NCBI GenBank assembly: GCA_003327425.1
Contig: QOQW01000005.1
Coordinates: 62,001 to 126,000, forward strand
Reading direction: 5' to 3'
Length of the DNA stretch: 64,000 bases
From: Candidatus Ozemibacter sibiricus
Lineage (GTDB): Bacteria > Muiribacteriota > Ozemobacteria > Ozemobacterales > Ozemobacteraceae
Positions within the stretch are counted from its first letter, which is position 1; each line of letters opens with the position of its first letter. A program made the position numbers and the translations under genes. Shown here one piece after another: positions 1 through 64,000 of this stretch. The notes under the pieces were generated by a model that saw nothing but the letters and a program-made list of their open reading frames with translations, was not told the origin of the DNA and ran no database searches.

Positions 1-19
1 GCCCCAGGCCAGGTCCGTG

Positions 20-709
20 TCAGGGATTCAGGATGGTCTTCTCGTAGTAGTAGTTGTTCTGGGGATTCTCGGCGATGAAGGTGGTCAGTTCGCGCAGGTA
101 GCGGGTGCCGTCGATGGTGGCGGCCCGCAGGCAGAGTTCTTTGATTTCGGCCAGATTGTTCTGAATCTCGCGGTAGGGATTCTTGGTGGTGACGGGGCGG
201 ACCACCCGCACCACGCCGCGCACCTGGGGCACGTCGAGGCTGGCGGGGACGTCGATCAGGTCGATCTGCTTGATCGTGTAGCCGACGCCTTCCAGTTCGG
301 CCCGGATGCGGTTCTTCAGCATGGTCTTCTGCTCATCGCTCAGATAGGGCATCTCCTTCTGGCCGCGACGACCCATCCGGGCCCAGAAATCGTCGAGGCG
401 GGCCTTGGCCTCATCGGTGGCCAGGGTGGTCTGCGGGGTCAGCGAGCGGGTGCGGCCCAGCTCGGTGAGCTGCTCCTGGACGGCGGTCGCCTCGTCGATG
501 GGGCCGGTCTCGGGGGCCATGCCGAAGGCGGTGGCGCCGCTCTGCGGCTTGACATGGGTTTTCTGAATCTTGTCGGCGGCGAAATCCCGCAGTTCTTTGG
601 AATAACCCAGGTATTCCAGGTCGTCGGTGACGGCCGCCCGGGCCAGGCCAGGCATCAGGACGCACAGAGCGATCAGCATGACGAACCAGGAGCGGCAATG
701 CAGCTTCAT
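20..709 (-). CDS. Secreted protein of unknown function
   Basis: 229 residues. The ATG at 709 is preferred over an upstream in-frame start at 772 because AGGAG lies seven bases before it and it begins a clear Sec signal peptide: positive N-terminus MKLHCRSW, a hydrophobic core, and a cleavage site after ARA near residue 24. The mature part is soluble, with mixed charge, no membrane helix and no motif I recognise. A short proline/threonine-containing middle (about residues 55-90) separates a small helical N-terminal part from a more regular C-terminal part that includes a valine-rich strand region. It is the most downstream leftward gene at this edge and has its own plausible promoter at 756-782. 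Function not assigned. Confidence 0.75.
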   Translation of the reverse strand: MKLHCRSWFVMLIALCVLMPGLARAAVTDDLEYLGYSKELRDFAADKIQKTHVKPQSGATAFGMAPETGPIDEATAVQEQLTELGRTRSLTPQTTLATDEAKARLDDFWARMGRRGQKEMPYLSDEQKTMLKNRIRAELEGVGYTIKQIDLIDVPASLDVPQVRGVVRVVRPVTTKNPYREIQNNLAEIKELCLRAATIDGTRYLRELTTFIAENPQNNYYYEKTILNP

Positions 710-755
710 GACGAATCTCCTCTTGATAGGGGAATCCCCGATTTCCTTGGGGGGA

Positions 756-782
756 AGTATAGCACACACCACCTCGCGTCAA
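756..782 (-). promoter_or_regulatory. Sigma70-like promoter for the leftward secreted protein
   Basis: Read on the minus strand: -35 TTGACG (777-782), a 15-bp spacer and -10 TATACT (756-761). The hexamers are good but the spacer is two bases short. Transcription would start near 749, giving a leader of about 40 bases that contains the palindrome GGGGAATCCCC. Confidence 0.5.
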
Positions 783-1097
783 CAGGGGGGCACCAGTTTT
801 CGACCTACCTACAGGTTCGCGAAGGCGGGTTGCCTGGGCGCTGCCGGCTCCGGAGACGGCGGCGGGGCGGCGGCCAGGGCGTCGGAGCAGGCGCCGGCGT
901 CTGGCTGAGCCGAGCTGGTGGCGGCCAGGCGGCCGCCGCCAGGCCGGTGGGCCGCGCCGGCGGCGGTTGCCGCGCGGGCGGCTCGCGCTCGCGCTGCTGC
1001 CAGAAGGGGAGAGACGGCCCTCCCCACCTGGCGGCTGCTGGCGCATATGACACACGCCGCCAGGCAGGTGAGGCGGACCCCGTGGCCGGTCTTCCTG
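783..1097. other. Non-coding gap, low-complexity GC-rich
   Basis: Stretch between the HIT gene stop and the promoter of the next leftward gene. It is very rich in GGC/GCC runs and opens small frames on both strands, none with a ribosome binding site or a recognisable protein. I see no tRNA, repeat or convincing terminator. Confidence 0.5.
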
Positions 1098-1592
1098 TCA
1101 GGATTCCCCGAAGGCTTCCTTCAGGCGGGCCATGGTGGTCTGGGGATCCTCGATGATGATCTTGGAGCCGGTGATGACATCGACGAATCCCAACTCCTTG
1201 TGATAGCGCGGTACCAGATGCTGGTGCAGGTGATCGATGCTGGCCCCCGAGGCATCGCCGATGTTGAAGCCGATGTTGAACCCCAGCGGCTGGTAGAGCT
1301 TGTCGAGCACGTCGAGGCAGCGGCGCAGCAGCGGGAAGAAGGCGGCTTCCTCCTGCTGGTTGAGCTGGCGCGGATCGACGATGTGGCGTTTGGGAAACAG
1401 CAGCAGATGCCCCGCATTGTAGGGATAGAGGTTGGCGCAGACGGCGAACAGGTCGTCCTGCCAGGCCAGCAGGCTGGTGACGCGGGGATCGCCGGCGAGG
1501 ATGGCGCACAGGATGCAATCGACCGGCGGGCGCTGCTTCCCTTTGATGTAATCCCGTTTGGCGGGCACGAACAGCTGTCGACGGAAGGTCAT
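1098..1592 (-). CDS. HIT (histidine triad) family nucleotide hydrolase/transferase
   Basis: 164 residues. The histidine triad signature HLHQHL is at residues 121-126 within a typical SIDHLHQHLVPRY context, and the fold-typical GHLLLFPKRH strand is at 61-70. A Cys pair, CILC at 26-29, near the N-terminus suggests the zinc-binding version of the family, which resembles bacterial Ap4A phosphorylase/adenylyltransferase-like HIT proteins. HIT enzymes use the middle histidine as nucleophile on nucleoside phosphates; the exact substrate cannot be read here. The gene starts 20 bases after the stop of the DUF885 peptidase gene, so the two are probably co-transcribed. Length is usual for this subgroup. 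Confidence 0.88.
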   Translation of the reverse strand: MTFRRQLFVPAKRDYIKGKQRPPVDCILCAILAGDPRVTSLLAWQDDLFAVCANLYPYNAGHLLLFPKRHIVDPRQLNQQEEAAFFPLLRRCLDVLDKLYQPLGFNIGFNIGDASGASIDHLHQHLVPRYHKELGFVDVITGSKIIIEDPQTTMARLKEAFGES

Positions 1593-1611
1593 GGGATGGT
1601 CGGCCCGGGGG

Positions 1612-3294
1612 TCAGCTGCCCTGGCGGGCCGGTCCGGCTTTCAGGATCTCGCGCAGCATCTGCGGGTAGAACTCGCGCCCCAGGAAGAGCGGAAGGCTGC
1701 CTTCGCCCAGCACGAGATCGTGGAATTCCCGGTCGGTGAAATCGCCGGCGAACTCGCGGTGCAGGTCTTCCTTGAGGGTCTGCAGCAGATGCTTGCCGAC
1801 CAGGTAGCTCAACGGATAGCCGGGGGTCATGGTGTAGCGATGCAGCTCGGCTCGCGCCGCCGTTTCATCCATCTGGGTCTGTTCGATCAGGAACTGGAGG
1901 CCCTGGTCGAAGGTCCAGGTCTTCTGGTGGAGGTTGACGTCGAGCAGCACGCGAGCGGCTCGCCAGCATTCATCGGCGGTCTGGACGAACAGATTCTCTT
2001 CGGTGGCCTCGAAGCCGCGTTGCTTCATCGCCTCTTCGCAGTACAAGGCCCACCCTTCGCTCAACTCGACGCTGGAGGCGAAGACGCGCAAACGACTGGG
2101 ATGGAGATTGGCCATGCTGAGCTGCAGGTGATGCCCGGGGTACCCTTCATGGACCGAGGTGTTGGAGATGTCGGCATAATTGTGCCGTGACAGATCGGCC
2201 CCGGGATGGCGGGTGACCAGGTAGATGCCTTTCTGCGGTCGGGCCGTGCGTTCAGGGCTCAGGTAGGCCGCGAAGGGGATGAGATGCGCCATGTACGACG
2301 GCGTCTCGACGATCTCGAGCGTTTCTTCCTCGGGCAGCGTGGCGAACTTGGTCATCTCGACGAAGGCGCGGCTGCGGGCGACGGCATCGCGATAGGCCTC
2401 GAGGGCGTGCTCGAAGGTGGGCGGGCGCTTGCTGCGGATGCGGGTGAACGCCTCCTGGCGGGTCTCGGGCCGGGTCCGGCTGCTCGACCCGACGAGGCGG
2501 TGAGCCATCTGGTCGAGGCGGTCCTGGGCGCGGCGCAGACAGGTGTCGCCGAGGTCGCGCAGTTCGCTCGGCATGAAGCCGAGCCGCCGCACCTGCAGCA
2601 GCGCTTGGAAGGGGCCGGAGCCGAGGGCCCAGTCGCCGTGCGCTTTCGGCATGATGGCATGCCGGAACCAGGTCTGGAATTGTTCGAGAGCCTTGCGGGC
2701 CCCGGCGGCGGCATTGGCGTAGTCCTGCTGCAGGGGGGCGGGCACCTGCCCTTTGATGGCGGTGGCGATGGCGTCGAGCAGGTCGGGCAGGCGGGCGGCC
2801 GATTCCAGGAACAGTTCCCCCCACAGCGGCGGGACGTCCTGGAAGAGGGTGCGGCCGGCCATCAGGTACATGGGCACCGCCTTCAGCCGGCTGATGATCG
2901 ATTCCATGCGTTGAGCCAGCGGCGCGAAGTCGCGCACGAACAGCAGGAAGAGGGAGTTGCCGATCGTCATGGCCAGGTCGCTGCCCAGCCGCCAGCGACG
3001 CAGGTCTTCCTGGAGGAACAGGGTCTGCTCGCAGAGGTGGAGCATGACCGCCCGATCGAGCCGTTCATCGAGCGACAGTTCCCGTTCGGGCAGGGCATTG
3101 AACCGGTCGCGCATCGCGCGGTAGAAGGCGATCTCCTTTTCGACGGCCTCGGCCCCGACTTCGGGGAGCAGGCCGTCATACTGATGCTCTCCCAGCCAGG
3201 TGGCGGTCAAGGGGTCGCGCCGCAGCATCTCCTGGGAGAAATGCTCGGCGAGCTGGCGGAAACCTTCATGCCGATAGACCGGGCGGCGACGCAT
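1612..3294 (-). CDS. DUF885 family metallopeptidase-like protein
   Basis: 560 residues, the normal size for DUF885. The family zinc motif HEGYPGHH is present at about residues 382-389, and the conserved ELSEGWALYCEE segment, which supplies the glutamate ligand, follows some 30 residues later. The protein is mostly alpha-helical and has no signal peptide, so it is probably cytosolic. The family is thought to be metal-dependent carboxypeptidase or peptidase; substrate unknown. AGGAGG lies nine bases before the ATG. Upstream, the minus strand shows overlapping -10-like boxes TATGAT and TATACT (3336-3346) but no good -35. Likely two-gene operon with the HIT protein. Confidence 0.88.
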   Translation of the reverse strand: MRRRPVYRHEGFRQLAEHFSQEMLRRDPLTATWLGEHQYDGLLPEVGAEAVEKEIAFYRAMRDRFNALPERELSLDERLDRAVMLHLCEQTLFLQEDLRRWRLGSDLAMTIGNSLFLLFVRDFAPLAQRMESIISRLKAVPMYLMAGRTLFQDVPPLWGELFLESAARLPDLLDAIATAIKGQVPAPLQQDYANAAAGARKALEQFQTWFRHAIMPKAHGDWALGSGPFQALLQVRRLGFMPSELRDLGDTCLRRAQDRLDQMAHRLVGSSSRTRPETRQEAFTRIRSKRPPTFEHALEAYRDAVARSRAFVEMTKFATLPEEETLEIVETPSYMAHLIPFAAYLSPERTARPQKGIYLVTRHPGADLSRHNYADISNTSVHEGYPGHHLQLSMANLHPSRLRVFASSVELSEGWALYCEEAMKQRGFEATEENLFVQTADECWRAARVLLDVNLHQKTWTFDQGLQFLIEQTQMDETAARAELHRYTMTPGYPLSYLVGKHLLQTLKEDLHREFAGDFTDREFHDLVLGEGSLPLFLGREFYPQMLREILKAGPARQGS

Positions 3295-3498
3295 GTCGAC
3301 AGACCTCCTGCAGAAGGGTGGAATGGATCGTTCCTAGTATATCATAGGCCGCCGACCGACCATTCCTGCCGACCGAGACTGTAGCAGTTGAATTCAGGGC
3401 AGACGCATGGCATGATGGGGCCGCCCTCCGCCGCGCCGCCCGGCCGGGCCGGAGCATGGCGGTCGAGGGGCGAAGCCAGGCCCAGGGAGGATGGTCGC

Positions 3499-4446
3499 AT
3501 GCGTCTCGCGTTGGTCACCGGCGGCGCCGGATTCATCGGATCGCACATCGTCGATGCGTTGCTGCAAGAGGGTTGGCGGGTTCGTGTGCTCGACGACTTC
3601 TCCACTGGCCGCCGCGCCAATCTGGCTCACGTTGGCAAAGAGATCGAGATCCTGGAAGGCGACGTGCGCGACGCGGCCGTCTGTCGGCGGGCCGTGGCCG
3701 GGGCCGAGGTCGTCTTCCATCAGGCGGCCATTCCCTCGGTGCCGCGGTCGGTGGCCGATCCCGTGGGCACCCACGCGGTCAATCTGACCGGTACCGTCCA
3801 GATGCTGACCGAGGCTCGGCAGGCCGGGGTGCGGCGCTTCGTCTTCGCCAGCAGCTCGGCCATCTACGGCAATGACCCCGAACTGCCCAAGCGCGAGACG
3901 ATGCGGCCCGCCCCGCTCAGCCCCTATGCCGCGCAGAAACTGGCGGGCGAGTACTACCTGCGGGTCTTTCAGGAGTTGCAGGGCATCGAAACGGTGGCCC
4001 TGCGCTATTTCAACGTCTTCGGCCCCCGCCAGGACCCGGCCTCCGAATATGCCGCCGTCATCCCGAAGTTCATCACCCGCATGCTGGCCGGCACGCCGCC
4101 GACCATCTTCGGCGATGGCCGTCAGACCCGCGATTTCATCTATGTGGGCGAGGTGGCGCGGGCCAACCTGCTGGCTGCCGCCGCGCCCGCGGCCGCCGGT
4201 CGGGTGATCAACATCGCCGGCGGGCGGCGCCTCGATCTGCTCGATCTCGCCGCCACCATCAATGAAGTGCTCGGCGCACGCCTCGAGCCGGTGTTCGCTC
4301 CCCCCCAGCCGGGCGATGTGCGTGATTCGGTGGCCGACATCTCCCAGGCGCGCGCGGTGCTCGGGTTCGAGCCTCGCCTTTCCTTCGCCGACGGGCTGCG
4401 CGCGACGGTCGCCTGGTACCGCCAGGCACGCGCCGCCGGCGGCTGA
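3499..4446 (+). CDS. NAD-dependent epimerase/dehydratase (UDP-glucose 4-epimerase-like SDR)
   Basis: 315 residues. The extended-SDR nucleotide-binding motif TGGAGFIG is at residues 7-14, an acidic residue after beta-2 (DDFSTGRR, 32-39) marks NAD preference, the catalytic serine lies in ASSSAIYG (117-124), and the active-site YAAQK has Tyr143 and Lys147. The family converts nucleotide sugars for polysaccharide or glycoconjugate synthesis. The overall pattern (HQAAIPSVPRSV, RYFNVFGPRQDP) resembles WbpP/GalE-type UDP-sugar 4-epimerases. The start was chosen at 3499 because GGGAGG sits eight bases upstream and the protein then begins directly at beta-1. It is divergent from the DUF885 gene. Exact substrate uncertain. 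Confidence 0.9.
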   Translation: MRLALVTGGAGFIGSHIVDALLQEGWRVRVLDDFSTGRRANLAHVGKEIEILEGDVRDAAVCRRAVAGAEVVFHQAAIPSVPRSVADPVGTHAVNLTGTVQMLTEARQAGVRRFVFASSSAIYGNDPELPKRETMRPAPLSPYAAQKLAGEYYLRVFQELQGIETVALRYFNVFGPRQDPASEYAAVIPKFITRMLAGTPPTIFGDGRQTRDFIYVGEVARANLLAAAAPAAAGRVINIAGGRRLDLLDLAATINEVLGARLEPVFAPPQPGDVRDSVADISQARAVLGFEPRLSFADGLRATVAWYRQARAAGG

Positions 4447-4458
4447 CCGCTGTTCGCC

Positions 4459-4519
4459 TGCCGAACGCGGCGCGTTCGGCAGGCCGTGCGCCGGGGTCCA
4501 GGGGCCACCGGCCCCTGGC
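4459..4519 (+). repeat. 61-bp two-hairpin dispersed repeat, copy A
   Basis: The first hairpin is an exact 11-bp stem (4458-4468 with 4472-4482, loop GGC). The second is CCAGGGGCC/GGCCCCTGG with a three-base loop (4499-4519). An ungapped second copy lies in inverse orientation at 7361-7421, 53 of 61 bases identical. Both are intergenic. It resembles REP-type elements and may also work as a terminator after the epimerase gene. Confidence 0.75.
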
Positions 4520-4616
4520 AGTCCTCAGGGGAAGCAGGGCTTCTCACGCTCTGAAGACCCTTCCTTCGGGGTGGGATTCGCCCTGTCGGAGCGCCTCCGC
4601 GGGCTGGCGCCGGGCG

Positions 4617-4625
4617 TGCTAGAAT
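4617..4625 (+). promoter_or_regulatory. Possible extended -10 promoter for the HD-domain gene
   Basis: TGC followed by TAGAAT (4620-4625) forms an extended -10 element about 45 bases before the start codon. No good -35 was seen at the expected distance. Confidence 0.35.
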
Positions 4626-4670
4626 GATGGGGCAGCCGCGGCTGCGACATTCCCTGCCAAGGAGCCCTCG

Positions 4671-5363
4671 ATGATCACTCTGGCTCGGGCCCGTGCCCTT
4701 CTCGACCAGCACCTGGGCGCCAATCCGGCGCTGCGCAACCATTCCCTCGCCACTGGGGCGATCATGCGCGCCCTGGCCGACCGCTTCGGCGAGCCCGCCG
4801 ACGATTGGGAGGCCCTGGGCCTCCTCCATGACCTCGATTTCGAACAGACCCGCGACACGCCCGCCCGCCACACCCTCGAAACGGTCGAGTGGCTGCGCCC
4901 CGAAGGCGTGCCCGAACCCTACCTGCAGGCCATCGTGGCCCACAACGAAGCGACCGGGGCGGTGCGCGCCGACCGGCTGGCGCACGCCCTGGCCGCCGCC
5001 GAGAGCGTGACCGGCCTGGTCATGGCCTGCGCCTTCGTGCTGCCGGATCGACAGATCGCCTCGGTCAAGGTCGGTTCCTTGCGCAAACGCATGAAGGAGA
5101 AGGCGTTCGCCCGCAACGTCTCGCGGGAGACCATCCTGGAATGCGAGAAGATCGGGATCCCGCTCGATGAGTTCTTCGCCCTCGCTATCGCCGCCATGGC
5201 CCCGCTGCAAGAGACGCTGATCGCCAGGACCGGACCCGCGTTCGCGGCTCCGGTTGCCCCTTCCGCCCCTCCTGCCCCTGCGGCCCCCGCGGCCTCTGGC
5301 GAATCGGGCCGATCGGCTGGGGCGCCTGGCGCGGCCAGTACGACCGGTTCCACCGGTTCCTGA
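4671..5363 (+). CDS. HD-domain metal-dependent phosphohydrolase-like protein
   Basis: 230 residues. The HD fold occupies about residues 15-185: His24 in LRNHSLATG, the HD pair His53-Asp54 in GLLHDLD, a further HN in AIVAHNEATG, and an Asp in the DRLAHALAAAE helix. This family hydrolyses phosphate esters, often of nucleotides; the substrate cannot be read. The C-terminal 45 residues are a proline/alanine/serine-rich tail with no structure, a common addition in this genome. AAGGAG lies seven bases before the ATG. The gene ends 19 bases before rarA and probably forms an operon with rarA and the second HD gene. Confidence 0.85.
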   Translation: MITLARARALLDQHLGANPALRNHSLATGAIMRALADRFGEPADDWEALGLLHDLDFEQTRDTPARHTLETVEWLRPEGVPEPYLQAIVAHNEATGAVRADRLAHALAAAESVTGLVMACAFVLPDRQIASVKVGSLRKRMKEKAFARNVSRETILECEKIGIPLDEFFALAIAAMAPLQETLIARTGPAFAAPVAPSAPPAPAAPAASGESGRSAGAPGAASTTGSTGS

Positions 5364-5382
5364 CGGCCGCGGAGGCTCTTCG

Positions 5383-6744
5383 GTGCCCGATCTCTTCGAC
5401 CGCCCGCCGCCGGGAAGCGGGACCCCGTCTCTGTTCCAGCCCCTGGCCGATCGGCGGCGGCCCGTCACGCTCGATCGCATCCGCGGCCAGGACCACCTGC
5501 TCGGACCGGGCAAGCCGTTGCGCACCCTGCTCGAAGCCGGGCGCTGTCCCTCGATGATCTTCTGGGGTCCGCCCGGCTGCGGCAAGACCACGCTGGCCCG
5601 GGTCATCGCCCGTCTGGCCGACGCCGAGTTCATTCCCCTGTCGGCGGTCACCTCGGGAGTGCGGGAACTCAAGGACGCCTGCGAGCAGGCGCGCATCTCC
5701 CGCACCCATCACGGGCGCGCCACCATTCTGTTCATCGACGAGATCCATCGCTACAACAAGAGCCAGCAAGACGCCCTGCTGCCTCATGTCGAGTCGGGAA
5801 CCGTCATCCTGATCGGCGCCACCACCGAGAATCCCAGCTTCGAAATCGTCTCCGCCCTGCTGTCGCGTTGCCAGGTGCTGGTCTTGCAGCCGCTGTCGCC
5901 GGCCGACGTCCGTCGCCTGCTCGACGAGGCGATCGCCGACGACCCCCAGTTGACGCGCGAACCGCGCCCGACCTGGGAAGACGACGCCCTCGACCGCATC
6001 GCCAAGCTGGCGGCCGGCGATGCCCGCATCGCCCTCAACGTGCTCGAGACCTGCACCGAGGTGGCCCGACAGCACGATCCATACCGGCCGGTCATCGGAC
6101 CGGCGCTGGTGGCCGAGGTCTTCCAGACCAAGGCCCTGCGCTACGACAAGGGCGGGGAAGAGCACTACAACCTGATCTCCGCGCTCCACAAATCGCTGCG
6201 CGGGTCCGATCCCGATGCCGGCCTCTACTGGCTCTATCGCATGCTCGAGGGCGGCGAGGATGCGCGCTTCATCCTGCGGCGGCTGATCCGCTTCGCCAGC
6301 GAAGATGTCGGGATGGCCGACCCCTTCGCGCTCACCCTGGCGATGTCGGCAGCCCAGGCCTTCGACTATGTCGGTCCGCCGGAGGGGCATCTGGCCATCG
6401 CGCAACTGGCCGTCTACCTGGCGGTGGCGCCCAAGAGCAATAGCTTGTACCTTGCCGAAAAACGGGTCATCGAAGCGATCCGGGCGGGGGGCGAACCGGG
6501 CGTGCCGTTGCACCTGCGCAATGCGCCCACCCGCCTGATGAAAGAGCTGGCCTACGGGAAGGAATATCGCTATCCTCATGACTATCCCGGCGGCTTCGTG
6601 CGCGAGAACTATTTCCCTGACGACCTGCCGACGCGACGGTTCTACCATCCCAAGCCGCTCGGCAAGGAAAAAGGCACGCTCGAACGCCTGCAGGCCCTGT
6701 GGCCTGACCGGTACAAAAAACGCCAACCTGATGGTGATGGATAG
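5383..6744 (+). CDS. rarA: Replication-associated recombination protein A (RarA/MgsA AAA+ ATPase)
   Basis: 453 residues from a GTG start with GGAGG seven bases upstream; an in-frame ATG further upstream lies inside the preceding gene. The Walker A motif GPPGCGKTT (about 62-70) and the Walker B region FIDEIHRYNKSQQD are exactly those of the RarA/WRNIP1 family. The family-typical C-terminal region follows, including GGEEHYNLISALHKSLRGSDPDA-type sequence. RarA acts at stalled replication forks, near the clamp loader and SSB. Length matches the usual 440-450. Flanked by two HD-domain genes; its last bases overlap the second one. Confidence 0.95.
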   Translation: MPDLFDRPPPGSGTPSLFQPLADRRRPVTLDRIRGQDHLLGPGKPLRTLLEAGRCPSMIFWGPPGCGKTTLARVIARLADAEFIPLSAVTSGVRELKDACEQARISRTHHGRATILFIDEIHRYNKSQQDALLPHVESGTVILIGATTENPSFEIVSALLSRCQVLVLQPLSPADVRRLLDEAIADDPQLTREPRPTWEDDALDRIAKLAAGDARIALNVLETCTEVARQHDPYRPVIGPALVAEVFQTKALRYDKGGEEHYNLISALHKSLRGSDPDAGLYWLYRMLEGGEDARFILRRLIRFASEDVGMADPFALTLAMSAAQAFDYVGPPEGHLAIAQLAVYLAVAPKSNSLYLAEKRVIEAIRAGGEPGVPLHLRNAPTRLMKELAYGKEYRYPHDYPGGFVRENYFPDDLPTRRFYHPKPLGKEKGTLERLQALWPDRYKKRQPDGDG

Positions 6745-7234
6745 CTCCTGGCCTGATCGATTGGTTGCCGGGCTGCGGCGGTTCCTGGGACGGGTGGCCT
6801 ATCGCCTGCGCCAGGCGCGCTCGGTGCTGTGGCCGCAGGTCGATCCTGTCTTGCTGGCCGAGGCCCGTTCGCGACTGCCGCCGCGGTGGCGGGCGCCCTT
6901 CGATCGCCTGGGCGGGTCGGAAAAGGCGCATGTGCTGCGGCTCTACCGGGCCATCGCCGCCGATCCTGCCCTCTCCGAGGCAGACCGTGAGGCCCTGATC
7001 ACGCTCGCCCTGACCCACGACCTGGGCAAGGCCATCACCCGGCCGACCTTCCTGGAACGAGTGGTCAAGACGCTCCTGCCCATTCCCAATCGAGCCCATC
7101 CGATCCTGGGGGCCCGCCTGTTGCGCCGGCTGGGCGCCCCCCCGGCCCTGGTGCGCCGGGTGGCCCGCCATCACCGCGCTCCGGGAAACGATCGCCTGCT
7201 GGCGCTGTTCCAACGCTACGACGACTCTCTCTGA
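6731..7234 (+). CDS. Small HD-domain phosphohydrolase-like protein
   Basis: 167 residues, with the start overlapping the last 14 bases of rarA; a second ATG six bases on (6737) is equally possible and neither has a strong ribosome binding site, which fits translational coupling. The HD elements are His67 (KAHVLRLYR), His96-Asp97 (LTHDLGKAI), a HPILGA segment near residue 125 and the HH pair in VARHHRAPG, so all metal ligands of the family look intact. The N-terminus has an amphipathic basic segment but no membrane helix. Substrate unknown. Not closely similar by eye to the other HD protein upstream of rarA. Confidence 0.8.
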   Translation: MVMDSSWPDRLVAGLRRFLGRVAYRLRQARSVLWPQVDPVLLAEARSRLPPRWRAPFDRLGGSEKAHVLRLYRAIAADPALSEADREALITLALTHDLGKAITRPTFLERVVKTLLPIPNRAHPILGARLLRRLGAPPALVRRVARHHRAPGNDRLLALFQRYDDSL

Positions 7235-7360
7235 GAGGGCGCGCCCGCCGCGCGCGCGGGCCGCTCGCCGAGCGACGAAGGCGATCTGGGCGGAGCGATG
7301 GCCCCACCCAGAGGAGCCACTTTCGGGTGAGAGGTCAGAACCTCTCCCCAGCAGAACACG

Positions 7361-7421
7361 GCCAGGGGCCGGCGGCCCCTGGACCCCTGGTCACAGCCTG
7401 CCGAACGTGTCGCGTTCCGCA
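7361..7421 (-). repeat. 61-bp two-hairpin dispersed repeat, copy B
   Basis: Inverse copy of the element at 4459-4519, 53 of 61 bases identical without gaps. The CCAGGGGCC/GGCCCCTGG hairpin is intact; the other stem has lost some pairs. It lies in the 258-base gap between the small HD gene and the stop of the GmrSD-like gene, at the point where base composition changes. Confidence 0.75.
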
Positions 7422-7492
7422 AGCGGGTCGACCTCGGCGCATCCATAGGGTGGCCTCGGCTTCTTGATTGGCAAAAGCTGTGGGAAAAAGAG

Positions 7493-9187
7493 TTAAACGT
7501 CGATCCGCCACACCTGGGAAGCGATTTTGGCCAAGCGCTCCTGCCGCTTCTGCAGCGTAGATGGAGTCCATTCATCATAAGCGGCGGTTTCCCTGGTCAT
7601 TTTGAAAGCGCTTGTGAGGTAGACAGCTCTCTTTTGCGTATACGATGAATTGCCGACCTCGCGATTCTTGGTTTCCTCCAAGAGCGTCAGGTTTCCCAGC
7701 CGGTACCCATCCTGTTCGGCATCCAGGGCGGGGAACGCCTGTTCCCATTCCGGTCCTGGATTCTCTGGCAGGATGTGCTCGATGGTCGTTGCCGGGTCGT
7801 CGAAATCCAGCGCAGTGCCGTTCAAACGGTTCTCGATCTCGAAAAGGATGTAGCGCGCCAGACGTTTCCAACGGCGACCATTGGTCTTGATGGTTTTGTA
7901 GCTGAAGTTGCTCTCAAAAACCCTGTCTTCGACGTAAATTGTGGAAAGACCTCGGAAAATCTCGGCCGGAGTCTTCCGTTGGCCTGTGTTGACTTCTACG
8001 GCCACACGGCTGTAGATCCGTTCCATCTCATTGCACGCCAGGTTGCTGATGACGGTGTAGCGAAAGGAGATCACGACGCAGATGCGAAGCAGGCGGGCGA
8101 ACGCGGGGGGATCCATGATCCGCCAAGCGCTGAACAGGAGTGGATAGCACTGCGAGACGCCGAACAGGTCCAATTCCAGGACGGATCGTTTCTGCTCTTT
8201 CGTCCATTGCGGGTCATCCGGCCGCTGCAAGGCGGCATACAAAGGAGCGAACTTCTCCAGGTCCTCGAGCAGCGCGAAAACATGGTCGGCGGTTTTGACT
8301 TCGCCCTGGATGGCCTTGAAAAGGGTTGGTTGGCGTTCCAGCAGATGACCCGAATTCCAGTAATGCCTCAGGAAGACGGTGAAATCTTCCGCGCCCAGGG
8401 AATTGTTGATGCTTTGCCATTGTCGTTCGGCTTCCGGCAGGTCGGCTCGCCGTTCTTTATCCACAATGGAAAACAGGTAATTTTTCAGCAGGTCGGCGGC
8501 GGATAGCCTGACGCCGCGCGCATTCAGAGTTTCGAACACTTTGTAGGCCTGCAGGCCATCCCTGACATACATCGTGGTGAAAATCAGCTGGCGAGCGATG
8601 GTTTCATTAAGAAAGCGGGCCAGGTCGCTCCCCGTTGCCTGAGGGAAATCTTTGGCGAGCATCCGACCGAAATACTCGAAGGCCTCCCACATCAGGCGTT
8701 CGGATGGCTTCAAACGGGCTGTGGAAGCCGGCTTTCTCATGCGCAGCAGATAGCTCTGGTAGAAATCATCGTTGTTGCGGTTCAGCACCAAACGGCTGCT
8801 GGTCGTCAGCGCCGCTGGGTCCTTGTACCCGATGAATTGACGCCGCAGTTCTTCGACCCGCTCCTGATTCTCTTTCGGCTCGATGCCTTTTTCCGCCAGT
8901 TCCCTGATGGCTTGCATGACGGCCAGGGCCAGGATGCTGAGCGTCGTGAAGCGTTGTTGTCCGTCGATGATCGTGAAATTCCTGTCGTCTTCGGTTTGGA
9001 AGACGGCGTATCCCATGTAATGGAGCTTTTCTTCTTCCAGGCCCTTGATATCGGACCACAGGTCTTCCCATTGCTCATCCGTCCAGGAGTAATCCCTCTG
9101 GAAAGGCGGAACGCGGTAGATGCGGCCGTTGCCGATCAGCGAACCGAAATCGGCGGTCACGGTGTGCAGGACATTGGTTGAAGGCAT
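7493..9187 (-). CDS. GmrSD-like DUF262/DUF1524 protein (probable anti-phage nuclease)
   Basis: 564 residues. The N-terminal DUF262 (ParB/Srx-like NTP-binding) domain shows the family hallmarks VPPFQRDYSW (26-35) and IIDGQQRFTTL (73-83). The C-terminal DUF1524 HNH-nuclease domain shows IEHILPEN near residue 467 with the downstream LGNLTLLEETKN. This is the fused layout of GmrSD-type modification-dependent enzymes, which cut foreign DNA with modified bases after NTP binding. GGAGGG lies before the ATG. The gene is visibly richer in A+T than its neighbours, with codon use to match, stands alone, and has AT-rich flanks plus a repeat copy downstream, all of which suggest recent transfer. Target modification unknown. 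Confidence 0.88.
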   Translation of the reverse strand: MPSTNVLHTVTADFGSLIGNGRIYRVPPFQRDYSWTDEQWEDLWSDIKGLEEEKLHYMGYAVFQTEDDRNFTIIDGQQRFTTLSILALAVMQAIRELAEKGIEPKENQERVEELRRQFIGYKDPAALTTSSRLVLNRNNDDFYQSYLLRMRKPASTARLKPSERLMWEAFEYFGRMLAKDFPQATGSDLARFLNETIARQLIFTTMYVRDGLQAYKVFETLNARGVRLSAADLLKNYLFSIVDKERRADLPEAERQWQSINNSLGAEDFTVFLRHYWNSGHLLERQPTLFKAIQGEVKTADHVFALLEDLEKFAPLYAALQRPDDPQWTKEQKRSVLELDLFGVSQCYPLLFSAWRIMDPPAFARLLRICVVISFRYTVISNLACNEMERIYSRVAVEVNTGQRKTPAEIFRGLSTIYVEDRVFESNFSYKTIKTNGRRWKRLARYILFEIENRLNGTALDFDDPATTIEHILPENPGPEWEQAFPALDAEQDGYRLGNLTLLEETKNREVGNSSYTQKRAVYLTSAFKMTRETAAYDEWTPSTLQKRQERLAKIASQVWRIDV

Positions 9188-9441
9188 GTTTTCCCTCCGC
9201 TCATCACTAAAAGCAGTGTATCACACTTGGCTGATCATGCCGTTCGATGCCCATCTGGTGCCGGTTCGAACCGGATCCATCCAAGGCATTCCGGAGACCG
9301 ACCGAATGTTCATCCGTTGCCCAGATCGACGATCACAGGCAATTCGCAGGTTGCATCGACGACTAGGGGATGCCCTTTCTGAATGCCTTCACTCGAACTT
9401 GAAACGTTGGGGAAAAATAGAAAGGGACTGGCTTGCGATGA

Positions 9442-11496
9442 TCAGCGGGCGGGGCGCAAGCGGCGTTGCAGGGCGTCGCGCCGTTGGCGGGCGCGGGCGA
9501 GCTCGGTGGCGGCGTCGCGCACCTCGTGCTCGGCGGCGCCGGGCCGCTGGGTCAGGCGCTGGTAGGTCGCATACGCCGCCTGGTAGCTCTGTTGGGCCTG
9601 CTCGAGGGTCAGGCCGGCGGGGAGGTCGACTTCGGGCTCGACCTGCCGTTGCAGGGCCTCGGCCGTCGAGGTGGCCGTCGATTCGGCGGTGGTGGTCGGG
9701 GTGGCCGCCAGGGCCTCGAGCACCTCCAGGCGTTGCCGCAGTTCGTCGGCCCCGCGTTGCAGGCGGGCCGCCTCGCTCTGCAACTCCTGGCGGAGCAGGA
9801 GGTTCCAGGCGGGGGCCCTGGCCAGCTGCGCCCGGACGGCGGCCAGGCTGGCTTCGGTCTCCTGCAGCCGGCGCCGGGTGTCGGCGGTCAAGCGCTCGAG
9901 TGCAACGCCGCCGGCGGCGATCTGCTGGATGATCTGGAAGGTCTCGGCGAACGACCGCTCCTGGGTCAGGAAGGCATCGGACGCCTGGCGCAGGGTCTCC
10001 CGCTTCTGCCACCAGTCGACAGGATTGTACCAGGCGACCTGCTTGTACTCCATCAGCGCGCGGCGCAGGCCGCGATCAGCGCTCAGCAGGGCGGCCACCC
10101 GGGCGGGGGACACGCCCAGGTGCGGATGGTCTTCGAAGTAGTAGGCCAGCAGACGACCCGCCTTTTCACGGGCGGCCGCCGTCCGCGCCGGGCCGGGCCG
10201 GAACGGCCAGAACCAGGGCCACTCGCGGCGCATCGCCTCGATCCGTTCGACCTCCTGCCAGGCGGCGGCCACCTGGGCGATGGTGACGGGCTTGCGCCCG
10301 GTCGCGGTCAGACCAGCCTTCTTGAACTGCTCGCGCTGGCGGGCCAGGGCCTGCGGATCGGGCTGGATGCCCTCCATCGCGTAGGCGATGATCTCGGGAT
10401 AGGTGAGGTCTTCCCGCACCAGAAGACCCTCGACATAGCGCGACAGCACCTGCTTGTGGCGAGGGTTGCCCCAGACGCTGGCCGTGCCCATGGCGCGGGC
10501 GAGGTCGAGGAACCGGCCTCGCAAGAAGGGCGTGGCCAGCGCTCCCTTCACCACGCCGTAGCCGAGCACGGTGAAGATGGTGGTGTCGGTGTCGCTGTGC
10601 AGCGCCTTGCCGAGCCAGTGCTGGAAGAAATCGCGGGCTTTCTGGGTCAGGGAAGTCTGGACGGGGGCGGCGAAAAACCCGTCGCGCTCGTCGAGCGAGG
10701 CGGCGCGGGTCTTGCGGAAGTCGGCCCGGCCGTGCTCGCGCAGCAGGGAGACGACCCGCGCCACGCTCTCGTCGAGATCGGCCTGGCGGTCGGCGTGGAA
10801 GTCGTCCATCTCGTCGAGGAGGTCGGGGCGTTCGCGCAGAAGGTACTCGGCGATGACGCGCACGCCGCTCACGGTCTTGATGAACGTATGGCCGGCCCAC
10901 CGGATCTGATCGGCGCGCATGGTGCCGCCCTTGCCGCCGCGGGCTGCCTCGTCGGCCATCGCCTTCTCGAGCAGTCGCGCCGGAATGGCCAGCCCCACCT
11001 TGCGCTGGGCGCGGGCGCGCTCGCGGTAGGCGAGCAGGTCGGTCACCAGTTCGTTGACCTGGTGGTTCAAGCCGGCGGGGTTGGGCACGGGCAGCGTGAT
11101 CTTGCGATTGGGATAGCCATCTTCGGTGTGGGCCGTCCAGACCTCGGCGAAGATATGGCCGGCCCAGCCCAGGGCCATGGCCACATCGGCCTTGCCCCAG
11201 GGCTCCTGTTTGGCCAGCGCGATCAGCCGAACGGCGACCTCGGGCGAGGTATGGAACTCGAGGGGAAAGGACGCCCCGGCAGTGAATTTGATGTCGGGGC
11301 AGGGCCCGCCGCCGATGAACTCATCGCGCAGGTCGGGCGTCACGCACAGCCCCGAGCCCATCTCGCGGGCGGCTTGCTCCCAGGCCAGCTCGTTGATGGC
11401 CATGTGGGTCATCGGCCCCCACGCCAGCGCGGGCCCCCCGACCCACCCGAGCAGGGCGACCAGCAGCACCTTCGCTACAACATGCATGCGCCGCAT
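9442..11496 (-). CDS. Secreted zinc-dependent phospholipase C-like protein with coiled-coil tail
   Basis: 684 residues with a signal peptide (cleavage after ALA, residue 25) that would leave tryptophan as residue 1 of the mature protein. In Bacillus cereus PLC and S1/P1 nucleases the N-terminal Trp is itself a zinc ligand. The other ligands are recognisable: His in WGPMTHMAIN, Asp in CPDIK, His in LEFHTS, GWAGHIFAEVWTAH, and NHQVNE. So the first 170 residues look like a complete Zn_dep_PLPC domain. The last 280 or so residues are Ala/Arg/Gln/Leu-rich and probably coiled coil, unlike classical PLC. Transcribed alone; -10 TATAAT upstream at 11540-11545. Substrate could be phospholipid or nucleic acid. 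Confidence 0.8.
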   Translation of the reverse strand: MRRMHVVAKVLLVALLGWVGGPALAWGPMTHMAINELAWEQAAREMGSGLCVTPDLRDEFIGGGPCPDIKFTAGASFPLEFHTSPEVAVRLIALAKQEPWGKADVAMALGWAGHIFAEVWTAHTEDGYPNRKITLPVPNPAGLNHQVNELVTDLLAYRERARAQRKVGLAIPARLLEKAMADEAARGGKGGTMRADQIRWAGHTFIKTVSGVRVIAEYLLRERPDLLDEMDDFHADRQADLDESVARVVSLLREHGRADFRKTRAASLDERDGFFAAPVQTSLTQKARDFFQHWLGKALHSDTDTTIFTVLGYGVVKGALATPFLRGRFLDLARAMGTASVWGNPRHKQVLSRYVEGLLVREDLTYPEIIAYAMEGIQPDPQALARQREQFKKAGLTATGRKPVTIAQVAAAWQEVERIEAMRREWPWFWPFRPGPARTAAAREKAGRLLAYYFEDHPHLGVSPARVAALLSADRGLRRALMEYKQVAWYNPVDWWQKRETLRQASDAFLTQERSFAETFQIIQQIAAGGVALERLTADTRRRLQETEASLAAVRAQLARAPAWNLLLRQELQSEAARLQRGADELRQRLEVLEALAATPTTTAESTATSTAEALQRQVEPEVDLPAGLTLEQAQQSYQAAYATYQRLTQRPGAAEHEVRDAATELARARQRRDALQRRLRPAR

Positions 11497-11539
11497 ACGC
11501 TTCCCCTTTTTCCTTCGAACAGGGTACCTTATTATTTAA

Positions 11540-11545
11540 ATTATA
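11540..11545 (-). promoter_or_regulatory. Candidate -10 element for the PLC-like gene
   Basis: TATAAT on the minus strand in a short AT-rich stretch, about 45 bases before the ATG. No convincing -35 at 16-18 bases. Confidence 0.4.
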
Positions 11546-11596
11546 CTTACCTCTCCCAGGGGGAAGGGAAAACAGATTCGGTCGTGACGGCGGGCC

Positions 11597-12379
11597 CTAC
11601 ATCAACCCGTACAGGCGCAGGATGCCTTCATAGCTGACGGTCATCATCGGGCCCAGGACCGGGTCGAGGAGCCCGAGCGAGACGGCCAGGATCAGCAGCA
11701 GAGGCCCGATGTCATCGAGGGTGCGCATCAACGGGGCATGCTGGCGGGGCAGGAAATAGCGCAGCACCCGCGAGCCGTCCAAGGGGGGCAGCGGCAGCAG
11801 ATTGAAGCAGGCGAGGGCCAGGTTGACCAGGATGAAGGTCTGCAGCGCCTTGGCCAGAATGTCGAGGGGCAGAGCCGGCAGCCCCCACATCAGATGCAGG
11901 CTGATCATCCCTTTCAAGAGGGCCCCGCCGATCACGGCCAGCAACAGGTTCGACAGCGGTCCGGCCAGTGCCACCGACATCATGGCCCGCGACGGGATGC
12001 GGAAGGAGCTGGGATCGACCACCACCGGCCTGGCCCAGCCGAAATTGGAGAAGACCAGCATCAGGGTGCCGACCGGGTCGAGGTGCGCCAGCGGATTCAG
12101 GCTCAAGCGGCCTTGCCGGCGCGGGGTCGGGTCGCCCAGGAAATCGGCCATCGCCGCGTGCGCATACTCGTGGAACGCCAGCGAGAACAGCAGCAACGGC
12201 GCGTAGAGCAGGAAGTGCAGCACTTTCCAGAGGAAGAGGCCGGGTCCCATCAGCAAGGCGTTGGCCAGCCACAAGGCCAGCAGGATGCCGAGGATGAGGG
12301 TGAGTCGGCGCCAGGTCTCAGGAGGCAGGCCGCTGGCTCCCGGATGGCGGAAGATGAAGATGCGCGGTCTGTCGTACAT
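11597..12379 (-). CDS. Site-2 protease family M50 intramembrane metalloprotease
   Basis: 260 residues, about six membrane segments. The zinc-binding HEYAHA has His70, Glu71 and His74 inside the second hydrophobic segment. The third ligand is Asp201 in FNLLPLPPLDG, the typical NxxPxPxLDG motif, which places it in the compact M50B group close to the YwhC/Rv-type proteases. The family cuts membrane-embedded substrates such as anti-sigma factors or signal peptides; the target is unknown. The start at 12379 overlaps the end of the tRNA nucleotidyltransferase gene by 62 bases and has AAAGGA ten bases upstream. Last gene of the leftward signalling operon. Confidence 0.92.
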   Translation of the reverse strand: MYDRPRIFIFRHPGASGLPPETWRRLTLILGILLALWLANALLMGPGLFLWKVLHFLLYAPLLLFSLAFHEYAHAAMADFLGDPTPRRQGRLSLNPLAHLDPVGTLMLVFSNFGWARPVVVDPSSFRIPSRAMMSVALAGPLSNLLLAVIGGALLKGMISLHLMWGLPALPLDILAKALQTFILVNLALACFNLLPLPPLDGSRVLRYFLPRQHAPLMRTLDDIGPLLLILAVSLGLLDPVLGPMMTVSYEGILRLYGLM

Positions 12380-15314
12380 GGGTTTCTTCGTCCTTTCGGG
12401 AGGTCAGTTCCCCTCGGATTCGCCTGGCCAGCAGGTCGGCCAAGATGGTTCGCATGTGAGGGCCGGGCGGAATGCCCATGGCCAGCAGGTCTTTGCCGGT
12501 CAGTTCGCTTCTGATGCCGCGCAGTCGCCCCAGGAAATCGAGCACGCGCCGGGCGCCGCCCTTGTCGAGGCTGAAGGCGATCAGGGAAATGAGGGTCTCG
12601 AGCGCCAGACCGTGCAGCAGGCTGTGCAATCCGACATCGTCGTCGGGGGCCAGCCGGGCCAGCCGGCCGGGCAGGTGCGGCATCAGGCGCAGGGCCTCCA
12701 TCACCAGATGGCGGCGTCGCGCCGGAAAATGCAGGTCGCGCAGGATGCGGTCGGCGTCGCCCAGCGAGAGCGGCAGCAGCAGCCCTGTCCAGTGGATGGC
12801 CTCGAGGTCGATCGGCTCGCCCAGGGCGGCGAACCGTCGCACCATGCCGGGCACCAGCCGGAAGCGCACCGGCAGTTGCTCATACCCGCGCAGGCCGGGG
12901 TGCAGCGCCCGGATCAGCCCGGTCTCGAACAGGCGGCGCAGCACCCGGTGGGGCGCCTCTTCGAGCAGGCAGCGGCCGATCTCGGCGCCGATCCGTTTGG
13001 GGGAGAGCTTGGTCACGGCGCCGCGTTGCACGGCCAGATCGAACGCCCGCTGGGTGTCGGCCTCGAGGGTGAAGCGGAACCGGCTGGCGAAGCGCAGGGC
13101 CCGGAACAGGCGGGTCGGATCCTCGAGGAAGCTGAACGAGTGCAGAATCCTGATCTGGCGGTCGCACAGATCGCGGTAGCCGCCGAAGAAATCGCGCAGA
13201 TGCAGGAACCGCTCGGGCAGGATGTCCAGCGCCAGGGCGTTGATCGTGAAGTCGCGCCGGAACAGGTCGTTCGACAGGCCCGACAGTTCGACCGCCGGCA
13301 GGGCGGCCGGCTGCTCATAATGCTCGATGCGGGCCGAGCTGAAATCGATCTTCAGCCCGTCGACGGCCAGCCGGGCGGTGCGGAACTGCTCGAAATGGCA
13401 GAGCTCGGCCCCCAGCTCGGCCTGCACGGCCTCGACGAAGGGCAGGGCGTCGCCGATCAGCACGATATCGAGGTCGAGGCAGGCCCGCTCCAGCAGAAGG
13501 TCGCGCACGAATCCTCCGACCAGGAACGCCTGTCGCCCCAGCGCCGCGGCCTTGGCGCCGATCTTCTGCAGCAGAGGCAGCACCCGCTCAGGCATGACCC
13601 GTCGCAGCAATCCTTCGATGGCGGCGGGTGTCGGCAGGTCGGTGGTCTGCACCAGCGGCAGGAACTCCCGCGGCAGCGGCAACGGGTCGCGCATCGCCCG
13701 CAGCAGCTCGCGGGCGGTGATCAGCCCCACGCAGACCCCGTCCTCGACCACCGGCAGCCGGGTCACGTTGTGGCGCAGCATCAGTTGCCGCAGCACGCGC
13801 ACCGGCATGTCGGGCCGTACCTCGGGGGTGGTGCGCGGCACGAACGATTCGATCGGGTCGCCCCACAGGTCCATCTGGACGGCCCGGTCGATGTCGCGGC
13901 GGGTGATCAGGCCGACGTAGCGGTCGTCCCGCGTCACCACCAGCGACATCAGGTTGAACCGGAGCATCATGTCGTGAGCGTTTTCCACCGTCTCCGAAGC
14001 CGGAATGCTGCGCGGCGAGACGGCCATGATCTCGCGGGCCGTGGTGTCGGGGCGCAGGCCGGCCCGCAGCGCGCCCAGCAGCAGGTCGCGCACGGCGGCC
14101 GGTTCTCCGTGCGGCACCTGGAAGGTCAGCCAGCGTTCGCTCTCCTGCGGGTTCCAGGCCCGGAAGCAGGGCCCCAGCGGCGCTTCGACCAGGCGACTGC
14201 GGGCGAAGACCCGGCTGCGGCTCCCGTAGCTGACCGCCGCCACCAGCAGGTGGGCGTCGAGCCGCGACCACAGGGCATCCATCACCGGCAGCAGATCTTG
14301 GACATTGCCGATGGTACGCGCCACGGTCACCATCACCGGCCAATGGCCCACGGTCTCGTCGGTGGCCTGACTGAGCAGATCGTTGAGCAGGCCGCGCTGG
14401 CCTTCCCGCAGGCCGAGACAGACGAGGTTGCCGACTTGCTTGGCCGGCACCGGAAACGTGCGCAGGTACTGCAGCGCGTCGAGATCGAGCGGGGTGACGC
14501 GGTGGGCCAGCCCGCACCAGGTGCGCTCGGTGACCGCCGTGGTCAGCAGCGCGGCGTCTTCGTCGGACAGCGCGCCGGCCTGCCGACGGAGTTCGTTGAC
14601 GAAATGCGCGGTGTAGCTGCACGCCTTCACCAGCACCGACCGGGCCGCGACGGGCAGCATGGGAGGGGCGTGGGCGTAGCAGATCACTTCGGCGGCGAGG
14701 CGGGGCAGGCGCCCGACCAGTTCAGGGGACTGCGGGGCCTGGGTGAGCCCGAGCAGGTGGATCACCCGCGCCTGCTCCCACAGCGCCGGGTCGAGCGGCC
14801 CGGTCGGATACCACGGCGCTCGCCGCACCAGGCTCCAGGCGTTGCTCGCCAGGCGGCTCGGCCGGATCAGGCGGGCGCGCGGGCGCAGCAGCAGCAAGCA
14901 GCGCGCGGCTGCCACCAGGTCGAGATCGGCCCCGTGCGGCAACGCCACGAGTTCGAGGCCGTCGGTCGCGGCTCCGCGCGGCTCAGTCGCCCGGCTGGCA
15001 AGGGCGCGAGCGGATGACGTCGCCCGTGCCGCGTCGCCGTGGCCGCCCGCCGGGATGGCCGTGGCCGGAGCCGGGGCCTGCGATGGCTGGCCAGCGCGGT
15101 CGGCCTGCCTGGCGGGGTCGAGCGCGGGGCCCCGGTCGTTCTGAGCGGCCGGGCCAGCCCGCCGGGCCTGGTCTATCGGACCTGCCCCGCCCGTCCGGTC
15201 GGCTCGACCGGCCAAGCCCGCCTTGTGGTCGGCCGGGCCCGGGCCGGGCGGCCTGGCGGGCCGGACAGCCCCCGGCCGGGAGGGCTTCGTAGGTCGGGGC
15301 CGTCCGCGTGTCAT
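12318..15314 (-). CDS. DHH-CBS-poly(A)-polymerase-type tRNA nucleotidyltransferase
   Basis: 998 residues. The start ATG overlaps the stop of the HD-GYP gene (ATGA). Residues 1-110 are Pro/Ala/Arg-rich and disordered. About 115-400 is a DHH/DHHA1-like domain in which the signature motifs are eroded (LPHGADLDLV, and YAHAP where DHH is expected), so it is probably not an active phosphoesterase. Two CBS domains follow at about 415-530. The class II nucleotidyltransferase head starts near 590 with GGFVRDLL and the metal-binding pair LDLDIVLIGD, then RRDFTINALA and the RNA-binding C-terminal half. Such fusions add C or A to tRNA 3' ends; CC-adding versus A-adding cannot be decided by eye. Confidence 0.88.
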   Translation of the reverse strand: MTRGRPRPTKPSRPGAVRPARPPGPGPADHKAGLAGRADRTGGAGPIDQARRAGPAAQNDRGPALDPARQADRAGQPSQAPAPATAIPAGGHGDAARATSSARALASRATEPRGAATDGLELVALPHGADLDLVAAARCLLLLRPRARLIRPSRLASNAWSLVRRAPWYPTGPLDPALWEQARVIHLLGLTQAPQSPELVGRLPRLAAEVICYAHAPPMLPVAARSVLVKACSYTAHFVNELRRQAGALSDEDAALLTTAVTERTWCGLAHRVTPLDLDALQYLRTFPVPAKQVGNLVCLGLREGQRGLLNDLLSQATDETVGHWPVMVTVARTIGNVQDLLPVMDALWSRLDAHLLVAAVSYGSRSRVFARSRLVEAPLGPCFRAWNPQESERWLTFQVPHGEPAAVRDLLLGALRAGLRPDTTAREIMAVSPRSIPASETVENAHDMMLRFNLMSLVVTRDDRYVGLITRRDIDRAVQMDLWGDPIESFVPRTTPEVRPDMPVRVLRQLMLRHNVTRLPVVEDGVCVGLITARELLRAMRDPLPLPREFLPLVQTTDLPTPAAIEGLLRRVMPERVLPLLQKIGAKAAALGRQAFLVGGFVRDLLLERACLDLDIVLIGDALPFVEAVQAELGAELCHFEQFRTARLAVDGLKIDFSSARIEHYEQPAALPAVELSGLSNDLFRRDFTINALALDILPERFLHLRDFFGGYRDLCDRQIRILHSFSFLEDPTRLFRALRFASRFRFTLEADTQRAFDLAVQRGAVTKLSPKRIGAEIGRCLLEEAPHRVLRRLFETGLIRALHPGLRGYEQLPVRFRLVPGMVRRFAALGEPIDLEAIHWTGLLLPLSLGDADRILRDLHFPARRRHLVMEALRLMPHLPGRLARLAPDDDVGLHSLLHGLALETLISLIAFSLDKGGARRVLDFLGRLRGIRSELTGKDLLAMGIPPGPHMRTILADLLARRIRGELTSRKDEETHVRQTAHLHLPPSGSQRPAS

Positions 15315-17570
15315 GCCGTCTTCCCGAGCACGCCTTCTTCGCGCAGGATCTCCAGGAAGATGTGGACGATCTCGGGGTCGAGCTGGGTGCCCGCCACCTT
15401 CCGCATCTCCTGCACCACCTGTTCGATGGGGAAGGCCTTGCGATAGGGCCGGTCGGCGACCATCGAATCGTACATGTCGGCCACCGCCAGGATGCGGGCG
15501 CCGAGCGGAATGTCCTTCCCTTTCAGGCCCATCGGGTAGCCGCTGCCATCGAAGCATTCGTGGTGGTACAGAGTGAGCGGCGCGATCTCGCGCAGCAGAT
15601 CGACCTGCTCCATGATGGTGGCCCCGTAGCGCGGATGCTTCCGCATCTCGGTCAGCTCCTCGGCGGTCAGCTTGCCGGGCTTGCCCAGGATCACGTCTTT
15701 GATGCCGATCTTGCCGATGTCATGCAGCAGCCCGGCGTACCGGATGGTCTCGACCTCGTCCTCGGGGAGGTTCATCCGGCGGGCGATCTTGACCGCATAT
15801 TCCATCACCTTCTGGCTGTGGCCATGGGTATAGGAATCCTTGGCTTCGATCGCCGCCGCCAGCGCCATCACCATCGACAGGTATTGATCCTTCATCTTGG
15901 CGTAGAGCTGGGCGTTCTCGATGGCGATGCTGGCTTGCGAGGCGAAGGTGGTCAACAGGTCGATCTCGTTCTGCGTGAAGTCGCGCGGTTTGCTGGTATA
16001 CAGGGTGATGACGCCGATCGGTGTGCCGCGCTGCATGATCGGCACCGACAGCAGGCCGGCCAGCCGCTCCCGCTTGACCACCGACAGGTATTTGGTGCGC
16101 GGATCTTTGCGAGCGTCGACCACCGAGATCGGCAGCTTCTTCGATATGACGGTGCCGAGGATGCCCTCGCCGACCTTGATCGGCGTCGCGTTCAGGAACG
16201 ACTTCGACAGGCCGCGCGCCGCCCGCACCTCGAGGAACTGCCCGGTGGGATCGAGCAGCCGCAGCTCGCACCGCAGGGCGTGCATCATCTCCATCGAGAA
16301 ATTGACGATCGAGTCGAGGACCTCGTCGAGGACCAGGGTCGAGGTCAGCGACTGCGAGATCTCGAACAGCACCGAGGTCTCTTCGACCTTCCGCTCCAGG
16401 AACAAGCGGGATTTGACGTTCTCGACGGCCGTGGCCAGCAGGCTCGACAGGGTGGTGAAGGTGCGCAGGTGCTCGCGGGAGAACGCATGCGGCCGGGTGG
16501 CCGACAGGTTGATCAGGCCGATGTTGGTGCCCTGCACGGTCAGCGGCACGGTCAGGAACGAGTGGAGGCGGGCGCGCAGGACCTGCCCCAGCGGCACCGG
16601 ATCCATGGTGCTCAGGAAGAGCTGCTGCGACTTGACCACCTTGGCCGGCCGGCTCCGGATCTTGGCGCTGATCTCCTGCAGGTGGTCGGTCAAATGGCGC
16701 AGGCTGGTCGGCGAGAGGGGCCGGTTCGAGACGAAGTAGCGGGTCTCTTCGTCGTTCTGGAAGAGCATGACCACTCCCAGCTCGTGCGGGATGATCTGGG
16801 CCAGGTATTCGAACGACAGCCCGATGAGGCCTTCCAGGGTCTGCACGGTCGAAAAGCGCTTGGCCAGCGTGTTGAGCTTCTCCATCTCGCGGATCCGCTC
16901 TTCGCGCTCGCGCACCAGCTTGAAATGCTCGATGGCCATGGCGGCCAGATTGGCATGGACGGTGGCGTCTTCGAGGTCGTTGACGCTGAACGCGGCTTTC
17001 CGGCGCAGGTTGGCCACCACCAGCAGCCCGACCATCTGGGTGGCGGTCTGCAGCGGCAGGATGACGGCGGCCTGGAACGGCACATCGGCGAACAGCGGGT
17101 CGTCGAGCTGTCGGGTGAACATCAGGCGTTGGCGGCTGATGAAGGCGTTGCGCAGCAGCACCCCCTCGCCGGAGAGCTTGTCATCGGGAACGCGCTCGGG
17201 CGGCGGCGGGCAGGGCGAGAACCCGTACTCGCTGGTCGACGACAGGCAGGTACGCCGTTCGGGGCACCGGATGCGGGCGGGGCGACGCCGCGGCCGGCCG
17301 GCCGCCGCCGCCAGGGTCAATTCGTAGGTGTCGGCCTGCAGCAGCATCAGGTAGGCCTCGTCGGCCTGGATGGCCTCGCGCACCGAGGCGGCGATCTTCT
17401 TCAGCAGGTCGGGCAGCTCGAGGCCGGCCGACAGCGCCATCGACAGGTCGGACAGACGGGCCAGCCGTTCGAAGGTCTGACGGGTGTGCGGTTGCACTTC
17501 GCTGCCGCCGGCCTGGCCAGACCGGCGGCGAGCGGAAGCAGGCGCCGCAGCAGCGGGACGGCGACGATGG

Positions 17571-17578
<8 letters not shown>
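15311..17578 (-). CDS. Multi-GAF HD-GYP c-di-GMP phosphodiesterase
   Basis: 755 residues. The start at 17578 overlaps the upstream GGDEF gene by eight bases and has GAGGTGG before it. Three GAF-type sensor segments cover roughly residues 45-225, 250-410 and 430-575; the first contains an unusual cysteine cluster (CPERRTC, SPCPPPP). The C-terminal HD-GYP domain (about 575-750) is complete: HSQKVMEYA, LLHDIGKIG near 616, HPRYGA, HHECFDGSGYP near 668 and DMYDSMVADRPYR, so hydrolysis of c-di-GMP to pGpG or GMP is expected. No membrane segment; a soluble sensor-effector. It lies directly after a diguanylate cyclase, so synthesis and breakdown are encoded together. Confidence 0.93.
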
Positions 17579-19826
<2,248 letters not shown>

Positions 19827-19827
19827 G

Positions 19828-22713
19828 TCAGAAGAATCCTCGGTAGGTCACGGCGACGACGGTCAGATCGTCGTGCGGCGGCTGGGCGGCCCGCCAGGTC
19901 GCGATCGCCTCGAAGATGGCCTCGACCAGCGCGGGGGCGGGCCGCTCGCCGTGGCGGGCGAACAGCTCTTCGGCGCGGGCCAGGCCGAACATCTCGCCGG
20001 TCGGCGATTTCTCTTCGTACAGCCCGTCGGTGAACATCAGGAAGGCATCGCCCGGCTGCATCCGGAAGCGGGTGGCCTGGCAGGTCAGCCCGGGCATCAG
20101 GCCGAGCGGCATGCCTTTCCCGGCCGAGATCTGGGTGACCTTCCCCTGCAGGCGGGCCATCAGCGGACCGTGACCGGCCGACGCCATCTCGGCCTCGCCG
20201 GTGCCGGGGTCGATGGCCACCACCTGCATGGTGACGAAGCGGTCTTCGACCTCGCGCGCCAGCCGGTCGTTGACCGTGGCCAGGATGCGGACCGGGTCGG
20301 ACGATTCGTTGGCGGCCGACCGCAGCAGGATGCGGGTGGTGGCCATCAGCAGCGCCGCCGGCATGCCCTTGCCGGAGACGTCGCCGATGGCGGCCAGCCA
20401 GCGGCCGTCATCGAGGCGCAGGCCGTCGTAGAGGTCGCCCCCGATCTGGATGGCCGGCTCGCTGCGCCCGGCCATCTCGAGCGCGGGGCCGATCTCGGGG
20501 AACGAGGTGGGCAGCAGGCGCAGCTGCACCTCGCGGGCCATGGCCAGTTGCATCTGCAACCGTTGTTCTTCCTGCTCCTTGCGGCGCCGTTCCTCTTCGC
20601 GGGCCATCGTCTCGAGCGCGGCCACCACCAAGTGGGCGATCGCTTCCAGCAGCTGCTGGTCCTGTTCGGTGAAGGTCAGGCCGCTGACTTTGTTGTTGAC
20701 GTTGATCACGCCCAGAACGGTTTTTTCCCCCTGGGGGCCGTGGCCGATGAGCGGCACCGACAGCAGCGAGCGATTGAAATACCGTTCGAGCGATCGCTTC
20801 TGGAACCGCTCGTCGGCTTCGATGTTGTCGAGGCGCAGCGAGGTGCCGGTGCGCACCACCCGGCCCGAGATCTCGTCGCCGATCGGGATGCGGGTCGATT
20901 CTTTGACCCCTTCGGGCAGGCCGTGGCAGTGCCGGATCACCAGATGCTGGCGGTCGGGGGTCAGGGTCAGGAAGGAGATGCGCGTCACCTTGAGCAGCCG
21001 CCGGATGATCTCGATCATCTCGGAGAAGAGCGCATCGGCGTTCGATAGCTTGCCCATCAGCCCTTCCAGCGCCCGGATGGTCTCGAGCTTCTCGAGGTAG
21101 TTCAAGGCGACCAGCAGGGCGGCGCCGACCCCGTTCACCAGTTGGGTCAGCATGTATTTGATGTCGTCGGTGACGGGCCGGTTGTCGGGCGAACGGAAGA
21201 GGACGATGCCGCCCAGGAGGCGCTTCTGCGGCATGTTGGCGGGATCGGTCAGCAGCGTCACCTGCTGGGGATTGGTCGTCAGCGGGAAGACCATCCGGAT
21301 GAAAGGGTTCTCTTCGGGCGTGGGTTCGCTCGCGACCCCGTCCCACAGCGTCTTCTGGACCTCGGGGTCGGCCATCCAGGCGTTCAGATCGAACCCGTCA
21401 GGCGGGCGGCCGAACACCTGGAAGACTTCGAGGTGGTTCGTTTCGGGCGAGGTCAGCAGTACCGCGCCGGCCTTCTGCCCGAACAGGAAATCGAGGTCGC
21501 TGACCAGTTTGCCGACGATCTCGGTGAGGTTGACCGACGACAGCAGGACGCTCAGCGTCATGTTCATCTTGCGCTGAATGTCCCGTTTCATCTCGGCCTG
21601 TCGCAGGTGATAGGCCTGCGCGAACCAGAAGCCCAGGTGGTTGGCCAGCATGGCCAGCAGCCGGGAAGTCGCCGCCAGATCGGTGCCGTGGGCGGTGCAA
21701 TGGCCGAGGTAGCCGTACATCTCGGTGCCGACCTGGCAGGGCACTCCCCCCGCATGCACGAACCCCGGCACCGTGGGGCCGGCGGGCTCGCTCCCGCCGC
21801 CCGCCGAGGCCGGAAGGTCGGGGTTGGGGCGGGGCGGCGATGGGCTGGCCTGGGGGGCCGGCGGCGGGGCGGCGGCCGACAGGGGGCGGCCGATCCGCCG
21901 GATCACCATGGCGGCCTCTTCGAAACGGCCGAAGGGCGCCTCGTCGAGGTAGAAGACGTCTTCGATCTGCTCGCGCAAACCGGCGGGCAGCGGCTCTTCC
22001 GGATCGACCGACGCCACCACCACGACCTGGGTCAGGCGATCGGAGAACCGTCGCACGGCGAAGGCGTGATCGAGGCCGAGGTGGCCCAGCAGGGCGGTCA
22101 GGATCTCGACCAGCAAATCGGCTTCCTGGGCGAGCTGCTGGGACAGGCCGATGACCCCGCCGTCGGGGCCGCCGGCGGCCGGATTGCTCTGGCAGAGCAG
22201 GCGCATGGTGTCATGCAGGAAAGCCAGATGGCGGTCGGCGTCGGTGGCGGTCGCCGAGCGCGGTACGAGCAGGGCCTCCGACCGATGCAGCAGCAGGCGG
22301 GCCAGATGGTCGAGGAACCACCCGTATTCCATCTCTTCGCCTCGCGACAGCCGGCGGGTGATCAGGATCACCTCGCCCCGCCAGGCGCGGCCGCGTTGGA
22401 GGGGAGCGATCAGGACCGTGACCGGGGTTCCCTCATGCTGGGCGGGAAGATGGAAGGCGTCATCGCCGGTGGCGGCCCACCCGGCCCGGCCGGCGCCCAG
22501 GTCGAGCAGCTCGCACAGCGCTGGTTCCGGCAGGGGCGAGCAGTGCACGAACGAGGGCGGCCCTTCCGGGGCGGGGCGGTCGCCGCGGAGGCGGACGGCG
22601 GCGGCGACGAACCCGGGGATGGCGGGCAGGGCCCCAGCCAGCCGGGAATCCCAGGCTTGGCCGGATGGGATCCGGGTGGCCCGGGCCAGGAGGTCGAGGA
22701 ACACGGTCTTCAC
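19828..22713 (-). CDS. GAF-domain SpoIIE-type PP2C serine phosphatase
   Basis: 961 residues from GTG at 22713 (AAGGGG eight bases upstream). A GTG at 22800 is in frame but lies within about ten bases of the predicted transcription start, so it is unlikely. The N-terminal 500 residues are sensor-like with a Pro-rich linker near 300. A clear GAF domain is at about 545-715, then a charged helix, then the PP2C/SpoIIE domain (about 735-961) with GGDLYDG, GDVSGKG, FTDGLYE and HDDLTVV, which supply the metal-binding acidic residues. Such enzymes dephosphorylate anti-anti-sigma (STAS) proteins, but none is encoded in the window. First gene of the operon with the GGDEF and HD-GYP proteins. Cytoplasmic. 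Confidence 0.92.
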   Translation of the reverse strand: MKTVFLDLLARATRIPSGQAWDSRLAGALPAIPGFVAAAVRLRGDRPAPEGPPSFVHCSPLPEPALCELLDLGAGRAGWAATGDDAFHLPAQHEGTPVTVLIAPLQRGRAWRGEVILITRRLSRGEEMEYGWFLDHLARLLLHRSEALLVPRSATATDADRHLAFLHDTMRLLCQSNPAAGGPDGGVIGLSQQLAQEADLLVEILTALLGHLGLDHAFAVRRFSDRLTQVVVVASVDPEEPLPAGLREQIEDVFYLDEAPFGRFEEAAMVIRRIGRPLSAAAPPPAPQASPSPPRPNPDLPASAGGGSEPAGPTVPGFVHAGGVPCQVGTEMYGYLGHCTAHGTDLAATSRLLAMLANHLGFWFAQAYHLRQAEMKRDIQRKMNMTLSVLLSSVNLTEIVGKLVSDLDFLFGQKAGAVLLTSPETNHLEVFQVFGRPPDGFDLNAWMADPEVQKTLWDGVASEPTPEENPFIRMVFPLTTNPQQVTLLTDPANMPQKRLLGGIVLFRSPDNRPVTDDIKYMLTQLVNGVGAALLVALNYLEKLETIRALEGLMGKLSNADALFSEMIEIIRRLLKVTRISFLTLTPDRQHLVIRHCHGLPEGVKESTRIPIGDEISGRVVRTGTSLRLDNIEADERFQKRSLERYFNRSLLSVPLIGHGPQGEKTVLGVINVNNKVSGLTFTEQDQQLLEAIAHLVVAALETMAREEERRRKEQEEQRLQMQLAMAREVQLRLLPTSFPEIGPALEMAGRSEPAIQIGGDLYDGLRLDDGRWLAAIGDVSGKGMPAALLMATTRILLRSAANESSDPVRILATVNDRLAREVEDRFVTMQVVAIDPGTGEAEMASAGHGPLMARLQGKVTQISAGKGMPLGLMPGLTCQATRFRMQPGDAFLMFTDGLYEEKSPTGEMFGLARAEELFARHGERPAPALVEAIFEAIATWRAAQPPHDDLTVVAVTYRGFF

Positions 22714-22815
22714 CCGGTCTGCCCCTTCATGCGCTGGCTTGCCCTTCCAGGGGGTCGTTCGATGCTTCGATGCGATGAACGGAGACCTTCCGTTCCTCAC
22801 CCCCAGAGTGAAGGA

Positions 22816-22844
22816 ATTATAGTTGATCTCCCTGGGGGAAGCAA
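22816..22844 (-). promoter_or_regulatory. Promoter of the PP2C-GGDEF-HDGYP operon
   Basis: Minus strand: -35 TTGCTT (22839-22844), 17-bp spacer and a perfect -10 TATAAT (22816-22821). It predicts a start near 22809 and a leader of about 95 bases to the GTG at 22713. Confidence 0.65.
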
Positions 22845-23119
22845 CGTCAGGTTCGTGACTCGCAGCCTGGTGCGAATTCCCTAGGGTAGGGCCATGAGGT
22901 GGCCAGCCAAGACGTCTTTCGGTACGCTTGGCGCCTCAGGCTCTGGTTCCCCGGTCTTCGTTCGCGACGCGACCACGGCGGCGGTCGCCTGGGCGATGTT
23001 TCTGCCCTGTCGAGCGGGTCGAGCGGGGTGGAGTGGGCCTGGCATGGCCTCTGATGCCCCCGTTCCCCCGGCCTCGGCGCCATTCTCTGGCCGAGAATTC
23101 CAGGAGTTGGGCCGCCCCG
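22845..23119. other. Non-coding gap between divergent operons
   Basis: No convincing gene. Small open frames on both strands lack ribosome binding sites and recognisable products. No repeat or RNA gene seen. Confidence 0.5.
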
Positions 23120-23147
23120 TTGCATGAGGGGAAAAATCAGGTATCAT
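23120..23147 (+). promoter_or_regulatory. Promoter for the NhaC-type antiporter gene
   Basis: -35 TTGCAT (23120-23125), 16-bp spacer and -10 TATCAT (23142-23147), about 40 bases before the start codon at 23188. Confidence 0.5.
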
Positions 23148-23187
23148 GAGCGGGTCGTGTCGCCATTCCCCATCCGTGGAGGGTACC

Positions 23188-25401
23188 ATGTCTCGTCGTT
23201 TTCTGGCTGTGTTCAGCTTATTGGGCCTGATTCTGAGTCTGGGCCCTGGCCAGCCCGGGTTCGGGGCAGAGCCCTTGACGCTCGAAGGCCCGGCCTTCGC
23301 CCTGACCGGCCTGAAGGGCGAGATCACGGTCGGTGGCCTTCCGGAAGAGCCAGCGACGGTGTCGTATCAGATCCTGGTCAATGGCCAGCCAGTGGCCTCG
23401 GGGGAAAAGCCGACCTGCGATCTGAAGACTCTCTCGGTGCCGTTCACGACCAGCGGTCCCGCCACCGTCAAACTCATCGCTGGAGACCGGGAAGGCGTCA
23501 CGACGGTCCGGGTCATCTCGGGGTGGTTGTCGGTGCTGCCACCGCTGATCGCCATCATCCTGGCCCTGGTGACCCGCGAGGTGCTGGTGTCGCTGCTGAT
23601 CGGCGCCTGGATCGGCGCTACCATCGTCTACGATTTCAACCCGTTGCTCGGCTTCCTGCGCGCCCTCGACAAATACCTGCTCGAAGCCATGGCCGATCCG
23701 GGGCATGCGTCGATCATCATCTTCAGCGTCACGCTGGGCGGCATGATCGGCATCGTCAACCGCACCGGCGGCATGCAGGGGATCGTCGACCTGATCTCCC
23801 GCATGGTGGTCGGGCCCAAGACCGCCCAGCTCGCCGCCTGGATCATGGGCGTGGTGATCTTCTTCGATGACTACGCCAACACGCTGATCGTCGGCAACTC
23901 GATGCGGCCGATCACCGATGCCAACCGGGTCTCTCGCGAGAAGCTCAGCTACATCGTCGACTCGACCTCGGCGCCGGTGGCCGGGATCGCCCTGCTGTCG
24001 ACCTGGGTCGGCTACGAGATCGGGTTGATCCGGCAGGCCTTCGTCGACCTGGCGATTCCCGAGACCAACTTCTATGCCGTCTTCATCCAGACCATTCCCT
24101 TCCGCTTCTACTGTCTGCTGAGTCTGTTCTTCGGGTTCATGATCTGCCTCACCCGCAAGGAATTCGGCCCCATGCACGCGGCCGAGGTGCGGGCCCGGCT
24201 CGAAGGGAAGCCCCTGGCCGACGGGGCCAACCCCATCGCCACTCCCGAAGCGGCCATGCCCGTCCTGCCCGCCGAGATGCCCAAGCGCTGGTACAACGCC
24301 GCGATCCCAATTCTCGCGGTCATTTTCGGAACGCTGGTCGGCCTGGTCTTCCATGGTGGCGGGTTCGCCCCCCATCACGATCTCAAGGCCGTTTCCCGGC
24401 AGGCCGGCGGGCCTGTCCAAGCCCAGGCCATCAAGGTCGACCATGTCCTGCCCGACATGGGCATCATCGTGGCCGGCACCGACGCCCATCCGGTCGCCAA
24501 GTTCCGCTATCTGCCCGCCACCACCCTCGACGGCGAAGCCGGCTCCGCCACGGTCAAGGCCTTCGAGGGCCTGGCCAAAGGGGATCACCTCTATGTCGAA
24601 TCCGGGCCCACGACCCTGACCACCAGCGAGATCGTCCGGGCGGCCTTCGGCGATGCCAACTCCCAGGCGGTGCTGATCTGGGTCTCGATCGCGGGGTCGA
24701 TCATCGCCCTCCTGCTCGGAGTAAGCCAGGGGCTGGTCTCGCTCGAGAAGGGGATGCAGGCCTGGGTCAACGGGGCTCGCACCATGGTGCTGGCCATGTG
24801 CGTTCTGCTGCTGGCCTGGTCGATCAACGGGGTCTGCAAGGACCTGCGCACCGCCGATTTCCTCGTCGCCAACGTGCAGGGGGTGTTGCAGCCATGGCTG
24901 GTGCCGGCGCTCACCTTCGTCATCGCCTGCCTGATCTCGTTCGCCACTGGTACCAGCTGGGGAACGATGGCGATCCTGCTGCCCCTGTCCATCCCTCTCT
25001 CGTACAATCTGAACCTGGCCTATTACCAGGAGCACCTCGCCAACCAGCCCGGCGTGCTGCCCATGATGGATTACATCAAGCAGATGCTGCTGGTGTCGAT
25101 CGGGGCGGTGCTCGAGGGCAGCATCTTCGGCGACCACTGCAGCCCCATCTCCGATACGACGATCATGTCGTCGATGGCCTCGGGCTCGGATCACATCGAT
25201 CACGTCCGGACCCAGATGCCCTACGCGCTCACGGTGGCGGCGTGCTCGATCGTGCTCTGCTACCTGCCCGCCGGCCTGGGTTATTCCCCCTGGCTCTGTC
25301 TGCCGCTCTCGATGGTGGCGCTGGTGGTCGCCCTCGAGGTTCTGGGTTCCGATGTCCCCGACATCCCCGCCGGGGCGGTCGCGCCGTCGCCGCAGGCCTG
25401 A
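23188..25401 (+). CDS. NhaC-family Na+/H+ antiporter-like membrane protein
   Basis: 737 residues from the ATG that follows GGAGGG; an upstream in-frame ATG at 23146 falls on the -10 box and is rejected. It opens with a signal peptide (cut after GFGA) and a small extracytoplasmic beta-rich domain (about 25-110) before the first transporter helix. The transporter core has NhaC/CitMHS-type features: FFDDYANTLIVGNSMRP, ISYIVDSTSAPVAG-like sequence, FATGTSWGTMAILLP and EGSIFGDHCSPISDTT. A hydrophilic insert of about 100 residues (about 390-488) sits between helices in the middle. The family exchanges Na+ or organic ions for protons. Both the N-terminal domain and the insert are unusual additions. 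Transcribed alone. Confidence 0.88.
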   Translation: MSRRFLAVFSLLGLILSLGPGQPGFGAEPLTLEGPAFALTGLKGEITVGGLPEEPATVSYQILVNGQPVASGEKPTCDLKTLSVPFTTSGPATVKLIAGDREGVTTVRVISGWLSVLPPLIAIILALVTREVLVSLLIGAWIGATIVYDFNPLLGFLRALDKYLLEAMADPGHASIIIFSVTLGGMIGIVNRTGGMQGIVDLISRMVVGPKTAQLAAWIMGVVIFFDDYANTLIVGNSMRPITDANRVSREKLSYIVDSTSAPVAGIALLSTWVGYEIGLIRQAFVDLAIPETNFYAVFIQTIPFRFYCLLSLFFGFMICLTRKEFGPMHAAEVRARLEGKPLADGANPIATPEAAMPVLPAEMPKRWYNAAIPILAVIFGTLVGLVFHGGGFAPHHDLKAVSRQAGGPVQAQAIKVDHVLPDMGIIVAGTDAHPVAKFRYLPATTLDGEAGSATVKAFEGLAKGDHLYVESGPTTLTTSEIVRAAFGDANSQAVLIWVSIAGSIIALLLGVSQGLVSLEKGMQAWVNGARTMVLAMCVLLLAWSINGVCKDLRTADFLVANVQGVLQPWLVPALTFVIACLISFATGTSWGTMAILLPLSIPLSYNLNLAYYQEHLANQPGVLPMMDYIKQMLLVSIGAVLEGSIFGDHCSPISDTTIMSSMASGSDHIDHVRTQMPYALTVAACSIVLCYLPAGLGYSPWLCLPLSMVALVVALEVLGSDVPDIPAGAVAPSPQA

Positions 25402-25433
25402 GCGATCACCCGATCTTCCGCTCTGCGACAGGA

Positions 25434-25465
25434 TCGCCCGGGGTACCCCGAAAAATTCCGGGCGA
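25434..25465 (+). terminator. Possible stem-loop after the antiporter gene
   Basis: TCGCCCGG pairs with CCGGGCGA around a 16-base loop containing GGGGTACCCC and an A-run. There is no T-tract and the rpsT promoter starts five bases later, so it may equally be a regulatory hairpin. Confidence 0.3.
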
Positions 25466-25470
25466 GGGCG

Positions 25471-25499
25471 TTGAATTCAGGCGCGAAACGTGGTATAGT
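25471..25499 (+). promoter_or_regulatory. rpsT promoter
   Basis: -35 TTGAAT (25471-25476), 17-bp spacer and -10 TATAGT (25494-25499). The start would be near 25506, leaving a leader of about 30 bases. Confidence 0.7.
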
Positions 25500-25534
25500 G
25501 ACAGAACTACATTGAGATCGAAAGGGAATGTGTC

Positions 25535-25822
25535 ATGGGCAATACATTATCGGCTGACAAGAATGCGCGGAAGGCCAAGCGCCGCCACGAGGCCCGGGTC
25601 CGGGTGAAATCCGAATTGAAGACCCTGCGCAAGAAGACCCTGAAGGCCATCGAGGCCAGGAAGCCCGCTCCGGAAGTGGCTGCCACCCTGCAGGAAGCCG
25701 TCAGCAAGTTCGACAAAGCGGCCTCCAACAAATACATCCATCATCGCACCGCCGCGCGCAAGATCAGTCGTCTGATGCGCGCCGCCCACAAAGCGCAGGT
25801 CGCCGCCACCGCCGCCAAGTAA
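25535..25822 (+). CDS. rpsT: 30S ribosomal protein S20
   Basis: 95 residues, very rich in Lys/Arg/Ala. It has the S20 pattern NARKAKRRHEARVRVKS near the N-terminus, and NKYIHHRTAARKISRL near the C-terminus matches the classic KGIIHKNKAARHKSRL region. Binds 16S rRNA early in small-subunit assembly. Preceded by its own promoter and AAAGGG, and followed by a strong hairpin, so it is a single-gene unit. It lies next to convergent holA, a common arrangement in bacteria. Confidence 0.96.
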   Translation: MGNTLSADKNARKAKRRHEARVRVKSELKTLRKKTLKAIEARKPAPEVAATLQEAVSKFDKAASNKYIHHRTAARKISRLMRAAHKAQVAATAAK

Positions 25823-25843
25823 CCTTTCCCTTCGCCGTCTGGC

Positions 25844-25873
25844 ATGGCCCCTCCGCTGCCCCGGAGGGGCCAT
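25844..25873 (+). terminator. Terminator hairpin after rpsT
   Basis: Twelve-base perfect stem ATGGCCCCTCCG/CGGAGGGGCCAT with a six-base loop, 21 bases after the rpsT stop. The T-tract is weak. Being symmetrical, it may also stop transcription arriving from holA on the other strand. Confidence 0.7.
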
Positions 25874-25961
25874 CTTGCCGTTCCCTGAATGGGCCATTTC
25901 CGATGGAGTGGCCATGGTCTGCCGTTCGTCGACTCGCGTCGAATCCTCTCTGGGGGGGAAT

Positions 25962-27131
25962 TCACTCGAGCGGAATCGCTTCGAGGGCCGGGGGGCGCTG
26001 GCGCAGCGCGGGCGGCGCGATGATCTCGAGCAGGCACTCCTGCAGGAACAGCACCTCGCTGACGGGGGTGGTCTTGAAGGCCGCATCCATCTCGAGGAGG
26101 CGAGGCCACAGCTCGATCAGCTCGCGGCGGGTATAATTGAGGGCCTGGGCCAGGTGGCGGGCCTTGCGCGGATTGGGCAGGATTGCCTCGGCCAGCAGCG
26201 GCGGCCAGTCCGCGACGAGCTGCTGGATCTGATCGATGAGCGTTTTGCGTTCCTGGTTCGCCTTGTAATCCGACCGGCCGTGCAGGCGCAGAATGCTGCG
26301 CAGGCGGTCGGTGACGGGCGTGACGAGATCGGGCCGATCGGCGGCCAGGTCATGCAGCAGCCGGAACTCGCGCAAGGCGCTGACGACGGGGAACCAGAGG
26401 CGCAGGGCCGCCTGCCCCTGGTGCATGAGGTTCTCGGCGATGCGCAGGGCCCGTGGCGCGTCGCGTCGCCCCACCGCGTCGACCAGGTCGAAGACGGAGT
26501 CCTGGCGCAGGTAGCCGACGGCCGTCTCGACCAGGGCGGGGGTGATGGTGCCTCCCTTCCCGACCTGCAGGGCCAGTTTGCCCAGCTCCTGCACGATCAG
26601 TCGCAGATCGTGGCCCGTCTTGTCGAGCAGCTCTTCGGCGGCCTCGGCCGTGATGATCGCTCCGGCTTCGCGTGCTTCCTTCTGGATCCAGGGGATCATC
26701 TGGTTCTCGAAGGGGGCCCAGAAATCGACGCGTTCGCAGCGCGCGCCCAGCCGTCGCATCACCTCGGCGGCCAGCCCGGCCTCGCCGGCCAGGAAGATGA
26801 GGAAGGTGCGCTCGAGCGAGGGCAGCCCGGCCAGCCGGTCGAGGAACGCCGCCCGCCGAGCGGTCGGCAGGGCGTCGAGGTTGGTGAGCAGGAAGATGCG
26901 TGGGCTTTCGTTGAAGGTGAAGCTGCCCAGACCGGCGAACAGGTCGGCTTCGTCGCTCACGCCCAGATCGAGGCGGTGGACGTTGTCGGCAACGTCTTCG
27001 GGAGCGACGTAGGCCTGCACCAGCCGCTCGCAGGCGCGCTCCTTGAGGAATTCCTCGGTCCCGGCGAACAGGTAGAACGGCAGGTCGAGGGCGCGAGCCT
27101 TGATGGCAGCCTCGAGGCTGGCGACGTCCAT
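25962..27131 (-). CDS. holA: DNA polymerase III subunit delta
   Basis: 389 residues. The family layout is visible: an N-terminal segment with the YLFAGTEEFLKERA motif, a domain I region with IFLLTNLDALP in the position of HolA's degenerate Walker B, the middle FENQMIPWIQKEAREAG-type segment, the delta-typical GHDLRLIVQELGKLAL, and a C-terminal clamp-loader collar helix region. HolA opens the beta clamp within the clamp loader. Length slightly above the usual 340. The start follows the end of the M18 peptidase gene by 23 bases, so the two are probably co-transcribed. Convergent with rpsT. Confidence 0.93.
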   Translation of the reverse strand: MDVASLEAAIKARALDLPFYLFAGTEEFLKERACERLVQAYVAPEDVADNVHRLDLGVSDEADLFAGLGSFTFNESPRIFLLTNLDALPTARRAAFLDRLAGLPSLERTFLIFLAGEAGLAAEVMRRLGARCERVDFWAPFENQMIPWIQKEAREAGAIITAEAAEELLDKTGHDLRLIVQELGKLALQVGKGGTITPALVETAVGYLRQDSVFDLVDAVGRRDAPRALRIAENLMHQGQAALRLWFPVVSALREFRLLHDLAADRPDLVTPVTDRLRSILRLHGRSDYKANQERKTLIDQIQQLVADWPPLLAEAILPNPRKARHLAQALNYTRRELIELWPRLLEMDAAFKTTPVSEVLFLQECLLEIIAPPALRQRPPALEAIPLE

Positions 27132-27154
27132 GCCGTCCCGCGCCCTCGCCCCGC

Positions 27155-28621
27155 TCAGAGGCCCTTGGCCAGGAAGGCCCGGTAGGCCCGGATGGTGTAG
27201 TGGTAGTCGACCTTGGCCAGGATCTCGAACGGCGAATGCAGGCTGAGGACCGGCAGCGCCACGTCGAGCACATGCATGTTCTGCTGGGCCAGGAATTTGG
27301 CCACGGTGCCGCCGCCGCCCTCATCGACCTTCCCCATCTCGCCGAACTGGTAGGGGATCTTCTCGTCGATCAGCAGATCGCGGATGCGGGCGATGAATTC
27401 GACATCGGCTTCGGAGCTGCCGACCTTGCCGGCCGAACCGGTGAACTTGCAGATCCAGACGCCGTTGCCCAGGTAGCCGGAATTGGTGGCATCCCAGGCG
27501 GCGTCGAAGGTCGGATCGATGGGAGCGTTGGTATCGCCCGAGAGCACGTAGGAGTTGGTCATGGTCTGGCGCAAGGTCCCGTAGGAGGCGGCCCCGGCGG
27601 TGCGCTCGATCAGGCTGGTGAAGAAATCGGCGATCATCATCGACTGGGCGCCGCTGGCCCCGGCCGAGCCGATCTCCTCCTTATCGAAGAGCAGGACGGC
27701 CGCGGTGTGCTCGGGCACCTTCACCTCGCGGATGGCTTCCCAGGCCGCCATCACGCAGGCCCGGTCATCATGGCCGAAGCCGCCGATCAGCTCTCGCTGG
27801 AAGCCGATTTCGCGCGGAGGGAAGGCGGGGACGGCGCTGATCTCGGCCCAGGCCAGGTCTTCTTCGACCAGGCCCCAGGTCTTGTGCAGGTAGTCGAGGA
27901 CGGCGCCCTTGACCTTCTCCTCGCCCTTGGCGTCTTTGGCGGCTTCGCCCTTGGCCGGCGGCCGGGGGCGGTTGCCGACCAGGATGTTGAGCTCTTCGCC
28001 TTTCAGCACCTCGGTGGCTTTGCGGTCGTTCTGCACCTTGTACGACAGGTGCGGCGGCAGGTCGGTGATCGAGAAGACCGGTTCGTCGGGCTGTTCGCCG
28101 ATGGCGAAGGACACGGTCTGGCCGGCCTTGGTGATGACGAAGCCATGCAGGGCCAGCGGCAGGGCGGCCCACTGGAACTTCTTGACCCCGCCATAGTAGT
28201 GGGTTTTGAGCAGGGCGAGACCGTATTTTTCATACAGGGGCAGGGCTTTCAGGTCGAGATGAGGCACATCGTGATGGGCGGCCACGACATGGAGCCCGTC
28301 GGTGATGGGCCGGCGACCGATGATGGCCAGGCCCATGGCGCGATTCTTGTTGAGGAACAGCACCCGCGCCCCGGGTTTCAAGCGGCTGCCCGCCTTCATT
28401 TCGGCGAGAGGCTGAAAGCCGGCCCGCCGGGCGTCCTGCTCGAGCCAGGCGAGGGTTTCGCGTTCGGTCTTGCAGGTGCCCAGGAAGGCGAGGTAGCGGC
28501 GGGCCTGCTCCTCCATGATCTTTTCGTCTTTGGGCGGCAGGGCCTCCCATCCGTTGACCTTCTTGTACCCCAGGATGGGGCTCTCCTTGCCAGCGGGAGC
28601 GGCTTTCTTCTTTCTTTCCAT
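27155..28621 (-). CDS. M18 family aminopeptidase
   Basis: 488 residues, cytosolic. The co-catalytic zinc sites of M18 aminopeptidases can be followed: AAHHDVPHLD, then GHDDRACV, the catalytic DKEEIGSAGASG, SGDTNAP and LSLHSPFE. A Lys/Ala-rich segment around residues 205-230 (PPAKGEAAKDAKGEEKVKG) is a disordered insertion. These dodecameric enzymes remove N-terminal residues, often acidic ones, from peptides. AAAGGA lies before the ATG. It precedes holA on the same strand. I give no gene symbol because apeA, apeB and related names are used inconsistently. Confidence 0.93.
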   Translation of the reverse strand: MERKKKAAPAGKESPILGYKKVNGWEALPPKDEKIMEEQARRYLAFLGTCKTERETLAWLEQDARRAGFQPLAEMKAGSRLKPGARVLFLNKNRAMGLAIIGRRPITDGLHVVAAHHDVPHLDLKALPLYEKYGLALLKTHYYGGVKKFQWAALPLALHGFVITKAGQTVSFAIGEQPDEPVFSITDLPPHLSYKVQNDRKATEVLKGEELNILVGNRPRPPAKGEAAKDAKGEEKVKGAVLDYLHKTWGLVEEDLAWAEISAVPAFPPREIGFQRELIGGFGHDDRACVMAAWEAIREVKVPEHTAAVLLFDKEEIGSAGASGAQSMMIADFFTSLIERTAGAASYGTLRQTMTNSYVLSGDTNAPIDPTFDAAWDATNSGYLGNGVWICKFTGSAGKVGSSEADVEFIARIRDLLIDEKIPYQFGEMGKVDEGGGGTVAKFLAQQNMHVLDVALPVLSLHSPFEILAKVDYHYTIRAYRAFLAKGL

Positions 28622-28768
28622 GGATCATCCTTTCCTTCGGCGACGAATGTGGTATGACAAATGGCCCAATTCTATAAAAGCCCGTGGCGCGATGCAAGGG
28701 CACTTCTGAGGCCGCTGGCGATCCGTGGTCGAACCTTGATCGCAGCGGCCCTCGGCCGACGAAAGGGA

Positions 28769-28797
28769 TTGTGACGGGCGAGGTTTCGTGCTACCCT
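28769..28797 (+). promoter_or_regulatory. Candidate promoter of the MoxR operon (possibly leaderless)
   Basis: -35 TTGTGA (28769-28774), 17-bp spacer and -10 TACCCT (28792-28797). Initiation would fall at about 28804-28806, on the ATG itself, and no Shine-Dalgarno sequence is visible. Moderate hexamers only. Confidence 0.35.
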
Positions 28798-28805
28798 GAC
28801 CCGAC

Positions 28806-29759
28806 ATGGACAACGCTTCGACCGAACTGCGCGACCGGCTGCAGGAACTGCAGCGCGTGCTCAACGCGACCTTGCTCGGCAAGCCCGAGGTGGTCGAACG
28901 GGTGGTGACCTGTCTGCTGGCGGGCGGGCACATCCTGCTGGAGGACATGCCCGGCGTCGGCAAGACCCTGCTGGCCTTCGCTCTGTCCCGGGCGGTGAAG
29001 GGCGATTTCTCCCGCATCCAGTTCACCGCTGATCTGCTTCCGGCCGACATTCTCGGCCTGCGCATCTACCGGCGCGGGGCCGAGGTCTTCGAGTTCGTGC
29101 CCGGCCCGATCTTCGCCCACGTGGTGCTGGCCGACGAGCTGAACCGGGCGCCGCCCAAGACCCAGAGCGCGCTGCTGCAGGCGATGAACGAAGGCTCCGT
29201 GACCGTCGAGCGACAGACGTATCCCCTGCCTGGCCCCTTCATGGTCATCGCCACCCAGAATCCGCGCGGCCAGCACGGGACCTACCCCCTGCCCGAGTCG
29301 CAGCGCGATCGCTTCCTGATGCGGCTGTCGATCGGCTATCCCGATGCCGCGACCGAGATCCGCATCCTGGGCGAGGTCAGAGAAACCGACCTGGCGGCGC
29401 GGATCGAACCGATCCTGGTGCCCGAGCAGGTGCTGCAGATCCAGCGCCAGGTCCGGCTGGTCAAGACGCCCGAGCCGTGCCTGGCCTATCTGGCTCGTCT
29501 GGTCGAGGCCACCCACACCCATGCCGACGTGGTGATCCCGATCAGTCCGCGCGGCACCATCGCGCTGATGCGGGCGGCCCAGGCTCTTGCCTACCTGCGC
29601 GGCCAGGCCTGGATCGACCTCGACCTGATCAAGGAGCTGGCCCCCGCCGTGCTGGCCCATCGGTTGGCCCTGCGGTGGCTGCCGCAGGAATCTCTGCAGG
29701 AAGGGGCCCCCCTGGCCTGGGTCGAGCGGGAACTGCTGCAGCGGGTTCCGGTGGAGTGA
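28806..29759 (+). CDS. MoxR-family AAA+ ATPase
   Basis: 317 residues. Walker A GVGKT (about 54-58) in LLEDMPGVGKT, Walker B VVLADELNRAPPKTQSALL, sensor 1 in VIATQNPRGQHGTYPLPESQ and the arginine-finger region QRDRF are all canonical for MoxR. MoxR ATPases act as chaperones that activate or assemble partner proteins, usually encoded beside a DUF58 protein and membrane proteins, exactly as here. No Shine-Dalgarno is visible before the ATG, which may be leaderless. It overlaps the DUF58 gene by four bases (GTGA). Confidence 0.95.
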   Translation: MDNASTELRDRLQELQRVLNATLLGKPEVVERVVTCLLAGGHILLEDMPGVGKTLLAFALSRAVKGDFSRIQFTADLLPADILGLRIYRRGAEVFEFVPGPIFAHVVLADELNRAPPKTQSALLQAMNEGSVTVERQTYPLPGPFMVIATQNPRGQHGTYPLPESQRDRFLMRLSIGYPDAATEIRILGEVRETDLAARIEPILVPEQVLQIQRQVRLVKTPEPCLAYLARLVEATHTHADVVIPISPRGTIALMRAAQALAYLRGQAWIDLDLIKELAPAVLAHRLALRWLPQESLQEGAPLAWVERELLQRVPVE

Positions 29760-30730
29760 GTCCTCGGGTCGCTCTATCCCTGACGCCGACCGGTCGGATG
29801 CTGGCCTTTCTGGCTGTCTTCGTCGGTTTCGCCGCCAACAATACGGGCAACAATCTGCTGTTCCTGGTGGTGGCCGGTCTGGTGGCCCTGCTCGCGGTGG
29901 CGGCTGGCCAGTGCTACCTGAATGTGGCGGGATTGTCCCTGGCCTGGGAAGGGGAAGCGGAAGGGTTCGTCGGGGACGAGACCAGTCTGGTCCTGCAGGT
30001 GGAGGAAGGTGGCCGCCGGTCTCGCTTCCGGCTGTGCGTCGCCCAGACCCGGTGCCTCGATCTGGCCCAGGGCGCGCGGGGCACTCTGGCCGTCCGGTTG
30101 CGGTTGCAGCGCCGCGGTCGCCACGCCGTGACCGGGTTGTCGCTGTCGTCGGTGTTCCCTCTGGGGCTGTTCCGAGCGGAGATGGCGTTGCCGCCGGCGG
30201 TGGTCTGGGCGTTTCCCCAGCCTCGCTTCGCCGTCCTGGCCGGCCCTGGCGAGAAAGCCGCCGCGCTCCGTCCCGATCTGTTCGATCAGGCGGGGGAATT
30301 CTGGATGCTCGTTCCCTACCAGGATGGCCAGGATGGGCGGCGGATCAACTGGCCCATCTCGGCGCGCAGCGAGGGGGAATGGGTGGTGAGCGCCGCCGTG
30401 CCGCGCGGGGATCCGGTGAGGGTGTGGCTCGATCCGGTGGGCCTCGTCGGCGAAGCCCTCGAACGGTTTCTCGGGCAGGTGACCGGCTTGATTTTGCGGT
30501 CACGGGCTGACCAGGCCAGTCTGTTCGTCTGGTGCACCCCGCACGGCGAGCCCAGCGGGTGGGTTTCGGTGGGCGAGGCCGGCGGCTGTTCGCGTCTGTT
30601 GCGTTGGCTGGCCGAGGTGGGGCCCGGGCCCCTGCCGCCGCCGCCGGGCGCCCTGTCCGGCGCCGGCACCGCGTTCGCCCCGCACCGGATCGATGGCGCC
30701 AGTTTCGCGCCCGAGGGAGGAGCGGGGTGA
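29756..30730 (+). CDS. DUF58 protein
   Basis: 324 residues from a GTG that overlaps the moxR stop. Two adjacent hydrophobic segments (about 13-50) anchor it in the membrane; the rest is an Ig-like region followed by the DUF58 vWA-like core with YQDGQDGRRINWPISARSEGEWVVSA, the usual (Y)xxGDxxRxIxWxxxAR site in slightly altered form. Members work with MoxR ATPases on cell-surface or secreted complexes. The C-terminal tail is Pro/Gly/Ala-rich. It overlaps the transglutaminase gene by four bases, so MoxR, DUF58 and transglutaminase are translationally coupled. Confidence 0.88.
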   Translation: MSPRVALSLTPTGRMLAFLAVFVGFAANNTGNNLLFLVVAGLVALLAVAAGQCYLNVAGLSLAWEGEAEGFVGDETSLVLQVEEGGRRSRFRLCVAQTRCLDLAQGARGTLAVRLRLQRRGRHAVTGLSLSSVFPLGLFRAEMALPPAVVWAFPQPRFAVLAGPGEKAAALRPDLFDQAGEFWMLVPYQDGQDGRRINWPISARSEGEWVVSAAVPRGDPVRVWLDPVGLVGEALERFLGQVTGLILRSRADQASLFVWCTPHGEPSGWVSVGEAGGCSRLLRWLAEVGPGPLPPPPGALSGAGTAFAPHRIDGASFAPEGGAG

Positions 30731-32778
30731 ACGGTCCAGGATGGTCGTTGGCCGCGTGCTCGGGGTGTGAACAGCGTCGGTTGGCCCCGCTCTGGTTCCG
30801 GTCGACGGTGTTGACCGGCATGGCGGCCGTCGGCTGCTTCTTGACCACCGGCTTCGGGCTGTCTCTGTCTCTGGGCTGCCTGGGGTTCGGGCTGGTCATG
30901 GCCATCTGGGGGAAGGCCCCCCACCCGCGGATCGGCTGGGTCGCCCAGGCGGCCAGTCTGCCCTGGCTGGGGCGGGCCTGGCTGCAGTGGCGGGCCGGGA
31001 CGCCAGGGATCGTCGCGCTGACCGAATTCGCCCTCGGAGTGCTGGCCCTGCAGTGGCTGCAGATGCATCGTCCGGCCGAGGCCCGGCGGGGGCTGATCCT
31101 GGCCGGCATGATCGTCCTGGCGGTGGCCGCGATGAGCATCAATTTCCTGTTCCCGCTCGGCCTGGCCCCGTTCGTCATCGGCCTGCTCTTCACGCTGTGG
31201 GGGCTGGCCGACCGGGCCGGCCGGCCGGCCGCCGCCTGTCCGATGTGGCCTGCGCTCCTGCGGGGCGGGGTGATCATGGTCGCGCTCTGGATCGGTCTGT
31301 TCTACCTTCTCCCCCGGCCCGACATTCTGGGCCTCACCTCGGGCGGGAGCAAGCAGCGTCTGCGGGGATTTTCCGAAACCCTCAATCTGGGCGAGACCGG
31401 CCCCCTCGAGGACAACCCCATGGTGGTCATGCGGGTGCGGCCTCTCGAGGCGCCCGAGCGGTTGTCCCGGCTGGTGCCGTATCTCCAGAACACGCTCCTG
31501 CGCGGGTGCTCGTTCCACAGCTATCGTCGCGGCTCCTGGTCGCGGGAGGGCTACTACGGCCGACGGTTCAACCTGCAGGAGGCGGGGGGCGAAATGATCT
31601 TGCGAGAGCAGCCCGACGACCCGCGCCCTGAGGTCGAGCTGGAGATCCTGCTGGAGGCGGTCGATCCTCCCCTGCTGCTGGTCCCGCAGCAGGCCCTGTC
31701 CCTGCGTTCCTCCTTGCGCCATCTCTGGATCCAGGCCGATGGCACCATGAGCCTGCCGGCTCGGCGAGGGGGGGTCGAGGTCTACGTGACCCGGGTCAAG
31801 CTGGGGCCGCCCACCCTCGTGGACGACGTCCCCCGGGGCATCGAATTCCCGCCGTTTTTCCGGCCCTTCCTCGATCCGGGAGACAGCAGCGAGGTGATCG
31901 CCGATCTGGCCAGCGAGGTGGCCTCCTCGACCACGACCGTCCTGGCCACCGTCCTCGCCGTGGAGCGGTTTCTGCAGACGAATTTCACCTATTCCCTCGA
32001 GGAGACCCTGAGCGGGGTGCGGGATCCGGTCTCGCATTTCCTGCTCACCGAACGCCGGGGATCGTGCGAGCATTTCGCCTCGGCCATGACGTTGATGCTG
32101 CGCCATCTGGGCATCCCCGCCCGGCCGGTCAACGGCTATCTGATGAACGAGTGGAACGAATTCGGCGGGTTCTTCACCGTCCGCCAGCGGGACGCTCATT
32201 CCTGGGTGGAGGTCTTTCTGCCCGGGCGCGGATGGACGGCGTTCGACCCCACACCGCCCGAAGACCGGCCGGGAGCGGGCGGGGCCAAGGAGGTCTGGCG
32301 AAGTCTGGTCGCCTGGCGAGAATGGTTCGAGGGATTCTGGTTCAACTACGTCTATCGCTTCGATCGCGACCTGCAGTTGGCAGGTTTTCGCCGTTTGTAC
32401 CAGGCTGTATCGCAGGGAGGGAAATGGCTGGGGTTCCTGGTGGGCGCCCTGCTCGCCGGGAGTCTGCTCTCCGTGATCCGGCCGCGACTGGGCCGCCCGC
32501 GGGCGGCCGCCCGTCCCGGCTGGCTGCCCGATTGGTATCGCGATCTCTGTCGGATGCTGCCGCTGTCCCGCGAACCCTGGGAAACGCCGCGGGAATTCCA
32601 TCGCCGGTTGCTGCGGGCCGGCCTGGTGGCTCCGGAAGATCGCCCGCTCCTGGACATTCTCGAGCGGGAAGTCGCGGCGGCGGTGTTCGGGGGCGATGCC
32701 GAGGGGGCGGCCGCCCGCGCCCGCCCGGCCGTGCGCGACCTGCCGGCCCGCTGCCGCCGTCCATCTGCCGGCGCCTGA
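30727..32778 (+). CDS. TgpA-like membrane transglutaminase-family protein
   Basis: 683 residues from GTG (GGAGGAG just upstream). Five or so membrane helices fill residues 28-200. A large periplasmic part follows with a transglutaminase-like cysteine protease core: Cys447 in RRGSCEHFASAM, His491 in RDAHSWVEV and Asp507 in WTAFDPTPP form the triad. One further helix is at about 566-583, then a cytoplasmic DUF4129-type tail with PWETPREFHRRL. This is the standard third partner of MoxR-DUF58 modules; TgpA is essential in Pseudomonas, but its substrate is not settled. Confidence 0.92.
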   Translation: MNGPGWSLAACSGCEQRRLAPLWFRSTVLTGMAAVGCFLTTGFGLSLSLGCLGFGLVMAIWGKAPHPRIGWVAQAASLPWLGRAWLQWRAGTPGIVALTEFALGVLALQWLQMHRPAEARRGLILAGMIVLAVAAMSINFLFPLGLAPFVIGLLFTLWGLADRAGRPAAACPMWPALLRGGVIMVALWIGLFYLLPRPDILGLTSGGSKQRLRGFSETLNLGETGPLEDNPMVVMRVRPLEAPERLSRLVPYLQNTLLRGCSFHSYRRGSWSREGYYGRRFNLQEAGGEMILREQPDDPRPEVELEILLEAVDPPLLLVPQQALSLRSSLRHLWIQADGTMSLPARRGGVEVYVTRVKLGPPTLVDDVPRGIEFPPFFRPFLDPGDSSEVIADLASEVASSTTTVLATVLAVERFLQTNFTYSLEETLSGVRDPVSHFLLTERRGSCEHFASAMTLMLRHLGIPARPVNGYLMNEWNEFGGFFTVRQRDAHSWVEVFLPGRGWTAFDPTPPEDRPGAGGAKEVWRSLVAWREWFEGFWFNYVYRFDRDLQLAGFRRLYQAVSQGGKWLGFLVGALLAGSLLSVIRPRLGRPRAAARPGWLPDWYRDLCRMLPLSREPWETPREFHRRLLRAGLVAPEDRPLLDILEREVAAAVFGGDAEGAAARARPAVRDLPARCRRPSAGA

Positions 32779-32859
32779 GTCCCTCGGCCCGTCCCGCTGC
32801 AAAGCCGGGGTCCGGCCAGGACTTGCCAACCATGAGGATCCCGTGCCACATTCTCAGGC

Positions 32860-35109
32860 ATGCCCGCCACGTCCTGCGATATGCCCCAGACGCCTGCCGG
32901 GTCGGCCGTTGATCCCCACCGGGCCGATCGGCCATGGATCCTCCTCGGTGGGGCCGGGGCCGTGGTCGCGCTGCTGGCCACCATGGCGCCCAGCCTGGCC
33001 TGGGAGCACTACGGCGACGACGGCGGCGAGCTGACGGTGGCCGTCGCCACCCTCGGGGTGCCCCATCCGTCGGGCTACCCCTTCTATGTTCTGGTGGGCC
33101 ATCTCTTCTGCCGGCTCTTCGGTTGGCTGGGCGAGCCCGCCTTCTGCACCAACCTGCTGTCGGTGGCGGCCGGCGGCGCCACGGCGGCGGCGGCGGTCGC
33201 CCTGTCGCTGGTGGTGAATCGGCGTTTCGAGCTGGCGCTGCCGCCCTGGGCCGTGACCATCCTGGCCACCTTGGGCACTCTGGGCACGACCTTCTGGAGC
33301 CAGGCGGTCATCACCGAGGTGTATGTCCTGCACGCCGCCCTCACGCTCTGGACCGTGGCGCTGGTCGCGTGGTGGCACGAAGCCGTGCGCGAAGGCCGCC
33401 CGGCCGGCTTCTGGCTCTGGGGAGCGGGCCTGGTCTGGGGCCTGGCGCTGGGGGTGCATCTGACGGCCGGGTTCATCGCGGGCGGGCTGGCCCTGCTGGT
33501 CCTGGCGACCGACAAAACGATCTGGCGACGCCGGGTGTTCTGGGCGGCGGCGCTCACCTGCCTGGGCGCGGTGGTCCTGCTCTATGGCTGGCTGCCGCTG
33601 CTGGCGCGACGCAACGCCCCCGTCAACTGGGGCTACATCCGGAGCTGGTCCGATCTGGTCGACCATGTGACCGGGGCGCAGTACCGCTATCGCATGTTCG
33701 TCTTCACCGGACGCGATCTGGCCGAGCGGTTCCGGAATCTGTTCCTGCCGCTCCTGGCGCGCCAGTGGGGGCAGGGGAGCCTGGGCCTGCTCGCCCTGGG
33801 CCTGGCCTGGAGCCTGTGGGCCTGCACCTGGGGCGGCACTCCGGCGTCGCGGGCCTATGCGCGACGGCTGGGCGCCACCTGGCTGCTGCTGTGGACGCCG
33901 TCAGCGTTCTATTCCTTGAACTATAACATCGATGACTTGCCGCCCTACTTCACCACGACCTTCGTCTTCCTCGGCCTCCTCTTTCCGGTGGCGGCGGGGG
34001 CGGTGTCCCGGCTGCTGAGCCGGTGGAACCGGCAAGGCGGCGATCGCCTGGTGGTGGTCGGCCTCGCCTGCTTGATCCCATTGGTCGGGGTCGGGCGGCA
34101 GGTCGATCGCCTCAGCCTTCGCCACCATCGCACGGCGCGGGAGTTCGGTCGGCAGGCCTTCGCCGTCATGCCGCCCGGCAGTCTGGTCGTCAGCGACTAT
34201 GACGGTCGCACCAATGCCCTGCTCTACGAGCGCTGGCTGGGCGAAGGCCGCGAGAGCGGCACGGTGATCGTGCTGCGCACCATGCTGGCCAAGCGCTGGT
34301 ACCGCGATCACCTGCGCGATCTCTATTCTGGCGTGGCCATTCCCGAGCCGGCTCCCGGGTTCGCCGGCGCCGCCTGGGATCCTCTCTGCGATCACCTGGC
34401 CGAGCGCATCCTCCGCGACAATGCGGCCCGACCGCGGTTCCTGGTGCGCGATACCCTGCCCTTCGCTCGGCAGTGGCGCTTGGTGCCGGCGGCCGGCATC
34501 TATCGGGTCGAGGAACGAAGGCGCGACGACGAGGGGCCGCCGCGGCGCGGCCGGTTCCGGGCGGTCGATCTGGTGCCGTTCGCCAATGCCGATTACCGGG
34601 GCGATCCCTTCCTGCCCGGCTTGCGAACCGACGATGTCAACCATTTCCCTTCGCTCGGGGAAGGCGAGATCGGATCCGGGACCGGCGGGGTTCCCTTCTG
34701 GCTGCCGGCGCCGTGGGCGCGGTCCGGGCGGCCGTCGGTGATCACCACCTGCTATACCGCCGATTTCCAGGTGCGGATCCCGCTGCTGGCCACGGCCACG
34801 GTCGCCTTGCATCTGGCGGTGGCGGGCGGGGTCAGCCGGCAGGCCAGCGGTCCCCTGGCCTTCGTCCAGCCCTGGTATGAAGATGGGCCGGGGGAAGCCT
34901 TCCCCCTGACGGGGCTGCCCGATTACCGCGAGGCGCGGGAAGCCGCGCTGCGTTTCCTGCGGCTGCCGCTCGATCCGGGGCGGCGGCCGCTGACCGTCGA
35001 GATCAGGAGCGGCGGTGCGGTCACGCCCGAACCCTTCGTGCCCGGGGTGGCGGTGTTCGCCATGACCCAGGAGCTGCCGGCCTCCCTGGGCGACGCCTCT
35101 GACCGCTGA
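32860..35109 (+). CDS. DUF2723 membrane protein (O-mannosyltransferase/TMEM260-like glycosyltransferase)
   Basis: 749 residues; ATG at 32860 or 32881, neither with a good Shine-Dalgarno. The first periplasmic loop holds the DUF2723 signature DGGELTVAVATLGVPHPSGY (about residues 53-72), with the acidic pair expected for a GT-C glycosyltransferase. About ten membrane helices run to residue 420. The C-terminal 320 residues are soluble and contain a stretch (VSDYDGRTNALLY, LVRDTLPFARQW) typical of the family, then a beta-rich end. The family is linked to lipid-sugar-dependent O-glycosylation. Placed 81 bases after the transglutaminase gene and one base before the first cyclase. Confidence 0.85.
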   Translation: MPATSCDMPQTPAGSAVDPHRADRPWILLGGAGAVVALLATMAPSLAWEHYGDDGGELTVAVATLGVPHPSGYPFYVLVGHLFCRLFGWLGEPAFCTNLLSVAAGGATAAAAVALSLVVNRRFELALPPWAVTILATLGTLGTTFWSQAVITEVYVLHAALTLWTVALVAWWHEAVREGRPAGFWLWGAGLVWGLALGVHLTAGFIAGGLALLVLATDKTIWRRRVFWAAALTCLGAVVLLYGWLPLLARRNAPVNWGYIRSWSDLVDHVTGAQYRYRMFVFTGRDLAERFRNLFLPLLARQWGQGSLGLLALGLAWSLWACTWGGTPASRAYARRLGATWLLLWTPSAFYSLNYNIDDLPPYFTTTFVFLGLLFPVAAGAVSRLLSRWNRQGGDRLVVVGLACLIPLVGVGRQVDRLSLRHHRTAREFGRQAFAVMPPGSLVVSDYDGRTNALLYERWLGEGRESGTVIVLRTMLAKRWYRDHLRDLYSGVAIPEPAPGFAGAAWDPLCDHLAERILRDNAARPRFLVRDTLPFARQWRLVPAAGIYRVEERRRDDEGPPRRGRFRAVDLVPFANADYRGDPFLPGLRTDDVNHFPSLGEGEIGSGTGGVPFWLPAPWARSGRPSVITTCYTADFQVRIPLLATATVALHLAVAGGVSRQASGPLAFVQPWYEDGPGEAFPLTGLPDYREAREAALRFLRLPLDPGRRPLTVEIRSGGAVTPEPFVPGVAVFAMTQELPASLGDASDR

Positions 35110-35110
35110 G

Positions 35111-38100
35111 ATGGCCGGGGCCGAGCGGGTGGGGCCGGTGCGGTCGGCGTCGGGGGCCAGCCCTGTCCGGGTCGAAGGGGCGCTCGGGGTCATTCTCGCC
35201 CTGCTGTTGAGTTTCCTGCCCCCCCTTCTGCTGCGCTGGAATTGGGAACCCACCGCCGGGGGGGAAGCCTCGCGGCGAGCCAGCGATGAGAACTGGCATC
35301 ATGCCTCGTCCCGGCTGGCGGCCAGTCTGCGGCGCGCCTCGACCCTGCCGGCCTGGGTCCGCTTGAATGGGCAGGCGATCGGCGCCTGGGCCGAAGCGCT
35401 GTGGCGCCAGGGCGGGCGCGGCTTCTCCCCCGATCGGGCGCTCAGCCAGGCCAGGGTGCGGGGGCATCTGGCCGGACTGCCGCGCGGTCTCTGCTGGGCC
35501 TTCGTCTGCGAACCCGACCCGGCCAGCGCAGCACGCACGGTGTGGCCGGCCGCGCGGGGTCGGCGCGCTGCCTCTCCCGACGCCGGTCGCGCTGCCTCTC
35601 CCGACGCCGGTCGCGCTGCCTCTCCCGACGCCCGGGGCGGCGACCGACCGCGGCCGGCGCACCCGCGCTCGTCGTCGGTCGCCGGGCCCGGCCGCACGAT
35701 CCGCCTGTGTCGCGGGGTCGGCCTGGAAAGCGACCTGCGCAGCCTGTTCACCGCCCTGGCCGAGGGCGTGGTGCGGGCGGTGGTCGAGCAGGCGAGCGAA
35801 CCGGCCGATCGTCGGCTGGTGCGGCGGATCCAGGGCATGTTCGGGGAAGTGGTGTTCCCCGAGCTCTTCGGCAGCGATTTCCATGGGGAACCCTTCGCCG
35901 TGGTCTTTCGGGGGAAGCCCTATTATCTGGTCTGGCGCCTGATCCATGGCCCGCCGGCGCGGGCCGGCGGGCCGGCCCCCGTGCGGGGCGGGTTCTTCCT
36001 GCTCATTCCTATCCCCGCCGATCCGGCGCCGCTGGTGGCCCGCCTCTGCTTCCGCCACTGGGACCTGCTGCGGCAACGGCAGCCGATCTGGCCGGTCTTC
36101 ATCCCGCTGCCGGTCGGGGGGCGGGCAGGGTCGGCCGCCTCCGCCCGGCCGTTGTTCCATCCCCGGGTGGCGACGCGGGAGGTGCGCCGGCCGGCCCTTC
36201 GCCTGGCCCAGGACATGCCGCTCAGCCGGGGCGGTCCCGCCGAGGGGCACATGGGGCAGGTCCGGTTGCCCGGTCGGCTGGTGGGCCAGGTGCTCGATTG
36301 GGGGGCCTTCCGAGCGCGTCTTTGTCCGTTGGCCGACGGCATGCCCTATCTGGGCGTGCTGGTGGCGGCCCGGCCGTCGCCGCGTCCCGATCGGCTGCAT
36401 CGCCTGGCGAGCGGGTGGACGGTGGTGGCGGGGGCGATCTGGGGGTTGCTGGCCCTGGCCCGCCTGGCGCTTGGGCACTGGCCGACGCCGGCCTTGCGGC
36501 TGGGGCTGGCGCTGTGGTTCCTCGGACTGGTCAGTCTGCCTTTGATCTTGAGCGGGAAGTCAGGATTGATCTATCTGGCCGACCTCGGCAGCAACCTCAT
36601 GGAAACCCAGCGTCGGCGGATGGCCCGGCTCGTGGCCGGCATCGAAGCCGGCAGCGCCCGGTTGCGGCAGGTCCATCGCCAGGCCTGTCGGAGCCTCATG
36701 GCCCAGCCCGATCTGGTGGAACGCTGGCGCCGGGTGCAGACCGAAGGCGAGCCCGAAGGCCCGTTGCTGGCCGAGATGAACGCGCACCTGCGACGGCAAG
36801 GGGTCGATCCGACGGCCATTCTCGTGTTCGGACACGGCGGCTGGCATCTGGCGACGTTTTCGCCGGATCTTGGGGAAGTGGCCCGTTCTTCTCTTCCGCT
36901 CGTGCTGGACGGGTTCGCCCGGGAGATCCTGGGGCCGGTGGAGCGGGCGGGCGCCCTGGCCGCGGCGACGGTCGGGCGCATGCAGGCCCTCCATGCGCGC
37001 CGGCCCGAGTTGAAGCGTCAGATCAAAGCGCCCATGCCCGTGGTGCCGGCCATGGGCCTCGATGCCAATACCGACTACCTGCGCCGCCACGTGGGCGAAG
37101 TGCAGGAACTCTACCTCGGCCAACGCTGCTTCACGTTTTTCTTCGATCTTCTCCCTGGGCGGGCGACTCCCACCTATGCCCCCTTCATCCTGTGGAACCA
37201 TCAACTGACGGCTCGGCGCTACCTCGCAGAGGCGGTGCCGGAAGCCTGGCTGGGTTTCCTGCGCGAACGGGGGGCGGGCCTCGATCTGGCCGCCTTCCAG
37301 CAGGAGGGCAGCCAGTGGAAGCCGGTGAGCATCGCGGGCGATGGCGAAGGGTTGGTCGAATGGGCCCAGGCCTGCGAACAGCGGGTGCTCTTCTCGTCAG
37401 CCGGTGGGGCCGAGATCCTGGCGGTGCCGCTCAAAGGCTTGCCGGGGTTCGTTCTGGTCGTGCGCCTGTCGCTGGCCCCGCTTCAGGAAATTCTTTGGCG
37501 GGAGCGGTCCCTCTGGGGGGCCATCATGCTCAGCCTGCTCGGCCTGACGGTGCTGGGCGGCTACGGGCTGTCGCGCTGGCTGGCGGGCCCGGTCGTCGGG
37601 ATGACCGCCGCCTTGCAACAGGTGACCGGGGGCGACCTGGCGGTCCGGATACCCTGCGAGCGCGCCGACGAACTCGGGCAGGCCGCCGCCACCCTCGATA
37701 CCATGATCACCTGGCTGCGGGAACGGGAGCGTCTGCTGCCCTTCGTCTCGGCCAAAGCCCTCGAGGCCACCGGGTCGGGAAACCTGTTCGCGGCGGGCAT
37801 CGGGTCGGTCCAGACGGTGGCGGTGCTGGTGTCGGACATCCGCTCGTTCACCACCCTGACCGAGACGCACCCGCCGGCCGCCATCTTCGAAGCCTTGAAC
37901 GAGCATCTGGCGGCGATGGCGGCCGAGGTGCAGGCCGGGGGCGGCCAGATCGACCGCTTCGTCGGCGATGCCGTCTGGGCGGTCTTCTTCGCCGAGGCGG
38001 GGCGGCCACCGGTCGAGGCGGCGGTGGCGGCGGCCCGGGCCATGATGCGCCGCCATGCCGCGCTCAATGCCCGGCGGCAGGCGGCGGGCCGGTTCCCGTT

Positions 38101-38491
38101 CGCCATCGGGGTCGGTCTGGAGGTCGGCGAGGTGGTGGTCGGCATCCTGGGCGACCCCGGATCGCGCCTCGATTTCACCATGATCGGCGAAGCGGTCAGC
38201 GAGGCGGCCCGATGGGAAGCCGCCTCCAAGCTGGGGACCCGTTCCCGCATCGTGGCGTCGGCGCGAGTGGTGGCGGCCCTTCCGGTCGCCGAACAGGCCT
38301 GCTGGCATCGGCTTCCCGTGCCGGAAGACATCTACGAACGCGAGGCCGATCCCCCACCAGGGCCAGAGGCCGCCCAGGACCGTCCAGAGGCCGCCCAGGA
38401 CCGGTTGGGGGCTGGCCAGGGGCCGACGGGCGGGGCGGCGGCCCCGCGGGCGTCGCTTCCCAGCGATCGGGACGGAGGAGGCTCGGCATGA
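35111..38491 (+). CDS. Large membrane class III nucleotide cyclase, metal-binding partner
   Basis: 1126 residues. Membrane helices at about 22-43, 436-456, 463-482 and 800-820 divide it into two large sensor regions (44-435 and 483-799), followed by a HAMP domain (about 820-873) and a class III cyclase domain (about 900-1075). Both metal-binding aspartates are present: Asp909 in VSDIRSFT and Asp953 in RFVGDAVWAVF. The base-recognising Lys is Arg949, and the transition-state Asn is Ser1030 in FTMIGEAVSEAAR; Thr1023 and Arg1034 remain. A homodimer would therefore lack two catalytic residues per site. RAASPDAG is repeated three times near residue 155. The stop overlaps the next cyclase start (ATGA). 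Confidence 0.9.
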   Translation: MAGAERVGPVRSASGASPVRVEGALGVILALLLSFLPPLLLRWNWEPTAGGEASRRASDENWHHASSRLAASLRRASTLPAWVRLNGQAIGAWAEALWRQGGRGFSPDRALSQARVRGHLAGLPRGLCWAFVCEPDPASAARTVWPAARGRRAASPDAGRAASPDAGRAASPDARGGDRPRPAHPRSSSVAGPGRTIRLCRGVGLESDLRSLFTALAEGVVRAVVEQASEPADRRLVRRIQGMFGEVVFPELFGSDFHGEPFAVVFRGKPYYLVWRLIHGPPARAGGPAPVRGGFFLLIPIPADPAPLVARLCFRHWDLLRQRQPIWPVFIPLPVGGRAGSAASARPLFHPRVATREVRRPALRLAQDMPLSRGGPAEGHMGQVRLPGRLVGQVLDWGAFRARLCPLADGMPYLGVLVAARPSPRPDRLHRLASGWTVVAGAIWGLLALARLALGHWPTPALRLGLALWFLGLVSLPLILSGKSGLIYLADLGSNLMETQRRRMARLVAGIEAGSARLRQVHRQACRSLMAQPDLVERWRRVQTEGEPEGPLLAEMNAHLRRQGVDPTAILVFGHGGWHLATFSPDLGEVARSSLPLVLDGFAREILGPVERAGALAAATVGRMQALHARRPELKRQIKAPMPVVPAMGLDANTDYLRRHVGEVQELYLGQRCFTFFFDLLPGRATPTYAPFILWNHQLTARRYLAEAVPEAWLGFLRERGAGLDLAAFQQEGSQWKPVSIAGDGEGLVEWAQACEQRVLFSSAGGAEILAVPLKGLPGFVLVVRLSLAPLQEILWRERSLWGAIMLSLLGLTVLGGYGLSRWLAGPVVGMTAALQQVTGGDLAVRIPCERADELGQAAATLDTMITWLRERERLLPFVSAKALEATGSGNLFAAGIGSVQTVAVLVSDIRSFTTLTETHPPAAIFEALNEHLAAMAAEVQAGGGQIDRFVGDAVWAVFFAEAGRPPVEAAVAAARAMMRRHAALNARRQAAGRFPFAIGVGLEVGEVVVGILGDPGSRLDFTMIGEAVSEAARWEAASKLGTRSRIVASARVVAALPVAEQACWHRLPVPEDIYEREADPPPGPEAAQDRPEAAQDRLGAGQGPTGGAAAPRASLPSDRDGGGSA
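35564..35635 (+). repeat. Three tandem 24-bp repeats inside the first cyclase
   Basis: Unit CGCGCTGCCTCTCCCGACGC plus CGGT, three copies in frame, the third with one change at its end. It encodes RAASPDAG three times in the periplasmic sensor linker. Likely to vary in copy number between strains. Confidence 0.9.
38363..38404 (+). repeat. Two tandem 21-bp repeats at the end of the first cyclase
   Basis: CCAGAGGCCGCCCAGGACCG plus T or G, two copies in frame, encoding PEAAQDR twice in the disordered C-terminal tail. Confidence 0.85.
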
Positions 38492-41400
38492 TCGGACCAT
38501 CCTGGCCGGGGCGGCAACCTGCCCCCGGCCGCCGCGGCGCCTGCGTCCGGGCGGGGCGGGTCGCCCTCTGGCACCTGCTGGTCCTGGTGGCCCTGGCGGG
38601 GCCGCCGCTGGCGTTCTGGCAGGGCCTGGCCTCGCTGCGGGAGGCGGCTCTGGCCCACCGTCTCGAGGCGACGCTGGTTCGCTTGCAAGCCGATCTGAAG
38701 CTCGCTGAACGGGGCGGCGATCCGCGCGAACAGGTAGCCATGGGCATCCGACAACGGCTGCAGGACCTCGAAGCGCGGGTGGCGGCGATCCTCGAGGCCG
38801 AGCCGGCGCTCCTCGAGGCCGAGCCGGCGCTCGGGCGCGCGGGGCCCGCCGGGCCTGCCGACGCCGCGGCCTCCCCTGCCCATCCGGTGGCGGCAAGGTC
38901 GAGGCGGCCGGGCGACGAAGGCGCGACCGGCTCGCTCGGGGTGAACCCGGCGCGGGTGCTGGCGGTCGAGGCCAGGCGTCTGTTCGCCCGTTTGCGGCAA
39001 GAGCTGCCTGGCCTGTCGGGCATCGCGGTCGCCCATCAACCGCCGCCCGGCCAGGACTTTCCCGAGGTCGAGGATGAGCAGTCGTCGCGGTTCCTGTTCG
39101 CGGTCGGCGAACCGACCGGCATCACGCCCGCCGAATGGGAGAAATTCTTCACCATTCTGAAGAAATACCTCTACGGCGATCTCATGATCTCGGTCGAACT
39201 CGACGAATGGCGGTCCAAGGCTCTGCCGAAACGGTTCGGCATCTTCGCCAAAGCGCGCTTCCAGGCGTTCGCCCTGGGCAGTGCCGGGCAGTTCCAGAGC
39301 ACCTACGTGGCCGACCAGCCCCGCTTGCTGCTCTGGTGGCCGATCCGGCGACCCGGCCCGCCGACCGGCGCCGAGCCGGGTGGGGCGCGGGTGCCGCCGC
39401 GCGAGATCTTCCGCCGGACGTGGCAGTCCTTGCTCGGTGGCTTGATCTTCCTGGTCGATGGCCGGCCCTGGCTGGAAGCGGGCCCGATGGCCGGCTTCCC
39501 CCATGCTGTGCGCAACCTGGCCCGCGAAGGGTGCCGCTTGGCGCTGCTGTCCGAAGGCGCCGGGCGCCCGGTCTGCCATCCCGATTTCCAGCGGGATCCC
39601 GAGCTGCACGCCCTGATCCGTCGGCCCGGTCGGCCGGGCGTGCAGGTCGGCGACCGCTGGGTCATGATGGAAGGCCGGCTGGCCGTGGGAGGCGAGAGCC
39701 GATTGGTGGTCGCCCGGCCGCGGCCGGGTCTTCCCCCCGAGCAGCGGCGCTGGTTGGCGCTCGGGCTGGCCGGGGCCGGGTGGTGGTTGGGCCTGGGCCT
39801 GGCCGCCTGGGGGCATGCCGTCTGGCTGCGGCGGCCCCTGGGCTTCCCCATCCGGCAGCAACTGCTGGCCGGGTTCGCCTTCCTGTTGCTGCCCGCTCTG
39901 GGCATGGGCGCGATCTTCCTGGAAAAGCACCTCCTCGAGAAGCAGACCCGGTTCGAGGCCGATCTGCGCAGCCGCCTGGAAAGTCGGCTCACCGCTTTCG
40001 ATGATGGGTTGCAGCTCTATCGCTCCTGGGGCTGCCGAACCCTGGCCGACCGTTTCGGCTCGGCTTCGTTCACGGCGGCGGTCCGTGAGCTGGAAGCCAC
40101 CCGCCGTCCCGGCGATCCCGAGCTGACGCGGGGATTCCTGCGACGGGCCCATCGGGCGGCGTTCCAGTGGGGCATTCATGTCCGCAATCTGCAGCTGACC
40201 TCGCGGGGTCGGTTCCAGATGCAGTATTTCCCGTCCATCGATCAGGAAGCCGCTTCCCGGATGGGGGAGACCATCGCTGGTCTGTATCAGGCTGGTCTGC
40301 GACGCTATGGGAGGGCCTCGTCCGGGGGGGAGGAGCCGGCGGCGAACTCGAGCGCCGCCGGCCATGAGCTGGCCGTGGCCGGGCAGGAGTTCAAGGGCGA
40401 GGAGGTGCGGAATTTCCTGCGGGTGCTGATGCCGCCCGACATGGTGACCGACATGCTCCTGACGCCGATGGGCTTCCATGACCTGGGGGCCGGACAGGGG
40501 GTCTCGATCACGGCGCATTTCGTCCTGGGATTTCCGCACCACCCCGATTACCTGCTCAGCATCAATCTGCTTTCGCACCTGTTCGAGCGCAGCCACCTCC
40601 TGGCCTGGGAACCGCCCGTGCCGAGCCTGGCGGCCGTGCCGGGCGAGCTGGGCCAGCCGTTCGTCACCATCTGGGAAAGCCCTGCCTGCGCGTTGATCCA
40701 CCCGTTCATCGAGGCCAACCTGCGGGGTTCCCAGACCCGAATGACCGATTTCTGCGATGTTCGGCGCCTGTTCACGCTCCTCGACCTGCCGCTGGCCGAC
40801 CATCTGTGCCGGGCGGCCCAGGTCGGCGGCCCCTCGGCGGCCATCCTCGGGGCCGGGGAGGCGGCTCGCCTGGTGGTGGCGATGCCGGGCCGGGCGTTCC
40901 TGGGACGACTGCTGGTCGCCCAGGTGCCGTTAGGCCCCTTCCGCGAGGAACAACGCCGGTTCGCCTGGCTGGTGCGCGGCCTGCTTGCTCTGGCCCTGCT
41001 CTGGACGCTCCTGCTGGCCCTGCTGGTGGCTCGTCGCATCGAGGCGCCCGTGGCGCGCCTGGTGGCCGCGGCGCAGCGGATCATGGCCGGCGATTTCGCC
41101 ACCCCCCTCCTCGAGCCGCGGGCGGATGAATTCGGGCGCCTGGCTCAGGCCTTCAATCTCATGCGGGAAGGCGTGGCCCAGGGGCGCCGCTTGTCTCGCC
41201 TCGTTTCCGATTCGGTGCGCGAATCGGTTCGCACTGCCACCCCCGATGCCGGGCAGGCGACGGCGGTCGAAGCGGTCGTCCTGTTCGCCGGTCCGGCCGG
41301 GTTCCGGGAGCGGTTGCGGCGCCATGCCCCCCGCGAGGTGGTGGCCGATCTGAACAGTCTGCTCGAGATGATGGCCCAGGCCGTCCGGGATCATGGGGGG

Positions 41401-41844
41401 GAAGTCAACAAGTTCATCGGCGAACGGGTGCTGGCCGTCTTCCCGCGCGCCGGGCCCAAAGGGCAGGAACGCGCCGCCGAGGCGGCCGTGGCGACCGCCG
41501 CCGTCCTGCGTCGCCGGATCCGCACCTTGCCGGCCTGGCGGGCGACGCCGTTGGGCATCGGGCTGGTGCAGGGCCCTGTCCTGGCCGGCATTCTCGGGGC
41601 CGAGCGGGTCCGGCTCGAATACACGGTGATCGGCGATACGGTCAACCTAGCCTCCCGGCTGTGCGATCTGGCGCTGGCCCAACCCGCCGGCGGGATCATC
41701 CTGGAGGCCGTGCTGGCCGGCGAACTGCGGCGCCTGGGCGCCGAACCCTGGACCAGCCGGGCGCGCCGGCTGCCCGACCTGCTGGTCAAGGGCAAGTCGC
41801 GGACCATCCAGGCCTATCGCCTGGACGAGCCCGATGGCGCCTGA
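38488..41844 (+). CDS. Large membrane class III nucleotide cyclase, substrate-binding partner
   Basis: 1118 residues; ATG overlaps the stop of the first cyclase and has GGAGGAG upstream. The same layout as its neighbour: helices at about 25-44, 421-446, 459-478 and 827-850, two large sensor regions, HAMP (850-905) and a cyclase domain (about 928-1100). Here the substrate side is intact, with Lys975 in NKFIGE and Thr1046, Asn1053 and Arg1057 in YTVIGDTVNLASR. The first metal Asp is Gly935 (LFAGPAGF) and the second is Glu979. Alone it should bind nucleotide but not catalyse. Its losses mirror those of the upstream cyclase, suggesting a heterodimer. A 21-bp tandem repeat lies at 38791-38832. Confidence 0.9.
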   Translation: MIGPSWPGRQPAPGRRGACVRAGRVALWHLLVLVALAGPPLAFWQGLASLREAALAHRLEATLVRLQADLKLAERGGDPREQVAMGIRQRLQDLEARVAAILEAEPALLEAEPALGRAGPAGPADAAASPAHPVAARSRRPGDEGATGSLGVNPARVLAVEARRLFARLRQELPGLSGIAVAHQPPPGQDFPEVEDEQSSRFLFAVGEPTGITPAEWEKFFTILKKYLYGDLMISVELDEWRSKALPKRFGIFAKARFQAFALGSAGQFQSTYVADQPRLLLWWPIRRPGPPTGAEPGGARVPPREIFRRTWQSLLGGLIFLVDGRPWLEAGPMAGFPHAVRNLAREGCRLALLSEGAGRPVCHPDFQRDPELHALIRRPGRPGVQVGDRWVMMEGRLAVGGESRLVVARPRPGLPPEQRRWLALGLAGAGWWLGLGLAAWGHAVWLRRPLGFPIRQQLLAGFAFLLLPALGMGAIFLEKHLLEKQTRFEADLRSRLESRLTAFDDGLQLYRSWGCRTLADRFGSASFTAAVRELEATRRPGDPELTRGFLRRAHRAAFQWGIHVRNLQLTSRGRFQMQYFPSIDQEAASRMGETIAGLYQAGLRRYGRASSGGEEPAANSSAAGHELAVAGQEFKGEEVRNFLRVLMPPDMVTDMLLTPMGFHDLGAGQGVSITAHFVLGFPHHPDYLLSINLLSHLFERSHLLAWEPPVPSLAAVPGELGQPFVTIWESPACALIHPFIEANLRGSQTRMTDFCDVRRLFTLLDLPLADHLCRAAQVGGPSAAILGAGEAARLVVAMPGRAFLGRLLVAQVPLGPFREEQRRFAWLVRGLLALALLWTLLLALLVARRIEAPVARLVAAAQRIMAGDFATPLLEPRADEFGRLAQAFNLMREGVAQGRRLSRLVSDSVRESVRTATPDAGQATAVEAVVLFAGPAGFRERLRRHAPREVVADLNSLLEMMAQAVRDHGGEVNKFIGERVLAVFPRAGPKGQERAAEAAVATAAVLRRRIRTLPAWRATPLGIGLVQGPVLAGILGAERVRLEYTVIGDTVNLASRLCDLALAQPAGGIILEAVLAGELRRLGAEPWTSRARRLPDLLVKGKSRTIQAYRLDEPDGA
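38791..38832 (+). repeat. Two exact tandem 21-bp repeats inside the second cyclase
   Basis: CTCGAGGCCGAGCCGGCGCT plus C, two identical copies in frame, encoding LEAEPAL twice in the first sensor region. Confidence 0.9.
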
Positions 41845-41890
41845 CGTCGCGGGCCGCCGGACGGCCGTTGGGCCGCGGCGGCGAAAAAGA

Positions 41891-41918
41891 CGAAAAACTA
41901 TTGCCGAAAAGTTTGTCG
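41891..41918 (+). promoter_or_regulatory. Candidate operator (inverted repeat) over the regulator promoter
   Basis: CGAAAAACT and CGACAAACT (on the other strand) face each other across 10 bases, 8 of 9 matching, and flank the -35 of the promoter at 41901-41929. A natural site for autoregulation by the winged-helix protein that follows. Confidence 0.4.
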
Positions 41919-41929
41919 TATGTTATGGT
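41901..41929 (+). promoter_or_regulatory. Promoter of the winged-helix regulator, probably leaderless
   Basis: -35 TTGCCG, exactly 17 bp, then -10 TATGGT (41924-41929). The expected start is at 41936, the A of the ATG, and no Shine-Dalgarno is present. Confidence 0.55.
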
Positions 41930-41935
41930 GCGGGC

Positions 41936-42418
41936 ATGGCACGGCTGTCTTCCTCGCCGAAGCAGGCCCCGGCGCGCTCCGCCTCTCTGGCCAGAGCCCG
42001 CGCCCCCTGGACCTTCCTCACCAACCATGCCCATGTGCTGCTGAGCATCGGCCGGACGCCCGACATCCGGATGCGGGATCTGGCCGCCCGCGTCGGGATC
42101 ACCGAACGGGCGGTGCAGCGCATCGTGGCCGATCTGGTGGAAGCGGGCTATCTCGAGACCGAGCGGGCGGGCCGGCGCAATCGGTATCGGGTCCGCACCG
42201 ATCGGCCCTTGCGCCATGCCGTGACCCGGCATCGCTCGGTCGGGACCCTCTTCGATCTCATCCACGAACTAGAGCCCCTGGCCGTCTTTCCGCCGCGCTC
42301 CGATGAGGATGGGGCGCCGGGCTCCGGTCCTTCCCACACCCCGGGGAAGCCCCCCCGAACCCGCCGTCGCCCCGCCGGGGCCGGCAAACCCGCATCGCGG
42401 GCCCATTCCTTCGAGTAG
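41936..42418 (+). CDS. Winged-helix (MarR-like) transcriptional regulator
   Basis: 160 residues. The start was chosen at 41936 because an earlier frame opening lies upstream of the promoter. A winged-helix DNA-binding domain covers about 20-105: TNHAHVLLSIG, the helix-turn-helix MRDLAARVGITERAVQRIVADLVEAGYL, then the wing RAGRRNRYRVR. It belongs to a small family of short regulators with the TNHAHVLL and ITERAVQRIV signature often annotated as MarR- or ArsR-like; there is no effector domain. The tail is basic and Pro/Gly-rich. It probably binds the inverted repeat at its own promoter. Target genes unknown; the isocitrate dehydrogenase gene starts 54 bases downstream. Confidence 0.82.
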   Translation: MARLSSSPKQAPARSASLARARAPWTFLTNHAHVLLSIGRTPDIRMRDLAARVGITERAVQRIVADLVEAGYLETERAGRRNRYRVRTDRPLRHAVTRHRSVGTLFDLIHELEPLAVFPPRSDEDGAPGSGPSHTPGKPPRTRRRPAGAGKPASRAHSFE

Positions 42419-42442
42419 ACCAACGGTATCCCATCCGGTTGA

Positions 42443-44713
<2,271 letters not shown>

Positions 44714-44785
44714 ACGGCCGGCTGAGCGGCCGGTTGAACGCCCGGCCGTACGGCCAGGCCGCTGCCGACCTGGCCGGCATGAGAC

Positions 44786-44822
44786 GAAGCCCCCGGTGGA
44801 ACGCCTGTTCCCCGGGGGCTTC
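44786..44822. terminator. Bidirectional terminator between icd and a convergent gene
   Basis: Eleven-base perfect stem GAAGCCCCCGG/CCGGGGGCTTC with a 15-base loop, between two convergent stop codons. T-tracts are poor on both sides. Confidence 0.65.
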
Positions 44823-44844
44823 TGGCGTCAGGAACGAGCGGCGG

Positions 44845-46704
44845 TCAGTCGTGCTTGCGGGAGATGACCTCGGCGAGCCCTTCGGGATGCACGGTGGCTT
44901 CCAGCTCCTGCACCAGGCGCGAATCGGCCTGGATCTGGCCGCGCCGGACCGGGAAGTCGCGGCCCTGCTTGGTGGTGACCGCGAAATCGAAATCGGGGTC
45001 GCAGGGAATGGGCTTGATGCCGTCCTCTTCGAGACGGAAGGCTTCGACCAGCTCGTTGCGCCGATGGAGCAGGCGTTCGACCGCGACCTTCTGGACGAAC
45101 GGCGGCCAGCCGCATTCCGAGAACGCCCGCTCGAGATCGGCGCGGCGCAAACGAGCGATGCGCAGGGCCATCCAGCGGGCGTCGGCCCAGGTGCAGGCCT
45201 GCCAGGCCTTCGGAATGTAGAGAGGGCGCATGGTGAAGTTGATGGACGTGGTGTGGTAGACCACGAACGATTTCTCGAAGGCATTGAGTTCGCCCGACGA
45301 GCGCAGGCTGCCCAGCGAACACCCGAGGTCGCTCTGGAACTCGACGCAGCGGTCGAAGCTTCCGGTGTCGGGGTTGAACAGCAGACCGACGCGGCTGTTG
45401 TCGTCTTTCATGTCCTTGTTCTTGATCCAGGCGTTGAAGACGAGCGAGCCACGGGCCACCCGATCCTCGACCGCGCCGACGTTGCCCAGGGCGGCGCCGC
45501 CCAGCCGACGGAGGGCGGGGTTGTAGAAGGAGAGCTGGGCCTCCTTGAACTTGACGAAGTAGGCGCCGAGGTATTTCGGGTCGAGGGATTCGCGTTCGAT
45601 CATGGCGGCGTCGACCTGGCCGGTGCCCAGGATGGTCCCGTCGGGGGCCTTCAGAACAGGGGCGGGCAGCAGGTAGCGATCGGCATGGAACTGGAACTTC
45701 GAACGGAGCAGGGCGGCCGCCAGGTCGGCCCAGGTGCGGATGCCCCCGGCTTTCTTGCCGGGCGGATCGAGGATCAGGATGGTCTCGCCGGGGCCGGCGT
45801 AGAATTTGAGGTCGGTGCAGGTGCCGCCCAGGTCGATGTACAGCCTGGTCAGAGCGACGTCGGTGTGGACCTCATCGCCCCACTTGACCTTCCACTTCTG
45901 GCCGTACCGGTCCTTAGCGGTGATCTTGGGCGAGGTGGCGTCTTCCTTGAGCTCGTCGTAGTACAGGATGCGGCGGGCGTAGGCGAAGTCGAACGTTCTG
46001 GTCTTCTTGCCCAGGGCCTGGATCAAGCGAGTCTGCTCGGCGAGGAAGGCGCCGAAGCGGTCGCCGGGGGGCTCGGGGGCGAGCGCGGGGTGATCGGGGG
46101 CCGGCTGCAGCCGCGAGACTTCGAGCGCGGTCATCTCGGCGAGCTCTTCCCGGGTGACCGGCACGCCAGGCTTCTCGGGGCGGTAGAGGCGGGCGGCTTC
46201 TTTGGCGGCCCCGCGCGCCCCCAGGCGCATGGGTGGGAAGTAGACGTTGGGCACCTGGAGGAGGAGGGGCCCCAGAGCGATGTTGGTGCCCATCGCCAGG
46301 CGGCGCTTCCAGCGGGGTTCGGTGGGGGCGTCCTCGCCGCTGGCCTTGATCGCATAGTGCAGGCGCTGGGCCCGGGTGAAGGCGCGGGCGAGGTCATCGC
46401 CGGTCTCGCCCTTGGCCAGTCGGGCGCCGATCTCCTGCAGGTCGTGGAGCAGCTTGCGGTAGGCGGTCAGTTCGGGGTTCCGTTCGATCTTGTCGCGGTC
46501 GTCACCGTACTTCTGCTCGAGGAAGGCGGTCATCGCCTTCGCCTCGGCTTCGACCTGACGAGAGAACGCCCGGACATTGGCCGCGGTGAGCGGCAGGAAC
46601 GGATAGCCCGGGATCGCCTCCTGAGCGGCCGGGGCGCCGAGCGGAAGGTACAGTCCGACCACGAGCAGGAAACTGAGCGTTGCCAGAAGGGCGCGCGAAT
46701 GCAT
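44845..46704 (-). CDS. Secreted protein of unknown function
   Basis: 619 residues with a Sec signal peptide (core LLATLSFLLVVGLYLPLG, cut near APA). I recognise no family. The N-terminal third is helical, followed by a region with IALGPLLLQVPNVYFPPMRLG. The centre holds a well-ordered patch, KWKVKWGDEVHTDVALTRLY then LGGTCTDLKFYAGPGE, and the C-terminal half is mixed with several conserved-looking Cys and Trp (CVEFQSDLGCSLG, WQACTWADARW). No membrane helix or lipobox apart from the signal. AGGAGG lies nine bases before the ATG, and its promoter at 46746-46774 is divergent from that of rpmH. Function not assigned. Confidence 0.8.
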   Translation of the reverse strand: MHSRALLATLSFLLVVGLYLPLGAPAAQEAIPGYPFLPLTAANVRAFSRQVEAEAKAMTAFLEQKYGDDRDKIERNPELTAYRKLLHDLQEIGARLAKGETGDDLARAFTRAQRLHYAIKASGEDAPTEPRWKRRLAMGTNIALGPLLLQVPNVYFPPMRLGARGAAKEAARLYRPEKPGVPVTREELAEMTALEVSRLQPAPDHPALAPEPPGDRFGAFLAEQTRLIQALGKKTRTFDFAYARRILYYDELKEDATSPKITAKDRYGQKWKVKWGDEVHTDVALTRLYIDLGGTCTDLKFYAGPGETILILDPPGKKAGGIRTWADLAAALLRSKFQFHADRYLLPAPVLKAPDGTILGTGQVDAAMIERESLDPKYLGAYFVKFKEAQLSFYNPALRRLGGAALGNVGAVEDRVARGSLVFNAWIKNKDMKDDNSRVGLLFNPDTGSFDRCVEFQSDLGCSLGSLRSSGELNAFEKSFVVYHTTSINFTMRPLYIPKAWQACTWADARWMALRIARLRRADLERAFSECGWPPFVQKVAVERLLHRRNELVEAFRLEEDGIKPIPCDPDFDFAVTTKQGRDFPVRRGQIQADSRLVQELEATVHPEGLAEVISRKHD

Positions 46705-46745
46705 GATGGCCTCCTGTTCAGGAATGTTGAGACCGTGCCAGTTTC

Positions 46746-46774
46746 ATTGTACCCTTTCGGTCCAGGAAAGACAA
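46746..46774 (-). promoter_or_regulatory. Promoter of the unknown secreted protein
   Basis: Minus strand: -35 TTGTCT (46769-46774), 17-bp spacer and -10 TACAAT (46746-46751). Divergent from the rpmH promoter, whose -35 starts about 40 bases away. Confidence 0.6.
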
Positions 46775-46811
46775 TGAGCCCCAGGGGTCCGGACGAGAGG
46801 TGGGATGGCTG

Positions 46812-46840
46812 TTGACAAGAGGCCGTGGGTGCGCTATAGT
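46812..46840 (+). promoter_or_regulatory. rpmH operon promoter
   Basis: Consensus -35 TTGACA (46812-46817), 17-bp spacer and -10 TATAGT (46835-46840), about 40 bases before rpmH. The best promoter in the window; it may drive the whole run to rsmG, as no internal terminator was seen. Confidence 0.85.
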
Positions 46841-46879
46841 GGAGCTTTCCCATCTAAGCCCTGAGGGAGGAGTAATCCC

Positions 46880-47014
46880 ATGAGCTTCACTTACAATCCC
46901 AACAAGCGCAAACGGCAGAAGACCCACGGGTACCGCAAACGGATCTCCACCATCGGTGGACGCAAAGTCCTGAAGCGCCGCCGGCTCCGGGGCCGCAAGC
47001 GGATCTGCCTCTGA
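46880..47014 (+). CDS. rpmH: 50S ribosomal protein L34
   Basis: 44 residues, nearly all basic: [20 protein letters not shown], then [20 protein letters not shown]. This matches the canonical L34 pattern TYQPSKRKRxxxHGFRxRMxTxxGRKVLxRRRxKGRKxL. GGGAGGAG is upstream. First gene of the core operon; rnpA starts 11 bases after its stop. It ends in CL instead of the usual SA, which is minor. Confidence 0.97.
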
Positions 47015-47025
47015 TCTGATTCGGC

Positions 47026-47403
47026 GTGAGTCGAGCCCCGGGCAGGGGTCCCGACACCCTCAAGACGAACGCTGAATTCCAGCGGGTGTTCACGGAAGGG
47101 TTCCGTTTCTTCCGGAATGGTCTGGGGTTCTATGCGCGGTCCAATGGAGGGGAGGCCTTCCGGTTCGGGATCGTTGCCCCCAAGCGGTTCGGTCATGCGG
47201 TCGATCGGAATCGGTTCCGCCGGCGCGTGCGCGAGGTGATTCGCCTTTCTCCCGAGGTGCCGCCAGGATTCGACGTAGTGATCTGCGTCGGCAAGCCTTG
47301 CGGCGACCTCGGGTTCGATGTCATCCGCAAGACCCTGCTCTGGGCCTGGTCGCGGATCCGCCGGGCGTCGCCGGCCGCTCCCGACGGGGTGGCCGGTGGG
47401 TAG
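47026..47403 (+). CDS. rnpA: Ribonuclease P protein component
   Basis: 125 residues from GTG. The RNase P signature AVDRNRFRRRVREVIR and the preceding FRFGIVAPKRFGHA strand are present, with the usual N-terminal LKTNAEFQRVFTEG. It binds the catalytic RNA and helps mature tRNA 5' ends. Position between rpmH and yidD is the classical order. Confidence 0.95.
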   Translation: MSRAPGRGPDTLKTNAEFQRVFTEGFRFFRNGLGFYARSNGGEAFRFGIVAPKRFGHAVDRNRFRRRVREVIRLSPEVPPGFDVVICVGKPCGDLGFDVIRKTLLWAWSRIRRASPAAPDGVAGG

Positions 47404-47412
47404 ACCGCCGCG

Positions 47413-47655
47413 ATGGATCCTTCATCAACCGAACGGCCGTCGTGGGCAGCCCAGGCCAGTCTCGGGTTCATTCGCTGGTATCAGCGCTGGTTGTCGCCGT
47501 ACGTCGGCCAAGGATGTCGGTTTCAGCCGACCTGCTCGCGGTATACCCATGAAGCCATCACCCGGTATGGGTTCTGGAAGGGGTGGGGGCTGGGCCTCTG
47601 GCGGATCCTGCGGTGCAACCCATTCTGTCGTGGCGGCGACGACCCGGTCCCCTGA
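47413..47655 (+). CDS. yidD: Membrane protein insertion efficiency factor YidD
   Basis: 80 residues with the YidD hallmark pattern IRWYQRWLSPYVGQGCRFQP, TCSRYTHEAI and LRCNPFCRGGDDPVP. The three conserved cysteines are present. A small amphipathic protein at the inner membrane that assists YidC-dependent insertion. It starts nine bases after rnpA, in the standard order before yidC. Confidence 0.95.
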   Translation: MDPSSTERPSWAAQASLGFIRWYQRWLSPYVGQGCRFQPTCSRYTHEAITRYGFWKGWGLGLWRILRCNPFCRGGDDPVP

Positions 47656-47715
47656 CGGGCCGCCGTCGATGACGTTCCCCGTCCTCCACTCCATCCCCCC
47701 CTGGAGGCACTCCCC

Positions 47716-49362
47716 GTGTCCAGTCATTCCCTGAATTGCGCGCCGGCCTCGATCCGGCGTTCCGCTTTTTCGCGCCGCGGCCGCTTGGCCTGCGGGCTGG
47801 TCGCCCTGTTGGCGGCGTGCTTCCTGTTGGTCAGGCCCGGCCCGGGGCAGACCCAGCCGGCTGAGCGGCCGCCGGTGTCGTCGGTCGCGGCCCGCCCGCT
47901 GACCGCCGAAACGGCCGATCTCGACGGCGACAACCTGCCCGATGTCCGCATCGAGACCCCGCGTCTGCGGGTCGTCCTGGCCGGCAAGACCGGTTCGATC
48001 GCTGTCTACTACCTGAAAGGCGTCAATTTCGAAGAGAACCTGTACCCCCCTGTCCTTCAAGACATGGGGTACTCCTTCGCCTCGGATACCCTCACTCCTT
48101 TCGAGTGCACCATCGGGAGCGAGGCGTTCCGCCATTTCGGGTTCCATCTGAAGATCGAGGAACGGACGCCCGAAAAGATCGTCGTGGCCGCCACCGCCAA
48201 TGTCCCTCTGCAGTCAGGGGTGCCGCAGCTCGGGTTGATCCGGCGGTTCACCTTCTCGACCACCGGCTACACCTTCGATCTCGAGCAGGCGGTGACCAAT
48301 CTCGGCGACGAAGCGATGGCGGTCGGCGATGAAGCCCAAGGCGGCGTCGGCGTCCGCTTCGGGCCCGGGCTCTTCCTCGAGCCCATCACCAACAGTTTCC
48401 TGCTGGCCCTGAAGCCTGACCAGGTCGAGAGTTTCGACAAGGCGTCCGCCTTCATGAAGGCGGCGTCCGCCGGCGGGTACACCGGGGTGGGGTTGAAATC
48501 CAACTACTTCTGTCTGCTGATCGACGCCAAATCGCCCAGCCGGATCGCCGCGCAGGACTTCGAACTCCATCCGAGCGATCCGAACAAGCGCGGGCGCACC
48601 TACCGGGGCGAGGTGGTGCGGGTCTCCGGGCCTCCCCTGCTCTTGAAAGCCCGTGAGACACGCGCGTCCACGATGCATATCTATTTCGGGCCCAAGCTGC
48701 TCGATGAGCTGCGGGCCATCCAGCGGGAGCAGGTGACCGATTACGGGTTCCTCAGCACGGTGCTGCTGCGCATTCTCCAGTTCTTCAACCACCTCTATCC
48801 CAACTTCGGGTTGTCGATCGTGCTGCTGACCGTGGTGGTCCGCATCCTGCTCTACCCGCTGACCCTCAAGCAGACCAAGTCGATGGCCAAGGTCCAGAAG
48901 ATCCAGCCCCTGGTCCAGGATCTGAAAGACCGCTATCGCGACAACCCGCAGAAATTCAACGAGGAAGTGCTGAAGCTCTACCAGAAGCATGATGTGAACC
49001 CGCTCGGCGGCTGCCTGCCCCTGCTCCTGCAGCTGCCGATCCTGTTCGCCCTCTACAACACCATCAACATCTCGGTCGAGCTGCGCAAGACGCCCTTCCT
49101 TTGGATGAACGACCTGTCGAAGGCCGACCCGCTTCTTCTGCTTCCCATCGGCATCGCCGCCCTGATGTACTACCAGCAGGGCCAGATGCAGGATCCCCAG
49201 CAACAGCAGATGATGGCGTTCATGCCGATGTTCATGTTCGTCATCACCTGGTCCCTGCCGGCAGGTCTGCTGGTCTACTGGTTCACCAGCAGCGTCCTCG
49301 GCGTATTCCAGCAGTTACAGGCCAACCGGATCATGGCGGCCATGAAGGAGGATAAAACGTGA
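47716..49362 (+). CDS. yidC: Membrane protein insertase YidC
   Basis: 548 residues from GTG, with GGAGG eight bases upstream. An N-terminal anchor helix (about 24-44) precedes a large periplasmic domain (about 45-335), the Gram-negative form. The conserved insertase core has about five helices, with FLSTVLLRILQFFNHLYPNFGLSIVLLTV-type sequence, the cytoplasmic loop KSMAKVQKIQPLVQDLKDRY, PLGGCLPLLLQLPILFALYN and the C-terminal WSLPAGLLVYWFTSS. It inserts membrane proteins alone or with SecYEG. It overlaps jag by four bases (GTGA). Confidence 0.97.
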   Translation: MSSHSLNCAPASIRRSAFSRRGRLACGLVALLAACFLLVRPGPGQTQPAERPPVSSVAARPLTAETADLDGDNLPDVRIETPRLRVVLAGKTGSIAVYYLKGVNFEENLYPPVLQDMGYSFASDTLTPFECTIGSEAFRHFGFHLKIEERTPEKIVVAATANVPLQSGVPQLGLIRRFTFSTTGYTFDLEQAVTNLGDEAMAVGDEAQGGVGVRFGPGLFLEPITNSFLLALKPDQVESFDKASAFMKAASAGGYTGVGLKSNYFCLLIDAKSPSRIAAQDFELHPSDPNKRGRTYRGEVVRVSGPPLLLKARETRASTMHIYFGPKLLDELRAIQREQVTDYGFLSTVLLRILQFFNHLYPNFGLSIVLLTVVVRILLYPLTLKQTKSMAKVQKIQPLVQDLKDRYRDNPQKFNEEVLKLYQKHDVNPLGGCLPLLLQLPILFALYNTINISVELRKTPFLWMNDLSKADPLLLLPIGIAALMYYQQGQMQDPQQQQMMAFMPMFMFVITWSLPAGLLVYWFTSSVLGVFQQLQANRIMAAMKEDKT

Positions 49363-50405
49363 CGACCCGACGCTTCATCGAAATCACCGCGAAATCGCCT
49401 GAAGAGGCCCGACAACTGGCCGAGCGGGAACTGAAGGAGGGCGAGCGGATCACGGCGTCCGAAGTGCTCCAGGCTCCTGCCCGTGGCATCTTCGGCGTGG
49501 TGGGCAATCCCGAGACCCGCCTCCGTTTCACCTGCGAGATGGCCCCGCCCGTGGTCGAGGAGTCCCGTCCGGCGCCGCGCGTCGAGACGTCACGGGCGCG
49601 CGCCGTGCCCGCCGCGATCGAAGCGGAAGGCGAGCCTGACGAAGACCACGATGACCACGAAGCGCTCGATGCCTACGACGACGAGGTCGAGAGCGAGGAC
49701 GCGGACGAGGGCGACGCCGAGGCGGAAGACGCCGCGGGGCCCGCCTCGGCGCCGGGGGTCGATGATGGGTTCGATGTCACCCAGGATCCCATGTGGGGCA
49801 CCATCCAGGCCTTGTTGCAGAAGGTGGCGACCACTCTCGGCGTGAAGGATCCCGTCTTCCGGACCTATCGGCGCGATGGCACCAGCATCGTCGAAGCGGC
49901 GGGGGAGAACGTTTCCCAGTTGATCGGCAAGCACGGTCGCACGCTCGATTCCCTGCAGTATCTGCTGAACATCGTCTTGAACAAAGGTCGCGATGACCGC
50001 ACCAAGCTGGTGCTCGACGTCCAGGGCTACCGCGAGAAGCGGCACAAGAACCTGATCATGCTGGCCAACCGCATGTACCGCAAGGTCATCGACACCGGTC
50101 GACAGGTCGAACTGGAGCCGATGTCGACCCTCGATCGCCGCACGGTGCACCTGGCGCTGAAAGATCGCAGCGGGGTCGAAACCTACTCGCGCGGCGTCGA
50201 ACCGATGCGCCGGGTGGTGATCGCGCCGACCCGGCCGGGAACGGCGGCCAATGGCCCAGGCCGTGGTCGCGGCGACCGCGGCGGGCGGCGCCACGAGCGG
50301 GGCGAGGCGCGCGACCGGCGGCCGGCTTCCACCCGCGACGAGGCGCCGACCAGGCCGTCGTCGGTGCCGATGTTCTTCGAGGGGGATGGGTCCGACGAGG
50401 GGTGA
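49359..50405 (+). CDS. jag: Jag/KhpB RNA-binding protein (KH-R3H)
   Basis: 348 residues from a GTG overlapping yidC. The N-terminal Jag domain (about 1-60: RFIEITAKSPEEARQLAERE, GIFGVVGN) is joined by a very acidic, disordered linker (about 85-140) to a KH domain with IGKHGRTLDSLQYLLN, and then an R3H domain with RRTVHLALKDRSGVETYS. The last 70 residues form an Arg/Gly-rich tail that the short Firmicute proteins lack. KhpB-type proteins bind many RNAs and influence cell division and shape. Its end overlaps mnmE by 20 bases. Confidence 0.94.
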   Translation: MTTRRFIEITAKSPEEARQLAERELKEGERITASEVLQAPARGIFGVVGNPETRLRFTCEMAPPVVEESRPAPRVETSRARAVPAAIEAEGEPDEDHDDHEALDAYDDEVESEDADEGDAEAEDAAGPASAPGVDDGFDVTQDPMWGTIQALLQKVATTLGVKDPVFRTYRRDGTSIVEAAGENVSQLIGKHGRTLDSLQYLLNIVLNKGRDDRTKLVLDVQGYREKRHKNLIMLANRMYRKVIDTGRQVELEPMSTLDRRTVHLALKDRSGVETYSRGVEPMRRVVIAPTRPGTAANGPGRGRGDRGGRRHERGEARDRRPASTRDEAPTRPSSVPMFFEGDGSDEG

Positions 50406-51762
50406 GACCATCGCGGCGGTCGCCACCCCGCCTGGGCGGTCCGCCCTCGGTCTGATCCGGGTCTCGGGGCCGGCGGCCTTCGATCTGCTGCGCGGCGTGT
50501 TCATCCCGCGCGGGAAGCGGCCCTTCCCGGCGCGGGCGGCGGCGTTCGTCGGCGTGCTGCGCGACCCGGCCGATGGCGAGGTGGTCGATCAGGTGGTGGT
50601 CACCACCTTTCCCGCCCCCCACTCCTTCACCGGGGAAGACGTGGCCGAGGTCTCGGCCCACGGCAACCCGCTCGTGCTGGGACGCGTGCTCGGCCTGCTG
50701 CTGCGCCAGGGGGCGCGGGCCGCCGAGCCGGGCGAATTCGCGCGCCGGGCCTTCCTGCATGGCAAGATGGATCTGCTGGCGGTCGAAGCCCTGGCCCAGG
50801 TGCTCAACGCGACCACGGCCGGGCAGGTCCGCCTCGCGCTCAATCAACTGGAGGGGCTGCCCACCCGGCGGCTGAGCGAGATTCGCGCTCGCCTCCTCGA
50901 CCACCATGTGCGGCTCGAGGCGACCCTGAATTTTCCCGAGGAGGCGATCGACGAGATCGACGAACGGCGGCTGGCCCGCGATCTGGCAGCGGTGCTGGCC
51001 GACCTCGAGCGGTTCGCGGCGGCCGCCCGCCACGGCGATCTGGTGGCCGGCGGGCTGCGGATCGTACTGGCGGGCCGGCCCAATACCGGCAAGTCGAGCC
51101 TGCTCAACGCCCTGCTGGGGCGGGAGCGGGCCATCGTCACCGCGGTGCCGGGCACCACCCGCGACACCCTCGAAGAGACGGTGACGCTCGGCGATCTGTC
51201 GGTGCGGCTGGTCGACACCGCCGGGCTGCGGGCGCCCGGCGACCAGGTGGAAGCGCTGGGCATCGATCGCACCCATCGGGCCCTGCAGAGCGCCTTCCTG
51301 GCGCTGGCGGTGTTCGACGCCGCGACGCCCCTGACCCCCGACGACGCAGAAGTGCGGCACGCCCTGGCGGCGGCCGGCTGCCCGGTCCTGGCCGTGCTCA
51401 ACAAGAGCGATCTGCCGGCACGGGTGACCGCCGCCGAGCTGGCGCCCTGGCCGGTGGTGCGCGTCTCGGCTCTGACCGGCGAGGGGCTCGAGGCGCTGCG
51501 GGAGGCCATCCGGGGCGAGGCGGCGAGCCGCGGTCTGTCGCAGCTGGAAGACCTCGTGCTGCTGGGCGCCCAGCAGAGCGAAGCCCTCGACCGCGCCCGC
51601 CAGGCCCTGCGCCGCGCCCTCGACGGGCTTGGCACCATCTACCACGACATGCTGTCGGTGGAGTTGGAAGAGGCCATCCGCGCCCTCGGCCTCGTCACCG
51701 GCGAGGACGTCGATCCGCATACGCTCGACCGCATCTTCGAGCGGTTCTGCATCGGCAAATAG
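50386..51762 (+). CDS. mnmE: tRNA modification GTPase MnmE
   Basis: 458 residues from ATG at 50386 (GAGGGGG just upstream), inside the last codons of jag. The N-terminal folate-binding domain begins ETIAAVATPPGRSALGLIRVSG. The central G domain has GRPNTGKSSLLNALLG (G1), VDTAGLR (G3) and LNKSD (G4). The protein ends in the obligate FCIGK with the functional cysteine. With MnmG it makes the (carboxymethyl)aminomethyl group on uridine 34 of tRNAs. Two different MnmG proteins are encoded downstream, so its partner is not obvious. Confidence 0.97.
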   Translation: MGPTRGETIAAVATPPGRSALGLIRVSGPAAFDLLRGVFIPRGKRPFPARAAAFVGVLRDPADGEVVDQVVVTTFPAPHSFTGEDVAEVSAHGNPLVLGRVLGLLLRQGARAAEPGEFARRAFLHGKMDLLAVEALAQVLNATTAGQVRLALNQLEGLPTRRLSEIRARLLDHHVRLEATLNFPEEAIDEIDERRLARDLAAVLADLERFAAAARHGDLVAGGLRIVLAGRPNTGKSSLLNALLGRERAIVTAVPGTTRDTLEETVTLGDLSVRLVDTAGLRAPGDQVEALGIDRTHRALQSAFLALAVFDAATPLTPDDAEVRHALAAAGCPVLAVLNKSDLPARVTAAELAPWPVVRVSALTGEGLEALREAIRGEAASRGLSQLEDLVLLGAQQSEALDRARQALRRALDGLGTIYHDMLSVELEEAIRALGLVTGEDVDPHTLDRIFERFCIGK

Positions 51763-51775
51763 CAGGGCGGCCGGC

Positions 51776-52672
51776 ATGTCCCCTCCCATCGAGGTCTACT
51801 TCGGCGACAATCTGGCGATCCTGCAGGCCATGCCCGCCGAGTCGGTCGATCTGATCTACATCGATCCGCCGTTCAATACCGGGAAGGCGCAGTCCCGCAC
51901 CCGGCTCCGGACGATCCGTGACGAGGCCGGAGGAGATCGCGTGGGCTTCGGCGGCCACCGCTACCGGACCATCAAGATCGGCTCGCAGAGCTTCGCCGAT
52001 GCCTTCGACGATTATCTCGCCTTTCTCGAGCCGCGATTGCGCGAGGGGTATCGGGTGCTGCGGCCCGAAGGCAGTTTTTTCTTCCACAACGACTACCGGG
52101 AGATCCACTACTGCAAGGTGCTGCTCGACCAGATCTTCGGGCGGGCGTCCTTCATGAACGAGATCATCTGGGCCTATGATTATGGGGCGCGCAGCCGGCG
52201 GCGCTGGCCGGCCAAGCACGATACCATCCTGTGGTATGCCAAAAATCCCAAAAAGTACCATTTCGATCTCGAGGCCTGCGATCGCATTCCCTATATGGCG
52301 CCCGACCTGGTCGGGGCGGCGAAGGCGGCGCGCGGGAAGACGCCGACCGATACCTGGTGGCATACCATCGTCAGCCCCTGCGGCCAGGAGAAGACGGGGT
52401 ATCCGACCCAGAAGCCGCTGGGCATCCTGTCGCGGATCGTGCTGGTCCACAGCCGGCCGGGCGATCTGCTGCTGGATTTCTTCGCGGGCAGCGGGTCCTT
52501 CGGCGAAGCCGCGGCCCGGCTGGGGCGGCGGGCCCTGCTGATCGACAACAACCCGACCGCGCTGGGGGTCATGCAATGGCGGTTGGCGCCCTATGGCGTG
52601 GTCTGGCATGGCTGGCCGCCCCCCCCGGGGAGAGAGGCGGGGCGACCGGCGCCGGCGGGAGGGCCAGGATGA
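51776..52672 (+). CDS. Orphan DNA methyltransferase (beta class, adenine-N6 or cytosine-N4)
   Basis: 298 residues, starting 13 bases after mnmE. Catalytic motif IV DPPF (30-33, in LIYIDPPFNTGK) precedes the AdoMet-binding motif I FAGSG (236-240), the order of beta-class amino-methyltransferases. EKTGYPTQKPLGILSRIV is the usual motif X region. No restriction gene is nearby, so it is a solitary methylase, perhaps marking the chromosome as CcrM or Dam do. Its place between mnmE and mnmG with a four-base overlap (ATGA) to mnmG is unusual. Recognition sequence unknown. Base composition matches the neighbours, arguing against recent arrival. Confidence 0.88.
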   Translation: MSPPIEVYFGDNLAILQAMPAESVDLIYIDPPFNTGKAQSRTRLRTIRDEAGGDRVGFGGHRYRTIKIGSQSFADAFDDYLAFLEPRLREGYRVLRPEGSFFFHNDYREIHYCKVLLDQIFGRASFMNEIIWAYDYGARSRRRWPAKHDTILWYAKNPKKYHFDLEACDRIPYMAPDLVGAAKAARGKTPTDTWWHTIVSPCGQEKTGYPTQKPLGILSRIVLVHSRPGDLLLDFFAGSGSFGEAAARLGRRALLIDNNPTALGVMQWRLAPYGVVWHGWPPPPGREAGRPAPAGGPG

Positions 52673-54579
52673 ACCGGAACGGCCAGAGGACGGGGGATGC
52701 AGGCCACGTGCCGATCATCGTGGTCGGCGCCGGGCATGCCGGGTGCGAGGCCGCGCTGGCTGCCGCCCGTTCGGGGGTCGAGACCCTGCTGGTGACCATG
52801 AACCTGTCGACGGTGGCGCTGATGCCCTGCAACCCGAGCATCGGCGGGCCCGGCAAAGGCCATCTGGTGCGGGAGATCGGCGCCCTGGGCGGCGAGATGG
52901 CCGCCTGCATCGACGCCACCTGCCTGCAGATGAAGTGGCTCAACGTCTCGAAAGGCCCGGCGGTGCGGGCCCGCCGGGCCCAGGCCGACAAGGTCGCCTA
53001 CCGGCGGCGCATGCTCGCCACGCTGTTCGCCACCCCCCATCTGACGATCCGGCAGGGGATGGTGACGCGGGTGCTGGCGGCCGGGGGGCGAGTCACCGGG
53101 GTCGAACTCGAGACCGGCGTCGTGCTGTCCTGCGATCGGCTGATCCTGGCGCCCGGCACCTCGTTGAACGGGCGGATCATCGTCGGGCCGCGCAGCTGGC
53201 CGGGGGGGCCGCACAATCAGCGGGCGGCGACCGGCCTCAGCGAATCGCTGGCCGCCCTGGGCGTGCCCTGGCGGCGGTTGCAGACGGCCACGCCGCCGCG
53301 CATCCGGCGCGACTCGGTCGAGCGGGCCGCCACCCGCGAGCTGCCCGGCGACCCCGACGCCGGCGGTTTCCTGTGGGAACACCGGACGCGCCGGCTCGAG
53401 AGCCAGGAATCATGCTGGCTGACCTTCACCGACGAAGCCACCATCGCCGCGGTGCGGCGGAACCTGCCCTTCAGCCCGCTGGTGCTCGAGAACATCACGA
53501 ACGTGGGGCCCAAGCACTGCCCCTCGATCGACCGCAAGGTGCTGAAGTTCCCCGACCAGGTGCGCCACCAGATCTTCATCGAGCCCGAAGGCCGCGACTC
53601 GGACGAGATGTACCTGCAGGGGCTGACCACCAGCATGCCGCCGGCCAGCCAGCGGGAGATCGTCCGCAGCATTCCTGGCCTCGAGCGGGCCGAGATCACC
53701 CGCTACGGCTATGCCATCGAGTATGATGCCCTGGCGCCTGGGGCCATGCGTAAGAGCATGGCCTCCCGCGTGCTCGAGGGCCTGTTCACCGCCGGCCAGA
53801 TCAACGGGACCTCGGGCTATGAGGAAGCCGCCGCCCAGGGGCTGATCGCCGGGATCAACGCGGTGCGCTCGCTGCGGGGCGAGCCGCCGTGGGTGCCGTC
53901 GCGCACCGAAGCCTACCTCGGGGTGCTCATCGACGATCTGTCGACCTGGGACCACCCCGAGCCCTATCGCATGACGCCGGCCCAGGCGGAATTCCGGTTG
54001 CATCTGCGGGAAGACTCGGCCGAGGCCCGCCTGCTCGACGACGCGCGCACGCTCGGCCTGGTGCCGCCGGCCCGGATCGCGGCCATCGCCGATTGGCTCG
54101 CGCGCATCCGATCGGAGATCGCGCGCCTCGATGCCTGGAAGGTGTCGCCGACCGGCCCGCTGCGCGAGCGCCTGGCGGCCGCGGGCACCGGCGGGCTCAA
54201 GAAGCAGGTCAGCCTGGCCGAGATCCTGCAGCGGCCGACCATCGGCTACCGCGATCTGCCGGCCCTGATCGGGGCGGATTTCCAGCCTGGGTTGAGCGCT
54301 CCCGACGAGATCGCCTCCCTGGAGACCGAGCTGCGGTATCGCGGGTATGCGGCGCGGGAAGACGAACGGCGGGCCGAGACCCGCTGGCTCGAAGGACTTC
54401 GCCTGCCTCTGACGCTGCCGGCGTCGACCGCTGCCGTTCTGCCGCCGTCCGTTCGTGAACTGCTGGCCAGCCAGCGCTTCGAAGACCTCGGACAGGCCAT
54501 ACGAAAGCATTGCCTTTCCCGCGGGGAACTTGCTATCCTGATGGCGGCCCTGGGTGGAGGCCGGACCTCCGCCGGCTGA
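52669..54579 (+). CDS. mnmG: MnmG-family tRNA uridine modification enzyme, copy 1
   Basis: 636 residues; ATG overlaps the methyltransferase stop. The FAD-binding GAGHAGCEAALAAARSG, both essential cysteines (Cys54 in MPCNPSIGG, Cys284 in GPKHCPSID), the canonical NVSKGPAVRARRAQADKVAY and AGQINGTSGYEEAAAQGL are all present, as is the C-terminal LGVLIDDLSTWDHPEPYRM. It departs from the family in the middle: KTGTPPR is QTATPPR (205-211), and the CYITHT stretch is CWLTFTDEATIAA. FAD/NADH/folate-dependent partner of MnmE. A second, differently altered copy lies at 57037. Which copy works with MnmE cannot be told. Confidence 0.93.
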   Translation: MNRNGQRTGDAGHVPIIVVGAGHAGCEAALAAARSGVETLLVTMNLSTVALMPCNPSIGGPGKGHLVREIGALGGEMAACIDATCLQMKWLNVSKGPAVRARRAQADKVAYRRRMLATLFATPHLTIRQGMVTRVLAAGGRVTGVELETGVVLSCDRLILAPGTSLNGRIIVGPRSWPGGPHNQRAATGLSESLAALGVPWRRLQTATPPRIRRDSVERAATRELPGDPDAGGFLWEHRTRRLESQESCWLTFTDEATIAAVRRNLPFSPLVLENITNVGPKHCPSIDRKVLKFPDQVRHQIFIEPEGRDSDEMYLQGLTTSMPPASQREIVRSIPGLERAEITRYGYAIEYDALAPGAMRKSMASRVLEGLFTAGQINGTSGYEEAAAQGLIAGINAVRSLRGEPPWVPSRTEAYLGVLIDDLSTWDHPEPYRMTPAQAEFRLHLREDSAEARLLDDARTLGLVPPARIAAIADWLARIRSEIARLDAWKVSPTGPLRERLAAAGTGGLKKQVSLAEILQRPTIGYRDLPALIGADFQPGLSAPDEIASLETELRYRGYAAREDERRAETRWLEGLRLPLTLPASTAAVLPPSVRELLASQRFEDLGQAIRKHCLSRGELAILMAALGGGRTSAG

Positions 54580-54595
54580 GGGTCCGGGGGAACGT

Positions 54596-57036
54596 GTGGT
54601 CACCAAGCGACAGCAGGATCTCATCATCCAGAATCTCCGATCGATTTCGGCCGAGATCCGCTTGCGGTCATTGCAACAGCTTTCCACCCTGCTGGGCGTC
54701 CCCCAGGCCGAGAAGATCAAGCATTATCAAGCCGCCCTCGAAGATTCCGACGAAGCCGTCCGGAGACTGGCCCAGCGTCTGCTCGCCAATGCCGGGGTGA
54801 ACGTGCCCGCTGGTGCCCCGGCGGCGCCGGCACCAGCGTCACCTTCGGCCGCCGCGCCGGTCGAGGCGGCGGCTCCCCCGCCGCCTTCATCCGTTCCGGA
54901 AGCGGGGGAAGCGCCGGCCGTCGCGGCTCCGGCCGGGCCGGTCGTCGCTCGGGAGGAATCGACTGTCGAACCGTCGGCGCGAGCAGCGCGGCCGCCGGCC
55001 GGGCCGGGTCGGCCGGCTGTCCCAGGGGCGGCGCCGGTGCCTTCTTCCGCGGCCGCCTCGCCGGCCGTCTCGCCGGATGCTTCGCCTGCCGTTCCTCCTG
55101 CCGTTCCTCCTGCCGCTCCTGCGGCCGCTTCGGCGGCCGGCTCGCCGGCGACGCCGCCCGGAAGCCCAGCCGCCCCGGCCTCGGCCAAGGGGCGAGCGCC
55201 CGCGACCCTGACCATCTTTGCCCCGCCGCTCGAGGAAGAGATCGATCCGCAACTGCCCGATCCGGCCACGCTCAAAAGCATTCCCGCCATGCTCGAGATG
55301 ATCAAGAACCTCGGGCAGACCCGGCCGGCGGGCCATTTGACGCATCTGATCCATTTCGCCCAGCTCCAGCACGAAGAGGTGGCGCTGACCGCGCTGCAGA
55401 CCCTGCTCACCTTGAAGGACCCGCGCGTGCCGCCGCAGGTGCTGCCCCTGCTCGCCGTGCCGGGGTTCTCGTCGCAACGCCGGTTCCTGATTCTCAAGAT
55501 CATCATGGAGACACGCTCCGTCCTCGAGGCGAGCGCCCTCGAACAGGTGCTGCTGGCCGAAAAGGATGTCATCGTGAAATCCGGCCTGGTCAAGGTCTAC
55601 GCCCGGACGGCCGGGGCCGATGGGGTGGCCACGCTGCAATCCTGCCTGACCGATCCCGATCCGCGGGTGCGGGCCAATACCATCGAAGTGATCGAAGAGC
55701 AGGGCATTCCCGGGTGCGAGGCGCAGATCGCCACGCTGTTGAAAGATTCTGAAAACCGGGTCAAGGTCAATGCCGCCAAGTATCTGGTCAAGCAGGGGCA
55801 TCCCGAAGCCTTCGCGACGTTGCGCACCATGCTGGGCTCCTCGGAAGTGTGGCTGCGCGACAGCGTCATCTTCGCCCTGGGCGAGATCGGCGATCAGGCC
55901 TCGCTGACGCTGTTGAAGGCCGCTTTGAAAGACCCCAGCCAGGGCATCCGGCTCAGCGTGCTCAAGGCCCTGGCCAAGATCAACAACGGCCCGGCGCGCG
56001 ATGTGCTGCAGAGCATGGCTGCCGATCCCGATCCGATCGTGGCCCAGGTGGCCCGCGGCCTCTGGGAGAAGATCAAAGCGACGCCGCTCCGGGCCGCTGG
56101 AACCCCCAAAGCGGCGCCGGCGGGTCCGGCCGCCGCGAGCGCTCCCGCCGCCCCTGCGGCTTCCGTGCCTCCCCCGGCTCCTCCGAACCCTCCGACCCCC
56201 GGTGGCCCCGCGCCCGTTCCGCCGGCCGCCGCTGCCCGGCCGACTCCCGCCCCGGCCTCGGCCGCCCCGATGGCGGCGGCCGGCCCTGCGCGGCCCGCCG
56301 CGGCCCCGCCTGGGGCGCCGGCTCGCCCGCCCGCGGCGGGCTCCCCCGGAACGCCGGCCTCGCCGGCCCTTTCCGACCTCGAACTGCCCTCGCTGGATGA
56401 CCTGGGGGAAGCTCCCGCCGACGCGCCCGCGTCCTCGGCCGACCGGGCTCCGGCCGGAGGCGGCGGCGCCGCCTCGCCGGCGCTGTCGCCGTTGCCGCCG
56501 TTACCGCCTCAGCCGCCGCCGAAACCGGTGGGGCCGCCGCCCCCAGTCGCCACATCCACGCGTGACGCCGACGACATCCCCCTGCCGCCTCTCAAGCCCA
56601 AGCCGGCCCCGCGACCCGCTCCCCCGCCGGCCCCGGTCGAGGAGGAGCCCCCGCCCTCGCCTCCCCCCGTGGAGCCGCCGCTGCCCTTGCGGGGCGCCCC
56701 GCTGTCCACACCGGTGCCTCCCGCTTCCGGGGTGGCCGGGCCGGGGGGCATCCGCTTCCAGAAGCCGCGCTCGGCCGAGGTCTATGCCCGCCTCTGCTCC
56801 GACGATCCCGCCCAGCACCAGGCGGCGATGAAAGACCTGCCCTTCATCATGGGGGATGACCAGATGATCCTGCTGGAAAAGGCGGCCACCAACCCCGATG
56901 ACGGCATCCGTCTGGCGGTGGCCAAGCTGGTCTCGCGCAAGCGCGGCCCGCGCGCCGTGGCCATCATGCAGATGCTCGCCAGCGACGGCAGTCCCCTGGT
57001 CAGCTCGTTCGCCCAGAAAGCGCTGACCATGATGAA

Positions 57037-57040
<4 letters not shown>
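54596..57040 (+). CDS. HEAT-repeat protein with long Pro/Ala linkers
   Basis: 814 residues from GTG 17 bases after mnmG copy 1. A short helical N-terminus (TKRQQDLIIQNLRSISAEIR) is followed by a Pro/Ala-rich linker (about 68-200). A block of HEAT-like repeats runs to about 495, for example DPRVRANTIEVIEEQGIPG and EVWLRDSVIFALGEIGDQAS. A second Pro/Ala/Glu-rich linker runs to about 715, and a final pair of HEAT-like helices ends near GIRLAVAKLVSRKRGPRAV. HEAT arrays are protein-binding scaffolds; no enzyme motif is seen. Cytoplasmic. It lies between the two mnmG copies and overlaps the second (GTGA), so it may act with them, but this is only positional. Confidence 0.85.
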
Positions 57041-59088
<2,048 letters not shown>

Positions 59089-59117
59089 ACCGGCCGCGGC
59101 CCGAAGGAGATTCCGAC

Positions 59118-59915
59118 ATGGCGTTTCTCGACCATCTTCCCGACTGGCTGGACCGTCTCGGCTTGCGCCTTCCTCCAGGGGTCCAGGAACGCCTGGAGGC
59201 CCTGTGCGTGGCGATGACGGCCGATCCGCTCTATCCAAGCGTGTCGAAGATCAGCGCGCCCGAGGAGATTGCCACCAAGCACATTCTCGACAGCCTGGCG
59301 CCGCTCGCTCTCGACCTGCCCTGCTGGGATGGCCTGCGCGAAGGCGGCAGCCCCGCCGCGGCGTCGGGGCCAGTCTCAAAAGAACGACGGCCAGATCGCC
59401 GGAGGCGGCGGCTGGTCGATCTGGGGACGGGCGGCGGTTTTCCAGCGCTGCCGCTGGCCATCGCCCTGCCGACGGTCGAGGTGTGGGCGGTCGATGCCAA
59501 AGGCAAGGCGATCGATTTTGTGACGCGGCTGCAGGCCGCTCTCGGCATCGACAACCTCCGGCCTCGGCTGGCGCGCGCCGAGGAACTGGGACGCGAGCCC
59601 GGGGCGCGCGAGGGGTTCGATCTGGTGGTCTGCCGGGCGCTCGCCTCGGTGCGGGTGCTGCTCGAATACTGCCTGCCGCTGACGCGGGTCGGCGGGCATG
59701 TCCTGATGTACAAGGGGCCTTCCCTGGAGGCCGAGCTTGCCGAGGCCGGGAAGGCCTGCCAGGTGCTGGGCGTGCGCCAGGCCGACCTGGCGGTCCATGT
59801 GTTGCGCCCGCCGGCGCTGCCGTTCGAGCGGGGCTACCTGCTGGTCGCCAAGCAGCAGCCGACGCCGGCGGCCTATCCGCGGCGCAACGGCGTGCCGGCC
59901 GCCCGGCCGCTATGA
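59118..59915 (+). CDS. rsmG: 16S rRNA (guanine527-N7) methyltransferase RsmG
   Basis: 265 residues. The ATG at 59118 is preferred because AAGGAG lies eight bases upstream; a GTG overlapping the previous stop is also in frame. The AdoMet motif LVDLGTGGGFPALPLAIALP matches the RsmG signature, preceded by NxxxI-type SKISAPEEIATKHILDSLAP and followed by VVCRALASVRVLLEYCLPL. An Arg/Pro-rich insertion of about 25 residues (about 77-100) lies before motif I. It methylates G527 in the 530 loop of 16S rRNA. mnmG-rsmG is a common pairing. Confidence 0.95.
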   Translation: MAFLDHLPDWLDRLGLRLPPGVQERLEALCVAMTADPLYPSVSKISAPEEIATKHILDSLAPLALDLPCWDGLREGGSPAAASGPVSKERRPDRRRRRLVDLGTGGGFPALPLAIALPTVEVWAVDAKGKAIDFVTRLQAALGIDNLRPRLARAEELGREPGAREGFDLVVCRALASVRVLLEYCLPLTRVGGHVLMYKGPSLEAELAEAGKACQVLGVRQADLAVHVLRPPALPFERGYLLVAKQQPTPAAYPRRNGVPAARPL

Positions 59916-60040
59916 AGAGCAAGGGACCCAAGGGCGGTGTTCCTGAAGGCCGCCGGCGGACGAGGGGCCAGCAGGCTGCCCCGGCGCCGGTAGGCATGGT
60001 GGGCGGCTCGCTGGCCGCCTCTGGCCTGGGGGCGGCCTGA
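59912..60040 (+). CDS. Possible small protein overlapping the rsmG stop
   Basis: 42 residues: a basic, Gly/Arg-rich first half beginning MKSKGPKGGVPEGRRRTRGQ and a hydrophobic, Ala/Gly-rich end. The ATG overlaps the rsmG stop (ATGA), like many true genes in this operon, and the next gene starts 11 bases after its stop. No family recognised and composition is low complexity, so it may be an unused frame. Confidence 0.3.
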   Translation: MKSKGPKGGVPEGRRRTRGQQAAPAPVGMVGGSLAASGLGAA

Positions 60041-60051
60041 CGCGAGGCGGT

Positions 60052-63000
60052 GTGAATCCGACATCCCGGCCGGACAGCGATCAGCGAAGCTCCGTTCCTG
60101 AGCGGGGCAGCGGCCGTCTGGCCGCCGTGCTGCTGCGCGGCCTGGGGTTCATCGGGCTGCCCCTGATCCTGGCCTGGGGTTTCTGGGGGTGGTTCGCGGC
60201 CGACCAGGCCCGGGAGGAGGTCGCCCAGCGGCGCCAGGACATGCGCGATCTGCTGAATCGCGTGGCGGCGATGGGGAATCTGCAACAGCGTCTGGAGGAA
60301 AAGATCGGGCGTCTGGCCAGGGTGGGCCTGCCGAGCCGGGTGAGGGCCGCGCGGGCCGCTCGCCTCGAGCGCAGCGAGGGGGGCGCGCTCGAGCTCTTCC
60401 TGTTCGATGACCATGGCCGGCTGGTGCCGTTGCCAGGGCGCCCTTCCCGCCCGCGCCGAGTGGCCGAACGGTTCCTGGCCCTGGTACGGGAAGCGGCCCG
60501 GTCCGGGGCGGCCTCCTCGACCGCAGGAGCGGGCCTGGCCAAGGCCTTCTGCGGCAATGCCGATGGCGCTGTTCTGTTGGGGCAATCACCGGGCGTTCTG
60601 CTCGATCTGTTGAACGGCGAGCAGCGGACCTATGGGGGATGGTGGCCTCTGGCGCCGCCGCCGACCAGGTCGGTCCGCTCGCCGCGGCTGGCCCGGTCGG
60701 AGGCGCCGGCCGGGTTCCTGGTGGCCCTGGTCCATCGTGGGGCGGTGAGCCGGGAAGCCTTGATGGATCGTGCGGTCGGCGAGGTGGGGCGCTTGGTCGC
60801 CGATCGGTATCTGATTGGCTGGATCCATCCGGCCGCCCCGGCCTGCCTGCGCCCGCCCGGGCGGTCCTGGCCTCCAGGCGTCGCCGCGGCCGTGGCGGCC
60901 GCCCTGCCCGGGCGCGCCGATTTCCAGGCCGAGGGCGGGGCGGGGGTGTTCGTCACCACGCTCGAGGGGGAAATCCTGTGGGCTCTCGAGCAGCGGGCGC
61001 CTGCGCCTTTGCCCTGGTTGCCGGCCGTGTTCGCTCTGGCGGGCGTCCTGGGTCTGCTGGTGTTCTGCCGGCTGGCCGGCGGGTTCGGCGGCGCCGTCTT
61101 CGGGGTGCGAGGCAAGCTGGTCTGGTTGATGGCGGTGGCGGGCGGCACCTCTCTGAGCGTGCTGGTCCTGACCTCCCTGATCGATCGCCGGGATCGCGAG
61201 GTCAACGCCCTGGAACGCGTGCAGCGCGAGGATCTGCGGATTTTGTCGAAGATCGATCGGGGGTTCCTGGTCTGGGTCCGGCAGAATCTGCGCGCCTATG
61301 AAGATCTCGAGCGCCGTCTGCGCCGGGCGCCGGCCGCGCTGGTAGCGAGCGCAGCGGAGGGGCTGTTCCGGCCCCGACTGCGGCGCGGCACGATGGCGCT
61401 GCAGGAATACCTCGTCATCGACCATCGGAACCGGCTGCTGGCGCGGGGTGCGGCCTGGGCTTCGGCGAGGCGCAAACCGCCTCGCTTCATCCAGGAACTG
61501 GCGCGCCAGAGCTTGCACAATCTGCGCAAAGGTCCCTTGCGCGAAGCGGGTCTGGTCCATCTGATCGAAGAGCCCGGCGAGAACTCGGCCGGCGGCCGCT
61601 GGAATCTGGGGCGCGGCGTGACGCTGATGGAGGTGCTGGGGCAACCGATCATCTTCTTCCTCGGGGTGGGCGGCGGGCGACTCCCGCATTCCCTGTTCAT
61701 GGCGGTGCACGATGGCCGGCGGGCGCAACGCCGCTATCTGCGAGAGCAGGTCCGGCACTGGCGACGGACCGCGTCAACCTCGCTGCGGTTCTTCGCACTG
61801 CCGGGGTCGGCCGATCGGGCGGCCACGGCGATTCCGCCCTTGCCACCGGGGGTCATCGAGCCCCTGGCCCGGCTGCGCGATCTGGCGTTGTCCACGGGGT
61901 TGCCCCAGCATCGCCGCCTGACCCTGGGGGGGCAGGACTGGTTGATCACCGGCGCGACCGGGGTGCATCTCACGACCAGTGTGCTGTTCGTGGCTCGCCC
62001 GGCGGCCGAATTCGATGCCCTGATCCGCCGTCTCGACCAGCGGCTGGCGTTGCTGGCCGGAGGGCTGCTGCTCCTGGGGGTCGGGGCGGCGTTGCTGGCC
62101 GGTCGGGCGTTGCTGCGGCCTCTGCAGACGCTGCAGGCGGGGCTGGCCGCCATGGCGCGACAGGATTTCCGAGTCCGGTTGCCGGTCCAGACCGGGGGGA
62201 CGTTCGAGCTGCAGCGCCTGCAGGAACGCTTCAACCAGGTTATGGCCGATCTCGAAGACCTGCAGATCGCCCGCACCGTGCAGGAAGGGCTGTCCCCCAG
62301 CGCTCCTTTGTCTGGCTCCGGGTGGCGTCTGGCTGGCCAGTGCGTGGTGGCGGCCCGCCTGGGCGGCGATTTCTACGACTGGTTCCTCGATGCGGCCGGG
62401 AACGTCTGGCTGGCCATCGGCGATGTGGCCGGGCACGGGGTGCCGGCCGCTCTGGTGGCAGCCACGGCCAAAGCCGAGCTGGCCATGCATGCCCGGCCAG
62501 GGTGCCGGCCCGCTGAGGTGCTGCAGGTGATGCATCGGGGGTTTCTGCGCAATGCCGGCCGATTCCGGCCCATGACGTTCTGGCTGGGATGCCTCGATCC
62601 TCAGAATCGGCTCCTGGAGTTCGCCGCGGCGGGGCATCCGTATCCGATCTGGCAGCCCAGCGCAGGGGCGGCCTGCGATATCGGCCAGCCCAGCATTCCG
62701 CTGGGAGCGACGACGCGGCCGCGGTTCCATGGCGGGACGCTCGATCTGTCGGTGGGAGGGCGGCTGGTGCTGTATTCGGATGGGCTGGTTGAGGTTCCGG
62801 GGCTTCAGGGTGAGATGCTCGGCTACCAGAGGTTTCGCCAGCTCTTGGAAGGGGGGACTGGCCTGGCCTTGGCCGAATTCCTGACCATGGTCTTCGATCG
62901 GGCCGCCGCCTGGAGCGGTTCGGCGGTGCCGGCCGACGATCAGACGCTGGTCGTGCTCGAGGTCGACCCGTCGGTCTCGCCCCCACCGTCGGGAAGGAAG

Positions 63001-63072
63001 ACGACGAGCGGCGGGCCGGTGGCAGCACCTGCACTCGCGGCGAAGCCCTCAGGGAAGGAGGGAACCGTATGA
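60052..63072 (+). CDS. Membrane sensor PP2C (SpoIIE-type) phosphatase
   Basis: 1006 residues from GTG. Membrane helices at about 27-50, 323-345, 357-380 and 666-688 give the same plan as the two cyclases: sensor, helix pair, second sensor, helix, HAMP (about 688-740). The output is a SpoIIE-type PP2C domain (about 760-975) with LGGDFYDWFLD, IGDVAGHGVPAAL, LYSDGLVEV and DDQTLVV, all metal-binding acids present. The target would be a phosphorylated STAS protein, not found here. The last 35 residues are a Pro/Ser tail. It overlaps the next, similar gene by four bases. Located where parA/parB often follow rsmG in other bacteria. Confidence 0.9.
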   Translation: MNPTSRPDSDQRSSVPERGSGRLAAVLLRGLGFIGLPLILAWGFWGWFAADQAREEVAQRRQDMRDLLNRVAAMGNLQQRLEEKIGRLARVGLPSRVRAARAARLERSEGGALELFLFDDHGRLVPLPGRPSRPRRVAERFLALVREAARSGAASSTAGAGLAKAFCGNADGAVLLGQSPGVLLDLLNGEQRTYGGWWPLAPPPTRSVRSPRLARSEAPAGFLVALVHRGAVSREALMDRAVGEVGRLVADRYLIGWIHPAAPACLRPPGRSWPPGVAAAVAAALPGRADFQAEGGAGVFVTTLEGEILWALEQRAPAPLPWLPAVFALAGVLGLLVFCRLAGGFGGAVFGVRGKLVWLMAVAGGTSLSVLVLTSLIDRRDREVNALERVQREDLRILSKIDRGFLVWVRQNLRAYEDLERRLRRAPAALVASAAEGLFRPRLRRGTMALQEYLVIDHRNRLLARGAAWASARRKPPRFIQELARQSLHNLRKGPLREAGLVHLIEEPGENSAGGRWNLGRGVTLMEVLGQPIIFFLGVGGGRLPHSLFMAVHDGRRAQRRYLREQVRHWRRTASTSLRFFALPGSADRAATAIPPLPPGVIEPLARLRDLALSTGLPQHRRLTLGGQDWLITGATGVHLTTSVLFVARPAAEFDALIRRLDQRLALLAGGLLLLGVGAALLAGRALLRPLQTLQAGLAAMARQDFRVRLPVQTGGTFELQRLQERFNQVMADLEDLQIARTVQEGLSPSAPLSGSGWRLAGQCVVAARLGGDFYDWFLDAAGNVWLAIGDVAGHGVPAALVAATAKAELAMHARPGCRPAEVLQVMHRGFLRNAGRFRPMTFWLGCLDPQNRLLEFAAAGHPYPIWQPSAGAACDIGQPSIPLGATTRPRFHGGTLDLSVGGRLVLYSDGLVEVPGLQGEMLGYQRFRQLLEGGTGLALAEFLTMVFDRAAAWSGSAVPADDQTLVVLEVDPSVSPPPSGRKTTSGGPVAAPALAAKPSGKEGTV

Positions 63073-64000
63073 ACAGCGCCCGGCGCCTGTTCATCGGGGT
63101 GTTTCTGCTGGCGGGGCTGGCCAGCGGGTGGGGCTGGGGTTGGTGGCAGGCCCAGCTTCGCCAGGAGGCCGCGGCCGATCGTTTGCGCCGCCTGCTGCAA
63201 GAGGCCGAAGGGCGGGCCCAACCCAGCCGGTTGTTCGAGCCCCGGATGCGGGCCATCGTGCGCCGTTGCCTGGGGGCGCCGCTCGATGCGGCGTTGCTGA
63301 ACGAACTGCGGCGCCTGCCGCCACAGCGATTTTCCGTCTTCCTCTTCGATCACCGAGGTCGGATGTGGTCGCGGCGGGCCTGGGGGATCGCGGATCCCCC
63401 GAAGGTCTGGCGACCCTCGGATCTGCGGGGGGTGCGCTTCCAGGAGGTTCCCTTCATCGCTTTGATGGAGAGCCTGTTCCGAGAGCTGACCTTGCCGCTG
63501 CTGCGCCCGCAAGGCTCCCGGACCTGGCAGTTCGAGGGGTGGGAGGTCGCTCTCGAGATGCAGTTGCAGGGGCTGCCCGGCCGGTTCCGTACGCTGGTCG
63601 ACAACCAGCAGGCGGCCGACATGGCGCTGTGGGACTGGCGCCCTAGAGTGGGCCCCGAGCGGGTGGCGGGGGTGCTGGTCCGCGGGTGTCTGCCCGCCGA
63701 GCAACGCCATCTCCTGGTCAGGACGTACCTGGCGGCCCTGCGCCGTCGGGGCCACCAGGTCTGGTTCCATGACCTGGGAGCATGGCGCGGGGAGCCCCGC
63801 GGCCGGCCGTCGGCCATCGGCCCGGCCAGCCTGGCAGCGGTCATCGACGCTTGTCTGCGCGGGCCCGGCGACCTTTTCGACCTCGATGGGCAACAGATCG
63901 TCGGCGTGCCGTTCGAAGATCGTTTCCTGCTGTGCGGGCTGGTCCCGACGCCGGCCGTGGTGATCCCGCGCTGGTGGTTGTTCTTGATGGTGGCTGGTCT
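63069..64000 (+). CDS. Membrane sensor protein, partial (cut by window edge)
   Basis: First 310 residues of a gene open to the last base. ATG overlaps the stop of the PP2C gene (ATGA). One N-terminal helix (about 7-27) is followed by a sensor region, and a second hydrophobic segment begins at the edge (IPRWWLFLMVAG). The region around residues 95-110 (FSVFLFDHRGRMWSRR) matches the same place in the upstream protein (LELFLFDDHGRLVPLP), so this is a relative with the same sensor plan. The output domain lies beyond the window. Confidence 0.75.
   Translation, partial: MNSARRLFIGVFLLAGLASGWGWGWWQAQLRQEAAADRLRRLLQEAEGRAQPSRLFEPRMRAIVRRCLGAPLDAALLNELRRLPPQRFSVFLFDHRGRMWSRRAWGIADPPKVWRPSDLRGVRFQEVPFIALMESLFRELTLPLLRPQGSRTWQFEGWEVALEMQLQGLPGRFRTLVDNQQAADMALWDWRPRVGPERVAGVLVRGCLPAEQRHLLVRTYLAALRRRGHQVWFHDLGAWRGEPRGRPSAIGPASLAAVIDACLRGPGDLFDLDGQQIVGVPFEDRFLLCGLVPTPAVVIPRWWLFLMVAG

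Follow-up and report, generated by a model that had tools for sequence, protein, structure and literature searches.

A probably acquired, stand-alone HEC-06-type restriction gene between two convergent genes of Candidatus Ozemibacter sibiricus

The gene at positions 7493-9187 (minus strand) of the window, by which we mean the whole 64,000-nucleotide stretch of the Candidatus Ozemibacter sibiricus genome analysed here, is best explained as a horizontally acquired, stand-alone restriction factor of the HEC-06 type, a reading that we consider probable. It codes for a 564-aa protein with a DUF262 (GmrSD_N) and a DUF1524 (GmrSD_C) domain. Judged by its sequence, it is a further member of an already known defence family that is found in many bacteria, and the protein is probably a DNA-cutting defence protein. 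It would be a tidy example of a defence gene that moved by itself, with no terminal repeats, into the space separating two convergent genes. The initial annotation had described the gene as recently acquired anti-phage cargo between AT-rich flanks and beside a dispersed repeat. This account is right in essence; the coordinates and the statements on the downstream flank and on the repeat need correcting.

Both domains exceed their Pfam cut-offs: DUF262 (PF03235) spans residues 16-239 (E 8.4e-36; 124.4 bits, cut-off 33.2) and DUF1524 (PF07510) residues 419-555 (E 9.7e-28; 97.2 bits, cut-off 23), which places the protein in the GmrSD domain family. HEC-06 is the top PADLOC family, and its profile matches over the full length, residues 1-563 aligning with profile positions 1-567 of 569 at E 1.5e-215. 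At E <= 0.001 the protein hits 34 PADLOC families altogether, and the best 25 of these include models for Orf5 (best 7.9e-195), SspE and mREase_IV. HEC-06 is a single-gene candidate defence family of PADLOC-DB; the gene agrees with it in sequence type and in being a single gene, with novelty confined to its host and its site. The description as a lone DUF262-DUF1524 protein is borne out by a single such ORF on the minus strand. The interval 7235-9441 assigned to it does hold the gene, but is the whole stretch from the stop of an HD-domain gene to the stop of the next gene.

Catalytic motifs known from GmrSD, DGQQR and E/D-H-N-N (PMC4619093), are both present in the 564-aa protein. The DGQQR motif (D75-R79; codons at 8951-8965, minus strand), to which a role in nucleotide hydrolysis is ascribed (PMC11662687), is identical in 9/9 rows of our alignment A1 and 9/9 rows of alignment A3. 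The HNH nuclease motif, consisting of E470-H471, N499 and N508 (codons within 7664-7780, minus strand), was located by a phmmer alignment against H508, N532 and N541 of DndI. E470 and H471 are constant in all nine rows of each alignment and N499 is kept with the exception of the homologue L002, while N508 is absent or substituted in 4/9 rows of A1 and likewise in 4/9 rows of A3. Outside both alignments, the homologue L090 reads DGQQQ and does not keep the arginine. The variability of N508 and the missing arginine of L090 indicate that the family does not keep every catalytic residue. DndI needs R87 of DGQQR to hydrolyse ATP and N541 to nick (PMC11662687); in the phmmer alignment these residues correspond to R79 and N508 of the 564-aa protein. 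L002 (1486-3030), a homologue from another genus of the phylum, has an internal deletion of the stretch with the HNH asparagines, which may point to an inactive protein or to a misassembly.

Among solved structures, DndI of the IscS-DndBCDE-DndI system (PDB 9JFL) is nearest in sequence, with E 1.1e-18 for the protein and 1.7e-51 for profile A1. An AlphaFold model of the protein (mean pLDDT 76.7, pTM 0.61; low confidence in the N-terminal domain) ranks DndI likewise nearest in fold, followed by SspE and then BrxU. It matches DndI with a Foldseek E of 6.4e-14 and TM 0.53 (Z 27.1, rmsd 10.2, 491 aligned) and the C-terminal fold of SspE (7dri_C) with Z 24.4 and rmsd 3.5 (332 aligned). DndI shares the two domains at full length, DGQQR and the H/N/N triad with our protein; SspE shares the DUF262 and DUF1524 motifs and is longer (771 aa in 6jiv). 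Both differ from it at the tyrosine that reads phosphorothioate (PT) marks, Y25 in DndI and Y30 in SspE (PMC11662687). This position is F29 in the 564-aa protein and phenylalanine in 9/9 rows of A1 and 8/9 rows of A3, the sole exception being a tyrosine in L076. The phenylalanine in most subfamily rows examined offers a simple way into the question of what HEC-06 proteins that act alone respond to.

A classical type IV enzyme of the GmrSD/BrxU kind, cutting only DNA with modified cytosines, is the alternative that survives best. We regard it as possible but doubtful, and its odds overlap with those of the stand-alone HEC-06 factor because it is a special case of that reading. GmrSD and BrxU share the domain pair, the E-H-N-N motif (E/D-H-N-N in GmrSD; PMC4619093) and the single-chain form with our protein, which also matches the mREase_IV model at E 4.4e-19. 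The AlphaFold model aligns to BrxU with Z 12.9 and rmsd 4.8 over 284 residues of the C-terminal half; both BrxU structure rows start only at model residue 227, so that the N-terminal fold is hardly compared. Against this reading, profile A1 matches eight PDB sequences at E <= 1, among them DndI, SspE and another DUF262 protein (20yv/20yw) but not BrxU, and HEC-06 fits far better than mREase_IV.

In composition and codon use, the gene stands apart from its surroundings. Its GC content is 0.558 compared to 0.658-0.709 in the four neighbour genes measured, and its GC3 is the lowest among 37 predicted window genes (called by a simple rule on frame composition, so that some may be wrong), which confirms its AT-richness relative to the surrounding DNA. 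Its codon log-likelihood of 0.099 is likewise the lowest of the 37, the next being 0.143, and its CAI-like index of 0.542 the second lowest (mean 0.702, sd 0.081). The GC and codon-usage comparison suggested with the initial annotation thus reveals a codon use different from that of the neighbours, and not a uniform adaptation. AT-richness of the flanks holds for the upstream side (9188-9441; GC 0.524), which is single copy in the genome, but not for the downstream side (7235-7492), where a GC of 0.694 is host-like.

The suggested search for an empty site in relatives shows that the gene is absent in both congeners, G001 and G002. The protein has matches at E <= 0.001 in 11 of 56 genomes (its own included), and neither congener is among them, while the surrounding 15-17 kb or so run colinear in the window and in both of them. 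The interval from the HD-domain gene to the gene ending at 9442 is 2205 bp long here and 2288 bp, with different content, in G002; in the comparison with G001, where the match ends earlier, 2241 bp here stand against 757 bp. The G002 interval codes for an unrelated 346-aa Transposase_31 protein (PF04754, E 6.8e-24), of a family that we take to be Rpn-type. Its gene sits between inverted repeats of about 55 bp (2172-2226 and 4228-4283 of locus L057); the best 30-nt inverted pair there matches at 27/30 positions, against 20-22 in shuffles. These repeats belong to an element family for which G002 yields at least 40 matches (E <= 0.001, counting the query itself; best 40 of 87 candidates), G001 two weak ones and the genome of the window (G000) one. 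The short G001 interval holds no remnant of the nuclease or of the Transposase_31 protein (tblastn, nothing below E 0.9). In G010, from another genus, the HD-domain gene is followed by a different and presumably rubrerythrin-like ORF, so the right border of the interval is not common family-wide.

A more specific proposal would be that this gap is a small hotspot of the genus that has more than once received single foreign genes (the HEC-06 nuclease; the Transposase_31 gene between inverted short dispersed repeats), that short dispersed repeats assist the insertions, and that the nuclease is a PT-independent, partner-free relative of DndI with phenylalanine for the sensor tyrosine and a different trigger. 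We give this combination little credence. The idea of a hotspot is based on three genomes, and finding two inserts in the same gap may be coincidence. Each congener shows six gaps between the colinear blocks, of which this one is the largest in G002, while G001 has a larger gap of 2220 bp between an epimerase-type gene and the gene at 4671. There, G001 carries about 2 kb extra (L087, 8923-11142), and the equivalent place in the window has a copy of the twin-hairpin repeat described below.

Among 381 genomes, the nearest homologue found lies outside the phylum (49% identity). Six of the 381 match at E <= 1e-60, the own genome included, and two of the homologues, with 49% and 45% identity, come from outside the phylum and outscore the three others of the own phylum. 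Within the phylum, 4 of 39 genomes match at E <= 1e-30, again counting the own genome, and the three others are 37-44% identical. In a 16-row tree, in which L071 and L084 are long branches, the protein pairs with the 49% homologue at a support of only 83/82. The four own-phylum rows require three changes in this tree, at least two of them forced by well supported branches, and none of the 200 bootstrap trees unites them (0%); the same degree of clustering is reached in 132 of 500 label shuffles. The 49% homologue is likewise a single gene, inside a run of same-strand ORFs, and those beside it look to us like pyrD and a HAD phosphatase.

The outlying codon use and GC content, the absence in the congeners, the nearest homologue outside the phylum and the tree together suggest a lineage-specific acquisition of the gene, which we regard as well supported. 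Since the phylogeny of GmrSD led to the inference of frequent horizontal transfer of GmrSD genes (PMC4619093), the gene would represent a case of a known kind. Of the view as recent anti-phage cargo, the acquisition stands (by codon use and absence in two congeners) and the homology to a defence family is strong, whereas the anti-phage activity is a prediction; "recent" is to be read relative to the split from G001 and G002, three genomes of the genus being compared. That the gene is instead an old one of the clade, lost in both congeners and odd in composition for other reasons, appears unlikely. The comparison of only three genomes of the genus and the subfamily homologues in three other genomes of the phylum would agree with losses, but these homologues do not group with the window gene, G365 from outside the phylum is closer to it than they are, and its codon use is foreign.

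Homologues are also found in 46 of 72,556 plasmid records (E <= 1e-20) and at 10 viral-contig loci, some of which are near-copies of one another. On the Paracoccus pantotrophus plasmid pPAN1 (L072, 3964-12572), a class I SAM-dependent DNA methyltransferase gene precedes the homologue, and two hypothetical genes and then a type I restriction endonuclease gene come after it. A close donor did not emerge: the scan of genome contigs gave one relative at 39%, too distant to name a donor, the viral contigs, searched with the single protein, gave no relative, and the 14 phage records with a homologue are all under 60% identity and likewise provide no nameable donor.

The motifs and the DndI-like model, the phenylalanine at the sensor position and the failure to find DndC lead us to prefer an HNH nuclease that works alone, is regulated by NTP and attacks incoming DNA. 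The N-terminal ParB/Srx-like domain (DUF262) would bind and hydrolyse NTP at DGQQR and read a feature of DNA, with a modified base as a possible trigger. The C-terminal HNH domain (DUF1524) would then nick or cut the DNA, and phage or plasmid DNA might thereby be damaged without need of a partner gene. The gene presumably entered the space between convergent 3' ends, where an insertion would harm neither neighbour, after the species had split from the two compared congeners (or it may have been lost from both). What we infer for the 564-aa protein is its action as a nuclease and NTPase, its independence of partners, its role against phages and the mark that it would recognise. Several HECs including HEC-06 showed antiviral activity according to PMC12988326, which cites a preprint, and a predicted HEC-06 gene was upregulated during phage infection of Burkholderia cenocepacia (PMC12584637).

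A decayed or inactive remnant, as might be suspected from a gene that stands alone without a recognisable promoter and has in L002 a homologue that lost part of the HNH domain, is very unlikely in view of the full-length open frame with its catalytic motifs in place. Scarcely credible is an effector like DndI or SspE for which PT marks of the host would distinguish self from non-self: DndI is the closest solved relative in sequence and fold, but PT sensing by the 564-aa protein is unlikely because the sensor tyrosine is replaced and because, unlike in the DndI system, DndC (TIGR03183), the PT gene searched for, is without a match at E <= 0.001 in the own genome, which is 97.87% complete (the TIGR03183 control rings in 5/14, none over the cut-off).

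The insert lies where two convergent genes face each other with their 3' ends. Its left border is the HD-domain gene (6578-7234, plus strand, start codon uncertain; PF01966, E 3.5e-9), which is colinear in G001 and G002, and its right border a conserved gene (9442-11496, minus strand, stop at 9442) with 81% identity in G002 and 68% in G001. For the latter, Pfam gives no family at E <= 0.001 and hence no support for the name PLC; the interval had been described as running from rarA to PLC, and the HD-domain gene stands between rarA and the insert. No terminal repeats were found around the insert in the interval: the best 30-nt inverted pair matches at 20/30, and five shuffles reach 20-21. Likewise, no sigma-70-like promoter was found in 7200-9500 (0.9 expected from shuffles). 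PADLOC on seven other window genes (three of them adjacent) gave weak matches only, the best being IetA for the RarA-type ATPase (E 8e-6), with Cas3 for the HD-domain gene (E 2.6e-4). We read these as probable shared domains, and thus see no defence island among these seven genes. A tRNA-Tyr at 10994-11086, considered as an integration site, is an ARAGORN call only, on the strand opposite to the conserved protein gene, and is treated as spurious because Rfam has no match up to E 1 over 6700-12500.

The dispersed repeat noted downstream of the gene is indeed present, at about 7350-7440. Genome search, alignment of eight copies and folding describe it as two adjacent hairpins of roughly 75 bp, with a second window copy at 4455-4522. 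The own genome has at least 45 matches at E <= 0.01, self included (best 40 of 151 candidates). A 91-bp query finds, at E <= 1e-4, at least 39 matches in the own genome (best 40 of 123 candidates), at least 21 in G001 (best 40 of 117) and none in G002 (33/33 candidates scored). As a general feature of the genome, the repeat says nothing on the arrival of the gene. RNA structure beyond composition is not indicated (folding z -0.48; 63 of 200 shuffles fold equally well), and a REP/RAYT origin is unsupported, as Y1_Tnp (PF01797) has no match in the own genome. Elsewhere in the window (47026-50405), genes for the Ribonuclease P protein, a YidC-type protein and an R3H/KH-domain protein are consecutive, an arrangement often located near replication origins.

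Follow-up and report, generated by a model that had tools for sequence, protein, structure and literature searches.

In the window (the whole stretch of 64,000 nucleotides of Candidatus Ozemibacter sibiricus DNA that was analysed), two adjacent forward-strand genes encode membrane-anchored class III cyclases. ORF1 (35111..38491; 1,126 amino acids) and ORF2 (38488..41844; 1,118 amino acids) both encode a sensor, a HAMP domain, and a cyclase domain. The cyclase domain carries the metal site in ORF1, the C1-like subunit, and the substrate site in ORF2, the C2-like subunit. The genes had been noted in the initial annotation to overlap by four bases, and we found this overlap as an ATGA stop/start sequence at 38488..38491, with the ATG start codon of ORF2 at 38488. 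Translational coupling of the two genes is likely. One base upstream of ORF1 lies a gene for a TMEM260-like (PF11028) O-mannosyltransferase (32860-35109), which may belong to the same operon. A MarR-type winged-helix gene (41834-42418) starts within the end of ORF2 and is followed by a gene for monomeric isocitrate dehydrogenase. Short in-frame amino acid repeats (AASPDAGR three times, PEAAQDR twice, and LLEAEPAL twice) occur in low-confidence loops of ORF1 (approximately 35560-35640 and 38360-38400) and ORF2 (approximately 38790-38860), perhaps as a result of recent slippage.

Pfam identified HAMP and Guanylate_cyc domains in both proteins. The HAMP domains (PF00672) span residues 820 to 867 of ORF1 (37568..37711; E = 9e-10) and residues 846 to 895 of ORF2 (41023..41172; E = 1e-13). 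They are preceded by the sensors, at residues 19 to 819 of ORF1 (35165..37567) and residues 18 to 845 of ORF2 (38539..41022). AlphaFold models of the sensors (pLDDT of 85 for ORF1 and 83.5 for ORF2) had the same layout: TM1, an extracytoplasmic alpha/beta module, a TM2/TM3 hairpin, a second extracytoplasmic alpha/beta module, and TM4 leading into HAMP. In a Foldseek search, the models resembled dCache ligand-binding domains and models of chemoreceptors only weakly (TM-score of at most ~0.5 by target length), and the predicted modules, including the second one of ORF1, can only tentatively be called dCache-like. Searching the PDB by sequence with the sensors yielded relatives of solved structure only for HAMP/TM4. 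We did not find a six-helix membrane domain in either half of the pair; each half has four helices and two extracytoplasmic modules. The sensor halves of ORF1 and ORF2 were homologous from end to end over 722 columns (hhalign probability of 100; E = 5e-45). The common sensor and HAMP layout previously ascribed to the two proteins is borne out by the hhalign comparison, the AlphaFold models, and the PF00672 matches.

In the textbook view, class III cyclases of bacteria act as homodimers whose two active sites are equal. A full site requires six residues: two metal-binding Asp from one side of the dimer interface and, from the opposite side, the substrate residues Lys, Asp/Thr, Asn, and Arg. To place these positions, we used phmmer alignments to the solved cyclases CyaB (3r5g) and CyaC (1wc1) and a photoactivated cyclase (5x4t). 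Both proteins matched PDB cyclases at an E value of 1e-16 and scored above the PF00211 cutoff of 21.9 bits (40.3 and 37.4 bits). In the ORF1 cyclase domain (residues 900 to 1058; 37808..38284), both metal residues, Asp909 (metal 1; 37835..37837) and Asp953 (metal 2; 37967..37969), are kept, with Arg949 (37955..37957) at the substrate Lys position and Ser1030 (38198..38200) at the catalytic Asn position. In the ORF2 domain (residues 929 to 1112, including a VKGK motif; 41272..41823), Gly935 (41290..41292) and Glu979 (41422..41424) stand at the positions of the first and second metal Asp, and Lys975 (41410..41412), Thr1046 (41623..41625), Asn1053 (41644..41646), and Arg1057 (41656..41658) are kept. 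Thr1046, on the adenine side, meets the class IIIb criterion of Thr or Ser in place of the adenine-binding Asp. The C-terminal KGK motif is retained in ORF2 and missing from ORF1. Every residue named in the initial annotation was exact, and the alignments and residue checks ruled out misplaced motifs. Its claim that neither protein alone has a full site, while the pair has one, also held at the six positions. ORF1 nevertheless retains Thr1023 and Arg1034, so that only two of the four positions in its substrate half are changed (K to R and N to S). Because these two residues are present and the K-to-R and D-to-E changes are mild, the sequence does not rule out some weak activity of a homodimer.

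The same split was found throughout the home genome (5.68 Mb in 58 contigs). An unbiased PF00211 search gave 53 matches, and we typed 54 cyclase domains at the six active-site positions. There were 17 tandem or fused pairs, and all 17 were complementary: one partner combined both metal Asp with a broken substrate half, and its counterpart had Lys, Thr, Asn, and Arg but had lost the first metal Asp. The unpaired class III domains were intact in 18 of 20 cases; the two exceptions were degenerate, and one of them was also small. Given that all pairs share the split and that 18 of the 20 other domains are intact, chance can be excluded as its origin. If the 17 C1 and 17 C2 domains were paired randomly, the probability of all pairs being mixed would be 6e-5, with the caveat that the pairs share ancestry and are not independent. 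In 7 of the 17 pairs, the two cyclase domains lay in a single open reading frame of 2,151 to 2,424 amino acids, which also encoded two membrane helix sets. In this genome, an intact cyclase precedes a small, degenerate one (DADNNA; L048:5898 and 7838), and a lone degenerate cyclase (GKETRH) is found at L049:7418. The genome also encodes 14 cNMP-binding domains, which are possible receivers.

Next, we looked at relatives across the phylum (Riflebacteria). These loci were fetched with C1 and C2 profiles, so the counts are biased by selection and do not give an unbiased rate as the 17 of 17 in the home genome does. Complementary residues were observed in 106 of 109 pairs, and the other three were cut by locus ends. 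The C1-like domains had both metal Asp in all 108 cases. Among the C2-like domains, Lys, Asn, and Arg were present in 107 of 107 and Thr was at the adenine position in 106 of 107; the first metal Asp remained in only two, both of which had lost the second. Many C2-like members have Glu at the metal 2 position. Lys is retained in half of the C1-like domains (54 of 108), and these have lost only Asn and/or Arg. The KGK tail motif was present in 36 of 36 C2-like domains versus 7 of 65 C1-like domains. The initial reading would have been refuted by an orthologue in which each partner keeps all residues; the orthologue of the window pair from another species of the same genus (L202) instead has the same split (DRDTGR and GKETNR). 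Homologous adjacent pairs, a search for which had been proposed with the reading, are numerous, and their losses covary without exception in the 106 fully covered pairs.

One could read this pattern as decay, with both partners being catalytically dead pseudocyclases that serve as receptors or scaffolds. Neither partner alone has a full site, and the Glu at metal 2 of many C2-like members would fit such a reading. Decay, however, would not spare exactly one composite site in every one of the 106 fully covered pairs, where one partner retains 100% of the metal Asp and its counterpart 100% of the Lys, Asn, and Arg, and we regard paired pseudocyclases as very improbable. An oddity of one genome or sequencing errors can also be ruled out, as the split is seen in 17 paralogous pairs and in relatives, including named records.

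The C1-type sensor was present in all 24 genomes of the family of the window pair (Ozemobacteraceae) and was nearly absent from seven other families. Pairs were also found in family f3 (L285, L286, and L325). In the remaining families, the loci that we read had intact domains, except for one nonpaired variant. L092 and L110 were rejected as evidence from outside the phylum, as their genomes return the same matches as do the Riflebacteria genomes G008 and G009. Tandem cyclase genes of Rhodospirillales/Alphaproteobacteria (L139, L142, L143, L152, and L159) lack the substrate Lys in both partners (Ser or Asn in one and Thr in the other) and keep the other residues. They are not complementary and are possibly another kind of paired cyclase.

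More than half of the phylum pairs (57 of 109) were observed as one open reading frame with the layout sensor-HAMP-C1-sensor-HAMP-C2, C1 always being first. Fusions also occur in named records (L082, L083, L084, L106, L125, and L145). An Ozemobacteraceae contig (C314 of genome G015; L271 and L272) carries six fused C1-C2 cyclases in tandem, and another locus (L212) carries three. We ruled out that the fusions are artifacts of long GC-rich frames: both catalytic domains share the frame in all 57, including the tandem arrays (L212, L271, and L272). Other apparent fusions were rejected. The long upstream frame in the window (from 35401) is such a frame artifact, as ORF1 terminates at a stop codon of its own at 38491, and four long open reading frames in one genome of another phylum (L321 to L324) have one intact domain each. 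Because fused relatives exist, the separate genes can be taken to encode partners (Rosetta stone evidence). Where the genes are separate, 31 of 58 scanned junctions have an exact 4-bp overlap. In a tree of the joined catalytic domains, the fused state changed at least four times. A supported group of 29 contains the window pair together with its orthologue, and 27 of the 29 are fused; judging from this position, the two window genes may have become split secondarily.

These data also bear on whether the adjacency reflects nothing more than duplication, with the proteins acting as partly active homodimers or pairing with the intact cyclases of the genome. The residues Thr1023 and Arg1034 in ORF1, the Lys in half of the C1-like domains, and the availability of 18 intact unpaired cyclase domains leave some room for this. 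The 57 fusions and the 4-bp overlaps, on the other hand, fix 1:1 partners, the trees of the partners mirror each other within one genome, and the intact cyclases have no sensor or only a weak sensor match. We therefore see very little likelihood in such a scheme.

The relationship between the halves was further examined with trees. In the home-genome tree, the C1-like domains formed one clade (support of 100/96), and most C2-like domains formed another, with three deep C2-like domains outside. In a larger tree, the three labels required three changes, the minimum being two. We observed coevolution of the partners: the C1 and C2 trees of 106 pairs mirrored each other at r = 0.86 (permutation maximum of 0.11), and those of the 17 paralogous pairs within a single genome did so at r = 0.73 (0 of 5,000 permutations were as high). 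The homologous sensor halves and the mirrored trees imply that a whole receptor gene was duplicated, that the active site was then split, and that the pair was multiplied as a unit. In the proposed course of events, a whole receptor cyclase would have been duplicated and its copies would have undergone reciprocal active-site loss, after which the pair would have been duplicated many times and many pairs fused.

We conclude, with a probability of roughly 0.88, that ORF1, as the C1-like subunit, and ORF2, as the C2-like subunit, form a membrane receptor adenylate cyclase that is an obligate heterodimer. The heterodimer put forward in the initial annotation is supported by the motif placement, the numerous adjacent pairs, the covarying losses, and the fusions in 57 of 109 pairs. 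Its physical assembly and catalysis are inferred, as there is no assay and no model of the complex; the fusions, the gene overlaps, and the mirrored trees support it indirectly. The catalytic domains of ORF1 and ORF2 would meet across the dimer interface, where Asp909 and Asp953 of ORF1 would bind two metal ions. On the ORF2 side, Lys975 and Thr1046 would contact adenine, and Asn1053, Arg1057, and the lysine of the KGK motif would serve catalysis and the phosphates. The metal residues of ORF1 and the substrate residues of ORF2 would thus make up one full active site. The second site would be dead and may be a regulatory pseudosite. Each subunit would have four membrane helices and an extracytoplasmic sensor whose ligand-binding modules are probably dCache-like. 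Its HAMP domain would relay ligand-induced motions, so that those of both sensors reach the shared interface. Ligand sensing is itself an inference, and an AND gate of two inputs remains speculation.

Class IIIb adenylate cyclases recognize adenine through a Lys and a Thr, and we infer cAMP as the product because both are present. A heterodimer making cGMP or another cyclic nucleotide is conceivable, as substrate choice in class III is not certain from two residues. Against this, the class IIIb adenine pair is kept almost throughout the C2-like domains (Lys in all and Thr in all but one). The specificity rule is general knowledge, and we consider another product unlikely, if somewhat less so than the two alternatives above.

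The animal membrane adenylyl cyclases (M1-C1-M2-C2 pseudoheterodimers) are among the closest known parallels. As in the window pair, their C1 has the two metal Asp and their C2 has Lys, the adenine-site Asp/Thr, Asn, and Arg; as in the Riflebacteria pairs, there are two membrane-anchored halves and, by inference in the bacteria, one live and one dead site. The animal enzymes are fused with C1 first, as are many Riflebacteria pairs. The two groups differ in several respects. Whereas the animal membrane domain has six helices, the bacterial one consists of a TM, an extracytoplasmic module, TM-TM, a second extracytoplasmic module, and a TM plus HAMP. The bacterial pair has Thr rather than Asp at the adenine site, and, in contrast to the single animal C1-C2 chain, it is encoded by two genes in the window (by one chain in 57 relatives). 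We infer that its origin was independent of the animal duplication.

The Riflebacteria proteins share a class III catalytic domain and a membrane anchor with Mycobacterium tuberculosis Rv1625c/Cya and further class III cyclases of bacteria, but those are homodimers with two sites, unlike the heterodimers with one predicted site described here. Rv1625c is held to be near the progenitor of the animal enzymes (PMC9433096, PMC9552081). According to a 2022 perspective, bacterial class III cyclases homodimerize, fused dimeric species are unknown in bacteria, the fusion dates to early eukaryotes, and its advantage is posed as a question (PMC9552081). The solved catalytic domains closest in sequence are the class IIIb cyclases Spirulina CyaC and Pseudomonas CyaB, which also have Thr at the adenine site but, unlike ORF1 or ORF2, have all six residues in each chain. 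Heterodimeric class III enzymes with unequal subunits also include the fungal rhodopsin guanylyl cyclase/NeoR heterodimers and soluble guanylyl cyclase (PMC12264004, PMC3591389); these are eukaryotic, form cGMP, and have sensors unrelated to those of Riflebacteria. Our search of the open-access literature found no report on Riflebacteria cyclases, and this absence does not prove novelty. What appears to be new is that a known enzyme class has a bacterial variant that is heterodimeric and often fused, with its biochemistry inferred from the genes alone.

It is probable that these bacteria independently invented the plan of the animal adenylyl cyclases, by duplication, reciprocal loss, and fusion, with 17 or more paralogous pairs in a single genome and with two extracytoplasmic sensors and one active site per pair. 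Separate and fused versions of the inferred heterodimer coexist in one bacterial family, with repeated switching between the two states. Since both states stand side by side, the question of what advantage fusion brings becomes testable. The family would offer a natural set of one-site cyclases in which each of the two sensors could be examined on its own. It may also provide a bacterial counterpart of the dead site that has a regulatory role in the animal enzymes.
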